NCBI GenBank assembly: GCA_016218825.1 | Contig: JACRCV010000005.1 | Location: 1-50,010 of the forward strand | Direction: 5' to 3' | Length of the DNA: 50,010 bases | DNA from: Deltaproteobacteria bacterium | GTDB taxonomy: Bacteria > Myxococcota > XYA12-FULL-58-9 | Shown here: in pieces, positions 1 to 50,010 of the stretch | How the letters are laid out: the number at the start of each line of letters is the position of its first letter | Position numbering within the stretch: the first letter of the stretch is position 1 | Notes under the pieces: model-generated | The model's input: only the letters and a program-made list of their open reading frames with translations | What the model was told of the DNA's origin: nothing | Databases searched by the model: none | Program-made: the position numbers and the translations under genes

Positions 1-62
1 CCTCCGACGGGTTCGAACCAAGACCTCCGGCACCGCGCTCCCTGGTGAACCACACCGCGGAG

Positions 63-138
63 GGCCTTCAGGCTCCAGGCATCAGCCGGTCCCCTTCTGG
101 TGATCGAACGCGAGTGGGGTTCTTACGGCGGAATCAAG
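63..138. repeat. Left arm of 76-bp terminal inverted repeat
   Basis: Bases 63-138 are identical to the reverse complement of 49935-50010, the last 76 bases of the window. The first mismatch is at base 139. The repeat supplies the start codon and first 13 codons of the gene at 100-534. In the right copy it supplies the start of the YARHG gene, in another reading frame. It has no transposase and no obvious tRNA or attachment-site features. Its outer limit at the right end is unknown because the window stops there, so the real repeat may be longer. It may be a genomic repeat or an assembly artefact. Confidence 0.9.
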
Positions 139-534
139 GTTCACGCGCGCAACGTGGTGTACGAGAACAGCCAGGGGTCGCGGCTAGAGGCTGACAACGT
201 GCAAGATGCGCTCGACGAGCTTACCGTCCAACTCGCCCATGTGATCGTTGGAACTTGGTCGGTTGCCAACTATGGGTACCCTCCGAACGACCCAGGATCC
301 GTCACGTTTGGCGGTGATGGCGTCTATTCGGTCGATGGCGTCTTCACCGCTGCTGGGGTCACGCGCCCAGACGTCACCGCGACGACGTATCAGGCTGTGG
401 CCAACAACCTACTGATCCTGAACACAGAGGCGGTTGGTGGGACGGGGACTCGCATGGCTCACGTCGCCGGGCTGACGCCAACCGAGCTCACGCTTCACGC
501 TGGCGGCTATGCGTCAGTGCTGACCAAGAAATAG
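100..534 (+). CDS. Secreted-type beta-rich protein paralogue, 5' end replaced by repeat
   Basis: This is a 144-aa protein of unknown function and the tandem paralogue of the next gene. Both share an ADNVQ helix near residue 32, a VIVGTWSVANYG segment, a TTYQ-VAN-LLIL segment and a SVLTK C-terminus. The GTW followed by short beta strands recalls lipocalin-like folds, but I would not assign one. Unlike its paralogue it has no signal peptide. Its first 13 codons, from a GTG at 100, lie in the 76-bp inverted repeat, and similarity to the paralogue starts only around residue 13. The true start may therefore be missing or the gene may be a 5' fusion. The downstream gene starts 10 bases after the stop. 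Confidence 0.6.
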   Translation: MIEREWGSYGGIKVHARNVVYENSQGSRLEADNVQDALDELTVQLAHVIVGTWSVANYGYPPNDPGSVTFGGDGVYSVDGVFTAAGVTRPDVTATTYQAVANNLLILNTEAVGGTGTRMAHVAGLTPTELTLHAGGYASVLTKK

Positions 535-544
535 GACGGCTCAC

Positions 545-1036
545 ATGCGACGTCGAGCGGTGTGCCCTGCTTTACTTATCACTGCCGCATTCGCGTGCAG
601 CGCGCATGAGGCAATCGACACCGAGCGAAGAGTGCTAGCCGAGAACGTCCTACACGAAGCCACAGAAGCGTCTGCATTGAGGGCCGACAACGTTCAAAAT
701 GCGATCGACGCGATCACCGTCAAGCTCGCCGACGTGATCGTCGGCACGTGGTCGGTCGCCAACTACGGCGAGCCCCCTGACGTAGCCGGAACCGTTACGT
801 TCAACGCCGACACAACCTACGTGGTCGACGGCCAGTTTTACGTTGCCTTCGTCGCTCCGTGGGGCGGGAGTGCCACGACCTATCAGGTGGTCGCCAACAA
901 GCTGCTGATTCTTGGCTCTCAGTCATACAACGCCAGCGAAGGGATTCGCAATGAAGCTGTCCCAGTTGTCGAGCTGAAGCCGACCACGATCACTCTGCAC
1001 AACGGTGTTTTCGCATCCGTTCTCACAAAACAGTAG
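545..1036 (+). CDS. Putative lipoprotein, tandem paralogue of 100-534
   Basis: This is a 163-aa protein of unknown function. The N-terminus (MRRRAVCPALLITAAFACS) is a basic stretch plus hydrophobic core ending at a plausible lipobox with Cys18, so an outer-membrane lipoprotein is likely. The mature part matches the upstream gene through the ADNVQ motif, VIVGTWSVANYG, TTYQ-VAN and SVLTK blocks, showing a recent tandem duplication. An AGGA eight bases before the ATG is a reasonable ribosome-binding site. The convergent glycosyltransferase gene ends 45 bases downstream. Confidence 0.7.
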   Translation: MRRRAVCPALLITAAFACSAHEAIDTERRVLAENVLHEATEASALRADNVQNAIDAITVKLADVIVGTWSVANYGEPPDVAGTVTFNADTTYVVDGQFYVAFVAPWGGSATTYQVVANKLLILGSQSYNASEGIRNEAVPVVELKPTTITLHNGVFASVLTKQ

Positions 1037-1081
1037 GGAGCCAACCGGCGTCGCTTAAGGTGCCCGGGCAGTGCGATCGTG

Positions 1082-2458
1082 TTACCACCAAGGTAGGGTC
1101 GACTTTCTGCTTTTCGACCGCTCCGGCGCCGGGTCGGCCTCAGCAAGGTTCTTCGCCACCACCCGCCACAACCGCCCCCAATCACGCTGCTCGGCCACCG
1201 CCGCCACAAGCCTCGCCGCGAGCGTGAGCGCCGACCCTGCCCGCACGTGCCTGCGCGGCACTGCCCCGGCGCGCTGCTCCACAAACTGCACGAGCGGCCG
1301 CAACGCGTGACTCCACTCCATCCGCGCCCGCACCTCCGGCATCCGAGCCTTCGCTTGCACCAACGCTTTCGTCTGCAACAACTCCCGCAACGCCTTCGTC
1401 ACGCCTTCGACGTCCCCAGGGCTCACCACCCGGCCAATGCCCGTCTGCTCCACCATCGCCGCCAGCTCGTCGCCTCGCGTGCACACCACCGGCAAGCCCG
1501 CCCAGACGCAGTCCAACAGCCGCGTCCGATACGCCAACGTCGCCTCCGCGGTATCGAGGTGCAGCGACAGCCCCAGGTCCGCGTCCAAGAGCACGTCCGC
1601 CCGCCGGTCGTAGGGCACCCACTCCGAGAAGAAGAAAACATTCTCGTCGACGAGCTTCAGCTCGGCCGCGAGCGCCCGCGCCTCGTCGACGATCGACGCC
1701 TGCGGCACCGCGTCGTTCGGGTGCTTGGCGCCCATGAAGACGAGACGAATGTTGGGGACGTCGGCCCTCAGCGCCGCGACGGCGCGGATGCCGGTCAACG
1801 GATCCAACCAATTCCAGATGCCGCCGTTCCACAACACCACCGGATCGTTCGCCCCGATCTTCTGAAACTTGCCGCGGACCCCGGCGGCTCGCTTCTGCGG
1901 CGGCTCGGACGGCAGGCCGAAGGGCACGAGGTCAATGAGCGAGCGCAGCGACGGGTCACGGCCGTACTCCTCCGGTTCTAGGCGACCGAGCTCGAGCAAA
2001 GCGCCGAGCCAAAAGGCCCGCTGCCGCTCACTCGCACAGATGAAGAAGTCACCGCGGCGCAACAGGTAGTCCTGGAGCGCGTCCACTTTGGCGCGGTGCC
2101 AGCGGTCGGGGGCGGCGTGGCGGTAGTGCTCCAAGAGCTCGATGGCCAGAGGGTCGTAGCAGTCGACCACCAGGGCGCCTCGGATCTGAAGCAGGTCGCG
2201 AAGCGGGATGTTGAACCCCTGCGCTACCACCACGTCGGCGGTTCGAATCGCCCGGCTCCCGGCCGCCGATGCCAGCGACTCCACAGCGAAGCCGTCGGGA
2301 GTGCGGTCGACACCAGGCGCGACGAGCGTCACACGGGCGACGGGGGCGAGGGCGCGCGCGATCTCCCAGGCGCGGATCGCCGGACCCGGCATCCGGTCGC
2401 CCACGGCCTCACTCGCGACGACCACCACCTGCCGCGGCGATGGGCGATCTTCAGGCAT
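1082..2458 (-). CDS. Glycosyltransferase, GT4-like
   Basis: This is a 458-aa GT-B fold enzyme expected to transfer a sugar from a nucleotide sugar during cell-surface polysaccharide synthesis at the cytoplasmic membrane. The N-terminal half has a VVVVASEAVGDRMPGPAIRA start, typical of GT4 acceptor domains. The C-terminal half has WNGGIWNW, a FMG segment and a donor-site region near LSLHLDTAEATLAYRTRLLD with AGLPVV after it. I chose the ATG at 2458, which overlaps the Wzt stop by eight bases, instead of the longer open frame whose extra N-terminus is low-complexity antisense of wzt. It is the last gene of the wzm-wzt transcription unit, so its product probably acts on the glycan that the exporter moves. 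Donor and acceptor cannot be told. Confidence 0.85.
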   Translation of the reverse strand: MPEDRPSPRQVVVVASEAVGDRMPGPAIRAWEIARALAPVARVTLVAPGVDRTPDGFAVESLASAAGSRAIRTADVVVAQGFNIPLRDLLQIRGALVVDCYDPLAIELLEHYRHAAPDRWHRAKVDALQDYLLRRGDFFICASERQRAFWLGALLELGRLEPEEYGRDPSLRSLIDLVPFGLPSEPPQKRAAGVRGKFQKIGANDPVVLWNGGIWNWLDPLTGIRAVAALRADVPNIRLVFMGAKHPNDAVPQASIVDEARALAAELKLVDENVFFFSEWVPYDRRADVLLDADLGLSLHLDTAEATLAYRTRLLDCVWAGLPVVCTRGDELAAMVEQTGIGRVVSPGDVEGVTKALRELLQTKALVQAKARMPEVRARMEWSHALRPLVQFVEQRAGAVPRRHVRAGSALTLAARLVAAVAEQRDWGRLWRVVAKNLAEADPAPERSKSRKSTLPWW

Positions 2459-3203
2459 GGGTCTCGGCGGCTTGTTGTCGCCGGTATTCGGCGATGGCGT
2501 CGGTGGTGTTGCCGTCGAAGGAGGGCTCGCCGTTGTGGAGGAGGACGGCGCGGCTGCAGATCTTCTGGATCGACCCCGCATCATGCGACACGAACACCAC
2601 CGTCTTCCCCGCCGCCAGATGCGCCTCGATGCGCGCCACGCTCTTCTTCTGGAAGGCCTCGTCGCCGACGCCCAAGATCTCGTCGATGAGCAGGATGTCG
2701 GCGTCGACGTCGGTCGCTATCGCGAACCCGAGGCGGGCGTACATGCCGGAGGAGTAGTTCTTCACCGGCGTGTCCATGAAGTCCTTGAGCCCGGCGAACT
2801 CGACGATGCGCTCGTAGCGCGACAGCATCTCGGCCTTGGTGCGGCCCATGATCGCGCCGTTCAAGAAGACGTTCTCGCGGCCCGTGAGCTCGCCGTTGAA
2901 GCCGGCGCCGAGCTCGATCAACGCCGCCACCGTGCCGTTCACGGTGCGGGTGCCCACGGTGGGCTCGAAGACCCCGGCGATCACTTTCAACAGCGTGCTC
3001 TTCCCCGAGCCGTTGCGGCCAATGATGCCGACCGCCTCGCCGGCTTTGATGTCGAGGTTGATGCCCTTCAAGGCCCAGAGGTCGCGGTAGCCGTTCTTGC
3101 GCCGCACGGTGTTGATGAAGACCTCTTTGAGTGTGAAGGCGCGCTCGAAGTGCAGGCGAAAGCGGACGCCGACGTCTTTGAGCTGCAGCAGGGGATCAGT
3201 CAT
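2451..3203 (-). CDS. wzt: Polysaccharide ABC exporter ATPase (Wzt/TagH type)
   Basis: This 250-aa nucleotide-binding subunit belongs to an ABC-2 exporter for O-antigen, capsule or teichoic-acid-like glycans. Walker A is GRNGSGKST, the signature is YSSGM, Walker B is ILLIDE and the H-loop is SHD. The N-terminal FTLKEVFIN-type leader and ELGAGFNGELTGRENVFLNG are characteristic of the Wzt/RfbB group. It lacks the C-terminal carbohydrate-binding extension (about 150 aa or more) of the long Wzt proteins, so export is probably coupled to chain synthesis without terminal-modification recognition. It starts seven bases after the permease stop and overlaps the glycosyltransferase. Confidence 0.93.
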   Translation of the reverse strand: MTDPLLQLKDVGVRFRLHFERAFTLKEVFINTVRRKNGYRDLWALKGINLDIKAGEAVGIIGRNGSGKSTLLKVIAGVFEPTVGTRTVNGTVAALIELGAGFNGELTGRENVFLNGAIMGRTKAEMLSRYERIVEFAGLKDFMDTPVKNYSSGMYARLGFAIATDVDADILLIDEILGVGDEAFQKKSVARIEAHLAAGKTVVFVSHDAGSIQKICSRAVLLHNGEPSFDGNTTDAIAEYRRQQAAETHA

Positions 3204-3209
3204 TGGCGC

Positions 3210-3983
3210 TCAGACCCTGAGGATGAAGCCGCGCTCGAAGCGCACGAAGACCACGAAGCCGATGAGCGCCGACAACAGGCTGCCGGCGAACGCGATGCTG
3301 ACCGTCTGCAGAGACGGCAGCCGGGCGTCGAAGATCGGCGCCCGGAAGCACTCGATGACGTAGAGCATCGGGTTCCACGCGAACGCCGGGCGGAAGCGCT
3401 CCGGCACCATCTCCACGGTGTAGATGACCGGCGAGGCGTAGAACCACGCCGAGATCAAGACCTCGGTCATGTGCGTGAAGTCGCGGAAGTAGACGTTCAA
3501 GCACGAGAACAAGAACGCCATGCCGCAGGTGAACAGCGTCAGGATGCCGATCGAGACCGGCAGGAAGAGCATCGCGGTGTTCGGCAGGCGGCCGAGCGCC
3601 GCCATCAGCGCGAACATCGCCAGCATCGACAGCATGAAGTTCACCAGGCCCGCGAGCACGGTGGACAACGGGATGATGGTCTTGGGGATGTAGACCTTCT
3701 TCAACAGCGCGCCCTTGCCGACGATGGACATCAGGCCGCCGGAGATCGCCTGCGAGAAGAAGATCCACGGCAACATGCCGGCGAGCAGCAGCACCCAGTA
3801 GTCCTTGGTGTTGAAGCGCATGATCGTAGAGAACACCAGCGTCAGCACGATCATCGTCAGCAGCGGGTTCAGCATCGACCACAGGAAGCCGAGCGCCGAG
3901 CGCCGGTAGCGCAGCTTGAGCTCGTTCACCACGAGGTTCTTCAACAGCTCGCGATAGCGGTAGATCTCGAAGAGCTTGCGCAT
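3210..3983 (-). CDS. wzm: Polysaccharide ABC exporter permease (Wzm type)
   Basis: This 257-aa ABC2_membrane protein has about six predicted transmembrane helices. The N-terminal amphipathic region (YRELLKNLVVNELKLRYRRS), followed by LGFLWSMLNPL, is a hallmark of Wzm/KpsM/TagG permeases. With the downstream ATPase it forms the inner-membrane export channel. The ATG at 3983 is preferred over a GTG at 3989 because AGGAG lies five bases upstream of it. It is 98 bases downstream of the response-regulator gene on the same strand. Confidence 0.93.
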   Translation of the reverse strand: MRKLFEIYRYRELLKNLVVNELKLRYRRSALGFLWSMLNPLLTMIVLTLVFSTIMRFNTKDYWVLLLAGMLPWIFFSQAISGGLMSIVGKGALLKKVYIPKTIIPLSTVLAGLVNFMLSMLAMFALMAALGRLPNTAMLFLPVSIGILTLFTCGMAFLFSCLNVYFRDFTHMTEVLISAWFYASPVIYTVEMVPERFRPAFAWNPMLYVIECFRAPIFDARLPSLQTVSIAFAGSLLSALIGFVVFVRFERGFILRV

Positions 3984-4081
3984 CCACACTCCTGCGGGCG
4001 GCGGATACTAGCCACAGACGCGCACGAAGCCAACTGCCGCGGCGCCGATACCACAGCGGCGGCGCCCGGTCGAACGTCCCC

Positions 4082-4669
4082 TTACGGCAACCGGAACTGC
4101 GCCACCGCGGCGATCACGTGGCGCTGCGAGGCGCAGTGGGTCTTGGCGAGCAGGCGGCGCCAGTAGGTCTTGATGGTCCCCGGCCGGCAGCCGAGGCGGG
4201 TCGCGAGCTCGGCGTTGTCGAAGCCGGCGAGCGCCAGCGTCAACAACTGGGTCTCGCGCGGGCTCAGGGCGTGCTGGCGGCAGAAGGCCTCGAGCGCCCG
4301 CGCCGGCACCGCGGTGGTCGTGAGCTTCTGCACCAGCTCCAGCAAGACGGCCTCGGTGACCGGCTTGGGGACGACGATGTCGCACTCGCCGTAGAGGCGC
4401 GTCGCCCACTCGGAGTCGACGTAGCCGCTCACCACCGCCACCGCCGGCCGCGGCCAGACGCGGTTGCGCTCCTCCAACAGCCGGGCGCCGTGGCCGTCCG
4501 CCAGGACCAGGTCGAGCAGGATCAGATCGATGCCGCGCAGATCGATCGCCAGCGCCTCCCTCAAAGAGCAGGCGGCGACCACCTCGTAGCCGGCGGCCTC
4601 GAGTGAGCGGCGCCAGGAGCGGACGATCCGGATCTCGTCGTCGACAACCAGAATCCGCCGCTTCGCCAC
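4082..4669 (-). CDS. NarL/FixJ-type response regulator
   Basis: This is a 195-aa two-domain regulator. The receiver domain (about residues 5-120) has the acidic pair VVDDE, phospho-acceptor Asp in LILLDLVLADG and the conserved Lys in VVPKP. The C-terminal domain has a LuxR-type helix-turn-helix beginning LSPRETQLLTLALAGFDN and continuing GCRPGTIKTYWRRLLAKT. The start is taken as the GTG at 4669 with GGGAG seven bases upstream. The longer frame adds only low-complexity sequence. No cognate histidine kinase is adjacent. Its position upstream of wzm suggests, but does not prove, control of polysaccharide export. Confidence 0.87.
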   Translation of the reverse strand: MAKRRILVVDDEIRIVRSWRRSLEAAGYEVVAACSLREALAIDLRGIDLILLDLVLADGHGARLLEERNRVWPRPAVAVVSGYVDSEWATRLYGECDIVVPKPVTEAVLLELVQKLTTTAVPARALEAFCRQHALSPRETQLLTLALAGFDNAELATRLGCRPGTIKTYWRRLLAKTHCASQRHVIAAVAQFRLP

Positions 4670-4994
4670 CGTGTGCTCCCAGGGCGGGATTTCACGCAAT
4701 CTCTCGAGCCCCAAAGACCGCCGGTGTCCCCCGAGGAGGTGTACCACAGCCCGCCGCCCACGCCTGCCGCCGCACACCTACCAGCGTCCGCGGCCTTGGT
4801 CTGTCATCCGGGGGAGGACATCGACGGCGAGGCCGAAATCTCGAGCCGTGCCCGAACCCTTAAGGTCGGCCGGGCGACCGCCGTCCTCCAACAGACGACA
4901 TGACGGGCGCGGCCGAATGTGGTGAACTCTCCACGGGCCCGGGGGTGAATCTGGGGGTGGGCCCCAATGCTCATGCAGTGCGGCGCGCTACATC
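4670..4994. promoter_or_regulatory. Divergent intergenic region
   Basis: These 325 bases separate the minus-strand response regulator from the plus-strand PAS protein and should hold both promoters. I see no convincing sigma-70 pair. A short stem (TGGGG at 4952-4956 with CCCCA at 4962-4966) lies 28 bases before the PAS-gene start. The open frames across it are low-complexity and look non-coding. Confidence 0.4.
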
Positions 4995-5573
4995 GTGGCT
5001 GATAGTCCTCTCCCCATCTCGCTGGCGGCGGTCACCGGTCGGTTCCTCGTCGTCGAGGCCGACGGCACCTGCGTCGCCGCGAGCCCGGAGGCGGCGCGCA
5101 CCCTCGGCGCCACGCCCGAAAGCCTCGCCGGCAAGAGGCTGCAAGAGCTCAACCTCGGCCCCGAGCTCCAGAGCCTCGCGACCGTGCTCGCCGCCGCCCG
5201 CGGCCATCGCGCCGACGTCCAGCGCTCTGCCACGGACACCGCGCCGGCACCGTCGTCGCCGGCCTCGGCGCCGGGGCCGCGGGTGGTGGTCTGGCTGCCC
5301 GCCTGCCCGCTCACGAGCGGCGCTGCCGCCGAAGAGCCGGGCTCGGCGCCAGCGGCGGACGCGGTCATCGGCCGTCACCACGGCCTGGTCACGGTCTGCT
5401 CCTGCTGCGGCAGCGTCCGCGGCGCTGCCGGCAAATGGCTCCCCCTCGCGCGGGTGCTGCAGCAGCACGTCGGCGTCCGCTTCAGCCACGGCTTGTGCGA
5501 GAAGTGCGCCGGCTCCTATCTGTGGCGCCTCGACCAGGACTATCCGCGCGGTCCCGGCGGCAAAGGCTGCTGA
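4995..5573 (+). CDS. PAS protein with C-terminal Cys-pair motif
   Basis: This is a 192-aa protein. Residues about 12-70 look like a degenerate PAS domain (FLVVEADGTCVAASPEAART, then a LAGKRLQEL segment). An Ala/Pro-rich linker follows (about 80-125). Residues 135-171 hold CSCCGSVR, a W-x-P element, then FSHGLCEKC. The cysteines are at about 135, 137, 138, 168 and 171. This Cys motif is familiar from the ends of bacterial PAS/GAF signalling proteins and probably binds a metal. There is no kinase or output domain, so it may act as a stand-alone sensor, perhaps with the divergent response regulator. The GTG start has no obvious ribosome-binding site. Confidence 0.7.
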   Translation: MADSPLPISLAAVTGRFLVVEADGTCVAASPEAARTLGATPESLAGKRLQELNLGPELQSLATVLAAARGHRADVQRSATDTAPAPSSPASAPGPRVVVWLPACPLTSGAAAEEPGSAPAADAVIGRHHGLVTVCSCCGSVRGAAGKWLPLARVLQQHVGVRFSHGLCEKCAGSYLWRLDQDYPRGPGGKGC

Positions 5574-5658
5574 GACGCGCCACGCCGCGCCGGCACCGAG
5601 TGTGATCCGCCAACGTACTTTCGCCGCGCCCGCGCCACGACATATACTGCCGAGGCCG

Positions 5659-6588
5659 ATGCCGACCCTCGGCCCTATCGACAGTGCGGTGCGGGTCGCC
5701 ACGCGTGTCCCGGCGATATTGGTGTTGTTGCCGGCGCTGTCCGCCTGCCTGTCCCGGACCCTGCTGGCGCCGACGTCCGCGCCTCGAGACGGCGTCGCCG
5801 ATAGCGACCCCGGGCCCGCCGCCGGCGACCATGACGGCAACGGTAACGACAACGGCGGCAGCGACGACCCCTTCTGTCCCGCGCCGATCTCATTGGCCGC
5901 GCTGCGCTGCGACCTGCCGGTGGGGCCGTGCGCCCGGTCGCCCTGGTGCACGGGCCTGGTCGCGCTCTACCACTTCGACAACGTCGCCGCCGACGGCGAG
6001 AGTCCGACGGCGGTGCACGACTACTCCGGTCGGGGCTCGCACCTCGGCTGCCTGGCGCCCGACTGTCCGGTGCCGGTGACCGGAGTCGTCGACGGCGGCT
6101 TTGCCTTCGCCGATCCGCAATACTTCGCGGCGCCGGACCAAGCGAGCCTGGACTCGAGCGACACCGTGACCGTGTCGGCGTGGTTCTGCCCCGCCGCGCT
6201 CACGGCCGGCGACTGGCACGTCATCGTCGCCAAGATCCAGCCGACCCCGCTGGGGTCCAACTTCTACCTCGGCCACCTCGGGGGTCAGCTCGGCGTCACC
6301 TTCCACGACGGCGTCACCTGGCACAACCACCTCACCGCATCGAGCTACGCGCCCGGCGGCTGGTACCACCTCGTCGCCGTCATCGACAGCGTCGCCGATC
6401 GGGTGCGGCTGTACGTCAACGGCGATCTCGCCCTCGACGACAGCGAGACCGCCAACATGGCGGTCGACGACGGCAGCCTGTGGGTCGGCTGGGGACCCGG
6501 CGACCTCGGCGTCAACGGCAGCATCGACGAGCTCGCGATCTGGGGGCGCGCGCTTGGCGATGCCGAGATCGCCGGCCTCGGCTGGTAG
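5659..6588 (+). CDS. LamG-domain lipoprotein
   Basis: This is a 309-aa exported lipoprotein. The signal sequence ends in LLPALSAC with lipid-modified Cys30. An Asp/Gly/Asn-rich linker (about 45-75) follows, then one LamG/concanavalin-like jelly-roll domain (about 100-309). LamG marks are LVALYHFDN, DYSGRGSHL, VTVSAWF, GGWYHLVAVID, VRLYVNG and the closing IDELAIWGRAL. LamG domains usually bind glycans or extracellular protein. Here the domain stands alone, so a surface-binding or adhesion role is possible. The ATG at 5659 is chosen because it begins the signal peptide; the same frame is open far upstream but unrelated. Confidence 0.82.
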   Translation: MPTLGPIDSAVRVATRVPAILVLLPALSACLSRTLLAPTSAPRDGVADSDPGPAAGDHDGNGNDNGGSDDPFCPAPISLAALRCDLPVGPCARSPWCTGLVALYHFDNVAADGESPTAVHDYSGRGSHLGCLAPDCPVPVTGVVDGGFAFADPQYFAAPDQASLDSSDTVTVSAWFCPAALTAGDWHVIVAKIQPTPLGSNFYLGHLGGQLGVTFHDGVTWHNHLTASSYAPGGWYHLVAVIDSVADRVRLYVNGDLALDDSETANMAVDDGSLWVGWGPGDLGVNGSIDELAIWGRALGDAEIAGLGW

Positions 6589-6611
6589 CCACCCGCGGCG
6601 ACGGCCCGAGA

Positions 6612-6631
6612 GCGCCGGCGGCCTGGCGCGC
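6612..6631. repeat. 20-bp direct repeat, copy 1
   Basis: GCGCCGGCGGCCTGGCGCGC occurs here 24 bases after the LamG gene stop and again, identical, at 7881-7900. Each copy can pair GCGCC with GGCGC around an eight-base loop. There is no U-tract, so it could be a weak 3'-end or factor-dependent termination element. Confidence 0.6.
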
Positions 6632-6675
6632 ACATGTGTCTAGGCTCACGAGCCGCTGGTGTGCGAGGATGCGGC

Positions 6676-7878
6676 ATGCGTCGCTTGACCCTCGTGCCCC
6701 TTTGTCGCTCCGCCCGTGCCCATCTCCTGCCGCTCGTCCTGGCGCTGGCGCTCGCGAGTTGCGGGACAGACACCCAGACGGTCGAGCCGACCCCGGCGTT
6801 GCCGGTGCTCACGGTCGTGAAGGGCAGCGGCTCGGGCTCGTACTCGCCCGGTCAGCTCGTTCACGTCTGGGCCGATCCCACCAAAGACGGCGCCACCCCC
6901 GCGGCGACGGTCTTCGAGCGCTGGCAAGGGGACGTCGCGGTTCTCACCGACCCGACGATGACCCAGGCGTCCTTCGTGATGCCGTCGGCGTCGATGACGC
7001 TCACCGCGACCTACGAGGCGGCGGCGCTCTGGACGGCGGAGCGCATGGTCGCGCGCGGCCTCGTGGTCAACTCCTACTTTCCACCCAACCACCGGGGCGT
7101 GCTGTTCCACTTCCACGGCACCGGCGGCAGCTCCGACAACCTGGTCACGAAGGTCGAGAGCGTGATCTTTCTCCGCTACGCGGTCGCGGCCGGCTACGCC
7201 GTGGTCGTGCCCGAGAGCAGCGACCGGACCAACAAGCAGTGGCAGGTGAGCGTCGACTGGAGCACCAACCCCGACTACGTGAACATCTCGGACCTGGTGG
7301 CTTACTTCAAGAATCAAGGGAAGATCGGCGCCACCGAGCCGCTCGTCGGCGTCGGCACCTCGAACGGCGGCGGCTTCGTGCCTTACATCGCCGACCTGTT
7401 GGGCTTCAAGGCTTCGGTCTCGTTCATCGCGCCCGGGAACGTTCATCGCTTGATGCAGAGCACCGTGCCGTGGATGGGCGTCCTGCAGCAAAACGACGAC
7501 GTCCTCGCCGCCGGTTGGCTCGAGGACGCCGAGGCGACCCAAAAGGACTGCATCGACCGCGGCGTCGCGACCGAGCTCTACGTCAACGAGCCGTCGCCTC
7601 TCTACCCCGAGCGGTTCTGGCGCCTCGGCACGCTGTCGCCGACCGACTCGCAGGCGATCTTCCAGAGCCTGAAGGGCGGCGGCTTTCTGGATGCGAACGA
7701 TTTTTTGATCGAGAGCCCCAAGGTCTCCAGCTGGGCGGCGGTGATTCCGGCGGCGTACTCGGCCCCGGATCTCATGAAGGACATCGGCGATCAGCTCGAG
7801 TGCAGCCACGCCACCCACATCTTCTCGAGCGACTACGACGCGAAGGTCATCCAGTTCTTCGACCGCTTCGTGCCGTAG
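6676..7878 (+). CDS. Alpha/beta-hydrolase lipoprotein
   Basis: This is a 400-aa exported lipoprotein. The signal peptide ends in LALALASC. A short beta-repeat module of the InlB/bacterial-repeat kind follows (about residues 40-105, with GSGSGSYSPGQLVHVWADP and FERWQGD). An alpha/beta-hydrolase domain follows (about 115-400). FHFHGTGGSS fits the oxyanion-hole region, GTSNGGGF is the nucleophile elbow (GxSxG) and the His in SHATH is a candidate catalytic base. This resembles secreted esterase or polyhydroxyalkanoate-depolymerase-like enzymes, but the substrate is unknown. I use the ATG at 6676, preceded by GAGG, over an upstream GTG-type start because the signal peptide begins there. Confidence 0.8.
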   Translation: MRRLTLVPLCRSARAHLLPLVLALALASCGTDTQTVEPTPALPVLTVVKGSGSGSYSPGQLVHVWADPTKDGATPAATVFERWQGDVAVLTDPTMTQASFVMPSASMTLTATYEAAALWTAERMVARGLVVNSYFPPNHRGVLFHFHGTGGSSDNLVTKVESVIFLRYAVAAGYAVVVPESSDRTNKQWQVSVDWSTNPDYVNISDLVAYFKNQGKIGATEPLVGVGTSNGGGFVPYIADLLGFKASVSFIAPGNVHRLMQSTVPWMGVLQQNDDVLAAGWLEDAEATQKDCIDRGVATELYVNEPSPLYPERFWRLGTLSPTDSQAIFQSLKGGGFLDANDFLIESPKVSSWAAVIPAAYSAPDLMKDIGDQLECSHATHIFSSDYDAKVIQFFDRFVP

Positions 7879-7880
7879 CC

Positions 7881-7900
7881 GCGCCGGCGGCCTGGCGCGC
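7881..7900. repeat. 20-bp direct repeat, copy 2
   Basis: This is an exact copy of 6612-6631, beginning three bases after the stop of the hydrolase gene. With copy 1 it brackets that gene. It can form the same GCGCC/GGCGC stem and lies between the convergent hydrolase and TPR genes. Confidence 0.6.
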
Positions 7901-7910
7901 TGGCGCGGGC

Positions 7911-9380
7911 TCAGGCGATGCGGACGCCGGCGACCTTGGGCGAGCGCAGCGCCGGGATCATCGGCGCCGAGGTGTCGGGGTTGATGCGGCGCGCCACCTT
8001 GTCGAGGCGGGTGCGGACGACGACGCCGTGGTCGCTGGAGACGTCGCTGATCGCAAACGGCTCGGGCCGCGGCCGCGCCGCGCCCGGGACCGCGCCGATC
8101 CCCGCTTGCACCATCGGGTGGGTGGAGAGCGCCGCGGCCGGGGTCAGCCGCTGCACTTCGTCGGCGGTCGCGAGCCCGGTCATCAGCAACACCCGGTCGA
8201 CCTCGGCCAAGAGCGCCCGGTCGCCGGAGTCGGCGGCGAAGCTGCGGGCCTTGAAGAGCGCCAGGCGCGCCTGGTCGGGGTTGCGCTCGGCGAACAGCTC
8301 GGCGCGCGCCAAAGACATCATCGACGCCAGGCAGGGCCAGTTGACGATCGGCCTGCCGACCAGCTGTTTCAGGCGGCCGCGGGCGTCGAGGCCGACGCGA
8401 TGCTCGACGCGCGCCAGCGCCAGGTCGGCGACCACGACCTGGTAGTCGAGCTTGACGCTGGCGTACAGGTGGCGGCCGCGCATCAGCGCTTGCCGGGCGG
8501 CCGACGGATCGAGCTCCATCAACGCCTGCCCGAGCAGGGTGTGAACGTAGGCGCGGATGGGGATCTCTTCGAGGTCGACGACGTCGACGAGGATGCGCTT
8601 CAAGCCGTGCGCCGCCCGCTCGTGGTCGCCGAGGATCAACAAGCACTCGGCGCGCGCCAACCGCGCCCGCAACCGATCGAAGGCGCTGCCGGAGGACGAC
8701 AGGTAGCGCTCCGCCGCCAGCAGGTCGCGGGCCGCGGCGATGCCGTCGCCGCTCCTCGCCAAGATGCAGGCGCGCTCGAGCCGCGCCAGCGCCAGCGCCC
8801 GGCCGTCGCCGAGCTCGGTGAAGGTGAAGACCGCCGCCGTGATCCGATCCAACGCCCGCCGCACGTAACCGGCCCGCAGCCGCGCCCGCGCCCGCAGACA
8901 CTCGACCTTCGCCGCCCGCACCTGGTCGGCCTGCGCCACGAACGCCTCGGTCGCCGCCTTGAACAACACCTCCGCTTCCTCGATGCGCCCGGCGTCCAAG
9001 AACATCTCGCCCAAGTCCCGCCGCGCCCGCGCCGCCCCGAGCTTGTCCCCGGCCGCGTCGTAGCCCGCACCCGTCGCCGTGAGCAGCTCCTCCCAGTCGC
9101 CGCCGCCGCCGCGCATCGCACACCGGGCCAAAAGCTCATTGATCTTGAGGCGAAGCGCCGGGTCTTCGACCCGGGAATGCGGGCACAACAGGTCCCGCGC
9201 CGCCTTGTAACGACCATGCTGCGCCAGGCCCCGGGCGCGACGATAAGCCTGGTCCGGCTTCTCCGGGTCCGAGAGGATGCCCTCCTTCAGCAGAAGCTCC
9301 GGGGGCAAACCGGCGCTCAACGGCGGTGCGGCGTCGTTGCCGGCGCCCTGAAAACCCTTAATTAGCGCTGAGATGCTCAC
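7911..9380 (-). CDS. TPR-like repeat protein
   Basis: This is a 489-aa, almost entirely alpha-helical protein built of degenerate tetratricopeptide-like pairs from about residue 35 to 400. Examples are LGAARARRDLGEMFLDAGRIEEAEVLFKAA-type helices and repeated LA-A-LERA segments. There is no signal peptide or membrane helix, so it is probably a cytoplasmic scaffold. The last 80 residues are Pro/Arg-rich and less ordered. The GTG at 9380 is chosen because GGGG lies just upstream and the remaining upstream frame is low-complexity. Function is unknown. Confidence 0.7.
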   Translation of the reverse strand: MSISALIKGFQGAGNDAAPPLSAGLPPELLLKEGILSDPEKPDQAYRRARGLAQHGRYKAARDLLCPHSRVEDPALRLKINELLARCAMRGGGGDWEELLTATGAGYDAAGDKLGAARARRDLGEMFLDAGRIEEAEVLFKAATEAFVAQADQVRAAKVECLRARARLRAGYVRRALDRITAAVFTFTELGDGRALALARLERACILARSGDGIAAARDLLAAERYLSSSGSAFDRLRARLARAECLLILGDHERAAHGLKRILVDVVDLEEIPIRAYVHTLLGQALMELDPSAARQALMRGRHLYASVKLDYQVVVADLALARVEHRVGLDARGRLKQLVGRPIVNWPCLASMMSLARAELFAERNPDQARLALFKARSFAADSGDRALLAEVDRVLLMTGLATADEVQRLTPAAALSTHPMVQAGIGAVPGAARPRPEPFAISDVSSDHGVVVRTRLDKVARRINPDTSAPMIPALRSPKVAGVRIA

Positions 9381-9505
9381 ATTGTTCCCCGGTTCGCTTC
9401 CTCGATTCTGTCGCGCTTCTGGTCCCTTCTGCGGGCACACTTTCGCCGTCGCGACGACCGTCGGGGTCGCGCGTGGAGTCCGTGAGCCTGGTTGGGGACA
9501 ATCAT

Positions 9506-9523
9506 CATATCGGTTCACGGGGG
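9506..9523 (+). promoter_or_regulatory. Candidate regulatory motif CATATCGGTTCACGGGGG
   Basis: The motif lies 40 bases upstream of the gene starting at 9563, in the divergent region shared with the TPR gene. A close match (CATATTCGTTCACGGGG) is at 21387-21403, and shorter GTTCACGGGG/CTCACGGGG copies are in 21470-21553. Its position suits a promoter element or a transcription-factor site. That role is inference. Confidence 0.35.
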
Positions 9524-9562
9524 TTTGCGTTGCGCGAAAGGCGCGGATATGGACCGAAAAAG

Positions 9563-10990
9563 ATGCTGTCGCTCGTCGCCATGGCGGTCCTCGCCGCACC
9601 CGACCTAGCCGCCGACCTGCCGCCGGGGACGGACTTGCTGCTCCGCGTCGAGGTCGGCAAGGTCAAAGGGCTCGCCAAGGAGATGGCGGACGAGCTGTTG
9701 CCGCTGTTGCCGGTCGTGCCGGGCGCGACCGAGCTCAAGGGGGCGCTCGTTGTGCGCCTGGAAGAGATCTTGGCGCTGTTGACGGCGCAGACGAAGGCGG
9801 ACTTCGGCCGCGCCGGCGTGGTCGTGACCCTGGCGCTCGATCTCGACGCCGCCGGCGGCCTGGTGTGGGGCGCGGTGGTGCGCGGCGCCGCGACCAAGAG
9901 GCCGTCGACGGTGGAGGGCAAGGAGGGCGTCGAGGCGCAAAGCATCGACGGCGAGCCGGCGGCGCGCTTGGTCGGTCGCGATCTCGCGTGGCTCATCCGG
10001 GCCGACGGCACCATCCTCGTCGGCTCGGAGCGCGGCCTGCAGCGCCAGCTCCGCCAGCTGTTGCGACCGGCGTCCGACGACAAGGCGACCATCACCTCGC
10101 TGTGTCGCCGGCTGCACGCGCCCGGGGCGCTGGCGCTCGTGGTCGAGCTGCCGGTGGCGGCGTGCCGGATCGCGGCCCGGACCATGGCCACCGCCGGTCC
10201 GATCATGAACGAGCTGAAGGCGCTGAGCCTGACGACCGGCAAGAACGACGTGGCGCTGCGCCTGGTGGCGATGAGCGACAAGGGCCGCGACGCGGTGGAG
10301 TCGGGGATGCGGGCGCTCGTGGCGCTCATCCGCGCCGGCACCAACCTGATCGAAGCCGGCGCCGACGCGGTGTTGGGCTTGGGCCAGCTGTCGAAGTGGC
10401 CCGAGGTCGTGCCGAAGGAGCTCAGCGCCGCCGACATCCGCAAGCTCACCGGGCGCTGGGTCGAGGGCTTCACGCTGCGCGCCGCCTACTACAAGCGCCC
10501 GAACCGCGAGACCGAGGTGACGCTGACCCCGTCCTCGGCCCGCGGCATGGTCGCGGCCTTCGGGTTGTTCGCGGCGTACCTGGTGCCGCACCCCGGGGCG
10601 AGCTCGGAGATGGAGGCGCGGCTGATGCTGATGACGCTGCGCCAGGCGGAGATGCTGTACCGCGAGCGGCACGACACCTTCTTGAGCTGCGGGCCGGTGC
10701 CGCCCGCGACGCCGCGCGGCGCCGCCGATTGGCCGGTCGAGACCTGCTTCGACGCGCTCGGCTTCCGGCCGCCGGGCAAGGTGCGATTCCAGCTGACCGC
10801 GATGGTCGAGGACGGCAACCTGCTCTTGGTCGCCAAGGGCGATCCGAACGGCGACGGTACGCCCGAGCTCTGGGGGCTCGACGAGACCTCGCCGATGATC
10901 CGGCGCCTCGAGGCGCCACCCGACAGCGACGCCGAGCCGGAGGAGGCGGAGGAGTCGGAGACCGAGGGCGGCGATCGCGACGACGAGTAG
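9563..10990 (+). CDS. Secreted protein with pilin-like C-terminal domain
   Basis: This is a 475-aa exported protein. The signal peptide is MLSLVAMAVLAAPDLAA. The central region (about 20-360) is an alpha/beta domain of unknown family with LPPGTDLLLRVEVGKVKG and an LIRADGTILVGSERGL segment. The C-terminal about 95 residues read like the globular half of a type IV pilin or pseudopilin: a helical LRQAEMLYRERHDTFLSC, then WPVETCFDALGF-PPGKVRFQL, then AKGDPNGDGTPELWGLDE. The usual pilin N-terminal cleavage site and hydrophobic helix are absent, so this would be a transplanted globular domain. An acidic tail ends the protein. Function is unknown. Confidence 0.65.
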   Translation: MLSLVAMAVLAAPDLAADLPPGTDLLLRVEVGKVKGLAKEMADELLPLLPVVPGATELKGALVVRLEEILALLTAQTKADFGRAGVVVTLALDLDAAGGLVWGAVVRGAATKRPSTVEGKEGVEAQSIDGEPAARLVGRDLAWLIRADGTILVGSERGLQRQLRQLLRPASDDKATITSLCRRLHAPGALALVVELPVAACRIAARTMATAGPIMNELKALSLTTGKNDVALRLVAMSDKGRDAVESGMRALVALIRAGTNLIEAGADAVLGLGQLSKWPEVVPKELSAADIRKLTGRWVEGFTLRAAYYKRPNRETEVTLTPSSARGMVAAFGLFAAYLVPHPGASSEMEARLMLMTLRQAEMLYRERHDTFLSCGPVPPATPRGAADWPVETCFDALGFRPPGKVRFQLTAMVEDGNLLLVAKGDPNGDGTPELWGLDETSPMIRRLEAPPDSDAEPEEAEESETEGGDRDDE

Positions 10991-11075
10991 GGGCGGTCCA
11001 AAGCCGCGCCGGCGTCCCACGCCTGCCGGCCACCTCGCGCTTGGGCCGCCCCCGCCGCCGTGGTATGGCGCGGCG

Positions 11076-12653
11076 ATGAAGCTTCGATGGCTCTTGCTCG
11101 CGCTCGCCTCTGCCTGCGCTCCGAAGACCTTCGGCAACGGCATCGGGCGTCCCGAGATCGTGCCGGTCGAGAGAGTCGAGCGCGTGCCGCTCGAGATCGT
11201 CGAGGTCTACGCCGCGGCCGCCGACCCCGCGCTCCACTACGCGCGCCTGGAGCTCGCCGCGGGCGCCCCGACGATGACGCTCACCGGGGTGTCGGTGTGC
11301 GACTCGGCCGCCTGTGTCGACCTCGCGGGCGGCATGCGGGGTGGCGACGCGCGGCAGATCGACCTCAGCAGCCTGGCGTTGCCCGCCAACGCCGGCGAGC
11401 TCGCAGTGGTCCACGGCGAGACCACGGCGACGCCGGTCACTTACTCGTACCTCGCCTGGGGCGCCGATCCCGCAACCCTCGGCTCGACGCGCGTGGCCCG
11501 CGCCGTGCTCGACGGTGCCACGACTCCGGGCGACTTCGTGCCGGTGCCCTTTCCGATGCCCGCAGAGCTCGCCGTGGCCCGCGCCGGCAGCAACGTCGGC
11601 TGCGTCACTGCCGGGCTCGCCGCTCCGGTCGCGCCCGCCGCGTGTCCGGCCGCGGAGCGGGTGTTGGATCTGACCGAGGTGTATCCGGCCGCCGCCGCCG
11701 GCGGCGACAGCTGGATCGAGCTCACGAACGCCGGCGCCACCGCGCTCTCGCTCTACGGGGTGCGCGTCTGCCGGCTGCCGCAGTGCGCGGTGCTCGGCCG
11801 CGACGTCAGCCTCGAGCCCGCGGCCCGGCTCTCAGTGCACTTCGGGGTCGCGGCCTCCGACACCGCCGCCGACCGCTTCTACCCGAGCCTGGCGCCGCTG
11901 TCGCGCGCCGCCGAGGTCGTGGTGCTCGCCCCGGGCAGCGCTGTCGCCACCGAGGCGCACTTCTATCAGGCCTTCGTGCGGATGGGTGCCGCCGCCGATG
12001 ATCTGGCGCCGGTCGCCGCGGGCGCCGGGCTCTGGCCCGAGCCGTTGGCCGCGGTGCGGACGGTGCGCGTCGACGGCGAGTCGTTGTCGCATGACCTGAG
12101 CCGGGACCGCACCGCGTCGGCTTGGTATCCGACGACGCCGACGCCGGGGGAGCCGAACCCCGACATTCGCTTCGGCGGCGATCTCTGGGACTCGTGCTCG
12201 TTCCCGGCGCCGTGGCGTGAGGCGCCGCGGTCGCCGCTCGTGATCGAACGGCTGACGCAGGCGCCCGCCGGCATCGAGCTCGCCAATCGCAGCGAAGACG
12301 GGTCGACGGTGTCGTTCGTCGGCCTCAGCCTGTTCGTGAGCGGCGTCACGATGGCGCTCGACGGGCAGGGCGAGCTCGCGGCCGGGGCGGTGTTGTTCAT
12401 CGACCAGGTGTTGTTCATCGACCTGGTGATCGGTGACAACGGCGAGGCGGCGCTGTTGCAGGACGACGGCGCCGGCGGCACGCGCGTCGTGCAGTACCTG
12501 CGATGGGGTGAGGGCGCGGCCAGCGTCGCGACGCCGGCGGTGCTCGCCGGTGTCTGGCCGCTGGAGCGGTGCGGGCTACCGGTGCTGACCGGCGCCGGCG
12601 TGATTACATTAAACGCGGGTCTCCCGGGCCATTCGCCGCCCGATTATCACTAG
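11076..12653 (+). CDS. Lipoprotein with lamin-tail-like domains
   Basis: This is a 525-aa lipoprotein. The signal peptide MKLRWLLLALASAC puts the lipidated Cys at 14. Two modules (about 35-190 and 205-345) each carry a LEIVEVYAAA/LDLTEVYPAA strand, then WIELTN-GA-ALSLYGV. This is the pattern of lamin-tail (LTD) domains found in bacterial surface proteins. A third, weaker module (about 390-525) has GIELANRSED. A 16-bp direct repeat at 12390-12405 and 12408-12423 duplicates VLFID within module three. Its stop overlaps the ribosome-binding site of the rubrerythrin gene. Confidence 0.72.
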   Translation: MKLRWLLLALASACAPKTFGNGIGRPEIVPVERVERVPLEIVEVYAAAADPALHYARLELAAGAPTMTLTGVSVCDSAACVDLAGGMRGGDARQIDLSSLALPANAGELAVVHGETTATPVTYSYLAWGADPATLGSTRVARAVLDGATTPGDFVPVPFPMPAELAVARAGSNVGCVTAGLAAPVAPAACPAAERVLDLTEVYPAAAAGGDSWIELTNAGATALSLYGVRVCRLPQCAVLGRDVSLEPAARLSVHFGVAASDTAADRFYPSLAPLSRAAEVVVLAPGSAVATEAHFYQAFVRMGAAADDLAPVAAGAGLWPEPLAAVRTVRVDGESLSHDLSRDRTASAWYPTTPTPGEPNPDIRFGGDLWDSCSFPAPWREAPRSPLVIERLTQAPAGIELANRSEDGSTVSFVGLSLFVSGVTMALDGQGELAAGAVLFIDQVLFIDLVIGDNGEAALLQDDGAGGTRVVQYLRWGEGAASVATPAVLAGVWPLERCGLPVLTGAGVITLNAGLPGHSPPDYH

Positions 12654-12664
12654 GAGGGATTGCG

Positions 12665-13183
12665 ATGAACAAGCTCGACTTCGACAAGCTCTCGCTGCAG
12701 GACGCGCTCGACCTCGCGATCATCATCGAGGAGGACGCTCGCGACCGCTACGAGGAGCTCGCCGATCAACTGGAGAAGCACCGCACCGCCGACGCCGCGA
12801 GGTTCTTCAAGGCCATGGTGGCGAACGAGGACCGGCACGCCGAGCAGCTGAAGGCCCACCGCAAGCAGGTGTGTGGCGACGTGCCGGTGAAGATCGACCG
12901 GTCGCTGGTGCCCGAGCTCGAGACCACCGACTACGACGAGGCGCGCGCCTTCATGAGTCCGCACAAGGCCTTCGAGGTCGCCTACGCCAACGAGACCCGC
13001 GCCCACAACTTCTACGCGCTGGCGTTGAAGAAGGTGAAGGACGCCAAGGTGAAGCAGCTGTTCACGACGCTCGTGGCCGAGGAGAAAGAGCACCAGGCGA
13101 TGATCAAGGCGGCGATGGCGAAGCTCCCTCCCGAGGACCAGACCAACCCCGACGACTTCGGCGACGACCCGGTGGCGCAGTAG
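12665..13183 (+). CDS. Rubrerythrin-type ferritin-like protein
   Basis: This is a 172-aa four-helix-bundle protein of the ferritin-like/erythrin group. Candidate di-iron ligands are the Glu pair in IIIEEDARDRYEEL (about 20-21), E and H in VANEDRHAEQL, E in NETRAHNFY, and E/H in AEEKEHQAM. The C-terminal rubredoxin domain of classical rubrerythrin is missing. A role in peroxide or oxygen detoxification or iron handling in the cytoplasm is likely. The ATG at 12665 has a strong AGGAGG seven bases upstream, and that site overlaps the preceding stop codon. This implies cotranscription with the lipoprotein gene or a very compact arrangement. Confidence 0.87.
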   Translation: MNKLDFDKLSLQDALDLAIIIEEDARDRYEELADQLEKHRTADAARFFKAMVANEDRHAEQLKAHRKQVCGDVPVKIDRSLVPELETTDYDEARAFMSPHKAFEVAYANETRAHNFYALALKKVKDAKVKQLFTTLVAEEKEHQAMIKAAMAKLPPEDQTNPDDFGDDPVAQ

Positions 13184-13228
13184 CTCCCCCGTCTCGCGAT
13201 CGCGTCCGGCGGCCGTGGGGCCGCGCCC

Positions 13229-13858
13229 ATGATCACCACGATCTTCCCGGTCGGCCTGCTCGCCTGCAACTGCGTCATCCTCGGCGACGAGGACAGCCGC
13301 GAGGCCATCGTCATCGACCCGGGCGACGACGCCGCGCAGATTTTGGCGACCCTCGAGCACCTGAAGCTCCAGGTCAAACACATCCTCCACACCCACGCCC
13401 ACATCGACCACGTCGGCGCCACGGCGGCGCTCGCCCGCATGACCGGCGCCCCCACCTACCTGCACGACGCCGACCGCTTCCTGCACGACATCGTGCCGCA
13501 ACAGGCGGCCCTCATCGGCCTGCCGCCCCCCGAGACCCAGCCGATGGCGCGAACGTTCAAGGACGGCGACGCCGTTCGTTGCGGCCGCCTCGAGCTCGGC
13601 GTCATCCACACCCCCGGGCACACGCCGGGGTCGGTGTCGCTGTTGGTGTCGGGCGCCGAGCTCTGTCTGACCGGTGACACGTTGTTCGCCGGCGGCATCG
13701 GCCGGACCGACTTGTGGGGCGGGGACTTCGACGCCATCAGCCGCTCGATCCGCGACCGCCTCTATACGCTGAACGGCGCCGTCGAGGTCGTCCCCGGGCA
13801 CGGCCCGCACACCACGATCGACGTCGAGCGCCGCACCAACGACTTCGTGCGCGGCTGA
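13229..13858 (+). CDS. Metallo-beta-lactamase-fold hydrolase (glyoxalase II-like)
   Basis: This is a 209-aa single-domain hydrolase. The zinc motif HTHAHIDHVG (about 53-62), then HTPGHTPGSV, LCLTGDTLFAGGIGRTDL and the late PGHGPHT match the YcbL/type II glyoxalase II subgroup, which is shorter than classical GloB. Likely activity is thioester hydrolysis (S-lactoylglutathione or a related thioester). The enzyme is cytoplasmic with no signal peptide. It lies 45 bases after the rubrerythrin gene and 21 bases before the M20 gene. Confidence 0.85.
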   Translation: MITTIFPVGLLACNCVILGDEDSREAIVIDPGDDAAQILATLEHLKLQVKHILHTHAHIDHVGATAALARMTGAPTYLHDADRFLHDIVPQQAALIGLPPPETQPMARTFKDGDAVRCGRLELGVIHTPGHTPGSVSLLVSGAELCLTGDTLFAGGIGRTDLWGGDFDAISRSIRDRLYTLNGAVEVVPGHGPHTTIDVERRTNDFVRG

Positions 13859-13879
13859 CCCTCGGCAAAGGAGCGCTCC

Positions 13880-15193
13880 ATGATGCTGACGGTTGTTTTG
13901 CTCGGTCTCGCGGCTCCGCCGCCGCCGACCCTCGCGGCCACGCCGTACGTCGACGCGGTGCGCGCCGAGGCGGCGAAGATCGTGCCCGGGCTCCTCAAGA
14001 CCTACGAGTGGATGCATGCGCACCCCGAGGTCTCGGGGCAAGAGGTCGAGACCGCGAAGCGCATGAGCCAGGAGCTCAAGAAGCTCGGCATGGAGGTCCA
14101 CGACAAGATCGGGGGCACCGGCATCGTCGCGGTGCTCGCCGGCAAGAAGGCCGGCAAGGGACCGGTGGTGCTGGTGCGGGCCGACATGGACGCGTTGCCG
14201 GTCGCCGAGAACACCGGGCTCCCGTATCGCAGCACCAAGCCCGGGGTGATGCACGCCTGCGGCCACGACATCCACATGACCGACGCGCTCGGCGCGTTCG
14301 CGATCTTGAACGCCCTCGCGAGTCGATGGAGCGGGACGGTGGTCGCGGTGATCCAACCGGCCGAGGAGACCGGGCGCGGCGCGGCGGCGATGCTCGCCGA
14401 TCCCCGCTTTGCCCAGGTGCTCGCCAAGACCGGCAAACCGCAGCTGGCGCTCGCGATCCACGACTCGTGGGACCTGGCCGGGACCGCGTGGTTTCACCCG
14501 GGCTACTCGTCGGCGAACGTCGACTCGGTGGAGATCGTGGTCCACGGCAAAGGCGGCCACGGCGCTCACCCCGAGCGCACCATCGACCCGATCGTCATCG
14601 GCGCGTCGATCATCGTCGAGCTGCAGAGCATCGTCGCGCGGCGGACCAAGCCCGGCGAGCTCGCGGTGATCACGGTGGGCAAGTTCGAGGGCGGCACCAA
14701 GCACAACATCATCCCGCCCGTCGCGCGCCTGCTGTTGACGGTGCGCTCCTACGGCGACGAGATGCGAGACTTCCTGCTCGAAGAGATCAAGCGGGTCGCG
14801 GTGCACGTGGCGCGGGCGCACGCGGCGCCGCAGGACCCGGAGGTCAACGTCGATCCGGTGTCGGTGCCGTCGACCTACAACGACCCCGCCTGGACCGAGC
14901 ACCTGCGGCAGCTCTTCGTGGCCGCGATCGGGCCGGAGCGCGTGTTCGTGGAGGACGAGAAGAGCGGCGGCGGTGAGGACTTCGGGCGGTTCCCGAAGGA
15001 TCTCGGCATCCCCGGGGTGATGTACAACCTCGGCGCGACGCCGAAGGCGATCTACGACGCCCGCGGTGCCGCCAACGTCCCCGGCTTGCACTCACCCGAG
15101 TTCGCGCCCGATCCCAAGGCGACCCTGGAGACCGGGATCGCGTTGCTGGCGCTCGCGGTGCTCGAGGGGTTGATGACCTTGCCGGCGCAGTGA
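13880..15193 (+). CDS. M20D amidohydrolase, exported
   Basis: This is a 437-aa co-catalytic metallopeptidase/aminoacylase-type amidohydrolase. The N-terminal 20 residues form a signal peptide. Motifs in order: HPEVSGQEVETA; VLVRADMDALPV; MHACGHDIHM with the Cys ligand typical of M20D; IQPAEETGRGAAAM; GKGGHGAHPER in the dimerisation lid; a closing GLHSPEFAPD. The M20D family includes hippurate and IAA-amino acid hydrolases and N-acyl-amino acid amidohydrolases. An exported form suggests release of amino acids from acylated or peptide substrates. AAAGGAGC lies eight bases before the ATG. Confidence 0.9.
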   Translation: MMLTVVLLGLAAPPPPTLAATPYVDAVRAEAAKIVPGLLKTYEWMHAHPEVSGQEVETAKRMSQELKKLGMEVHDKIGGTGIVAVLAGKKAGKGPVVLVRADMDALPVAENTGLPYRSTKPGVMHACGHDIHMTDALGAFAILNALASRWSGTVVAVIQPAEETGRGAAAMLADPRFAQVLAKTGKPQLALAIHDSWDLAGTAWFHPGYSSANVDSVEIVVHGKGGHGAHPERTIDPIVIGASIIVELQSIVARRTKPGELAVITVGKFEGGTKHNIIPPVARLLLTVRSYGDEMRDFLLEEIKRVAVHVARAHAAPQDPEVNVDPVSVPSTYNDPAWTEHLRQLFVAAIGPERVFVEDEKSGGGEDFGRFPKDLGIPGVMYNLGATPKAIYDARGAANVPGLHSPEFAPDPKATLETGIALLALAVLEGLMTLPAQ

Positions 15194-15291
15194 GGGCGCG
15201 GCGAACCGGCGTGCGGGGGCCCTACGGAGCCCGAATGACGCCGGCGACGGCGCCCGTTGTCGCCCTGCCGGTTTGAGGCTAGGGGAGGGAG

Positions 15292-15438
15292 ATGACCGCA
15301 CGTCTGGGGGGACGTGATCGCATGCACCTCAACCTGCAGATCACCTCCGGCCGGCCGCTCGCCGACCAGAAGCGCGCGATCGACCTCGCGGTCGGCGGCG
15401 GCGTCGCGATCAGCATGGCGTTCGGTTACACGTTCTGA
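15292..15438 (+). CDS. 48-aa ORF resembling the C-terminus of an outer-membrane barrel
   Basis: This small frame starts at an ATG preceded by GGGGAGGGAG, with an in-frame stop at 15280-15282. Residues 11-48 alternate polar and hydrophobic (MHLNLQITSG, then VGGGVAISMAFGYTF) and end in Phe, the classic signal of the last strand of a beta-barrel. It may be the 3' remnant of a decayed outer-membrane protein gene or, less likely, a real small protein. The rest of the 275-base gap between 15193 and 15469 shows nothing recognisable. Confidence 0.35.
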   Translation: MTARLGGRDRMHLNLQITSGRPLADQKRAIDLAVGGGVAISMAFGYTF

Positions 15439-15468
15439 CGCGCGCCCGGCGCCAACCGGTGCCGAAGG

Positions 15469-15726
15469 CTACCGCTTCATCGCCGGCCCACCCGCGGCGT
15501 AGTCGCACAACGCCAGCGCGTCGAGGATTTGCCCGCCCAGCCGTCGCTGCTCGCGATCGTCGGCGTCCAATCCCTCGAGGATCTCGGTGAGCCGAGCGGC
15601 CGCGAGGCGCAACGATGCTGAATCGGCGATGGGACGGTCGGTGAGCTGCCGGTGCCGGGCGGCTCGCTCCGCTTGCTCGACGAGGGCGGCCACTTCGCGT
15701 TCCCTGGGATCAATGACGGCGTTCAA
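15469..15726 (-). CDS. Hypothetical protein (85 aa)
   Basis: This small, charged, predicted all-helical protein has no recognised domain. It is rich in Ala, Arg, Glu and Leu with heptad-like spacing, so a helical hairpin or partner-binding role is possible. The start lies 12 bases after the stop of the 805-aa gene on the same strand, implying a two-gene transcription unit. Confidence 0.5.
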   Translation of the reverse strand: MNAVIDPREREVAALVEQAERAARHRQLTDRPIADSASLRLAAARLTEILEGLDADDREQRRLGGQILDALALCDYAAGGPAMKR

Positions 15727-15738
15727 GCCAAGAGCCCG

Positions 15739-18156
15739 CTACGCGTGGATCTTCTTGAGCTGCGGTCGAAGCGCCTCGAGACCGTCCGGGCTTCGGGGCA
15801 CCGTCTTCAGTGACGCGCACAGCGCGTCGAACGCCCCCGCGCCAGAGACGGCATCGACGGCGCTGCGAAGGACGTCGAGTCGCCCGTGGAGCGCGACCCG
15901 GAGCAACTGCTCGGTCACGGCGCGCTTGACCTGCTCGTCGGTGGCCGTGGGACTCGCCTGGTGTGCCGCGCGTTCGAGCGCCAGACCGAAGCAGTAGATC
16001 ACCTGGTCCGGGACAAGGCCGGGGCTGGACCCAGAGTACCCCCGGATGCCGTCGGCGACCGTCCTGTCTGTCGTCAACGAGCCGAGGCCGTTGGCGACCT
16101 CTTTGAGCAGCGCGCTCGCGATGTCGTCACCGAGCACCGCGGCGACCTTGTGGTCCCGGGCGGAGTGCAGCGCCAGCTCGACGTAGGGGGTCGGATCGCC
16201 GGTCTCGAGCACGCAGGCCCAGGGCGTGGTCCCGCCGAGCGCCAGGTGGCTGGCGCGGGTGTTGGCGGCGCCGCTGCTGACGATCTCGGCCCAGGCGAAG
16301 GTGGAATCGTGCTTCATGTCGACGCTGTGAGCGTCGCGCAGGGTCTGCATTACCGCGTCGAGCTTGTCGGCGGCGAGGTAGGGCTCGAGCACCTGCTGCA
16401 GGCCCTTGGTTGCCGCGTTGCGCACTTCGGCGAGGTAGCCTTTGGCGGCGCCCGGTGGCAGCGCCAAGCCATTCTGGAGCTCGGCGATCGCTTGCGCCCC
16501 TCGCCACGCCAGACTCCGCTCAAAGGTCCGTTGGGCGCTCCGTGAAGCGCCGGCGGCGAGCTGCTCGGGGAGGCGGTCATGGCGCGCGTAGATCCACCCC
16601 GCATGGTCGGCGGCGTGTGCGGCGAGGCTCGCGAACAGCTTGCCGTCATCGTAGATCAGAGCGCCGAGCGTCGCGAATGCTGGGGCGGGCAAGCCGTTCA
16701 TCCCCGCGTCGCCGAGCGTCTCGATGACGGCGGCAGCGAGCGCCGCGCGCTTGTCGTTCGGGACGAGGTCGCAGCCCGCAGCGAGAACCTCGGCAGCGGC
16801 CGCCGGGGTCGTCTTCAGCTTGTCAGCGACCGCAGTCACGAGCTTCTCCCACGTCGCCGCCTTCTTCAGATCGATGTCGGCAAGGACCCCGGGCAGGATC
16901 TTCTCCCGGGCCGCGGCCTTCTCGAACAGGCCGTCGACGATCCCCTCCAACGCGGACAACGACAGCCGGCCACGCTCTTCCTGAGCTAGGGCGTCCACGA
17001 TTTGGCGGTAGCCCGTCGCTCCTACCAGTTCTTCGATCTGGGTGCGCAGCCTCGCTGGATCCTGGAAGAATCCTTCCGCCACCGCGTCGTAGCCCACGGC
17101 GGCGGCGATGCTCAGCCACACCCGCCGTCCCGGCAGCGCGTAGTCGACGGCTGCCCAAGAGACCGGCGGCCGGCCTTTGACGCCCACCGCCGCGGCGTCG
17201 GCCAGTTGACGCTTGGCGCGCTCCGGGTCGAACTGCTCGTTGACCCACTCCGCCAAGTAGAAGGCGAGTCCCTGCGCCAGCGACGCCGCGCCGGGGTCGC
17301 CTCCCAGCGCCGCGACCAGCTGCGGGTGGGCGTACTCCCGTAGCCCGAGGGGCACCATGCCACCGTTGCCGAAGTGGGTGTGGGTGGCGGCGATCAGCAC
17401 CCGGCCGTTTCGTTCCAGGCGCGGCAGCTCGTAGGGCACTCGCGGATCTTGCTTGAGGAGCTTCGCCACCGCTTGCCCGAGCCACGAGTTGGTCTCGTTC
17501 GCATAGACCTCGGGGCTGACGAGCTGGACCCGGCCCTGGGTGCGGTCAAACACCGTCCCGGCGGGCAAGTACTGCGAGAACTGGGTTTCGATGAGCTGGT
17601 CGGCCCGTTTGCCGTCGATGACCGTCCGGCCGACGGTGTGCATGAGATCGGCGAGATCGACATCGAGCGCCTTGGCGAGCGCCCGCAGCCGGAGCGCCGC
17701 CATGTCCGCCTGTCGGGCCATCGTGCGACGGCCCAGCGCCGACGAGCCGCGGGTCAGCGAGTCGCGTTTTTGCACCAGCTCGACGTCCACCCGCAACCCG
17801 GCGATGTCCGGCGTTGACCGGGCGAGGTGCTGCAGGCGGTCGGCCTTGGGCGCGGTCGCGTGGCGCAGGGCGATCTTCCCGATCTTGGCGATCTCGGCCT
17901 CCGGCAGGCCCTTGGCGCGCAGCGCACCGTCGGGATCGTAACGGGTGATCAGCGCCCGGTGGCTGATCTCGAGGGCGAGAGAGCTGGCGTCGGAATCGGC
18001 GACGCCGAGCTTCTTCAGAGCGGCGCTGACCGCTTGCCAATCGGCGCTGAGCTCGCCGGTCTCGGCGCGCTCGGCCACGGTTGCCACGGCGCTGCGATAG
18101 CTCGGGTGCTGCTCAACGAGCTTGTTGATCGTGGACCCGGCGCCTCTGATTTCCAC
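15739..18156 (-). CDS. Large protein of unknown family (805 aa)
   Basis: I do not recognise this 805-aa protein. It has no signal peptide or membrane helix and is mostly alpha-helical and Ala-rich. Residues 1-110 contain helical pairs (YRSAVATVAERAETGEL, ISHRALITRYDPDGAL). The centre (about 245-310) is the most distinctive part: IAATHTHFGNGGMVPLG, then a helical AFYLAEWVNEQFDPERA. The C-terminal 350 residues look like helical repeats. The HTHF cluster could bind metal, but that is speculation. The GTG start at 18156 has AGGGAGG upstream. Base composition and codon use resemble the surroundings. The short partner gene at 15469 follows directly. Confidence 0.75.
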   Translation of the reverse strand: MEIRGAGSTINKLVEQHPSYRSAVATVAERAETGELSADWQAVSAALKKLGVADSDASSLALEISHRALITRYDPDGALRAKGLPEAEIAKIGKIALRHATAPKADRLQHLARSTPDIAGLRVDVELVQKRDSLTRGSSALGRRTMARQADMAALRLRALAKALDVDLADLMHTVGRTVIDGKRADQLIETQFSQYLPAGTVFDRTQGRVQLVSPEVYANETNSWLGQAVAKLLKQDPRVPYELPRLERNGRVLIAATHTHFGNGGMVPLGLREYAHPQLVAALGGDPGAASLAQGLAFYLAEWVNEQFDPERAKRQLADAAAVGVKGRPPVSWAAVDYALPGRRVWLSIAAAVGYDAVAEGFFQDPARLRTQIEELVGATGYRQIVDALAQEERGRLSLSALEGIVDGLFEKAAAREKILPGVLADIDLKKAATWEKLVTAVADKLKTTPAAAAEVLAAGCDLVPNDKRAALAAAVIETLGDAGMNGLPAPAFATLGALIYDDGKLFASLAAHAADHAGWIYARHDRLPEQLAAGASRSAQRTFERSLAWRGAQAIAELQNGLALPPGAAKGYLAEVRNAATKGLQQVLEPYLAADKLDAVMQTLRDAHSVDMKHDSTFAWAEIVSSGAANTRASHLALGGTTPWACVLETGDPTPYVELALHSARDHKVAAVLGDDIASALLKEVANGLGSLTTDRTVADGIRGYSGSSPGLVPDQVIYCFGLALERAAHQASPTATDEQVKRAVTEQLLRVALHGRLDVLRSAVDAVSGAGAFDALCASLKTVPRSPDGLEALRPQLKKIHA

Positions 18157-18251
18157 GGCGACCTCCCTATCCTATGACGACCGCGGTTCTTGTCTCAACC
18201 GCACGCGAAGATGGTAACAAGGTGACGGCGCGAGGGTCAAGGACCGAGGCC

Positions 18252-19490
18252 TCACGCTACCCGGTCGCTCGGCGTCGAGGTCCGGGTGAGCACCGCCAGG
18301 CCGATGCCGGCGGCGAGGCCGACCGCGGCGAAGCCGAACCACATCATCTGCGGCGCCTGCAGCGTGACCCGGAAGTAAGAGGCGATCGGGCCGCCGATCT
18401 GGCCGGAGATGAAGCTCCCCATCGCGATCGGTAGGAACGCGAAGCCCATGTACATGCCGGTTTGGCCTTTGGGCGCCATGTTGCCGAGGTAGTGGTAGAA
18501 GTGCGCCGAGTAGATCATCTCGCCGAGCGCGAAGATCATGACCCCGAGCCCGGCGAACAGCGCCAACGGATACACCCCCATGAAGGCGACGCCGGCGGCC
18601 GAGACCAGGATCGCGAGGAGGATGGCGCGAAACGGCGCCATGCCCCGCACCAGATAGCCGACGATCACTTGCAGGCAGATGACGGCGATCGACTCCAACG
18701 AGGGGATGAGGCCCAACAACGCCGGCGACACGTGGAGATCGTCGCGCAGATAGAGCGGCAGCACGTTCATGAACGCGAAGAACATGCTCCAAAAGCAAGC
18801 GACGAACAGGAACAACAGCATCAGGCGGGGGTTGGTGATCACCCGCAAGAAGTCACCGCCGAACTGGCCGAGGGTTCGCTTGTCGCCGGCCTCTGGGCCG
18901 GCCGGCTCGCGGTAGACGAGGAGCACCAAGAGCAGCGCGACGGCCGCCGCCGCCGCCGAGCTCACGAACACGCTCTCGACGCCGAAGCGGCCGCGCACCG
19001 CCGCCGACAGGTTGGGGCCGATCGAGCCGCCGACGTTGACCAGGGTGTAGTACACCGAGAAGCCCACGGCGCGCTGCGCGTCGCTGCAGCTCTTCTGCAC
19101 CGTGCCGGTGATGATCGGCTTGATGAGTGACGCGCCAACCGCGACCAGCAGCAGCGCCGCGAGGATGCCGCCGTAGCTCGTCGCTTGCCCGGTGGCGAGG
19201 TAGCCGACGCTGAGCAGCGCGTACGCCAGCAGGATGGCGCGGCGGTAGCCCAGCAGGTCGGCCAAGAAGCCGGAGAGGGCGGCGAGGCCGTAGGTCACCA
19301 TGCCGAAGTTGCCGCTGATGCGGATCGCGGTGGCGTCGGGGATGTGGCGGGCCTCGGTGAGGTAGACGACCAGCATCGGCGTCATGCCGTAGAACGCGAC
19401 GCGCTCGAAGAGCTCCGAGACGTTCGCGGCCCAGAAGGAGCGGTTGTAGTCCTTGAGGGAGACGAAGAAGCACGTCACGCGGCCGAGCAC
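18252..19490 (-). CDS. POT/PTR-type MFS peptide transporter
   Basis: This is a 412-aa integral membrane protein with about 12 helices. The start of helix 1 (NVSELFERVAFYGMTPMLVVYL) matches the F-E-R-x-x-Y-G-M hallmark of proton-coupled oligopeptide transporters. LSGFLADLLGYRR is the MFS motif between helices 2 and 3, and FSVYYTLVNVGGSIGP matches the POT signature region (F-x-x-Y-x-x-x-N-x-G). Proton-driven di/tripeptide uptake is the likely role. The GTG start has GGAGG six bases upstream. It is divergent from a secreted M49-like peptidase, which fits joint peptide degradation and uptake. Confidence 0.82.
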   Translation of the reverse strand: MLGRVTCFFVSLKDYNRSFWAANVSELFERVAFYGMTPMLVVYLTEARHIPDATAIRISGNFGMVTYGLAALSGFLADLLGYRRAILLAYALLSVGYLATGQATSYGGILAALLLVAVGASLIKPIITGTVQKSCSDAQRAVGFSVYYTLVNVGGSIGPNLSAAVRGRFGVESVFVSSAAAAAVALLLVLLVYREPAGPEAGDKRTLGQFGGDFLRVITNPRLMLLFLFVACFWSMFFAFMNVLPLYLRDDLHVSPALLGLIPSLESIAVICLQVIVGYLVRGMAPFRAILLAILVSAAGVAFMGVYPLALFAGLGVMIFALGEMIYSAHFYHYLGNMAPKGQTGMYMGFAFLPIAMGSFISGQIGGPIASYFRVTLQAPQMMWFGFAAVGLAAGIGLAVLTRTSTPSDRVA

Positions 19491-19518
19491 GAAGACCTCC
19501 GTGATGAAGCGATCTCCG

Positions 19519-19557
19519 CCCCCGCCCCACCCGGGGGCGGGGGACGGGGGGTGGGGG
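19519..19557 (+). promoter_or_regulatory. G-quadruplex/hairpin element between divergent genes
   Basis: A perfect 10-bp stem (19519-19528 with 19534-19543) contains CCCCCGCCCC and its complement around a five-base loop. Overlapping it, 19533-19557 holds four runs of at least five G separated by one or two bases, a textbook G-quadruplex motif on the plus strand. It lies 28 bases upstream of the peptide-transporter start and about 125 bases upstream of the peptidase start, so it could control one or both. Confidence 0.55.
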
Positions 19558-19682
19558 TCACGGAGCGCGGCCGCGGCGGCCGCGCGGGAATCAAATCAAG
19601 ACGAAGGCAATATAGCCGGCAACTCCGGGTAGGGGAAAGCGAGGCCTTGACCTCGGTCGCAAGGCTCTGAATAAAGGCCGAC

Positions 19683-21365
19683 ATGACACGCAATCTCACC
19701 TCTCTGGCTCTGGTGCTCTTCATGCCGATCGCTGCTCGTGCCGCCGACAACAAGGTGCCGACGCTCCCCGAGCTGAAGAAGCTCAACGCCGCGTTCGCGC
19801 CGGTGCCGCTCAACGTCGACCTCGCCGAGCTGCCGGGGAACGAGAGGCAGGCGCTGGCGAAGATCGTCGCGGCGGCGCGGGTGATGGACGGCATCTACCT
19901 GCGCCAGGTGTGGGCCGGCAACGAGGGCGTGTTGATGAGCCTGCTTTCCGACCCGACGCCGCTCGGCAAGGAGCGCTTGAAGGCGTTCCTGATCAACAAG
20001 GGGCCGTGGTGGCGGTTGGACGGCAACCGGCCGTTCTTGGCCAACGTGCCGCCGAAGCCGCCGGCCGGGACTTTCTACCCCGCGGACGCTACCAAGGCGG
20101 ACCTGGACACCTGGATCAAGGGTTTGGCGCCCGCCGACAAGGAGAAGGCGCTCGCGTTCTTCTACGTGATCCGCCGCAGCAGCGACAACAAGCTCAAGGG
20201 TGTGGGCTACAACCTCGAGTACCAGACCGAGCTGCAGGTCGCGGGCAGCTACCTGTTGGAGGCGGCGGCGCTCACCACCAACGAGACCCTGGCCAACTTC
20301 CTGCGCAAGCGCGCCGCGGCCTTTGCCTCCAACGACTACTACGAGAGCGACATGGCGTGGATGCAGCTCGACGCGGCGATCGAGCCGGTGCTCGGGCCCT
20401 ACGAGGTCTACGAGGACGAGTGGTTCAACGCCAAGGCGGCGTTCGAGGCCTTCGTCACCATCCGCGACGACGCCGAGACCGCCAAGCTCGCCAAGTTCTC
20501 GGCCGAGCTCCAGGGGCTGGAGAACACCTTGCCGATCGAGCCGGCGTACCGGAACCCCAAGATCGGGGCGCTGGCGCCGATCCGCGTCGTCAACTCGATC
20601 TTCTCGTCGGGCGAGGCCTACGCCGGCGTGCAGACCGCGGCCTTCAACCTGCCGAACGACGAGCGCATCGCCAAGGAGGTCGGCACCAAGCGGGTGATGT
20701 TGAAGAACGTCCAGGAGGCCAAGTTCGCCAAGGTGCTGCTGCCGATCAGCAAGGTGGCGCTGGCGCCGATCGATCAGAAGAACGTGGTGTTCGAGGCCTT
20801 CTTCACCCACATCTTGATGCACGAGCTGATGCACGGGCTCGGGCCGCACGACATCAAGAAGGACGGCAAGCCGACGACGGTGCGCGCCGAGCTTCAGGAC
20901 CTCTACAGCGCGGTCGAGGAGGCCAAGGCCGACATCACCGGGCTGTGGGCGATGCAGCAGCTCATCGACAAGGGGCTCATCGACAAGAAGCTGGAGAAGT
21001 CGATGTACGTCACGTTCCTGGCGTCGTCGTTTCGCTCGCTGCGCTTCGGGATCAACGAGGCGCACGGCAAAGGGGTCGCGCTGCAGCTCAACTACCTGCT
21101 CGACGAGGGCGCCTACAAAGTGGCGAAGAACGGCAGCTTCGCGGTGGACGCCAAGAAGGCGAAGGACGCGGTGGCGAAGCTCACTCAGGAGCTCTTGAGC
21201 CTGCAGGCCCTGGGCGATCGCAACAAGGCGAGCGACCTCTTCACCCGGCTCGCGGTGGTTCGGCCCGAGACCCAGAAGGTGCTCGACAAGCTCGTGAAGG
21301 TGCCGACCGACATCGCGCCGAGCTTCCCCACCGCCGACAAGCTCGGCGCCGAGGGGGAGAAGTAG
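19683..21365 (+). CDS. Secreted M49 (dipeptidyl-peptidase III-like) metallopeptidase
   Basis: This is a 560-aa exported zinc peptidase. The signal peptide is MTRNLTSLALVLFMPIAARA. The zinc site is HELMHGLGPH (His380, Glu381, His384) and the third ligand region is VEEAKADITGLW (Glu412-413 area), matching the E-E-x-R/K-A-D motif of family M49. The zinc motif is a five-residue HExxH here, whereas eukaryotic dipeptidyl peptidase III has the six-residue HExxGH. The length is shorter than the about 700 aa of human DPP III but normal for bacterial relatives. Likely role: release of dipeptides in the periplasm for the divergently encoded POT transporter. Confidence 0.85.
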   Translation: MTRNLTSLALVLFMPIAARAADNKVPTLPELKKLNAAFAPVPLNVDLAELPGNERQALAKIVAAARVMDGIYLRQVWAGNEGVLMSLLSDPTPLGKERLKAFLINKGPWWRLDGNRPFLANVPPKPPAGTFYPADATKADLDTWIKGLAPADKEKALAFFYVIRRSSDNKLKGVGYNLEYQTELQVAGSYLLEAAALTTNETLANFLRKRAAAFASNDYYESDMAWMQLDAAIEPVLGPYEVYEDEWFNAKAAFEAFVTIRDDAETAKLAKFSAELQGLENTLPIEPAYRNPKIGALAPIRVVNSIFSSGEAYAGVQTAAFNLPNDERIAKEVGTKRVMLKNVQEAKFAKVLLPISKVALAPIDQKNVVFEAFFTHILMHELMHGLGPHDIKKDGKPTTVRAELQDLYSAVEEAKADITGLWAMQQLIDKGLIDKKLEKSMYVTFLASSFRSLRFGINEAHGKGVALQLNYLLDEGAYKVAKNGSFAVDAKKAKDAVAKLTQELLSLQALGDRNKASDLFTRLAVVRPETQKVLDKLVKVPTDIAPSFPTADKLGAEGEK

Positions 21366-21564
21366 GCGCGACCGAGGCGGCCACTTCATATTCGTTCACG
21401 GGGTCATCACGATGGCTCTCGTAAATGGCCGTAGACGCGAAGGATCCGGCTTTGCCGGTCCCGAGCGTGGGGCTCACGGGGGACGCAGAGCCGCGCCACA
21501 ACGCCTTGTTCTCGCCGAGGATCTTCTCGCGGCGGGCGGTCCCCCGTGAACGGTAATGCGGCGC
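21366..21564. other. Convergent gap with nested inverted repeats
   Basis: These 199 bases separate the M49 and cheB stops. They contain CATATTCGTTCACGGGG (21387-21403), whose last 11 bases are inverted at 21542-21552. An 11-bp inverted pair, TCACGGGGGAC (21474-21484) and its complement (21539-21549), is also present. The minus strand between them reads RREKILGENKALWRG, reminiscent of the C-terminal end of amidohydrolases, so a decayed gene end is possible. No terminator with a U-tract is visible. Confidence 0.4.
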
Positions 21565-22614
21565 TCACCGGCGGGCCTGTCGCACCGCGAGGCTCAAGAG
21601 GACCGCCGGCAGCTCGCAGAGCGAGGTGACGCGCTCGGCCGCGCCGAGCTCGATCGCCGCCCTGGGCATCCCGAAGACGACCGAGCTCGCCTCGTCCTGG
21701 ACGAGGGTCGCGGCGCCGGCCCGGCGCATCGCCAACAGCCCCTGGGCGCCGTCCGCGCCCATGCCGGTGAGGAGCACGCCCACGGCGTTTGCCCCGGCGC
21801 TCTCGGCCGCGGATTGGAAGAGCACGTCCACCGAGGGTCGATGGCGGTTGACCGGTGGCTCGGTCGTGACGCTCACCCACAGTCCACCGGCACCGCGGCA
21901 AAGGCGAAGATGGTGGTCGCCGGGGGCGACGAGGGCGACGCCGCGCTGCACCTTGTCGCCGTGCTTGGCGACCCGCACGTCGAGCCGTGCGGCGCGCGCC
22001 AGCCGCTCGGCGAACGCGGCGGAGAACATCGCCGGCAGGTGCTGAGTGATGACCAGGGGCAACGCGTCGGCGGGCATCGCCCTGAGGACCTCCTCGAGGG
22101 CGACGGTGCCGCCGGTCGACGCACCGAGCGCGGCGACGACGTTGCCGTACGCGCCGCCTTCGGGGGCGCGCACCGCCGGCCGGGCTCTGGACGGCGCGAC
22201 CTTGGCCTTGCCGACGTTCTTGATGACTCCCGCCAACAGCGCGGGGAGGGCGCCGGCGGCGGCCGCCGCGAGGGGTTTGCACACCACCTCGACGGCGCCG
22301 GCGGCCATGGCGTCCAGGGCCTTCGCGCTGCCCTTGGGGGTAAAGGACGACAGCACGATCACCGGCAAGGGGTGGTGCCGCATCAGACGGCGCAAGAACG
22401 TCAGGCCGTCGAGCCGCGGCAGCTCCAGGTCCAAGGTGACGACGTCAGGGGCGCGGCGGACGATGAGGTCGCGGGCCACGAACGCATCGGGGGCGGTGCC
22501 GATGATCTCGATGCCGGGCTCGGCGCTAAGACCTCGGGCCAAGGCGCGGCGCACCAACGCCGAGTCGTCGACCACGAGGACCCGCACCGGCCGGCCGCGG
22601 TCGCGATCCGCCAT
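21565..22614 (-). CDS. cheB: Chemotaxis methylesterase/glutaminase CheB
   Basis: This is a 349-aa protein. The N-terminal receiver (about 10-125) has VVDDS, phospho-acceptor Asp in TLDLELPRLDG and Lys in VCKP. The C-terminal methylesterase (about 165-345) has the catalytic Ser in ALGASTGG, His in ITQHLPAMF and Asp in LLTGMGADGAQGL. It removes methyl groups from receptor Glu residues, or deamidates Gln, when phosphorylated by CheA. The ATG at 22614 follows the cheR stop by one base. It is the last gene of the cheAW-mcp-cheRB cluster. Confidence 0.95.
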   Translation of the reverse strand: MADRDRGRPVRVLVVDDSALVRRALARGLSAEPGIEIIGTAPDAFVARDLIVRRAPDVVTLDLELPRLDGLTFLRRLMRHHPLPVIVLSSFTPKGSAKALDAMAAGAVEVVCKPLAAAAAGALPALLAGVIKNVGKAKVAPSRARPAVRAPEGGAYGNVVAALGASTGGTVALEEVLRAMPADALPLVITQHLPAMFSAAFAERLARAARLDVRVAKHGDKVQRGVALVAPGDHHLRLCRGAGGLWVSVTTEPPVNRHRPSVDVLFQSAAESAGANAVGVLLTGMGADGAQGLLAMRRAGAATLVQDEASSVVFGMPRAAIELGAAERVTSLCELPAVLLSLAVRQARR

Positions 22615-22615
22615 C

Positions 22616-23485
22616 CTAGTGTCCCGTCGCGCGCCGCTCTTTGCCCTCGGCGAGGGCGGCCCGCAGCAACGGATCGCCCGGCCGCATGCGCACCGAGGGA
22701 CCGACCAGCTCGAGCTCGGTGCTCGGGTCGGCGAGGGTCTCACTGTGCGCGAGGAACAACCGGCCGCCGGGGCGCAACAGTCTGGCGAGCTCGGCGCCGA
22801 GCTCGGCGCGGACCTCGGCGGTGAGGTAGATCATGACGTTGCGGCAGAAGATGGCGTCGTGGCCGCCGCGCAACCGGAAGGGCGGACCCGCGAGGTTGAG
22901 GCGGCCGAAGGCGACGTGGCGCCGCAAGCGGGGGCTGATGGCGAAGGTCGCGCCAGCGTCGCGGCCGCGGCGCTGCAGGCGCAAGAACTGCCGGCGCAGC
23001 GTCGGGTGGATCGAGCCCAGGCGCTCGGCGGCATAGACCGCCCGCCCCGCCTCGGCCAGCGCCGGTGCGGAGATGTCGGTGCCGAGCACCCGCCAGTCGC
23101 CGTCCTCCCCGAGCGTCGTCGCCAGGGTCATGGCGATCGAGTAGGCCTCCTCGCCGCTCGCCACCGCCGCCGACCAGACGCGCACCGGCGTACGCCGCCG
23201 CGCCCACACCGCCGCGGCGCGGGCGAGGATGTCGAAGTGCTCCGGCTCACGGAAGAACCCGGTAAAGCTCGTGGTGATGACGCCCAGGAACGCCGCCAGC
23301 TCCTCGCCGCTGCCGTCCGCCTCCAGGCGCTCGAGGTAGGCCGCGGCGCTCTTCAGCCCCAGGGCCCGAACGCGCTTGCCGACCCGCGCCGCGACCATTG
23401 CCTCCTTGCCCCGCTGCAGGTTGAGGCCGGCGTGATCGTTCGCCAGGGCGCAGAAGCGCCGAAAGAGCTCAGGGGTCATCGGCAC
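22616..23485 (-). CDS. cheR: Chemotaxis receptor methyltransferase CheR
   Basis: This is a 289-aa SAM-dependent methyltransferase that methylates receptor Glu residues. An N-terminal helical domain (about 1-75) carries TTSFTGFFREPEHF. The catalytic domain has VWSAAVASGEEAYS for SAM binding, LGTDIS and DAIFCRNVMIYL. There is no C-terminal TPR extension. The start is the GTG at 23485; an ATG two codons later is equally possible. It lies 15 bases after the receptor-gene stop. Confidence 0.94.
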   Translation of the reverse strand: MPMTPELFRRFCALANDHAGLNLQRGKEAMVAARVGKRVRALGLKSAAAYLERLEADGSGEELAAFLGVITTSFTGFFREPEHFDILARAAAVWARRRTPVRVWSAAVASGEEAYSIAMTLATTLGEDGDWRVLGTDISAPALAEAGRAVYAAERLGSIHPTLRRQFLRLQRRGRDAGATFAISPRLRRHVAFGRLNLAGPPFRLRGGHDAIFCRNVMIYLTAEVRAELGAELARLLRPGGRLFLAHSETLADPSTELELVGPSVRMRPGDPLLRAALAEGKERRATGH

Positions 23486-23500
23486 GCACCCGGTTACGAC

Positions 23501-25333
23501 CTAGAAATCGGCGACGTTCTCCTCGTCAGTAAGGGGAATGACCGCGGCCGGGTCGACCGGGCGGCGCCCGTTCAGGCGTCGGCTTTGGCGGGACGATCGG
23601 CGCGCCGGGTCTGCCGGCCCGGCATGCTGGTCTTGCAGCGCGGGCCTCGGCGCCGGGGCCGAGCGGGTGAGCTGGAAGCGTCCGACGAGGGCGGCGAGCT
23701 CGTCGGCCTGCGCGGCCAGCTCTTCGGCGGCGCTCGAGGACTCCTCGCTGCTGGCGGCGTTGCGTTGGGTCACCTGGTCCATTTGCGCTACGGCCTTGTT
23801 CACCTGGGCGATGCCGTGCGCTTGCTCGTCGCTTGCGCGCGCAATGCCGCCGACGGCGTCGCTGAGCTTGTCGACCTTGTCGACGATGTCGGTGAACTTG
23901 GTGTTGACCTCGGCCGAGATCGCCGTGCCGCCATCGGCGAGCTCCATCGCCCCCTTGATGAGCTCCTCGGTGCGCCGGGCGGCCTCCTTGGCGCGCATCG
24001 CCAGGTTGCGCACCTCCTCGGCGACCACGGCGAAGCCCCGTCCGGCCTCGCCGGCCCGCGCCGCCTCGACCGCGGCGTTGAGCGCCAGGAGGTTGGTCTG
24101 GAAGGCGATCTCGTTGATGTCGCGGATGATCTCCGCGGTGGCCGCCGACGACGCCCGGATCTTGGCGACCGCGTCGATCATCCGGGTGACCGCCGCGCCG
24201 CCCGCCGCTGCGGTCGCGCGGGCGCTCTGTGCCACTTGATCGGCGTGGCGGGCGCTGTCGGCGTTGCGCTCGGTGACGTCGGCCATCTCCTTCATGCTGC
24301 TCGACGTCTCTTCGATGGCGCTCGCCTGCTCCGAAGCCCCTTCGGCGACCGCCTGGGCTCCGGTCGCGATCTGGCTCGCCGCCGCCGAGACCTGGTCGGC
24401 GGCGTCGGCCACCTGGCCCATGGCGTCGTTGACCGCGCCGACGCCACGGTTCAGGTGATCGGTGATCGCCAGGAAGTCGCCGCTGTAGGTGCCGCGGCTG
24501 CGCACCGTGAGGTTGGCGTTCGCCAGCTCGCCGACGATGCGGGTGATCTCCTCGAGCACGGCCTTGCGCTCGCTGATGTCGACGACGTACTCGAGCCCGC
24601 CGATGATCTGCCCGGTGACGCCTCGGATCGGCGCCGCGGTGTACTCGATGGGCGTGCCGGCGTTGCCGTTCGGTCGCGCCACGGCCTCGCCGCGGCGCAC
24701 CTGGCCCGAGCTCATCGCCTGCATGATCCGGCACTCGGGGGTGTTGCAGTGCGTGGTGCGGAAGAGCTCGAAGCATTTCCGACCGCAGAGCGAGGCTGCC
24801 GGTTGGCCGACGAGGCTCGCGCCCGCCGGATTGATGTAGGTGACGTTCAGGTCCCGATCGACCGCCAGCACCGGGGTCGGGATGTTGTCGAGGTGGGCGA
24901 CCTTCTCGGCCGCCTGCGACAGCGCCCGGTGGGTCTCGGTCACGTCGACGATGTATTCGATGGCGCCGATGATCTCGCCGCGCGGACCGCGCAGCGGTGC
25001 GGCGGTGTAACGGATCGGGAGGCCGCCGGCGACGATCTGCGACGTGGTCTCGCCCTCGCGCGCCTCGCCGCGCTGCATGGCTTGGGCGCAGCGACACTCC
25101 GCGGTGTGGCAGTGCGTGGTCTTGAAGAGTTCGAAGCACTTGCGGCCGAGGAAGCTCGCCGGCGCACCGCCGAGGAGGGCGGCGCCGGCCTGGTTGATGA
25201 AGGTCACGGTGAAAGCGGTATCGACCGCGACGATCGGCGTGGGCACGGCGTGCAGATACGCGGTCGCGTGGTGCGTGCCGTCTTGGGGGCGCTGCTTTCC
25301 GTTGCCTTTCTTGCTCGCAGCTCTACGCGCCAT
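23501..25333 (-). CDS. Soluble methyl-accepting chemotaxis protein with two Cys-rich PAS domains
   Basis: This is a 610-aa receptor with no transmembrane helix, so it is cytoplasmic. Two PAS domains (about 25-140 and 145-260) each carry the same Cys block: [18 protein letters not shown] (Cys66, 75, 80, 82) and [18 protein letters not shown] (Cys187, 196, 201). Such blocks suggest redox, metal or iron-sulphur sensing. The signalling region (about 290-555) includes the hairpin tip [22 protein letters not shown] flexible tail of about 55 residues ends in NVADF, reminiscent of the CheR-docking pentapeptide NWETF. The ATG at 25333 has AAGGAG upstream and overlaps the cheW stop by 11 bases. Confidence 0.92.
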
Positions 25334-25901
25334 GTCCGACTCCTTCTTGGCTGGTTGGCGCCACGAGGATCGCGGCGCGTTTGAGATCTGCGGTGTCCCC
25401 ACCGCTCATCAGCTTGGCGATATCGAGCAGCAGGATCACCTGCTTGTCGTCTTTGCCGATGCCACAGAGCGCCGCCGGCGCCGCCTCCTGGGGACCGAGG
25501 TCCGGCGGCGGCTCGATCTGGCCGTCACTGAGGTGCCGCACTTCGAGCACCTCGTCGACGAGGACGCCCATCTCGAGGTCGTGGTCGAATACCGGGAGCT
25601 GCATCACGATGATCACCGTCTGCTCGGTCGGCACCAGGCAGCCCATGCCGAACTTCTGCCGGAGGTCGACGACCGGGATGATCTTGCCCCGGAGGTTGAT
25701 GACGCCGCGAATGACGGCGTTCGCCTGTGGCACCCGGGTGATTTCCTGCAGGCGGATGAGCTCTTTGACCCTGAGGATCTCGACGCCGTACGCTTGCCCG
25801 TCCAGCCTGAAGGTCATGTACTTGCCGGCCGCCGCTCGCGACCGCGCCGCGCCGCGGGCGTTGGCGCTTGGGTTCAACCCAGGGTTCGGGGTGGTGTCCA
25901 T
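25323..25901 (-). CDS. cheW: Chemotaxis coupling protein CheW
   Basis: This is a 192-aa scaffold linking receptors to CheA. The CheW/SH3-like fold begins about residue 25 with [39 protein letters not shown] is the signature central segment, and [10 protein letters not shown] closes the domain. Residues 1-24 are a disordered extension. The start at 25901 has GGGAG upstream and lies 28 bases inside the cheA end; its own end overlaps the receptor gene by 11 bases. This tight overlap argues for fixed stoichiometry within one operon. Confidence 0.95.
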
Positions 25902-27634
25902 GCCTGACTCCCTCGCGAATGATCGGTCGCAGAATTGAAGGCGCCTGCCGCCCAAGCGGTCACGGCGTCGAGGTTGACGATGAGGGCGACCAGGCCGTCG
26001 GCGAGAATCACCGCGCCCGACAACAGCGCCTGGCCTTCGAAGGTCGGACCGAGCGAGCGAATGACCGTGGGTTGCTGACTGACGACGTCGTCCACCACCA
26101 GCCCGACCCGGCGGCCGCGGCACTCGACGACGACGCACAGGGCGCGCGTGACCTCGGTGACGTAGTCCTGCACTCCAAGCCAGCTCCCGAGCCACAACAG
26201 CGGCACCACCTCGCCACGCAGGTGCAGCATGTCGTGGCGCCCGGCCCAGGTGGCCAAGGCCGCGGGCGCCGGTCGCAGCGACTCGATCACCGCCAAGGTC
26301 GGCAGCACGAAGCGCTCACGGCCCACCGCCACGACCGTGCCATTCATCACCGCCAGGGTCAGCGGCACCAGCAGCTTGATGGTGGTGCCGCGGCCGGGGC
26401 GCGAACGGACGCTCAGGCTTCCTCGCAAGGCGACGACCGCCCGGCGCACGATGTCCATGCCCAGCCCCCGACCCGAGGTGTCGGTGACCGCGCTCGCGGT
26501 CGACAGGCCCGGCGCGAAGATCAGGTCGTCGACCTCGGCGTCGGTGAGACCAGCGGCTTGGGTCGGGCTCACGAGGTTCTGGGCCACGGCCCGCGCCGCG
26601 ATCGCCCTTCGATCGAGGCCGCGGCCGTCGTCATCGATCTGGATGGCGATGTTGCCACCCTCGTGAAATGCGGTGATCGCCAGCTGCCCGGTCTCGGACT
26701 TGCCGGCGGCGACGCGCTCGCGCCGGCCCTCGATGCCGTGATCGATGGCATTGCGCACCAGGTGCGCCAGGGGCTCGCCGAGCTGTTCGACCACGCCGCG
26801 ATCGAGCTCGATCCCCTCGCCTTGCAGCGTCAACCGGACGTCCTTGCCGTGTTTGCGTGATTGGTCGCGGACCAGGCGCGCGAGCTTGTGAAAGGTCGAC
26901 AGCAACGGAACCATGCGTATCCGCAGACCGATGTCTTGCAGGTCGCGGCTCACCTTGCCGAGCTGCGCCAGGGTGTCGCAGAGCCGCCCACTCCGTCTCC
27001 CCGCCAGCTCGGGGGAGTGCTTCAGAGCCGCTTCGACGGTGATGAGCTCGCCGATGGCTTCGACCAACTGGTCGACCCGCGGCAGGCTCACGCGTACCGT
27101 GGCCGGGCCGACGCCGGGCGCTGCCGGCAGGCTCCGCCCCGAGGGCAAGGGCGCGGCGACCGGGCGCGCCGGCTCGGCGCCGTCCGTCGGTCTGTCGAGC
27201 GACAGGCGGGCGATGGCGTCGGCGGCGCTCGGGGTCGGCAGCTGCCGACGGCCATAGGCGGTCAGGGCGCCGGCCAGCCAATCCGTGGCCTCGAGAAGCC
27301 TGTCGGTCAGGTCGGGGACAAGGCCGGAGGCGCCCAGGAAGTCTTCGAGGGCGTGGCAGAAGGTCGCGACGTCGGCGGCGCCTACCAGCGCCGCCTCGCC
27401 CTTCATGGTGTGGACGCGGCGCTTGACGGCGGCAGTTGCGGCTTCGAGGCGCTCCGGATCTTCGCCCTTCAGGATGTCGCGCTCGAGCTCGCCGAGCGCG
27501 GCGGTCTCGGCCGCGAGGAAGTCGGCAAACAGCGCGTCGTCGACGAACGCCGCCGGCGTGAACCCGCCGCGCGCCGCGCCCGAGGCTTCGGCGCCAAGGC
27601 GCGCTGCCGCCTCGCGTTCGCCATCGTGGTCCAT
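25874..27634 (-). CDS. cheA: Chemotaxis histidine kinase CheA
   Basis: This is a 586-aa kinase. P1 (about 25-125) has the phosphorylated His75 in RVHTMKGEAALVG. No clear P2 CheY-docking domain is visible: an Ala/Pro linker (about 150-180) runs straight into the P3 dimerisation helices (VDQLVEAIGELITVEA). The P4 ATPase domain has HLVRNAIDHGIEGR, DDDGRGLD and GRGLGMDIV. P5 (about 430-570) is CheW-like (VLPTLAVIESLRP, LHLRGEVVPLLWLGSWLG). The ATG at 27634 follows a G-rich ribosome-binding site. First gene of the minus-strand chemotaxis operon. Confidence 0.94.
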   Translation of the reverse strand: MDHDGEREAAARLGAEASGAARGGFTPAAFVDDALFADFLAAETAALGELERDILKGEDPERLEAATAAVKRRVHTMKGEAALVGAADVATFCHALEDFLGASGLVPDLTDRLLEATDWLAGALTAYGRRQLPTPSAADAIARLSLDRPTDGAEPARPVAAPLPSGRSLPAAPGVGPATVRVSLPRVDQLVEAIGELITVEAALKHSPELAGRRSGRLCDTLAQLGKVSRDLQDIGLRIRMVPLLSTFHKLARLVRDQSRKHGKDVRLTLQGEGIELDRGVVEQLGEPLAHLVRNAIDHGIEGRRERVAAGKSETGQLAITAFHEGGNIAIQIDDDGRGLDRRAIAARAVAQNLVSPTQAAGLTDAEVDDLIFAPGLSTASAVTDTSGRGLGMDIVRRAVVALRGSLSVRSRPGRGTTIKLLVPLTLAVMNGTVVAVGRERFVLPTLAVIESLRPAPAALATWAGRHDMLHLRGEVVPLLWLGSWLGVQDYVTEVTRALCVVVECRGRRVGLVVDDVVSQQPTVIRSLGPTFEGQALLSGAVILADGLVALIVNLDAVTAWAAGAFNSATDHSRGSQAWTPPRTLG

Positions 27635-27802
27635 GGTCCCCCCTAAGAGACAATGACCGAGCGCGCGCACTCTGCGCAAAACGCCTGGCACTAGTCAAGT
27701 CCCGAGATCAGGACACGCGCCTCGACCCTGATCTGCGGCCGGCGTCGCCACCAGAGTGCCCGGCAACTGTGGTACCCTAGTGGTGCTCGGCAAGGGGGGG
27801 AC

Positions 27803-28249
27803 ATGCAACGACATCGGGTCATGGTGATCGACGACAGTCTCATCGTGCTGAAATCGGTGCGCACGCTCCTGGAGGCCTCGGGCTTCGAGGTGTTCACCCG
27901 CAGCGAGGCGATTGGCTCCGGAGCGGAGATCGTCCGCGAGCGACCGGACGTCGTCCTGGTCGACGTCAACATGCCTCTCATCGAGGGGCCGGAGCTGGTC
28001 GCCAGCCTGCGTCGCCACCCGCGCCTGGCCAACACCCGCGTCCTGTTGCACTCGACGCGCCCCGAAGACGAGCTGGCACGACTTGCCAAGGAGTGCGGCG
28101 CCGACGGTTTCGTGCGCAAGACCGCCGCGGCCGAGGTCTTGCCGCGCCGCTTGCGTGCGCTCCTCGGCGGCGATCTCGAGCCCGGCACCACGCCGGCGCT
28201 CCCGGTTCTGGTGAGCAACACCCGGCCGAGGGCCGGCGGCGCGCTCTAA
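27803..28249 (+). CDS. CheY-like single-domain response regulator
   Basis: This is a 148-aa receiver-only protein. It shows VMVIDDSL, phospho-acceptor Asp in VVLVDVNMPLIEG, the Thr/Ser position in LLHSTR and Lys in FVRKT. The last 25 residues are an extra Pro/Arg tail. It is divergent from cheA across 168 bases and is the obvious candidate CheY for a cluster that otherwise lacks one. The ATG at 27803 has a G-run seven bases upstream. Its stop codon overlaps the convergent ABC-permease stop (TAA/TAG share bases). Confidence 0.88.
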   Translation: MQRHRVMVIDDSLIVLKSVRTLLEASGFEVFTRSEAIGSGAEIVRERPDVVLVDVNMPLIEGPELVASLRRHPRLANTRVLLHSTRPEDELARLAKECGADGFVRKTAAAEVLPRRLRALLGGDLEPGTTPALPVLVSNTRPRAGGAL

Positions 28250-29031
28250 CCGCCGGCGCTCGTGTACCGCCGCAGACACTGCAGCCAGGCGACGCGGGAC
28301 AACGTCAGGAACACCGCCGTCACCAGCAGCGCCTGGGCGAGCGCCGCCGGCGTCAGGCGATTCATCACCGCGAGGGCCGGAAACGTCGTCATCACCGCGA
28401 GCGGCAATATGAAGGTGAAGACCCAGGCCATCGCGCCGCGGAACACCGAGGCCGGCCAGCGGGCGGCGTCGAACAGCGACATGAACAGGTACGAGAGGTT
28501 GTCGACCTTGACCCAGACGAACGCCAGGCCGACGACCAGGATGAAGATCGAGTAGAGGATCATGACCCCGCAGCCGACGATCAAGACCGCGGCCGCGACG
28601 CCCAGCGGTCCGGGCCACTCGCCCAAGCGGGACAGCGCGTAGGCGATGATGCCGACGCCCGCGAGGCTGTCGGTCACTTCCCGCACCTCGAAGCGCGCCG
28701 TCGACACCAAGAACTGCGCGTCCGCCGGCTTCATCAACACGAAGTCCAACGTGCCGCGGCGGATGTGCTCGACCACCGCCTGCAGCGACGGTTGAATCAC
28801 GCTGTTCAAGATGCCGCGCAACACGTTGAAGAACCCGACCACCAGGAGCGCCTGCGGCCAGGTCCACCCGGCGACCGTTTGCCGATCGCCGTAGAGCACG
28901 AGGAGCGGCACCAGCGCCGACGAGGTCGCGAGGATCGCGAGCCCGAGGTCGATCAAGAAGTCGAGGCGATACTGCATCGCCACGAGCAGCGACGCCTTGA
29001 GCTGGATGAAGAACAGCCGCAGGTAGCGCAC
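28246..29031 (-). CDS. ABC-2 exporter permease (second subunit)
   Basis: This is a 261-aa integral membrane protein with about six helices of the ABC-2 family type that usually occurs as a pair of unequal permeases. Features are an N-terminal amphipathic LRLFFIQLKASLLVAMQYR, a central RRGTLDFVLMKPADAQFLVS segment shared by this family, and a C-terminal hydrophobic hairpin. It starts directly after the stop of the partner permease. Substrate is unknown; relatives are annotated as multidrug, viologen or lipid exporters. Confidence 0.85.
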   Translation of the reverse strand: MRYLRLFFIQLKASLLVAMQYRLDFLIDLGLAILATSSALVPLLVLYGDRQTVAGWTWPQALLVVGFFNVLRGILNSVIQPSLQAVVEHIRRGTLDFVLMKPADAQFLVSTARFEVREVTDSLAGVGIIAYALSRLGEWPGPLGVAAAVLIVGCGVMILYSIFILVVGLAFVWVKVDNLSYLFMSLFDAARWPASVFRGAMAWVFTFILPLAVMTTFPALAVMNRLTPAALAQALLVTAVFLTLSRVAWLQCLRRYTSAGG

Positions 29032-29841
29032 CTAGCCTCCGAACGCCTCGTAGCGCCTGACGCCGCGTTGCCAGAGCACGACGGCGACCGCGAGCGCCAG
29101 CGAGATGAACAGCCACTGCCGCGCCAGATCGTGCAGCGCGGTGGTGAAGGAGATCGTGCCGAGCGCGGTCTCGACCGGGAACGCCAGCAGGTAGCGAAAC
29201 GGCAAGTAGCGCAGGGCGTCCTGCAGCACGCGCGGGAACAGGTCGACCGGGACGACGTAGCCCGAGAACACGATGTAGAGCCGGAACCAGACCTCGAAGG
29301 CGCCAAACGAGCTCTGCCAGAAGAACGCCAGACAACCGATGACCAGCATGATCGAGAAGTTCAACAACCAGGCGCTCAAGACCGCGATCGGAAACAGCGC
29401 CCACTGGCGCAGATCTCGGGTGAAGTATTGCCCGCCCACCATCCACACCGCGGCGACCCCGATCGGCACCGCCATCACCGCGCGCAACGGCCAGGCGGCG
29501 ACGTTCTCGGCCGCGAACATCCAGAACGGGTGCACCGGGCGGATGAGGCGCATCGCGAGCTGGCCGTTCTTGATCTCCAGGTTCATGGTCCACACCACCC
29601 ACGCCCCGGTGAGCAGCCGGACCACCAGCGTCGACAGAAAGTAAGCGGCGAACTCGCGCTGCCCGTAGCGCCCCACCGGCGCCTCCGCGGCCACCGCGCT
29701 CCACAACACCAACATGATGAGCGGCATGTTGGTGGCGAGCAGCCAGACGAACATCTCGCCGCGATAGGCCACGGCGTCGGCGAAGCCGACCTTGAAGAGG
29801 GTGACGAGGAGGTCGTACCAGGGGACTGCGCGCTTGCTCAC
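29032..29841 (-). CDS. ABC-2 exporter permease (first subunit)
   Basis: This is a 269-aa integral membrane protein with about six helices. It is related to the next permease through EIKNGQLAMRLIRPVHPFW, the counterpart of the RRG-LDF-L-KP segment. Together they would form a heterodimeric channel. It overlaps the ATPase stop by four bases and abuts the second permease, so the three genes are one unit. Confidence 0.85.
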   Translation of the reverse strand: MSKRAVPWYDLLVTLFKVGFADAVAYRGEMFVWLLATNMPLIMLVLWSAVAAEAPVGRYGQREFAAYFLSTLVVRLLTGAWVVWTMNLEIKNGQLAMRLIRPVHPFWMFAAENVAAWPLRAVMAVPIGVAAVWMVGGQYFTRDLRQWALFPIAVLSAWLLNFSIMLVIGCLAFFWQSSFGAFEVWFRLYIVFSGYVVPVDLFPRVLQDALRYLPFRYLLAFPVETALGTISFTTALHDLARQWLFISLALAVAVVLWQRGVRRYEAFGG

Positions 29842-30836
29842 GACGCCGCCTCGGGCAGGCGCTTGGCCTCAGCGCCGGCGAAGACGTTGGCGAGCACCTC
29901 TTCGAGGGGCGCGTCCTCGACGTTGAGGTCCAACACCGGCAGGGTCGCGAGCGCGGTCTTGACGATGTCGCTGACGTCGCTCTGGCGCACCTGTAGGATC
30001 GCGGCGTCGTCGCGGTGCTCCACGACTCGACCGAGCACCGCCAGGTCGCCACCCGGGACGGCCTTGGCGAGGCGCAGCGTGACGCGCTTCTCGGGCAGGG
30101 TCTGGCGGACCAGATCGGCGAGGGTGCCGTCGAAGATCAAACGGCCGTGGTGAATGATCATCACCCGCTCGCAGAGCGCCGCGACGTCGTCCATGTTGTG
30201 GCTGGTCAAGAGCACGGTGGCGCCGTAGCGCTCGTTGTAGGTGCGCACGAAGCGGCGCACCGTCGCCTGCATCGTGACGTCGAGGCCGATCGTCGGCTCG
30301 TCCAGGAACAACACCGTCGGGCGGTGCAAGAGCGCCGCCACCAGCTCGCACTTCATGCGCTCGCCGAGCGACAGCTGCCGGGTGGGTTTCTTGACGACGT
30401 CCTCGACCTCGAGGAGCTCGACCATCTCTCTGAGGCGCTCGCGAAACTCCGCCGGGGCGATGCCGTAGATCGCGCGGTTGAGCTCGAAGGTGTCGGCGGG
30501 CGGCAGGTCCCAGAGGAGCTGCTGCTTCTGGCCGGCGACCAGCATGATGGAGCGCAAGAACTCGTAGCGCCGCTCGTTGGGGACGAAGCCCTTGACGCGC
30601 ACCTCGCCGGCGGTCGGGGCCAAGAGCCCGGCCAGGACCTTGAGGGTCGTGGTCTTGCCGGCGCCGTTCGGGCCGAGGAAGCCGACGCGGGCGCCGGCCG
30701 CGATCTCGAAGCTGATGTCGTCGACCGCCTTCACGGTGGTGAAGCGGCGGCGAAAGACCGACCGCAACGCCGCCAGGACCCCCGGCTGGCGCTTGTGCAC
30801 CTTGTAGTGCTTGGTCAGACGCTGGACGCGAATCAT
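29838..30836 (-). CDS. ABC exporter ATPase
   Basis: This is a 332-aa nucleotide-binding protein. Walker A is FLGPNGAGKTTT, the Q-loop region is VAGQKQQLLWDLP, the signature is LSLGERMK, Walker B is VLFLDEP and the H-loop is TSHNMDD. An N-terminal extension (KHYKVHKRQPGVLAALRSVF) and a C-terminal alpha/beta extension of about 90 residues (from about 245) fit the two-permease exporter subfamily (CcmA/NatA-like). The start at 30836 is 59 bases below the MFS stop, on the same strand. Confidence 0.92.
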   Translation of the reverse strand: MIRVQRLTKHYKVHKRQPGVLAALRSVFRRRFTTVKAVDDISFEIAAGARVGFLGPNGAGKTTTLKVLAGLLAPTAGEVRVKGFVPNERRYEFLRSIMLVAGQKQQLLWDLPPADTFELNRAIYGIAPAEFRERLREMVELLEVEDVVKKPTRQLSLGERMKCELVAALLHRPTVLFLDEPTIGLDVTMQATVRRFVRTYNERYGATVLLTSHNMDDVAALCERVMIIHHGRLIFDGTLADLVRQTLPEKRVTLRLAKAVPGGDLAVLGRVVEHRDDAAILQVRQSDVSDIVKTALATLPVLDLNVEDAPLEEVLANVFAGAEAKRLPEAAS

Positions 30837-30895
30837 CGAGGCACCGACTACTGTAACAACGCCGAGGCGCGGCCGCCGTCCGAGCGGCGCGAGGC

Positions 30896-32230
30896 CTACG
30901 CCGCCGGTTGCGCGGCGCGGCCCCGGTCGAGGATGCCGCCGGCCTTCTGGTCGGCGCGCTTCAAGAGCAACGCAAAGACAAAGCCTACGAGGCCGAGGCA
31001 GGCGAACATCGCCATGCTGGCGCGGTAGTCCTGGGTGGCATCGCGCAGCTTGCCGTTCAGCCACGGGAAGAATGCCAGGCCGATGTTTTGGATCATGGTC
31101 ATCAGGCCGAACGCGGTGCCGACGCGGTTCTTGTCGACGATCAGCGGCACCGCCGGCCATAGCGCCGCCGGCACCAGCACGAACGAGGCGCCGAGCAAGA
31201 GCATCGGGTAGTAGGGCGCGAGCATCGTGAAGCCGAGCAGCAGGTGGCAGGGGATCATCAGGAGCGCGCCGACCAACATCAACGAGGCGCGCCGGCCGAT
31301 GCGGTCCACGAGGCCGCCGGCGAAGGGCGCCAGGCACATCGACGCGAAGATGATGATCGACGACGTGCCGGGGGCGGTGGAGAACATGTGCATGAAGTCG
31401 GCGAACGCCGCGGCGATGAAGCTGCCGCCGCCGCTGTCGGTGGTGAGCGGCAGGCCCCACTTCTCGTGGAAGAAGTCGGTGGACAGGGCGGTGAACGGGA
31501 AGATCGCGGAGTAGAAGGTGACGCAGAGGAACACCACGTACCAGTAGGAGGCGCCGAACTTCTTGATGTCGGCGAGCACGATCTTGTCGCCGCTCGTGGC
31601 GTCGGCGAGGCCGAGCGCCTTCTCGCCGGCCTTGTCCATCACGAAGTAGAGCAGGTTCGCGACGAGGCTCAGCACGCACAGCCCGGCGGCGGCCCACAAC
31701 GCCGCTTGCCAGCTGAAGCGGCTGGCGATCAGCGACTCGGTGTTGAAGCTGAAGAGGGTACCGAGGCGGGCGATCGCGAGGGTGATGCCGAACGACAGCG
31801 CCAGCTCCCGGCCCCGGAACCAGCGGCTCAAGATGGCGTTCTGCGCCACCACCAACGACTCGGAGCCGGCGCCGAAGATGAAGCGGCCGACACAGGCGAC
31901 GAGGATGCTCGGCGCGCTCGCTACGATGCAGGCGCCGATGACGATGAGGGCGGAGAACACCAGGCTGGCGCGGCGGGTGCCGATGCGGTCGGTGAGCACG
32001 CCGCCGAAGAACACCGAGACGATCGCCGCGACGCTGTAGAGGGTGTAGAGCCAGCCGATCGACTCGCGCTCGGCCTGCCAGGCTTGGATCAGGGTCGGGG
32101 CGAGGGCGCCGACCGAGTCATAGGCGAAGTAGCTGCCGTAGGTCAAAGACCCGGCGACGATCAACACCAGGAAGCGGAACAGGCCGCGGGACGGATGGAA
32201 GAAGCCGACGGTCAAAGCGGCGTCAGTCAT
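30896..32230 (-). CDS. MFS transporter, MFSD1-like
   Basis: This is a 444-aa major facilitator protein with 12 predicted helices. Helix 1 (GSLTYGSYFAYDSVGAL), the 2-3 loop GGVLTDRIGTRRAS and the C-terminal repeat GGLVDRIGRRASL are MFS signatures. VRFIFGAG-type and WFRGRELALSFG segments resemble the MFSD1 group, whose animal member carries dipeptides. Peptide transport would fit the adjacent pepD and OPT genes, but this assignment is by pattern only. Confidence 0.78.
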   Translation of the reverse strand: MTDAALTVGFFHPSRGLFRFLVLIVAGSLTYGSYFAYDSVGALAPTLIQAWQAERESIGWLYTLYSVAAIVSVFFGGVLTDRIGTRRASLVFSALIVIGACIVASAPSILVACVGRFIFGAGSESLVVAQNAILSRWFRGRELALSFGITLAIARLGTLFSFNTESLIASRFSWQAALWAAAGLCVLSLVANLLYFVMDKAGEKALGLADATSGDKIVLADIKKFGASYWYVVFLCVTFYSAIFPFTALSTDFFHEKWGLPLTTDSGGGSFIAAAFADFMHMFSTAPGTSSIIIFASMCLAPFAGGLVDRIGRRASLMLVGALLMIPCHLLLGFTMLAPYYPMLLLGASFVLVPAALWPAVPLIVDKNRVGTAFGLMTMIQNIGLAFFPWLNGKLRDATQDYRASMAMFACLGLVGFVFALLLKRADQKAGGILDRGRAAQPAA

Positions 32231-32317
32231 GGATGCCTCGAGAGCTCGGAAGGTGGAGACGACATGGTGCGCGCGAATACCTCGAACGGGTGACTGAGAT
32301 CGCCGGCGTGCCGGCGC

Positions 32318-32686
32318 TCATTCGCCGAGGAGCGCCCGGATCTTGCGGACCAGGGTCAGGCCGTCGACCGGCTTGCCGATGAGGTCGGAGGCGCCGCCCT
32401 TGAGGAGGATGTCGCGGTCCTTGTCGCGGCCGAGGGTGGTGACGATGATGACCGGGATCCTCTTGGTGCGCGAGTCGCGCTTCAGCGCCGCCAGCGTCTG
32501 CACGCCGTCCATCACCGGCATCTGGATGTCGAGCAGGATCAGGTCCGGCTGCTCGACGATGGCGCGCTTCAGGGCCTCGGCGCCGTCCTTGGCGCTCAAG
32601 GTGGTGTAGCCCCGCGTCTTCAGCAGCATCTCTTCGAGGCGGCGAAACGACGCGGCGTCGTCGGCCACCAAGATCCGCTTGCTCAC
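32318..32686 (-). CDS. Single-domain response regulator (PatA/PilH-like)
   Basis: This is a 122-aa receiver domain. It shows ILVADDAASFRR, phospho-acceptor Asp in LILLDIQMPVMDG, Thr in IIVTTLG and Lys in LIGKPVDG. It has no output domain and no kinase nearby. The GTG at 32686 is chosen because GGAGGAGG lies six bases upstream; an upstream GTG would put the ribosome-binding site inside the gene. It sits between pepD and the MFS carrier on the same strand, with gaps of 62 and 87 bases. Confidence 0.86.
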   Translation of the reverse strand: MSKRILVADDAASFRRLEEMLLKTRGYTTLSAKDGAEALKRAIVEQPDLILLDIQMPVMDGVQTLAALKRDSRTKRIPVIIVTTLGRDKDRDILLKGGASDLIGKPVDGLTLVRKIRALLGE

Positions 32687-32748
32687 AGCCGCCTCCTCCA
32701 CGCCCCGGCCCGGCCGGCACCCGGTCGCGACCCGTCATCCTGCGGCCC

Positions 32749-34203
32749 TCAGTCGACGCGCTTCAGCAGCGCCAGCAGGTAGCGCCAGAACTTGTCGACG
32801 GTGTCGACGTAGATCTTCTCGTCCGGCGAGTGCACCGCCTCGAGCGTCGGCCCGAGCGAGACCATGTCCATCCCCGGGTACTTCTCGCCGATGATGCCGC
32901 ACTCGAGGCCGGCGTGGATCGCCTTGACGGTCGGCTCCTTGCCGTAGAGGTCCTTGTAGACCTGCTTGGCGAGCTTCAAGATCTGCGAGCTCAAGTTCGG
33001 CTTCCAGCCGGGGTAGCCGGCGGAGTGCACCACCTGGGCGCCGCCGAGCTCGAAGATGGTGTGCACCGAATAGACCATGTCCAAGATCTCGGAGGCCACC
33101 GAGCTGCGCTGCGAGGTCGCGAGCGTCACCTCCTTCTTGCCGGTCTCGATCACCGCGACGTTGGTGGAGGTCTCGACCAGATCTTTGATGTCGGCGCTCA
33201 TCCGCATCACCCCGTGGGGGAGCGCGGTGATGGTCTTCACGATCTTCGCGACCTGGGCCTTCTTGATCACCTTGCCCTTCTTCTGGCCGGTGGTCTCGAA
33301 GAGCACCTGGACCTCGGGGTCGGAGGAGCCGTAGGCGCCGCGGATCACCTCGTTGAGCTTCACGATCGCCTGCGTCGCCGCGTCGAGCTTGGCCTTGGGG
33401 CAGAAGCCCACCGCGAACGCTTCACGCGGGATGGCGTTGCGCTTGCTGCCGCCGGCGAGGGACGTCACCCGGAAGCCGAGCTCGGTGACCGCGGTGAGGG
33501 CGCGCGCCAAGATCTTCAGCGCATTGCCGCGACCGCGGTGGATGTCGACGCCGGAGTGGCCGCCCTTCAGCCCCTTGACGATGACCTGCGCCCCGACCGT
33601 GCCGGCGGGCGCGGCCTCGAAGTCGACCTTCCAAGTGCCGACCGAGTCCTTGCCGCCGGCGCAGCCGACCGTCAGCTCGCCCTCTTCTTCGGAGTCGAGG
33701 TTCAGCAAGATCTTGCTCTCGACGAAGCCGGGCTCGAGGTTGTTGGCGCCGGTCAACCCGGTCTCTTCATCGACGGTGAACAACAGCTCCAGCGGCCCGT
33801 GCTCGACGCCCTTGTCCTCCATCAGCGCCAGGTTCGCGGCCACCGCCACGCCGTTGTCGGCGCCGAGGGTCGTGCCGTCGGCGGTGATCACGTTGTCCTT
33901 GCGGACGAGAGTGATCGGGTCCTTCGCGAAGTCGTGCTTCTTGTCGGAGTTCTTCTCGCAGACCATGTCCAGGTGGCCCTGGAGGCAGACGCTGGCCTTG
34001 CGCTCCAGGCCCTTGGTGCCGGGCAGCTTCACCAGCACCGTGCCGGCCTTGTCCTGCTTGACCGCGAGGCCGAAGCCCTTGGCCTTGTCGACCACGTACT
34101 TGGCGATGGCGGTCTCGTTCTTCGAGCCGTGGGGGATGGTCGCGATCTCGGCGAAGTACTTCCACAACAGCTCGGGCTTCAGTCCTTGGATAGCGTTTGA
34201 CAT
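32749..34203 (-). CDS. pepD: Cytosolic dipeptidase PepD (M20C)
   Basis: This is a 484-aa aminoacyl-histidine dipeptidase (carnosinase-type), which cleaves Xaa-His and other dipeptides. Motifs: FAEIATIPHGSKNE at the N-terminus; LQGHLDMVCEKN with metal His and Asp; TLGADNGVAVA with the bridging Asp; FTVDEETGLTGA with the catalytic Glu; NLDSEEEGE with a metal ligand; KGGHSGVDIHRGRGNA in the lid; and a closing PTLEAVHSPDE His ligand. Length and motif order fit full-length PepD. It has no signal peptide, so it acts in the cytoplasm on peptides imported by the OPT transporter encoded 51 bases upstream. Confidence 0.95.
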   Translation of the reverse strand: MSNAIQGLKPELLWKYFAEIATIPHGSKNETAIAKYVVDKAKGFGLAVKQDKAGTVLVKLPGTKGLERKASVCLQGHLDMVCEKNSDKKHDFAKDPITLVRKDNVITADGTTLGADNGVAVAANLALMEDKGVEHGPLELLFTVDEETGLTGANNLEPGFVESKILLNLDSEEEGELTVGCAGGKDSVGTWKVDFEAAPAGTVGAQVIVKGLKGGHSGVDIHRGRGNALKILARALTAVTELGFRVTSLAGGSKRNAIPREAFAVGFCPKAKLDAATQAIVKLNEVIRGAYGSSDPEVQVLFETTGQKKGKVIKKAQVAKIVKTITALPHGVMRMSADIKDLVETSTNVAVIETGKKEVTLATSQRSSVASEILDMVYSVHTIFELGGAQVVHSAGYPGWKPNLSSQILKLAKQVYKDLYGKEPTVKAIHAGLECGIIGEKYPGMDMVSLGPTLEAVHSPDEKIYVDTVDKFWRYLLALLKRVD

Positions 34204-34254
34204 CGCAGGTGCTCCTCGTCGTTCAACGACGATCCAGAGTGTTTGTCAGTAGTC

Positions 34255-36351
34255 TCACATCACGGCGCGGGTCGGCGCGGGCTCGTCGGCGGCACCGGCG
34301 CGCTTCAGCGGTACGAAGATCAGATAGAGCGCGAGGATCGCGAACACCGGGAGCGCGAGCCATGAAGCCACGGGCTCGAAGGCAGCGATCGCCGGGAACT
34401 GGTCCATGAAGAAGACCACCGCGGCGATCACCAGGCCCATCAACGCCTCGCCGGCGATGAGGCCGGAGGCGGCGAGCACCCCGGCGTTCTCGACCCGCAC
34501 CTGCTGCGCCTCGTTGTACTTGCGGCGCGCCGCGATCTTGGTCACCGCGCCCTTGATGAGGCCGCCGATGAAGATCGCGAAGGTGGTCTCGAGCGGCAGG
34601 TACATGCCGACCGAGAACAGCATCGGGCTGCGCACCTTGATGAGGATCAAGGCGACGCCCATCGCGATGCCGACGATGACCAGCGGCCAGGCCATCTCAC
34701 CGCCGACGATGCCTTGGGACAGGGCCGCCATCAGGCCGGCTTGCGGCGCCGGCAGGTTCTTGCCGCCGAAGCCGCCGGCGATCGGGTTTTGCGCCAGGTC
34801 GGAGTTGTGCAGCACGTAGAGCGGGAAGAACATCACCAACCCGGCGAGCAGCACGCCGAGCAGGTCGCCGACCTGCATCTTCCACGGCGTACCGCCGAGG
34901 ATGTGCCCGACCTTCAGGTCCTGCAGCATCTCGCCGGCGACCGCCGACGACACGCAGACCACCGCGGCGACGCCCAACACTGCGGCGACGCCCTGCACCC
35001 CGGTGACGCCGATGATCACCATGGTGAGCGCGGCGACGATGGTGGTCGCGAGGGTGAGGCCGGAGATCGGGTTGTTGGACGAGCCGATCATGCCGACGAG
35101 GTTGCCGGAGACCGCGGCGAAGAAGAACCCGGTGACCAGCATCACGATCGCGGCGAGGATGGCGCCGCCGATGGTGCCGGTGAAGTAGAAGTACAGCGCC
35201 GTCATCAGCACCGACACCGCGACGATGCCGATCAGCACCACCTTGAAAGAGAGGTCGTGCTCGGTGCGCAAGGTGGCGGAGCCCGCGGTCGCGGACTTCT
35301 TGACGTCGGCGATGCCGCGCTTGATGCCGGCCACGAGCTTCTCGCGCATCTTGTAGAGCGTGAAGCAGGCGCCGACCAACATGCCGCCGACCGCGATCGG
35401 CCGGACGATGTAGCGATACAGGTGCCCGGTGAGCCGGCCCCAGGCGACCGCCTCGTCACCGCCCGCGGCGCGCAGGTAACCCTCGATGTTGCTCGGGCCC
35501 AAGAAGTAGACCAGGAGCGGCACGAACAGGCCCCAGGCGAGCAGGCCGCCGGCGAAGTTCAGCGCCCCGAGCTCCGGGCCGATGATGTAGCCGACGCCGA
35601 TGTAGGCCGGGGTGGCGGCGGGGGCGGAGATCGATGTGATGCCGCCGGCGGTGATCGCCGGCGCGTCTTTGGTGAGCCCGAAGCGCACCAGGCCGTCTTT
35701 GACCCGGCCGACCGCGACCTGGAAGCTGTTGGAGGAGAAGAACAGGCCGAGGCCGTCCTTGGTGTCGATGTCGGTGCGCGACAACAGCTTGATGAGGGCG
35801 CCCACGCCCATGGCGCGGAACAGCTGCAGCGCGGCGTCGGCGCCTTTCTGCCCGGCCTTGTGGATCTCGGCGGCGGCCACCGACTCGGGGAAGGGCAGCG
35901 AGGTGTCCTCGACCATCACCCGGCGGAGGATGGTCACGAAGAGGATGCCGAGGATGCCGCCCAAGATCATCAGGGCCGCGGCGAGCACGTACTCCTGCAT
36001 CAGGCTGCCGCCGGAGCGGAACTGCCAGATGTTGAGGATGACGAACGCCGGGATGGTGAAGATGGCGCCGGCGGCCACCGACTCGCCGATCGAGCCCACG
36101 GTTCGGGCGAAGTTCTCTTCGAGGATGGAGCCCTTGAACAGGCGCAGCACCGCCATGCCGATGACCGCGGCCGGGTAGGTGGCGGCGATGGTCATGCCGG
36201 CTTTCAGGCCGAGGTAGGCGTTGGCGGCGCCCAGGACCACGGCCATGACGAGGCCGAGGATCAAGGCGCGCAGCGTGAACTCGGGCATGTCGGTCTTGGC
36301 GGGGACCAGGGGCTCGAAGCCGCCGCCCTTACCACCGGCTGGATCTGACAT
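34255..36351 (-). CDS. OPT-family oligopeptide transporter
   Basis: This is a 698-aa polytopic membrane protein with about 15-16 helices. Typical OPT marks are EFTLRALILGLVMAVVLGAANAYLGLKAGMTIAATYPAAV-type first helices, GSIGESVAAGAIFTIPAF, LPFPESVAAAEIH and GSSNNPISGLT. It would import small peptides, or metal-peptide complexes as some OPT members do, using the proton gradient. The ATG at 36351 has AAGGAG upstream. A longer frame to 36390 lacks support. First gene of the OPT-pepD-regulator-MFS stretch. Confidence 0.93.
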   Translation of the reverse strand: MSDPAGGKGGGFEPLVPAKTDMPEFTLRALILGLVMAVVLGAANAYLGLKAGMTIAATYPAAVIGMAVLRLFKGSILEENFARTVGSIGESVAAGAIFTIPAFVILNIWQFRSGGSLMQEYVLAAALMILGGILGILFVTILRRVMVEDTSLPFPESVAAAEIHKAGQKGADAALQLFRAMGVGALIKLLSRTDIDTKDGLGLFFSSNSFQVAVGRVKDGLVRFGLTKDAPAITAGGITSISAPAATPAYIGVGYIIGPELGALNFAGGLLAWGLFVPLLVYFLGPSNIEGYLRAAGGDEAVAWGRLTGHLYRYIVRPIAVGGMLVGACFTLYKMREKLVAGIKRGIADVKKSATAGSATLRTEHDLSFKVVLIGIVAVSVLMTALYFYFTGTIGGAILAAIVMLVTGFFFAAVSGNLVGMIGSSNNPISGLTLATTIVAALTMVIIGVTGVQGVAAVLGVAAVVCVSSAVAGEMLQDLKVGHILGGTPWKMQVGDLLGVLLAGLVMFFPLYVLHNSDLAQNPIAGGFGGKNLPAPQAGLMAALSQGIVGGEMAWPLVIVGIAMGVALILIKVRSPMLFSVGMYLPLETTFAIFIGGLIKGAVTKIAARRKYNEAQQVRVENAGVLAASGLIAGEALMGLVIAAVVFFMDQFPAIAAFEPVASWLALPVFAILALYLIFVPLKRAGAADEPAPTRAVM

Positions 36352-36480
36352 ATTGATATTCTCCTTGCGTGAGAAGGGCGTAGTTCTCAATCGATCCCTG
36401 GGGGCTTGTCAAAGCCTATTTGGGTGTCTGCCGGGCTCGATCTGGGTTGACCGCAAAGGCGCTTTCGCGAGAATGCCGTC

Positions 36481-37200
36481 ATGCCGGCGGTGTCGCTCGC
36501 CCTGCTGCTGTTCGCCGCCGCCGAGTCGTCGCCGGTCGTCGGGGGTGATGACGCCCGGTTCGCGGAACCGCCCGATGCGATCAGCGGCGAGCGCGAGCCG
36601 GCGCCGGACCCCACGGCGGCGACCGAGCCCGTGGCGCCGGTATCGGCCGCGACCACCACGGTGTCTGCCGCCGACCTGCCGCCCGCCCCGTCCGTGTTCT
36701 ACACCGTGCTCCTCGGGTATCGCGCCGCCCCGAGCCCGGCGAAGGAGACCACGCTCGCTGCCGGCCCGCTCCTCGCGGCGAGCGCGCTGCGGGCGCCCTT
36801 CTACCTCGCGCTGCGGCTGGCGATGGGACGGGCGTGGTCGGCGAACGACTCCTGGACGTTCAGCCGCACCGGTCTCGCGGCGACGCTGAGCGCAGGCGGT
36901 TGGCTGGAGGTCGGCGTCGGCCGGGTCTTCGCCGGCGTCGGCGGGGGCGTCGAAGTGGTCCTGGAGCAGAAAGCCCGCCAGGACAGCACCCGCCTGGAGG
37001 GGCTCAACGTCGGTGGGCCGCGGTGGCGTTGGAGCGGCGGGCCGCACCTGGACCTCGAGGCCGGCGCGAGTGTCACGTTCTGGGACGGCCTGGCGGTGGA
37101 GGTCGCGACCGGTTCCGCGGTCGCGCGGCACGAGGTCGCGGGGACCCGCAGGTGGCGGTGGGGACTCCAGAGTCGGTTGGGGCTCGCCTATGCACTCTAG
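36481..37200 (+). CDS. Putative outer-membrane beta-barrel protein
   Basis: This is a 239-aa exported protein. The short signal peptide is MPAVSLALLLFAAAESS. A Pro/Ala/Thr-rich spacer follows (about 30-70), then alternating hydrophobic strands (AGPLLAASALRAPFYLALRLAMG, LEVGVGRVFAGVGGGVEVVL, WRWGLQSRLGLAYAL) that look like an 8-strand barrel. It is the first of four coupled genes; its stop overlaps the next start. Function is unknown. Confidence 0.6.
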   Translation: MPAVSLALLLFAAAESSPVVGGDDARFAEPPDAISGEREPAPDPTAATEPVAPVSAATTTVSAADLPPAPSVFYTVLLGYRAAPSPAKETTLAAGPLLAASALRAPFYLALRLAMGRAWSANDSWTFSRTGLAATLSAGGWLEVGVGRVFAGVGGGVEVVLEQKARQDSTRLEGLNVGGPRWRWSGGPHLDLEAGASVTFWDGLAVEVATGSAVARHEVAGTRRWRWGLQSRLGLAYAL

Positions 37201-38209
37201 GTGGACGGGAATCATGCTGTTGGCCGGGGTGGCCGCGTCGACGGCCTGTGGGCCGGGCCTCTCGGACTTGAGCGCGCCGCCGGAGCCGCTCGCGACGATC
37301 ACCGTGAGGCTCGATCTCGGCGCCGCGCGGCGCCGTCTGCCGCGGCAAGATCTCTACGTCGGCATCGCCTGGGGCGCCGCGTGGGAGAACCCGGCGATCT
37401 GCTACTTGTCGGACAACCCCGTGGTGCAGCTCGCCTGCCGCGATCCGTTCTTGTTCCTGCCCGGCCTCGTCGAGGCGCGGCGCATTGCCGCGGGCACGGC
37501 GGACGGGATCGTGACGATGGCGCTGCCGATCTCCGAGCTCCCGAACGCGGCGGTCCTGATTGGCGACGAGCGCGGCAAGGTCGGCTACGCCAGCGTCGCG
37601 GTGCTCACCGGTTTGCCCGTTGCGATCCGTCAGGATGGCTCGGTCCTGCTGACGGCGCCGTACCAAGTCGCCGCGGCGTCGCTGATTCGCATCAACCGCG
37701 CCCACGACCGGTTGGTGTTCCGTCAGGGCGAGATCGATTCGGCGTCGAGCTACTACCCGTACCCGACCGCCGTTTGTGGCGAGCCGCCGCCGGGCCTCTC
37801 CTGGCTCGAGACCGCCGGCGACGGCGATCTGACCGCAGGCTCCTGTGGGTTCGCGCCGATCGAGACGCTGATGACCCTCGCGAACGTGCAGACGGACGAG
37901 GACGAGTCGGCGTGGCAATGCGTGCCGTCGTTGAGCGGCACCATCGGCGGCGCCTTCGGCATCGACGGCGATCGCCACCGGGTGGAGCAGCCGCCCGATG
38001 ACGACCCGATCGGCGAGTTCAACCCCGAGACCCACGCCTGCATCGGCAGCGACGTCCTGGTCTCGGTGCTCGCCGCGTCAACGGACTCGGGGAGCGCCTG
38101 TCCAGAGGTCAGGACCTGGGCGCTCGCCGGCTGTCATCGCAACGTGAAGTGCACCGAGGTCGACTGGGACGTGAGCGACGATCCGCCGGCGTGGTGGCCA
38201 TGCCCTTGA
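37190..38209 (+). CDS. Putative lipoprotein, unknown family
   Basis: This is a 339-aa protein with signal peptide ending in GVAASTAC (lipidated Cys20). The mature part is a beta-rich domain with several Cys (LLVGIAWGAAW-like strands, a CYLSDNP segment, CGEPPPG, CVPSLSG, CHRNVKC), likely forming disulphides outside the cytoplasm. No family is recognised. The ATG at 37190 overlaps the previous stop by 11 bases. An ATG eight codons later is an alternative start. It overlaps the next gene by 10 bases. Confidence 0.65.
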   Translation: MHSRWTGIMLLAGVAASTACGPGLSDLSAPPEPLATITVRLDLGAARRRLPRQDLYVGIAWGAAWENPAICYLSDNPVVQLACRDPFLFLPGLVEARRIAAGTADGIVTMALPISELPNAAVLIGDERGKVGYASVAVLTGLPVAIRQDGSVLLTAPYQVAAASLIRINRAHDRLVFRQGEIDSASSYYPYPTAVCGEPPPGLSWLETAGDGDLTAGSCGFAPIETLMTLANVQTDEDESAWQCVPSLSGTIGGAFGIDGDRHRVEQPPDDDPIGEFNPETHACIGSDVLVSVLAASTDSGSACPEVRTWALAGCHRNVKCTEVDWDVSDDPPAWWPCP

Positions 38210-39003
38210 GGCGCGGCAGCGCTCGCCGCCCGCCGGTGCCGGCCACGGCTTGGCCGGCGTTGGTGTTCTTGGTGAGCTTGGCGTCGTCCGCAGCGCGCGC
38301 CGAGGAGAGGCCGGCCGCCGAGAAAGACTTGGTGCAGCGCGACGACTACGTCGTCCGCCTCGCCTTCCCGACCGAGCAGGACTTCGAGACCTGGCGCCTG
38401 CCCGGTTTCCGCATCGCGCTGGGCTACGGCTACGGCCGGCTGTGGGGCTCGGTCCCTGAGACCGACCTGTCCACCCATCATCTGATGCTGCGGCCCTCGG
38501 TTCGCATCGATGCGCATTGGTCGATCGCCAGCAGCTGTGTCTACTCCATCGCCGGCAAGGACGTGACCGGGCTGCGCTGGAGCGTGTCGCTGGAGCCCAC
38601 CTTTCATCCGGTCGCTGGAGTCGCGGTGGCGGTCGGCGTTGGTTACGCCGGCATCCTCGGCAATCGCAACGAGTATCGGCCGTCGTCGTTCGCCCCGGCT
38701 TCGGGCTCGGCCCCCGGCTCCGGGCTCGACTCGCAGGCGCCGGCCCGCAGTCGCTCGGTGCTCCGCGACGAGGTCCTGAACGAGTGCAGCGGCGCCGGCT
38801 GGAACGCCCTCGCCCGGGCCGAGGTGCTGTTCGTCGTCGGGCCGCTGTTCGCGTCCGGACCGTTTCTGCAGGCCGACCAGCAGTGGGTCGAGTGCGAGGA
38901 GTCCTTCGGCGAGAGCGATCTCGAGACCGGCCACTCCATCGTCGTCAAAGAGTGGTGGGGTCACAAAGGCGTCAGCCTCGGCTGGTGGTTCTCGTGGCGC
39001 TAG
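38200..39003 (+). CDS. Putative outer-membrane protein
   Basis: This is a 267-aa protein. The signal peptide (about 1-34) ends in SSAARAEE. The mature part alternates strand-like segments (FRIALGYGYGRLWGSV, SIASSCVYSIAG, RWSVSLEPTFHPVAGVAVAVGVGYAGILG, GVSLGWWFSWR) with polar loops, as in small beta-barrels. It ends in an aromatic/Arg cluster. The start at 38200 overlaps the upstream stop by 10 bases, and the TonB-receptor start lies within its last codons, so translation is probably coupled. Function is unknown. Confidence 0.62.
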   Translation: MPLRRGSARRPPVPATAWPALVFLVSLASSAARAEERPAAEKDLVQRDDYVVRLAFPTEQDFETWRLPGFRIALGYGYGRLWGSVPETDLSTHHLMLRPSVRIDAHWSIASSCVYSIAGKDVTGLRWSVSLEPTFHPVAGVAVAVGVGYAGILGNRNEYRPSSFAPASGSAPGSGLDSQAPARSRSVLRDEVLNECSGAGWNALARAEVLFVVGPLFASGPFLQADQQWVECEESFGESDLETGHSIVVKEWWGHKGVSLGWWFSWR

Positions 39004-41609
39004 CCTACGTCATCGCCGCGGTGCTCGCGGCCGAAGGGGCCACGGGGCAAAGCGACGCGGCTGCGGCTGCGGACGCGCCGGTCGTGATGCCGACGCTCGT
39101 GCCCCCGAAGGCGAAGAAGAGCGAGATCCCCTATCCGAGCGCCGCGCCGCCGCAGATCGGCTCCGTGGACGTGACCGTGGTGTTGCACGTCGACGCGAAC
39201 GGTGAGGTCACCGCGGTGAAGCTGCTGCGGGGCGCGGGGCCGCCGTTCGACGAGGCGGTGCTCATCGGCGCCGCGTCCTTCGAGTTCGAGCCGGCGACCT
39301 ATGGCGGTGAGCCGGTGGACGTGGAGATCACCTACACCCAGCGCTTCATCCCCCCCGAGCCCGAGCCGGTGGCGCCGGCGACCGGTCTGCCGCTCGACGC
39401 CCGGTTCTCGGGCCAGGTGCTGGAGCGCGGCACCCGCAAGCCGATCCCGCGCGCCACCGTGGTGCTGCGCCTGAAGGGGGAGATGTTTCCGACCACGACC
39501 GCCGAGGACGGCACCTTCGAGGTCGCGGCGCCGTCCGGCACCGTCGAGATCCGAGTCCTGGCGACCGACTACCTGCCGTTTCGCCAGCAGGAGATCTTGA
39601 GCGCCAAGAGCCAGCTCAAGGTTCGTTACCTGCTGGAGCGCGCGACCTACAGCCCCTACGAGACCGTGGTCCTCGGCCAACGCGAGCGGATGGAGGTCAG
39701 CCGCACCACGCTTCGGGACCGCGAGATCAAACAGGTGCCGGGCACCTTCGGCGACCCATTTCGCGTGGTGACGACGCTCCCCGGCGTGTCGTCGATGACG
39801 AGCATGCTGACCTTGCCGATCGTGCGCGGCGCGAGCCCGGGGAGCACCGCGTTTCTCCTCGACGGCATCCGCTTGCCGATGCTGTTCCATTTCTTGGGCG
39901 GGCCCGCGGTCGTCCACCCCGAGTTCATCGACCACGTCGACTTCTATGCCGGTGGCTTTCGGGTCAACTACGGGGGCTACACCGCGGGGATCATCGACGG
40001 CATCACTCGGCCGGCCAGAGGCGGCGAACAGAGCTACGAGGTCGACCTGGGCCTGACCCAGACCGGCGGGCTGGTGCGCAAGAGCGTCGGGCCGGTCACC
40101 GCCACCGTGGCCGGGCGCTACGGCTACCCCGGCCTGCTGATGAAGCTCGTCAACTCCGAGGCCGGGTTGAGCTATTGGGACTATCAGACCCGCTTCGACT
40201 ACGGCAGCGCCGACAACGGCGTCAGCGTGTTCGTGCTCGGCGCCAGCGACCACGTCACGGAGACGCGGCGCGACACCACCTGTGACGCGGGTCTCGCCAG
40301 CTGCACGACCACCGAGAGGACCGAGGACGTGCTGGTGTTGGCGTTTCACCGCCTCGACGCGATTTTCCGGCGGACCTTCGGCGACCTGCACCTCGACGCC
40401 GGGGTGTCGGCCGGCTACGAGTCGTCGAATTTCGGTGCCGACGCGTTTCGGATGACGTCGCCGTCGTTGACCCCGAGGCTCGGGATCACGGAGGAGCTGC
40501 GGTCGGATCTCACGCTGCACGCCGGCGCCGAGGCCACCGTCAAGGGGACCCGGTTCCACAGCAACCCGCCCCGCGACCGCGCGCCGGGTGGGGACGGCGA
40601 TCCGGGCCCACCGAGCTCGGACTCTCCGGAGACCACCCTCGACGCCGGCACGATGTACTCGGCCTCGTTGTTCGTCGAAGCGCTGTGGCGGCCGACGCCC
40701 GACTGGCTCGTGATCCCCGGGGTGCGCGTCGACGGTTACCGCCACCGCGACGCCGAGCAGCAGGACGTCGACCCGCGGCTGGTGGCGCGCTATCGCCTGG
40801 TGGCGGCGAGCGCCGAGCGCGGCGAGACCTGGCTCAAGGGGGCGCTGGGGATCTATCACCAACCGCCGCGCCTGTTCATTCCGCTCCCCGGGATCTCGGA
40901 GATCGCGCTCGACCTGGGCCTGCTGCGCGCCATCCACTCGGTGCTCGGCGTCGAGCACGGGTTCGGCCAGGGTTTCGAGATCGACCTGCAGGCCTACTTC
41001 AACTGGATGGATCCGGTGTTCCTCGAGCCCCAGACCTCGACGATGCTCTCCGGCAACACCGCGACCCGGGGACCGAGCGCGATGCCCGGAGAGGTGCCGG
41101 GCGACAACCCCGCGGGCGGCGATCCGTTCATGGACGGCGACGGCGACGGCGGCATCAGCACCGACCCCCACGGCAAGGGGCGGGCCTACGGCATCGAGGT
41201 GCTGCTCCGCCGCCGGCAGCTGGGCCACGTCTTCGGTTGGCTCGCCTACACCCTGTCCCGCAGCGAGCGCCTTCAAGACGGGGCGTGGCACCTGTTTGAC
41301 TACGACCGCACCCACATGTTCAACCTCGTCGCCGGGGTCGCGCTGCCCCGCAACTGGGAGGCGGGGTTGCGGGTGCTGTTGCAGAGCGGCACGCCGCTGT
41401 CGACGGTGTCCGGCGTCAACACCGGCCGCAGCGACTGGCAGCTGCGCTTCGACGTCCGCTTCGACAAGCGTGCGGTGTGGAACGAATGGATGCTCGACTT
41501 CTACGTCGACGTCATCAACCTGACGGTGTCGCCGGAGAGCGGCGGCATCGCCGGCGGCGACGCGTTCCGCTACCTGGTGCCGACCGTCGGGTTCCGCGGC
41601 GTCTTCTGA
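38985..41609 (+). CDS. TonB-dependent receptor with N-terminal TonB-like domain
   Basis: This is about an 874-aa outer-membrane receptor. A short signal peptide (VLVALAYVIAAVLAAEGA) is followed by a TonB C-terminal-like domain (about 45-115: GSVDVTVVLHVDANGEV, FDEAVLIGAASFEFEPA). A carboxypeptidase-regulatory-like beta domain follows (about 130-215: FSGQVLERGTRKPIPRATV). The plug (about 230-330) has LPIVRGASPGSTAFLLDGI and the barrel ends in VPTVGFRGVF with the terminal Phe. It would import an unknown ligand using the TonB/ExbBD system. A GTG start at 38985 is most likely; 38994 is an alternative. It is translationally coupled to the upstream gene. Metal or siderophore preference cannot be told. 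Confidence 0.87.
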   Translation: MVLVALAYVIAAVLAAEGATGQSDAAAAADAPVVMPTLVPPKAKKSEIPYPSAAPPQIGSVDVTVVLHVDANGEVTAVKLLRGAGPPFDEAVLIGAASFEFEPATYGGEPVDVEITYTQRFIPPEPEPVAPATGLPLDARFSGQVLERGTRKPIPRATVVLRLKGEMFPTTTAEDGTFEVAAPSGTVEIRVLATDYLPFRQQEILSAKSQLKVRYLLERATYSPYETVVLGQRERMEVSRTTLRDREIKQVPGTFGDPFRVVTTLPGVSSMTSMLTLPIVRGASPGSTAFLLDGIRLPMLFHFLGGPAVVHPEFIDHVDFYAGGFRVNYGGYTAGIIDGITRPARGGEQSYEVDLGLTQTGGLVRKSVGPVTATVAGRYGYPGLLMKLVNSEAGLSYWDYQTRFDYGSADNGVSVFVLGASDHVTETRRDTTCDAGLASCTTTERTEDVLVLAFHRLDAIFRRTFGDLHLDAGVSAGYESSNFGADAFRMTSPSLTPRLGITEELRSDLTLHAGAEATVKGTRFHSNPPRDRAPGGDGDPGPPSSDSPETTLDAGTMYSASLFVEALWRPTPDWLVIPGVRVDGYRHRDAEQQDVDPRLVARYRLVAASAERGETWLKGALGIYHQPPRLFIPLPGISEIALDLGLLRAIHSVLGVEHGFGQGFEIDLQAYFNWMDPVFLEPQTSTMLSGNTATRGPSAMPGEVPGDNPAGGDPFMDGDGDGGISTDPHGKGRAYGIEVLLRRRQLGHVFGWLAYTLSRSERLQDGAWHLFDYDRTHMFNLVAGVALPRNWEAGLRVLLQSGTPLSTVSGVNTGRSDWQLRFDVRFDKRAVWNEWMLDFYVDVINLTVSPESGGIAGGDAFRYLVPTVGFRGVF

Positions 41610-41744
41610 GCGACGTCGGCCGCTGCCTGCCGTTCTTGGGCGGGCTTCGATCAAGCTCGCGCCGGCCGCGCTATCGACGTCGGTCCGGCGGCCTAGTATA
41701 GAGGGCCGGCGGCGGCACCCGCCGCGCCGACCTTCGAGGAGCCG

Positions 41745-42470
41745 ATGCGCAAACTCTGGGCATGTCAGGTGGCGATCGCCGTGATTCTCTTCGCGCGCCC
41801 CGGCGCGGCGGTGGAGCTGACCCTGCAGAACGACGGCTGGACGAGCGGCGCCCAGGCCAAGTGTCAAGGCGGCTTTGCGGTGGGTGAAGAGGCCGCGGTC
41901 ACGTTCGGGCCGCTCGCCGGCACCGCGACCTTGGAGTCGATCGAGCTGTTGTTTTGCGGTGCGACCACGAGCGCGATGGTGGGCCTGCGGGTGCTCGCCG
42001 ACGACGGCACCGCGACCCCCGGCGCCGAGCTCTACGCGACCGGTTATCAGCTGACCGGCGCCGACAACGCCATCCAGAGCCTGGACTTGAGCGCCTTGAA
42101 CCTGACGTTCGCCGCCGGGGCGCGGTTTCGGGTCGCGTTCGAGATGCAGCAAACCGGCCTGCCCTCGGTCGCCGCCGACACCGACGGCAGCATCCAGACC
42201 GGCAAGAACTGGATCGCGACCGCCGGCGGCTGGACCGACAGCAAGAACCTCGGGCTCACCGGCGATTGGATCATCCGCGCCAAGGTCAACATCGACCTGA
42301 GCAGCGCCGACGGCGGTCCGAGCCCCGGGGACGCGGACACCGGCTGTGTTGCCGGCGAGGTTTGCGCCAACGAGCCCAAGGACGGCTGCGCCTGTGTGCA
42401 GCACACCGCCTCGGCGTGGGCCGGGCTCGCGCTCGTGGCGTTCGCTGCCGGACGCCGGCGACGGCGGTGA
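41745..42470 (+). CDS. Secreted protein with MYXO-CTERM sorting tail
   Basis: This is a 241-aa protein. The signal peptide is MRKLWACQVAIAVILFARPG. A beta-rich domain (about 25-190) contains repeated VGLRVLADDGTATPGAELYATG-like strands, resembling choice-of-anchor or carbohydrate-binding modules. A Cys-rich stalk follows (about 195-220). The C-terminus has DGCACVQ, a hydrophobic helix and a final RRRRR, which is the MYXO-CTERM pattern recognised by myxosortases for lipid-linked surface display in Myxococcota. GAGGAG lies three bases before the ATG. A TAGTATA at 41694-41700 is a weak -10 candidate. The stop overlaps the next start by one base. Confidence 0.82.
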   Translation: MRKLWACQVAIAVILFARPGAAVELTLQNDGWTSGAQAKCQGGFAVGEEAAVTFGPLAGTATLESIELLFCGATTSAMVGLRVLADDGTATPGAELYATGYQLTGADNAIQSLDLSALNLTFAAGARFRVAFEMQQTGLPSVAADTDGSIQTGKNWIATAGGWTDSKNLGLTGDWIIRAKVNIDLSSADGGPSPGDADTGCVAGEVCANEPKDGCACVQHTASAWAGLALVAFAAGRRRRR

Positions 42471-43276
42471 TGGCGACCGCGGCTTCGGGAAAGCTCGGCG
42501 CCCGCATCGTGCCTCGGGCGGGCTTGTCGGCCTCCGAGCGCCTCGAGATGTGGCGCCTGTTCTGCAGGTTCTACGACGACGTGACCCGGGCGCAGTTCGA
42601 CCTCGATCTGGACGCCAAAGACGACGTCATCCTGCTCTTGAGCGGCGACGGCGTGTTGCAGGGCTTTTCGACCTTGGCGCGCTATTCGCTCGCCGCCTGC
42701 GGCCGGCGTTATCAGATCGTGTTCTCCGGCGACACCATCGTCGATCCGCGCTACTGGGGCCAGACGGCGCTACAGCTCGCCTTCTATCGCTACGTCCTCG
42801 CGACCAAGCTCCGCTGCCCGTGGCGGCCGCTCTACTGGTTCTTGATCACCAAGGGGTATCGGACCTACCTGCTGCTGTCGCGCAACTTCCTGGAGTACTG
42901 GCCGCGCCACGACCGACCGACGCCGCCGGAGGTGGGCGCGCTGTTGGCGGCGGTCGCCGGCGGGCGATTCCCCGCCGCCTGGCGGCCGGCGCTGGGGATC
43001 TTGCGCTTCGCGGCGGCGCGCGGCCGGCTGAAGGAGAGCGTCGCGCCGATCACGCCGGAGCTGCTGCGGCACGCCGATATCCGCTTCTTCGTCGCCAAGA
43101 ACCCGGGCCACGCCGCCGGTGACGAGCTCTGCTGCCTCGGTCGCATCGACCTGCGCTTCGCTCTCGCCTATGCTGCGAAGCAGCTCGGCCGGCTCGCAAC
43201 GAGACTCTGGCGGCGCAGGCGCTCATGGCTATCCACCCCCTCCTCCTCCACGCCTTCGACGCCGCCTATCTCCTGA
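42470..43276 (+). CDS. GNAT-like acyltransferase candidate
   Basis: This is a 268-aa cytoplasmic protein. ILLLSGDGVLQGFSTLARYS, then VFSGDTIVDPRYWGQTALQL and AFYRYVLATKLR, have the order of GNAT beta4/beta5 and acetyl-CoA-binding helix (the WGQTALQ region standing where R/Q-x-x-G-x-G/A is expected). This makes a GNAT-fold N-acyltransferase likely but not certain. The C-terminal tail after about 245 is Ser/Pro-rich because it overlaps the next gene by 52 bases. The ATG at 42470 overlaps the preceding TGA. Its position directly before a GH3 ligase suggests a shared pathway. Confidence 0.55.
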   Translation: MATAASGKLGARIVPRAGLSASERLEMWRLFCRFYDDVTRAQFDLDLDAKDDVILLLSGDGVLQGFSTLARYSLAACGRRYQIVFSGDTIVDPRYWGQTALQLAFYRYVLATKLRCPWRPLYWFLITKGYRTYLLLSRNFLEYWPRHDRPTPPEVGALLAAVAGGRFPAAWRPALGILRFAAARGRLKESVAPITPELLRHADIRFFVAKNPGHAAGDELCCLGRIDLRFALAYAAKQLGRLATRLWRRRRSWLSTPSSSTPSTPPIS

Positions 43277-44805
43277 TCCAATCGCGGGCGCTGCGGCGCT
43301 TTCAGGCCGCGACCCACGACGTCCTCGGCACCCAAGCCCGCCTCCTCGCCCGGCTCGTCGACCGCAATCGGGACACCGCCTATGGCCGGGCGCACGCGTT
43401 TGCGCGCATTCGGTCGGTCGCGGACTTCCAGGCGCGGGTGCCGGTGGTCGCGCACCGCGACCTGGTGCCGTGGATCGAGAGAGCTGCCGCGGGGGAGGCG
43501 AACGTGCTCACCCGGTCCGCGGTGCTGCTGTTCGAGCCGACGTCGGGGACCACCGAGCAGCCGAAGCTGATCCCTTTCACCCGCGACTTGCTCGCCGAGA
43601 TCCAAAACGCCACCGGGGCGTGGCTCTGCGATCTCTATCGCGCCCGGCCGCAGCTGCGCGGCACGCGGAGCTACTGGTCCATCTCGCCGGCGCTGCGCGC
43701 CGTGCGCCGCACCGCGGGCGGCGCGCGCATCGGCTTCGCCGACGACACCGAGTATCTCGGCCCGCTCGCCTCCTGGCTGTGGCGGCAGAAGCTCGCGGTG
43801 CCGCCGGCGGTGGCACGCTGCGCCGACATCGAAGGGTGGCGCCACCAGACCCTGCGGCACCTGCTCCTGGCCGACGACCTCGGCATGATCTCGGTGTGGA
43901 GCCCGACCTTCCTGTCGCTGTTGATGACCACGCTCGAGCGTCGCTTCGAGGCGGTGCTCGCCGACCTTCCCCCGGGCCGCGCCGCCGAGCTCCGCCGGCG
44001 GGTCGACGCCGCCGGCGCCCTCACCGCCGCCGCCCTTTGGCCGCGGCTCGGTCTGATCTCGTGCTGGACCGCGGCGAGCGCCCGCCTCTTCGTGGCCGAC
44101 CTCGGGCGCTGGTTTGCCGGCGTCGAGATCCAAGGCAAGGGCCTGATGGCGACCGAGGGGATCGTGTCGTTCCCTCTCAGCGCCGAGAACCGCGGCCCGG
44201 TCGCCGCGATCCGCAGTCACTTCCTCGAGTTCCAACCCGTGTCCGGCAGCCGCGAACGGCCGCGGCTGGCGCACGAGCTCGAAGCCGGCGAGCGCTACGT
44301 GCCGCTGTTGTCCACCGGCGGCGGTCTGTACCGCTATGCGCTCGGCGACGTCGTCGCCTGCGTCGGGCACCACCATCAGGCGCCGCTGTTGCAGTTCGAG
44401 GGCAAGCGCGACCTGACGAGTGACCTCGCCGGCGAGAAGCTCGACGCCACCGCGGTGAGCGCGGCGCTCGAGCACGCGAGCCAAACGCTGGGAGCGCCGC
44501 TCCGCTTCGCCCTCGTCGCCCCGGCGCTCGAATCGACCCCGGGCTATCGGCTGTACGTGGACTGCGACGCCGATGACGCCGCCCTCGACCGATTCGTAGG
44601 CGCCGTGGAGGCGTCCCTGTGTGGCAACTTCCACTACCGCTACTGTCGTGACTTGGGCCAGCTCGCGGCGCTGCGCGTGCGGCGGGTGACGGATGGATGG
44701 GCGCGCTTCGAGGCGGCGCAAGCGCGGCGCGGCGCGGTGCTCGGCGGCCTGAAGCCGCTGGGGCTCGACAGCCGTCCCGATTGGGCGGAGGTGTTCGGCG
44801 CATGA
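43225..44805 (+). CDS. GH3-family acyl-acid amido synthetase
   Basis: This is a 526-aa adenylating enzyme of the GH3 (auxin-responsive promoter) family, which joins an acyl acid to an amino acid or amine through an acyl-AMP intermediate. The motifs are LLFEPTSGTTEQPKLIPFT (ATP/AMP loop), LMATEGIVSFP (the T/S-E-G motif) and LLSTGGGLYRYALGDVVACV. The C-terminal small domain has FEGKRDLTSDLAGEKLDAT. It is slightly shorter than plant GH3 proteins (about 600 aa), as expected for bacterial members. It overlaps the upstream GNAT-like gene by 52 bases and the RND gene by four (ATGA). Its substrate is unknown. No carrier protein is nearby, so the product is probably a free conjugate. Confidence 0.88.
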   Translation: MAIHPLLLHAFDAAYLLIQSRALRRFQAATHDVLGTQARLLARLVDRNRDTAYGRAHAFARIRSVADFQARVPVVAHRDLVPWIERAAAGEANVLTRSAVLLFEPTSGTTEQPKLIPFTRDLLAEIQNATGAWLCDLYRARPQLRGTRSYWSISPALRAVRRTAGGARIGFADDTEYLGPLASWLWRQKLAVPPAVARCADIEGWRHQTLRHLLLADDLGMISVWSPTFLSLLMTTLERRFEAVLADLPPGRAAELRRRVDAAGALTAAALWPRLGLISCWTAASARLFVADLGRWFAGVEIQGKGLMATEGIVSFPLSAENRGPVAAIRSHFLEFQPVSGSRERPRLAHELEAGERYVPLLSTGGGLYRYALGDVVACVGHHHQAPLLQFEGKRDLTSDLAGEKLDATAVSAALEHASQTLGAPLRFALVAPALESTPGYRLYVDCDADDAALDRFVGAVEASLCGNFHYRYCRDLGQLAALRVRRVTDGWARFEAAQARRGAVLGGLKPLGLDSRPDWAEVFGA

Positions 44806-47111
44806 GGGCGGCGGTCGCGGTGCAGACCATCGCCGCCCTGATCGAGCGGCGCGCGGCGGTGATCGCGGTGGTGCTGGCGCTCACCGGCGCCGCCGCCCTG
44901 AGCCTGTGCCGCATCCACTTCGAGGACCGCATCGACGTCTGGTTCGTCGCCGGCGACGCGGAGCTCGCGGCCTACAGAGAGTTCAAGGCGAAGTTCGAGT
45001 CGGACGAGCTCATCGTCGTCGGGGTGAGCGCCGCGAGCCTGTTCACCCCCGAGGCCCTGGCGGCGCTCGAGCGGCTGACCCGCGAGGTCGCGCACGCGCC
45101 CCACGTTCGCCGGGCGCTGTCGCTCACCAACGTCGAGGTGCCGATGGCGGGCGAAGACGGCCTCGAGGTGCGGCGCTTCATCGACAGCCCGCCCTACGAG
45201 CCGGCGGCCGCTCTGCGCCTGAGGACCCGGGCGCTGGCGCATCCGCTCATCCGCGGCAACCTGGTGTCAGCGGACGGTCGGGCCGCGGCGATCCTCGTCG
45301 AGCTCGCGGCCGACGCCGCCGACGTCCGCGCCAAGCGCGCGCTCGTCGATGCCCTGCGGCGGCTCGGGAGCGCGGCGCCGCCCTTGCAGGTCCACGTCGC
45401 CGGGCTACCGGTGTTGAACGCCGCGTTTCACGCGTACAGCCAACGGGATCTGCTGCTGCTCGTGCCGCTGTCGCTGGTATTGGTGGGCGTCGCCGTCTTC
45501 CTGTTGTTTCGGCGTTTCTTTGCGGTGCTGATCACGCTCGCCGTGGTCTTCGTCACCCTGCTGTGGGTGTTCGGCCTCGTCGCGCTCTGCGGCATCAAGG
45601 TGCACGTGCTGCTGACGGCGCTGCCGACCTTTCTCCTGGTCGCCAGCGTCGGTGACGCGATCCACCTGGTGAGCGACTACGAGGGCGCGCTTCGTCGGGG
45701 CGCGGCGCAGCTCGACGCGGTCCGCGACACCGTGCGCCGCCTGGTCAAGCCCTGCTTCTTCACCGCCGCGACCACCGCCGTCGGGGCGCTGGCGCTCGGC
45801 ACCAGCGATCTCGGCCCGGTGCGCGACTTCGCATGGCTCGGAGCCGCGGGGGTCATGATCGGCTGGCTCTTGACCATGACCTTCGCGCCGGCGCTGCTCG
45901 CGGTCCTGCCAGTTCCGCGGCTGCCACCGGAGACCGCGTCGGGGCGCGGGCTGCGGCGGCTGTTGGCGGCGCTCGCGCTTCCCACCCGGCGGCAAAGCGT
46001 CGTCGTGCTCGCCGCGACCGTCGTGCTCGCAGGGGTGGCGGCATGGGGGACGACGCGGCTGCACGTGGGAACGAACGCGCTCACCTATTTCCGGGACCGC
46101 GATCCGGTGCGCGTCGACACCGAGTTCATCGACGCGACGCTCGGCGGCACCGGGCGGGTGGAGCTCGTGGCGCACGCGCCGCAGGGCGGTCTCAAGCATC
46201 TGACGGTGCTGCGCCGCCTCGAGGCGCTGGCGGCCTGGGTGAAGCAGCACGAGGCGGTGACCCAGACCTTCTCCGTGGTCGACGTCCTCAAGGCGTTGAA
46301 CTGGGCGGCGCACGGCGAAGATCCCGACGAGATCCGGCTCCCCGAGTCGCGCCTGGCGGTGGTGAGCTACTACGCCGCGATCGGTGCGGCGGCCCTGCAG
46401 AGCCTGGTGCAAGACGACTTCAGCGTCGGCCGGCTGAGCGCCCGTCTGAAGCTCACCGAGGGCGAGGCGCTGGCGCGCCAGGTGCCGGTGCTCGAGGCGA
46501 AGCTCGCCGAGGCGTACGCCGATCAAGAGCTGACGGTGCACGCGACCGGGATCGTGAAGCTGATGGGGAAGATGGAGAAGTACATCCTCGAGAGCCAGAC
46601 GCGCGGCTTCGCGACCGCGTTCGTGCTCGTGGCGCTCTTGCTGTTGGCGCTGTTGCGGTCGGTGCGCCTCACGCTCCTGGTGATGATCCCCAACGCGCTG
46701 CCGGTGTTGTTCGCGGTGGGCTTCATGGGCATCGCCGGCATCCCGCTCGACCCGGCGACGGCAATGGTGGCGCCGCTCTCGCTCGGGCTCATCGACGACG
46801 ACACCGTGCACTTCGTGGTGCGCATGCGCGAGCACCAACACGCCGGGCTGTCGCTCACCGAGGCGCTGGCGCGCACGGTGCAAGAGGTCGGTCGGCCGAT
46901 GCTGATGATGAGCGCGGTCTTGGCGCTGGGGTTCGGGGTGTTGCTGCTCGCGAGCTTCGCCCCCAACGTCCACTTCGCCGCGGTGACCCTCGTGGTGATC
47001 TCTTTGGCGGTGCTCGGCGACCTGGTGCTGCTCCCGGCGGTGCTGACTCTGGCGCGGCCGTGGTTCAGGGTCGCGGCCGACGTGCCGCCAGGGTCCCGGC
47101 CTCGGGGGTGA
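44802..47111 (+). CDS. RND/MMPL-type exporter (HAE3-like)
   Basis: This is a 769-aa, 12-helix transporter. It is a duplicated unit: helix 1 (about 18-36) and periplasmic loop (about 37-235), then five helices; helix 7 (about 415-435), a second periplasmic loop (about 436-615), then five helices. VASVGDAIHLVSDYE and LGLIDDDTVHFVVRMREH are the paired helix-4/helix-10 motifs carrying acidic residues for proton coupling. MMPL relatives export lipids or hydrophobic molecules. No separate membrane-fusion protein or outer-membrane partner is adjacent. The ATGA overlap with the GH3 gene makes it the likely exporter of the GH3 product. Confidence 0.88.
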   Translation: MRAAVAVQTIAALIERRAAVIAVVLALTGAAALSLCRIHFEDRIDVWFVAGDAELAAYREFKAKFESDELIVVGVSAASLFTPEALAALERLTREVAHAPHVRRALSLTNVEVPMAGEDGLEVRRFIDSPPYEPAAALRLRTRALAHPLIRGNLVSADGRAAAILVELAADAADVRAKRALVDALRRLGSAAPPLQVHVAGLPVLNAAFHAYSQRDLLLLVPLSLVLVGVAVFLLFRRFFAVLITLAVVFVTLLWVFGLVALCGIKVHVLLTALPTFLLVASVGDAIHLVSDYEGALRRGAAQLDAVRDTVRRLVKPCFFTAATTAVGALALGTSDLGPVRDFAWLGAAGVMIGWLLTMTFAPALLAVLPVPRLPPETASGRGLRRLLAALALPTRRQSVVVLAATVVLAGVAAWGTTRLHVGTNALTYFRDRDPVRVDTEFIDATLGGTGRVELVAHAPQGGLKHLTVLRRLEALAAWVKQHEAVTQTFSVVDVLKALNWAAHGEDPDEIRLPESRLAVVSYYAAIGAAALQSLVQDDFSVGRLSARLKLTEGEALARQVPVLEAKLAEAYADQELTVHATGIVKLMGKMEKYILESQTRGFATAFVLVALLLLALLRSVRLTLLVMIPNALPVLFAVGFMGIAGIPLDPATAMVAPLSLGLIDDDTVHFVVRMREHQHAGLSLTEALARTVQEVGRPMLMMSAVLALGFGVLLLASFAPNVHFAAVTLVVISLAVLGDLVLLPAVLTLARPWFRVAADVPPGSRPRG

Positions 47112-47225
47112 AGGCGCCGCCGGTCATCAAGGCCAGCCGGGTCGCGTTCGCGAAGCTATCGACCTCGACGCGATGGCGTGGGAAAAGGAACGGACAGCGA
47201 GAGCGTCGCTCGAAGGAGCCAGCCG

Positions 47226-48317
47226 ATGAGCATCGAGTCCGCGGTCACCGGCGCGCCCGCCGAAGGCGTCGCCAAGCGGCTGTCCTTTCTCGACCGCTAT
47301 CTCACCCTCTGGATCTTCATCGCGATGGCGGTCGGTGTCGGCGCCGGCTACCTGGTTCCGCGCGTCGTCTCGTTCATCAACCAGTTCAACGTCGGGACGA
47401 CCAACATCCCGATCGCCGTCGGGCTCGTCTTGATGATGTACCCGCCGCTGGCGAAGGTCCGTTACGAGGAGATGGGTCCGGTCTTCCGCAACACCAAGGT
47501 CCTGGGCCTGTCGTTGGTCCAGAACTGGGTCATCGGCCCGATCCTGATGTTCACTCTGGCGGTGCTCTTCCTGCACGACAAACCCGAATACATGGTCGGC
47601 CTGATCATGATCGGCCTCGCGCGTTGCATCGCGATGGTCATCGTTCGGAACGACCTGGCCAAAGGCGACACCGAGTACTGCGCCGGCCTGGTCGCCTTCA
47701 ACTCGATCTTCCAGGTGCTGTTCTTCTCGGTCTACGCCTTCGTCTTCATCACCGTCGTGCCGACGTGGATCGGTCTCGAGGGCGTGGCCGTCCACATCAC
47801 GATCGGCGAGATCGCCAAGAGCGTCTTCATCTATCTCGGCATCCCGTTCTTGGCCGGCGTCATCACCCGGTTCTCGCTCATCAAGATCAAGGGCAAGGAC
47901 TGGTATCACACCGAGCTCATCCCGAAGATCAGCCCCATCACCCTCGTCGCTCTCCTGTTCACCATCGTCGTGATGTTCTCGCTCAAGGGTGAGAAGATCA
48001 TCGAGCTGCCGCTCGACGTGGTCCGCATCGCGATCCCGCTCCTCATCTACTTCGTGCTGATGTTCTTCCTGTCGTTCTTCATGTCGAAGAAGGTCGGCGC
48101 GACCTACGGCCAGGCGACGACGCTGTCGTTCACCGCGGCCTCGAACAACTTCGAGCTCGCCATCGCGGTCGCGGTCGCGACCTTCGGCATCCACCACGGC
48201 GCGGCGTTCGCCGCGGTGATCGGGCCGCTGGTCGAGGTGCCGGTGATGATCGGCCTGGTGAACGTCGCCATCCGGCTCGGGCACGAGCACTTCGACACGC
48301 CGGCCGCGGCCCGATGA
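47226..48317 (+). CDS. acr3: ACR3-type arsenite/organic-anion efflux carrier
   Basis: This is a 363-aa protein with 10 predicted helices. The ACR3/BASS hallmarks are [50 protein letters not shown] with the functional Cys, RNDLAKGD and [20 protein letters not shown]. It would extrude arsenite using the membrane gradient. In the AMVIV-NDLAKGD segment an Arg stands where ACR3 proteins usually have Trp (from memory). There is no arsR, arsC or arsM nearby. AAGGAG precedes the ATG. A longer upstream frame is unlikely. Confidence 0.88.
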
Positions 48318-48448
48318 CCGGGGCCCTCGCCCTTGAGAGCAACCGCCCCGAATTCGCCCGGGAAAGTGGTCCGGGCCCGTCCTGTCTCGTCCCTGTCCTG
48401 TACTGCCCAATCGTCCAAGTTTGCGGCAAGATGACGGCAACTGGATTT

Positions 48449-48465
48449 GGCACCTTAAAGGTGCC
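48449..48465. promoter_or_regulatory. Palindromic operator upstream of mqsA-like gene
   Basis: GGCACCTTAAAGGTGCC is a perfect 8-bp palindrome around one central base. It ends 12 bases before the start codon and partly precedes the ribosome-binding site. The ACCTTAAAGGT core closely resembles E. coli MqsA operators (AACCT-spacer-AGGTT type), so autorepression by the gene product is likely. Confidence 0.7.
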
Positions 48466-48477
48466 ATAGAAGGAGTC

Positions 48478-48921
48478 ATGAACAAGCCCAAGGGAGTCTG
48501 CCCGGCGTGCGGGGGCAACTTTCGGCGCGGCACCCGACCCGTCGAGTTCACCTACCAGGGCGAGGTCACGACGATCAGGCAGCCGGGGTGGTACTGCACG
48601 AAGTGCGGCGAGGGCGTGCACGACGGTGCCGACATCAAGGCCACGGATCGGGCGTTCATGGAGTTCAAGGCAGTCGTCGACGGTGTGCTCGCGCCGACCG
48701 AGGTGCGACACATCCGGGAGAAGCTCCATCTCTCTCAGCGGCTCGCCGGGCAAATCCTCGGAGGCGGGCCGCGCGCGTTTCAGAAATACGAGAGCGGCAC
48801 GGCGGCGGTAAGTCAGCCAATGAGCAACCTGCTGCGTCTGCTTCGGAAGGACCCGAAGCGGCTCGCTGAGATTTCGGTATCTCCGAAGGGCAAACACGCG
48901 TACGTAAAGCAAGTGGGGTAG
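48478..48921 (+). CDS. mqsA: MqsA-like antitoxin, orphan
   Basis: This is a 147-aa protein. The N-terminal zinc domain has VCPACGGNFRRGT and YCTKCGE (two CxxC pairs, about residues 8-45), then a linker helix. The C-terminal helix-turn-helix (about 80-130) contains IREKLHLSQRLAGQILGGGPRAFQKYESG and LLRLLRKDP, which are the MqsA DNA-binding signatures. In E. coli, MqsA represses its own operon and neutralises MqsR. No MqsR-like gene (about 98 aa) is found on either side. The ATG has GAAGGAG upstream. The mapped palindrome supports autorepression. Confidence 0.88.
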   Translation: MNKPKGVCPACGGNFRRGTRPVEFTYQGEVTTIRQPGWYCTKCGEGVHDGADIKATDRAFMEFKAVVDGVLAPTEVRHIREKLHLSQRLAGQILGGGPRAFQKYESGTAAVSQPMSNLLRLLRKDPKRLAEISVSPKGKHAYVKQVG

Positions 48922-48978
48922 TTCCTGCGGGCGCGCACGGCCACGTGCCCGTGTGCGATCAAGTTTCGGTGCCGACGC

Positions 48979-49959
48979 CTAGTACCAGTGCTCTTCGCGC
49001 AGGACCAGCGCCTTCTCGCAAACGTCTGGTCTTGGGAAGACAAAGAGCGTGCTTGATAGCCCGTGCGCCCATTCGAATCGTACGAGAACCTCCGGCGCAC
49101 CGTCGAGGTTATAGTCCGTGGAGACATAGTCGCCCTTGGATGAGGCTCGGCCTCCCTGCTGGCGAGCTATGACCGTCTCCACGGCGCGCTGTGACTCCGG
49201 CCTGAGTGGCCGGGCGGAACGACCGAGTGCTGGACCAAAGTCGCCAAAAAGCATCAGGCTGTCCGGCCCCAGGTCTGGCACAGGTGGGTCGAAATCCAAC
49301 GTCGCCGTCAACGAGAAGCCGTCGTAGGTACCTCCGTCCGAGAGTTCCATTCCGACAAGGTTCGTCGTTCTCCTTCGGCCGTCCGGCTCTACAAGAGTCA
49401 CCAACAGACGCGGCCCACCTGATCCCAACGTGCATTTCGTCGGCAGTTGCCCCTTCTCGTCCTCTACCATGTCCGATAGGTTGAACTTCGGACAACGCGC
49501 GGGTACGTGCTGTTCGCCAAAGACTGCAGTCGCAGTCACTCCGCGCTTGACGTCTTGTTTGTTGCGGCGTCCAGCGGTAACAGCCTGGACATTTTGCAGG
49601 ACTTTGTCGAAGTCGGTATCGGTGACCCTGGCAGGCGACCACCTTTCGAACGGGATTCGATCGACCCGCCGCGCCCGTTCGACGATGGCAATCTCCTCGA
49701 CATGGGCGCGTTCGGAATCGGTTAGAGCTTCCTCTTGGAATGCGGCGTTCGGTTTGTACCAGGAGTATTGGCGAAAGAACCCGTCCAGGTCCTGCAGAAC
49801 GAAAGCGCGACCATGGATGGCGAAATAGGCATTGCGTAACACACGGAGACACTCAAATGGTGCCTCTCTGTAACCGTCCGGCCATGGATCTCTGCCCCCG
49901 CCCCTCGTAATCGGCGATCTTCGCCCGCCCCAAACTTGATTCCGCCGTAAGAACCCCAC
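48979..49959 (-). CDS. YARHG-domain protein, 5' end inside the inverted repeat
   Basis: This is a 326-aa protein of unknown function. Residues about 37-92 are a YARHG domain (LRVLRNAYFAIHGRAF, then FFRQYSWYKPN and LTDSERAHVEEI), a module typical of extracellular or periplasmic proteins. The rest (about 100-326) is beta-rich with SLMLFGDFGPALG and YNLDGAPEVLVRFE. There is no signal peptide: the GTG start at 49959 lies in the 76-bp repeat, and the first 10 residues are repeat-encoded. The original N-terminus is probably missing or the frame fused to the repeat. No neighbour explains its role. Confidence 0.65.
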   Translation of the reverse strand: MGFLRRNQVWGGRRSPITRGGGRDPWPDGYREAPFECLRVLRNAYFAIHGRAFVLQDLDGFFRQYSWYKPNAAFQEEALTDSERAHVEEIAIVERARRVDRIPFERWSPARVTDTDFDKVLQNVQAVTAGRRNKQDVKRGVTATAVFGEQHVPARCPKFNLSDMVEDEKGQLPTKCTLGSGGPRLLVTLVEPDGRRRTTNLVGMELSDGGTYDGFSLTATLDFDPPVPDLGPDSLMLFGDFGPALGRSARPLRPESQRAVETVIARQQGGRASSKGDYVSTDYNLDGAPEVLVRFEWAHGLSSTLFVFPRPDVCEKALVLREEHWY

Positions 49960-50010
49960 TCGCGTTCGATCACCAGAAGGGGACCGGCTGATGCCTGGAG
50001 CCTGAAGGCC
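49935..50010. repeat. Right arm of 76-bp terminal inverted repeat
   Basis: This is the exact reverse complement of 63-138, ending at the last base of the window. It provides the 5' end of the YARHG gene, read in a different frame from the left copy. The identity may continue beyond the window. Confidence 0.9.

Follow-up and report, generated by a model that had tools for sequence, protein, structure and literature searches.

GH3 enzymes adenylate a carboxylate and then form an amide. The plant GH3 amido synthetases (JAR1, GH3.1, GH3.12) do so on hormones, working alone and, as far as is known, without a GNAT partner. They have the ATP motifs and the C-terminal domain in common with the GH3 encoded in the window (the whole stretch of 50,010 nucleotides that was analysed), but the similarity is low and patchy. 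GH3s are widespread in bacteria, where OlsH is the only one with an assigned pathway in the literature found. OlsH of Singulisphaera acidiphila uses GH3 chemistry on fatty acids and ornithine (PMC12493201). The likeness to the window lies in a bacterial GH3 of 526 aa with three ATP motifs and in a small operon with lipid-modifying enzymes; unlike the window GH3, which belongs to another clade, OlsH is partnered by OlsG and OlsI and not by a GNAT protein (PMC12493201).

The N-acyl amino acid synthases OlsB, FeeM and TyzA are enzymes of GNAT-like fold that N-acylate amino acids, yet the GNAT-like protein of the window matches no curated family, of the FeeM/OlsB acyltransferase type or other, in Pfam or NCBIfam. 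To our knowledge, these systems are without a GH3. The tyz genes, like the genes studied here, have an MMPL neighbour, mmpL9 (PMC10404671).

Set beside these systems, the locus is best read as belonging to a GH3-dependent pathway, so far undescribed, for an aminolipid or acyl amide. The sequence-only reading knew of no named bacterial pathway with this arrangement; this has to be narrowed, since one GH3 lipid pathway, OlsH, does have a name (PMC12493201), and it holds insofar as the window GH3 is not OlsH. We propose, tentatively and with slightly less than even confidence, that one GH3 clade and a new GNAT family act as an obligate pair of enzymes for amide synthesis, found in six phyla or more, and that this pair would be central to a large aminolipid or acyl-amide pathway not described so far. 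In some lineages O2-dependent Rieske or diiron enzymes would carry out the tailoring steps, and in others B12 radical-SAM enzymes would do so.

The overlapping array and its junctions

All four serially overlapping ORFs of the sequence-only reading were recovered by an ORF check of the window at the positions it gave, and each junction was read directly (Table 1). Genes 1 and 2 overlap by 1 base within TGATG at 42468–42472. The ATG of the GH3 gene at 43225 precedes the stop codon of the GNAT-like gene at 43274–43276, giving a 52-base overlap, and genes 3 and 4 overlap by 4 bases in ATGA at 44802–44805. A strong Shine-Dalgarno sequence, GGAGGTG (44787–44793), is located eight bases upstream of the MMPL start; together with the ATGA it strongly suggests that GH3 and MMPL are translationally coupled. 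In a same-genus relative (locus L032), the GNAT-like gene ends at 8463 and the GH3 gene starts at 8465 with no overlap. The 52-base overlap results from a longer GNAT-like C-terminus in the window genome and, on this comparison, is peculiar to it.

Table 1. Features of the four-gene array in the window.
Feature	Position	Strand	Evidence
Shine-Dalgarno-like GAGGAG ahead of gene 1	41736..41744	+	sequence read
Gene 1, MYXO-CTERM surface protein, 241 aa	41745..42470	+	TIGR03901 21.4 bits; TGATG coupling to gene 2
Gene 2, GNAT-fold acyltransferase-like protein, 268 aa, core of unit	42470..43276	+	AlphaFold2 fold; no Pfam/NCBIfam model
Gene 3, GH3-family acyl-amide synthetase (predicted), 526 aa, core of unit	43225..44805	+	PF03321, GH3_M, GH3_C, ATP motifs
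Gene 4, MMPL/HAE3-type RND transporter, 769 aa, not conserved beside pair	44802..47111	+	PF03176; ATGA overlap

The operon likely starts at gene 1, at the GAGGAG that precedes it, because a gap of 135 bases separates gene 1 from an upstream gene for a TonB-dependent receptor. A promoter scan found no sigma-70-type match for the operon. Its neighbours include ACR3 and TonB receptor genes. Because the simple gene caller gets some antisense ORFs wrong (for instance 39000–42404), the calls of neighbouring genes were re-examined by HMM and tblastn searches.

A GH3 enzyme and its GNAT-fold partner

The assignment of gene 3 to the GH3 family is borne out by three Pfam domains, PF03321 (2.1e-43, 149 bits), GH3_M (2.9e-15, 57 bits) and GH3_C (1.2e-8, 36 bits), all above the cut-off of 23.6 bits that applies to each. 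The translation contains the ATP/AMP-binding motifs TSGTTEQPK, KGLMATEG and GGLYRYALGD, in agreement with the GH3 motifs quoted in PMC12493201. By its sequence, gene 3 is a full-length GH3 with the three ATP motifs intact, predicted to be an ATP-dependent acyl-amide synthetase. The only relatives of known structure that sequence comparison gives are plant GH3s (best 4b2g, 9.2e-18).

A maximum-likelihood tree was built from 114 GH3 proteins by a quick search and has 34 forks with weak support. In it, all GH3s linked to a GNAT-like gene fall within one clade of 81 rows, which is itself strongly supported (SH-aLRT 100) and in which the window GH3 is sister to that of the same-genus relative L032 (support 100). 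Planctomycete OlsH-like proteins and ordinary myxococcal GH3s fall outside, none of them with a GNAT-like partner nearby. Ten GH3s within the clade were labelled as partnerless; they are mostly records with short flanks, and some repeat loci that had already been entered as linked. Two lie at contig ends, one with a truncated partner (L036) and one whose genome carries the partner on another contig (L064). The only real exception is L063, from a genome that is 69% complete and has no GNAT-like gene.

It is very unlikely that the pair represents an OlsH-type ornithine-lipid pathway. The best NCBIfam model for the window GH3 is OlsH (8.7e-25), the GH3 motifs are the same and OlsE-like hydroxylases occur in some of the clusters. 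Nevertheless, the score for NF052613 is 87.2 bits against an equivalog cut-off of 620 bits, and the window operon has neither an OlsI alpha/beta-hydrolase nor an OlsG methyltransferase. The clade also stands apart from the planctomycete OlsH-like proteins with SH-aLRT 100, although these references are themselves under the OlsH cut-off: a strict OlsH reference was sought in 149 genomes of the L085 group, none of which passes the cut-off, and OlsH-like proteins of at most 427 bits were used as stand-ins.

For gene 2, profile searches gave no Pfam match and nothing better than chance in NCBIfam; the sole NCBIfam match was a sub-threshold one to EboA (E 0.13). No solved relative was found by phmmer or by searching the PDB with a profile of 68 relatives. 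The AlphaFold2 model has a pLDDT of 94.3 and a pTM of 0.86, and nearly all of its 50 best PDB matches in a fold search are GNAT acetyltransferases (best E 9.7e-7). The GNAT likeness suggested from the letters is confirmed at the level of the predicted fold. G97 and Y133 are invariant among the 68 aligned sequences. G97 corresponds to the first Gly of the CoA-binding motif A (Q/RxxGxG/A), while the second Gly is replaced by T, R, S, K or similar, so that the use of CoA is uncertain. In GNATs the catalytic acid is often held in the helix corresponding to that of Y133, and Y133 is a candidate catalytic residue in the model. The family has no name, and no description of it turned up in the literature and family libraries that were searched.

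The collection scan for the GNAT-like gene gave 80 named loci, which with the Myxococcota loci added and duplicates removed make 91 distinct loci. In 69 of them a GH3 lies within the available flanks; it is the immediate same-strand neighbour in 39 and distal in 30. When at least 7 kb could be seen on both sides, GH3 was present in 51 of 55 loci. Of the other four, two (L112, L125) come from genomes that carry a clade GH3 at another place, and the genome of a third (L035) has a GH3 next to another copy of the GNAT-like gene. GH3 was present in every one of the 11 partner genomes tested, in five of them outside the flank. Among 97 Myxococcota genomes, GH3 occurs in 28 of the 29 with the GNAT-like gene versus 25 of the 68 without it (Fisher p 1.5e-8, kinship uncorrected). 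The pair is found in Myxococcota, Bdellovibrionota, Pseudomonadota, Gemmatimonadota, Acidobacteriota and Planctomycetota. The GNAT-like and GH3 genes are a conserved two-gene unit, smaller than the four-gene set proposed earlier, and an obligate partnership between them is supported. Literature searches found no described GNAT-GH3 or GH3-Rieske cluster.

Transport genes, relocation and neighbourhoods

Gene 4 matches PF03176 in two stretches (5.8e-37, 127.8 bits), as do the two halves of the HAE3/MMPL transporters HpnN, MmpL4 and BstA, and scores 200.5 bits against the HAE3 model TIGR00921, under its cut-off of 352. Its MMPL/RND identity is upheld; being below every equivalog cut-off, it does not allow a substrate to be inferred. 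The protein encoded by gene 1 does carry the C-terminal MYXO-CTERM signal expected from the sequence-only reading (21.4 bits against a cut-off of 20), and it has a weak likeness to choice-of-anchor R.

Neither gene lies beside the pair in other Myxococcota loci, the same-genus genome included, and the MYXO-CTERM gene has no homologue in 40 related loci. The MMPL and MYXO-CTERM genes are local additions outside the conserved unit. The sequence-only reading had taken the array for a compact synthesis-and-export unit and had suggested looking for these neighbours beside GH3 in Myxococcota; the GNAT-like partner is indeed retained there, and the MMPL and MYXO-CTERM genes are not. We consider it doubtful that the array is a genuine operon for synthesis and export, with the MMPL protein exporting the product of the GNAT-like and GH3 enzymes. 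The ATGA overlap with its strong Shine-Dalgarno sequence, the repeated presence of RND pumps close to the pair in several other lineages, and the position of mmpL9 next to the M. tuberculosis tyz genes for acyl-tyrosine (PMC10404671) would all agree with such an operon. The absence of MMPL from the other Myxococcota copies argues against it, as do the MMPL homologues closest in sequence, in G003 (35%) and G008 (38%), which are far from the pairs of those genomes and among unrelated genes.

RND/MMPL genes are near the pair in 17 of the 91 loci, the window included. They recur in four lineages other than that of the window, and are found in Marinobacter, Moraxellaceae and Pleionea (as an adaptor protein and an RND pump), in Halobacteriovoraceae, in Bacteriovoracaceae with one Bdellovibrio, and in one planctomycete MAG. 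Those outside the window are of other subfamilies than the window MMPL; in Marinobacter, an AcrB-type pump and adaptor are near the pair. Sixteen of the 17 lie no more than 6 kb away, where 0.95 Mb was searched, and one lies at 6–9 kb, where 0.39 Mb was searched. RND genes thus cluster near the pair, with the reservation that many of the loci are kin and that the test was picked after the data had been seen. From these gene positions, export of the pair's product by an RND-type pump is plausible.

The pair has also changed its genomic position. In L032 the order is two sulfatase-like genes, SLT, a tandem-GNAT gene (c7), an M20 peptidase, GNAT-like, GH3 and two radical-SAM genes, where 'sulfatase-like' is a reading of the sequence and not the result of a family search. 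Contig 8 of the window genome (L191) keeps both sulfatase-like genes, SLT, c7 and both radical-SAM genes at 58–80% identity to L032, with other genes in place of M20, GNAT-like and GH3; the pair sits in the window instead. Because this syntenic block is without the pair and the window pair is sister to that of L032, the gene order indicates that the pair moved as a unit, either in the window lineage or in that of L032, and that the window copy now abuts MMPL.

Two sets of genes recur around the pair. The 39 loci with adjacent GH3 include 27 with a Rieske oxygenase gene, 24 with c7 and 4 with a B12 radical-SAM gene; they often encode an FG-GAP/RnfD-like membrane protein and never the diiron protein c9. 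Of the 30 loci with distal GH3, 29 have Rieske and 27 have c9, as a rule together with an SDR, an AurF-like protein, a ferredoxin, a hexapeptide transferase and a fatty-acid hydroxylase resembling OlsE; this architecture has two or three Rieske enzymes and two diiron proteins. The sole NCBIfam match of the FA_hydroxylase partners is OlsE, far below cut-off. The model of c7 is a tandem GNAT fold (pLDDT 92.7), closest to MAB_4324 and the N-myristoyltransferases, with which the c7 protein, unlinked to the pair in the window genome, shares this fold. The identity to them is 10–17%, the N-myristoyltransferase likeness is far below any family cut-off and, as a further difference, their substrate is a peptide. 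The Rieske partners match SdmA best. A sterol pathway, suggested by this likeness and by a match of MMPL to BstA at 36 bits, was dropped as too weak.

Candidate chemistry and product

Whether the GNAT-like and GH3 proteins are a conserved two-enzyme module making an amide-linked lipid, that is, an N-acyl amino acid or an aminolipid-like molecule, we regard as evenly balanced. The folds or families, the intact ATP motifs of GH3, the conserved partnership, its single GH3 clade, the relocation and the coupling signals can be seen in the data, whereas how the enzymes act, that the product is a lipid and what the transporter does are what we infer. GH3 would activate a carboxylic acid with ATP to an acyl-adenylate and join it to an amine, and the part of the GNAT-like protein would be to pass an acyl group, carried by CoA or ACP, on to the amine substrate or the product. 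The N-myristoyltransferase-like tandem GNAT and the two B12 radical-SAM enzymes on the other contig may supply or modify the substrate, a role that Rieske, diiron or fatty-acid hydroxylases may fill in other lineages. The MMPL protein, translationally coupled to the relocated pair, may export the product. By analogy, the module would perform GH3-dependent amide synthesis; it is not OlsH, and neither the papers nor the family libraries consulted describe it.

GH3/OlsH chemistry and the partner genes suggest that the product is an acyl amide and probably a lipid. The partners that lean towards lipid are the N-myristoyltransferase-like tandem GNAT, the OlsE-like FA_hydroxylase and an FA_desaturase in Pleionea, with OlsH as the GH3 precedent. 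The Rieske, SDR and diiron partners would also fit a non-lipid secondary metabolite. Alternatively, the pair could make a soluble oxidised secondary metabolite, such as an alkaloid-like or siderophore-like amide, with the pumps serving ordinary self-resistance. The many oxygenases of the GH3-distal architecture, the AcrB-type pump and adaptor of Marinobacter, and the TonB-dependent receptor upstream of the window operon are consistent with it. However, no NRPS, PKS or other scaffold enzyme was found among the neighbouring genes scanned, and the tandem GNAT, the hydroxylases and the desaturase tell against it as well, so that we consider it unlikely.

A new class of widespread bacterial amide lipid, should the amide-lipid reading be correct, or a pathway in which oxygenases and radical-SAM enzymes stand in for each other would be of interest to lipid and natural-product biology. 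What distinguishes this one GH3 clade is its obligate unnamed GNAT partner and its ties to the two recurring gene sets. The hosts of the pair include cultured bacteria, Archangium, Marinobacter and Pleionea sediminis, in which the product can be searched for directly.

Genes flanking the operon and the pair

A single TonB-dependent receptor open reading frame ends 135 bases before the operon, and its four domain types were assigned by Pfam as TonB C-terminal, carboxypeptidase-regulatory-like, plug and TonB-dependent receptor barrel. The genes on the other side, and the recurrent neighbours of the GNAT-like and GH3 gene pair, are listed in the table.

Features around the operon and the pair
Feature	Location	Remark
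TonB-dependent receptor ORF	window 39000-41609	single ORF, four domain types
ACR3 arsenite efflux gene	window 47178-48317	directly 3′ of MMPL gene; Pfam/NCBIfam
MqsA/YgiT-type antitoxin-like gene	window 48421-48921	after ACR3 gene; Pfam/NCBIfam
RnfD/NqrB-like + FG-GAP membrane protein	L077:13914-16796	
RnfD/NqrB-like + FG-GAP membrane protein	L043:10257-13124	
Run of Rieske, GNAT-like, SDR, diiron c9, AurF-like, ferredoxin, Rieske, OlsE-like hydroxylase, hexapeptide transferase, GH3	L103, L106, L093	

The membrane protein is a repeated neighbour of the pair, and in both loci its RnfD/NqrB-like part is followed by FG-GAP and UnbV/ASPIC repeats. Within four loci of Bdellovibrionota (L115, L116, L130 and L088), a gene of about 490–525 aa adjoins the MMPL gene near the pair; the L115 version is a predicted lipoprotein without a Pfam match.

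The gammaproteobacterial run and two record titles

The GNAT-like and GH3 genes of L103, L106 and L093 lie within a single gammaproteobacterial gene run. The cluster is also present in records titled Euryarchaeota archaeon (L124) and Streptomyces griseus (L129). Both labels look wrong, since L124 is a contig of a genome (G058) listed under the phylum of the window and the GC content of L129 is only 39%.

A distant GNAT-like form in Myxococcaceae

In three Myxococcaceae loci (L049, L050 and L051), a distant GNAT-like domain resides inside proteins of about 490–520 aa, which match the family profile with E values of about 1e-21 to 1e-24. GH3 is absent from the genomes that carry this form alone, among them the L049 and L051 genomes; the genome of L050 (G092) contains both the distant form and a normal pair.
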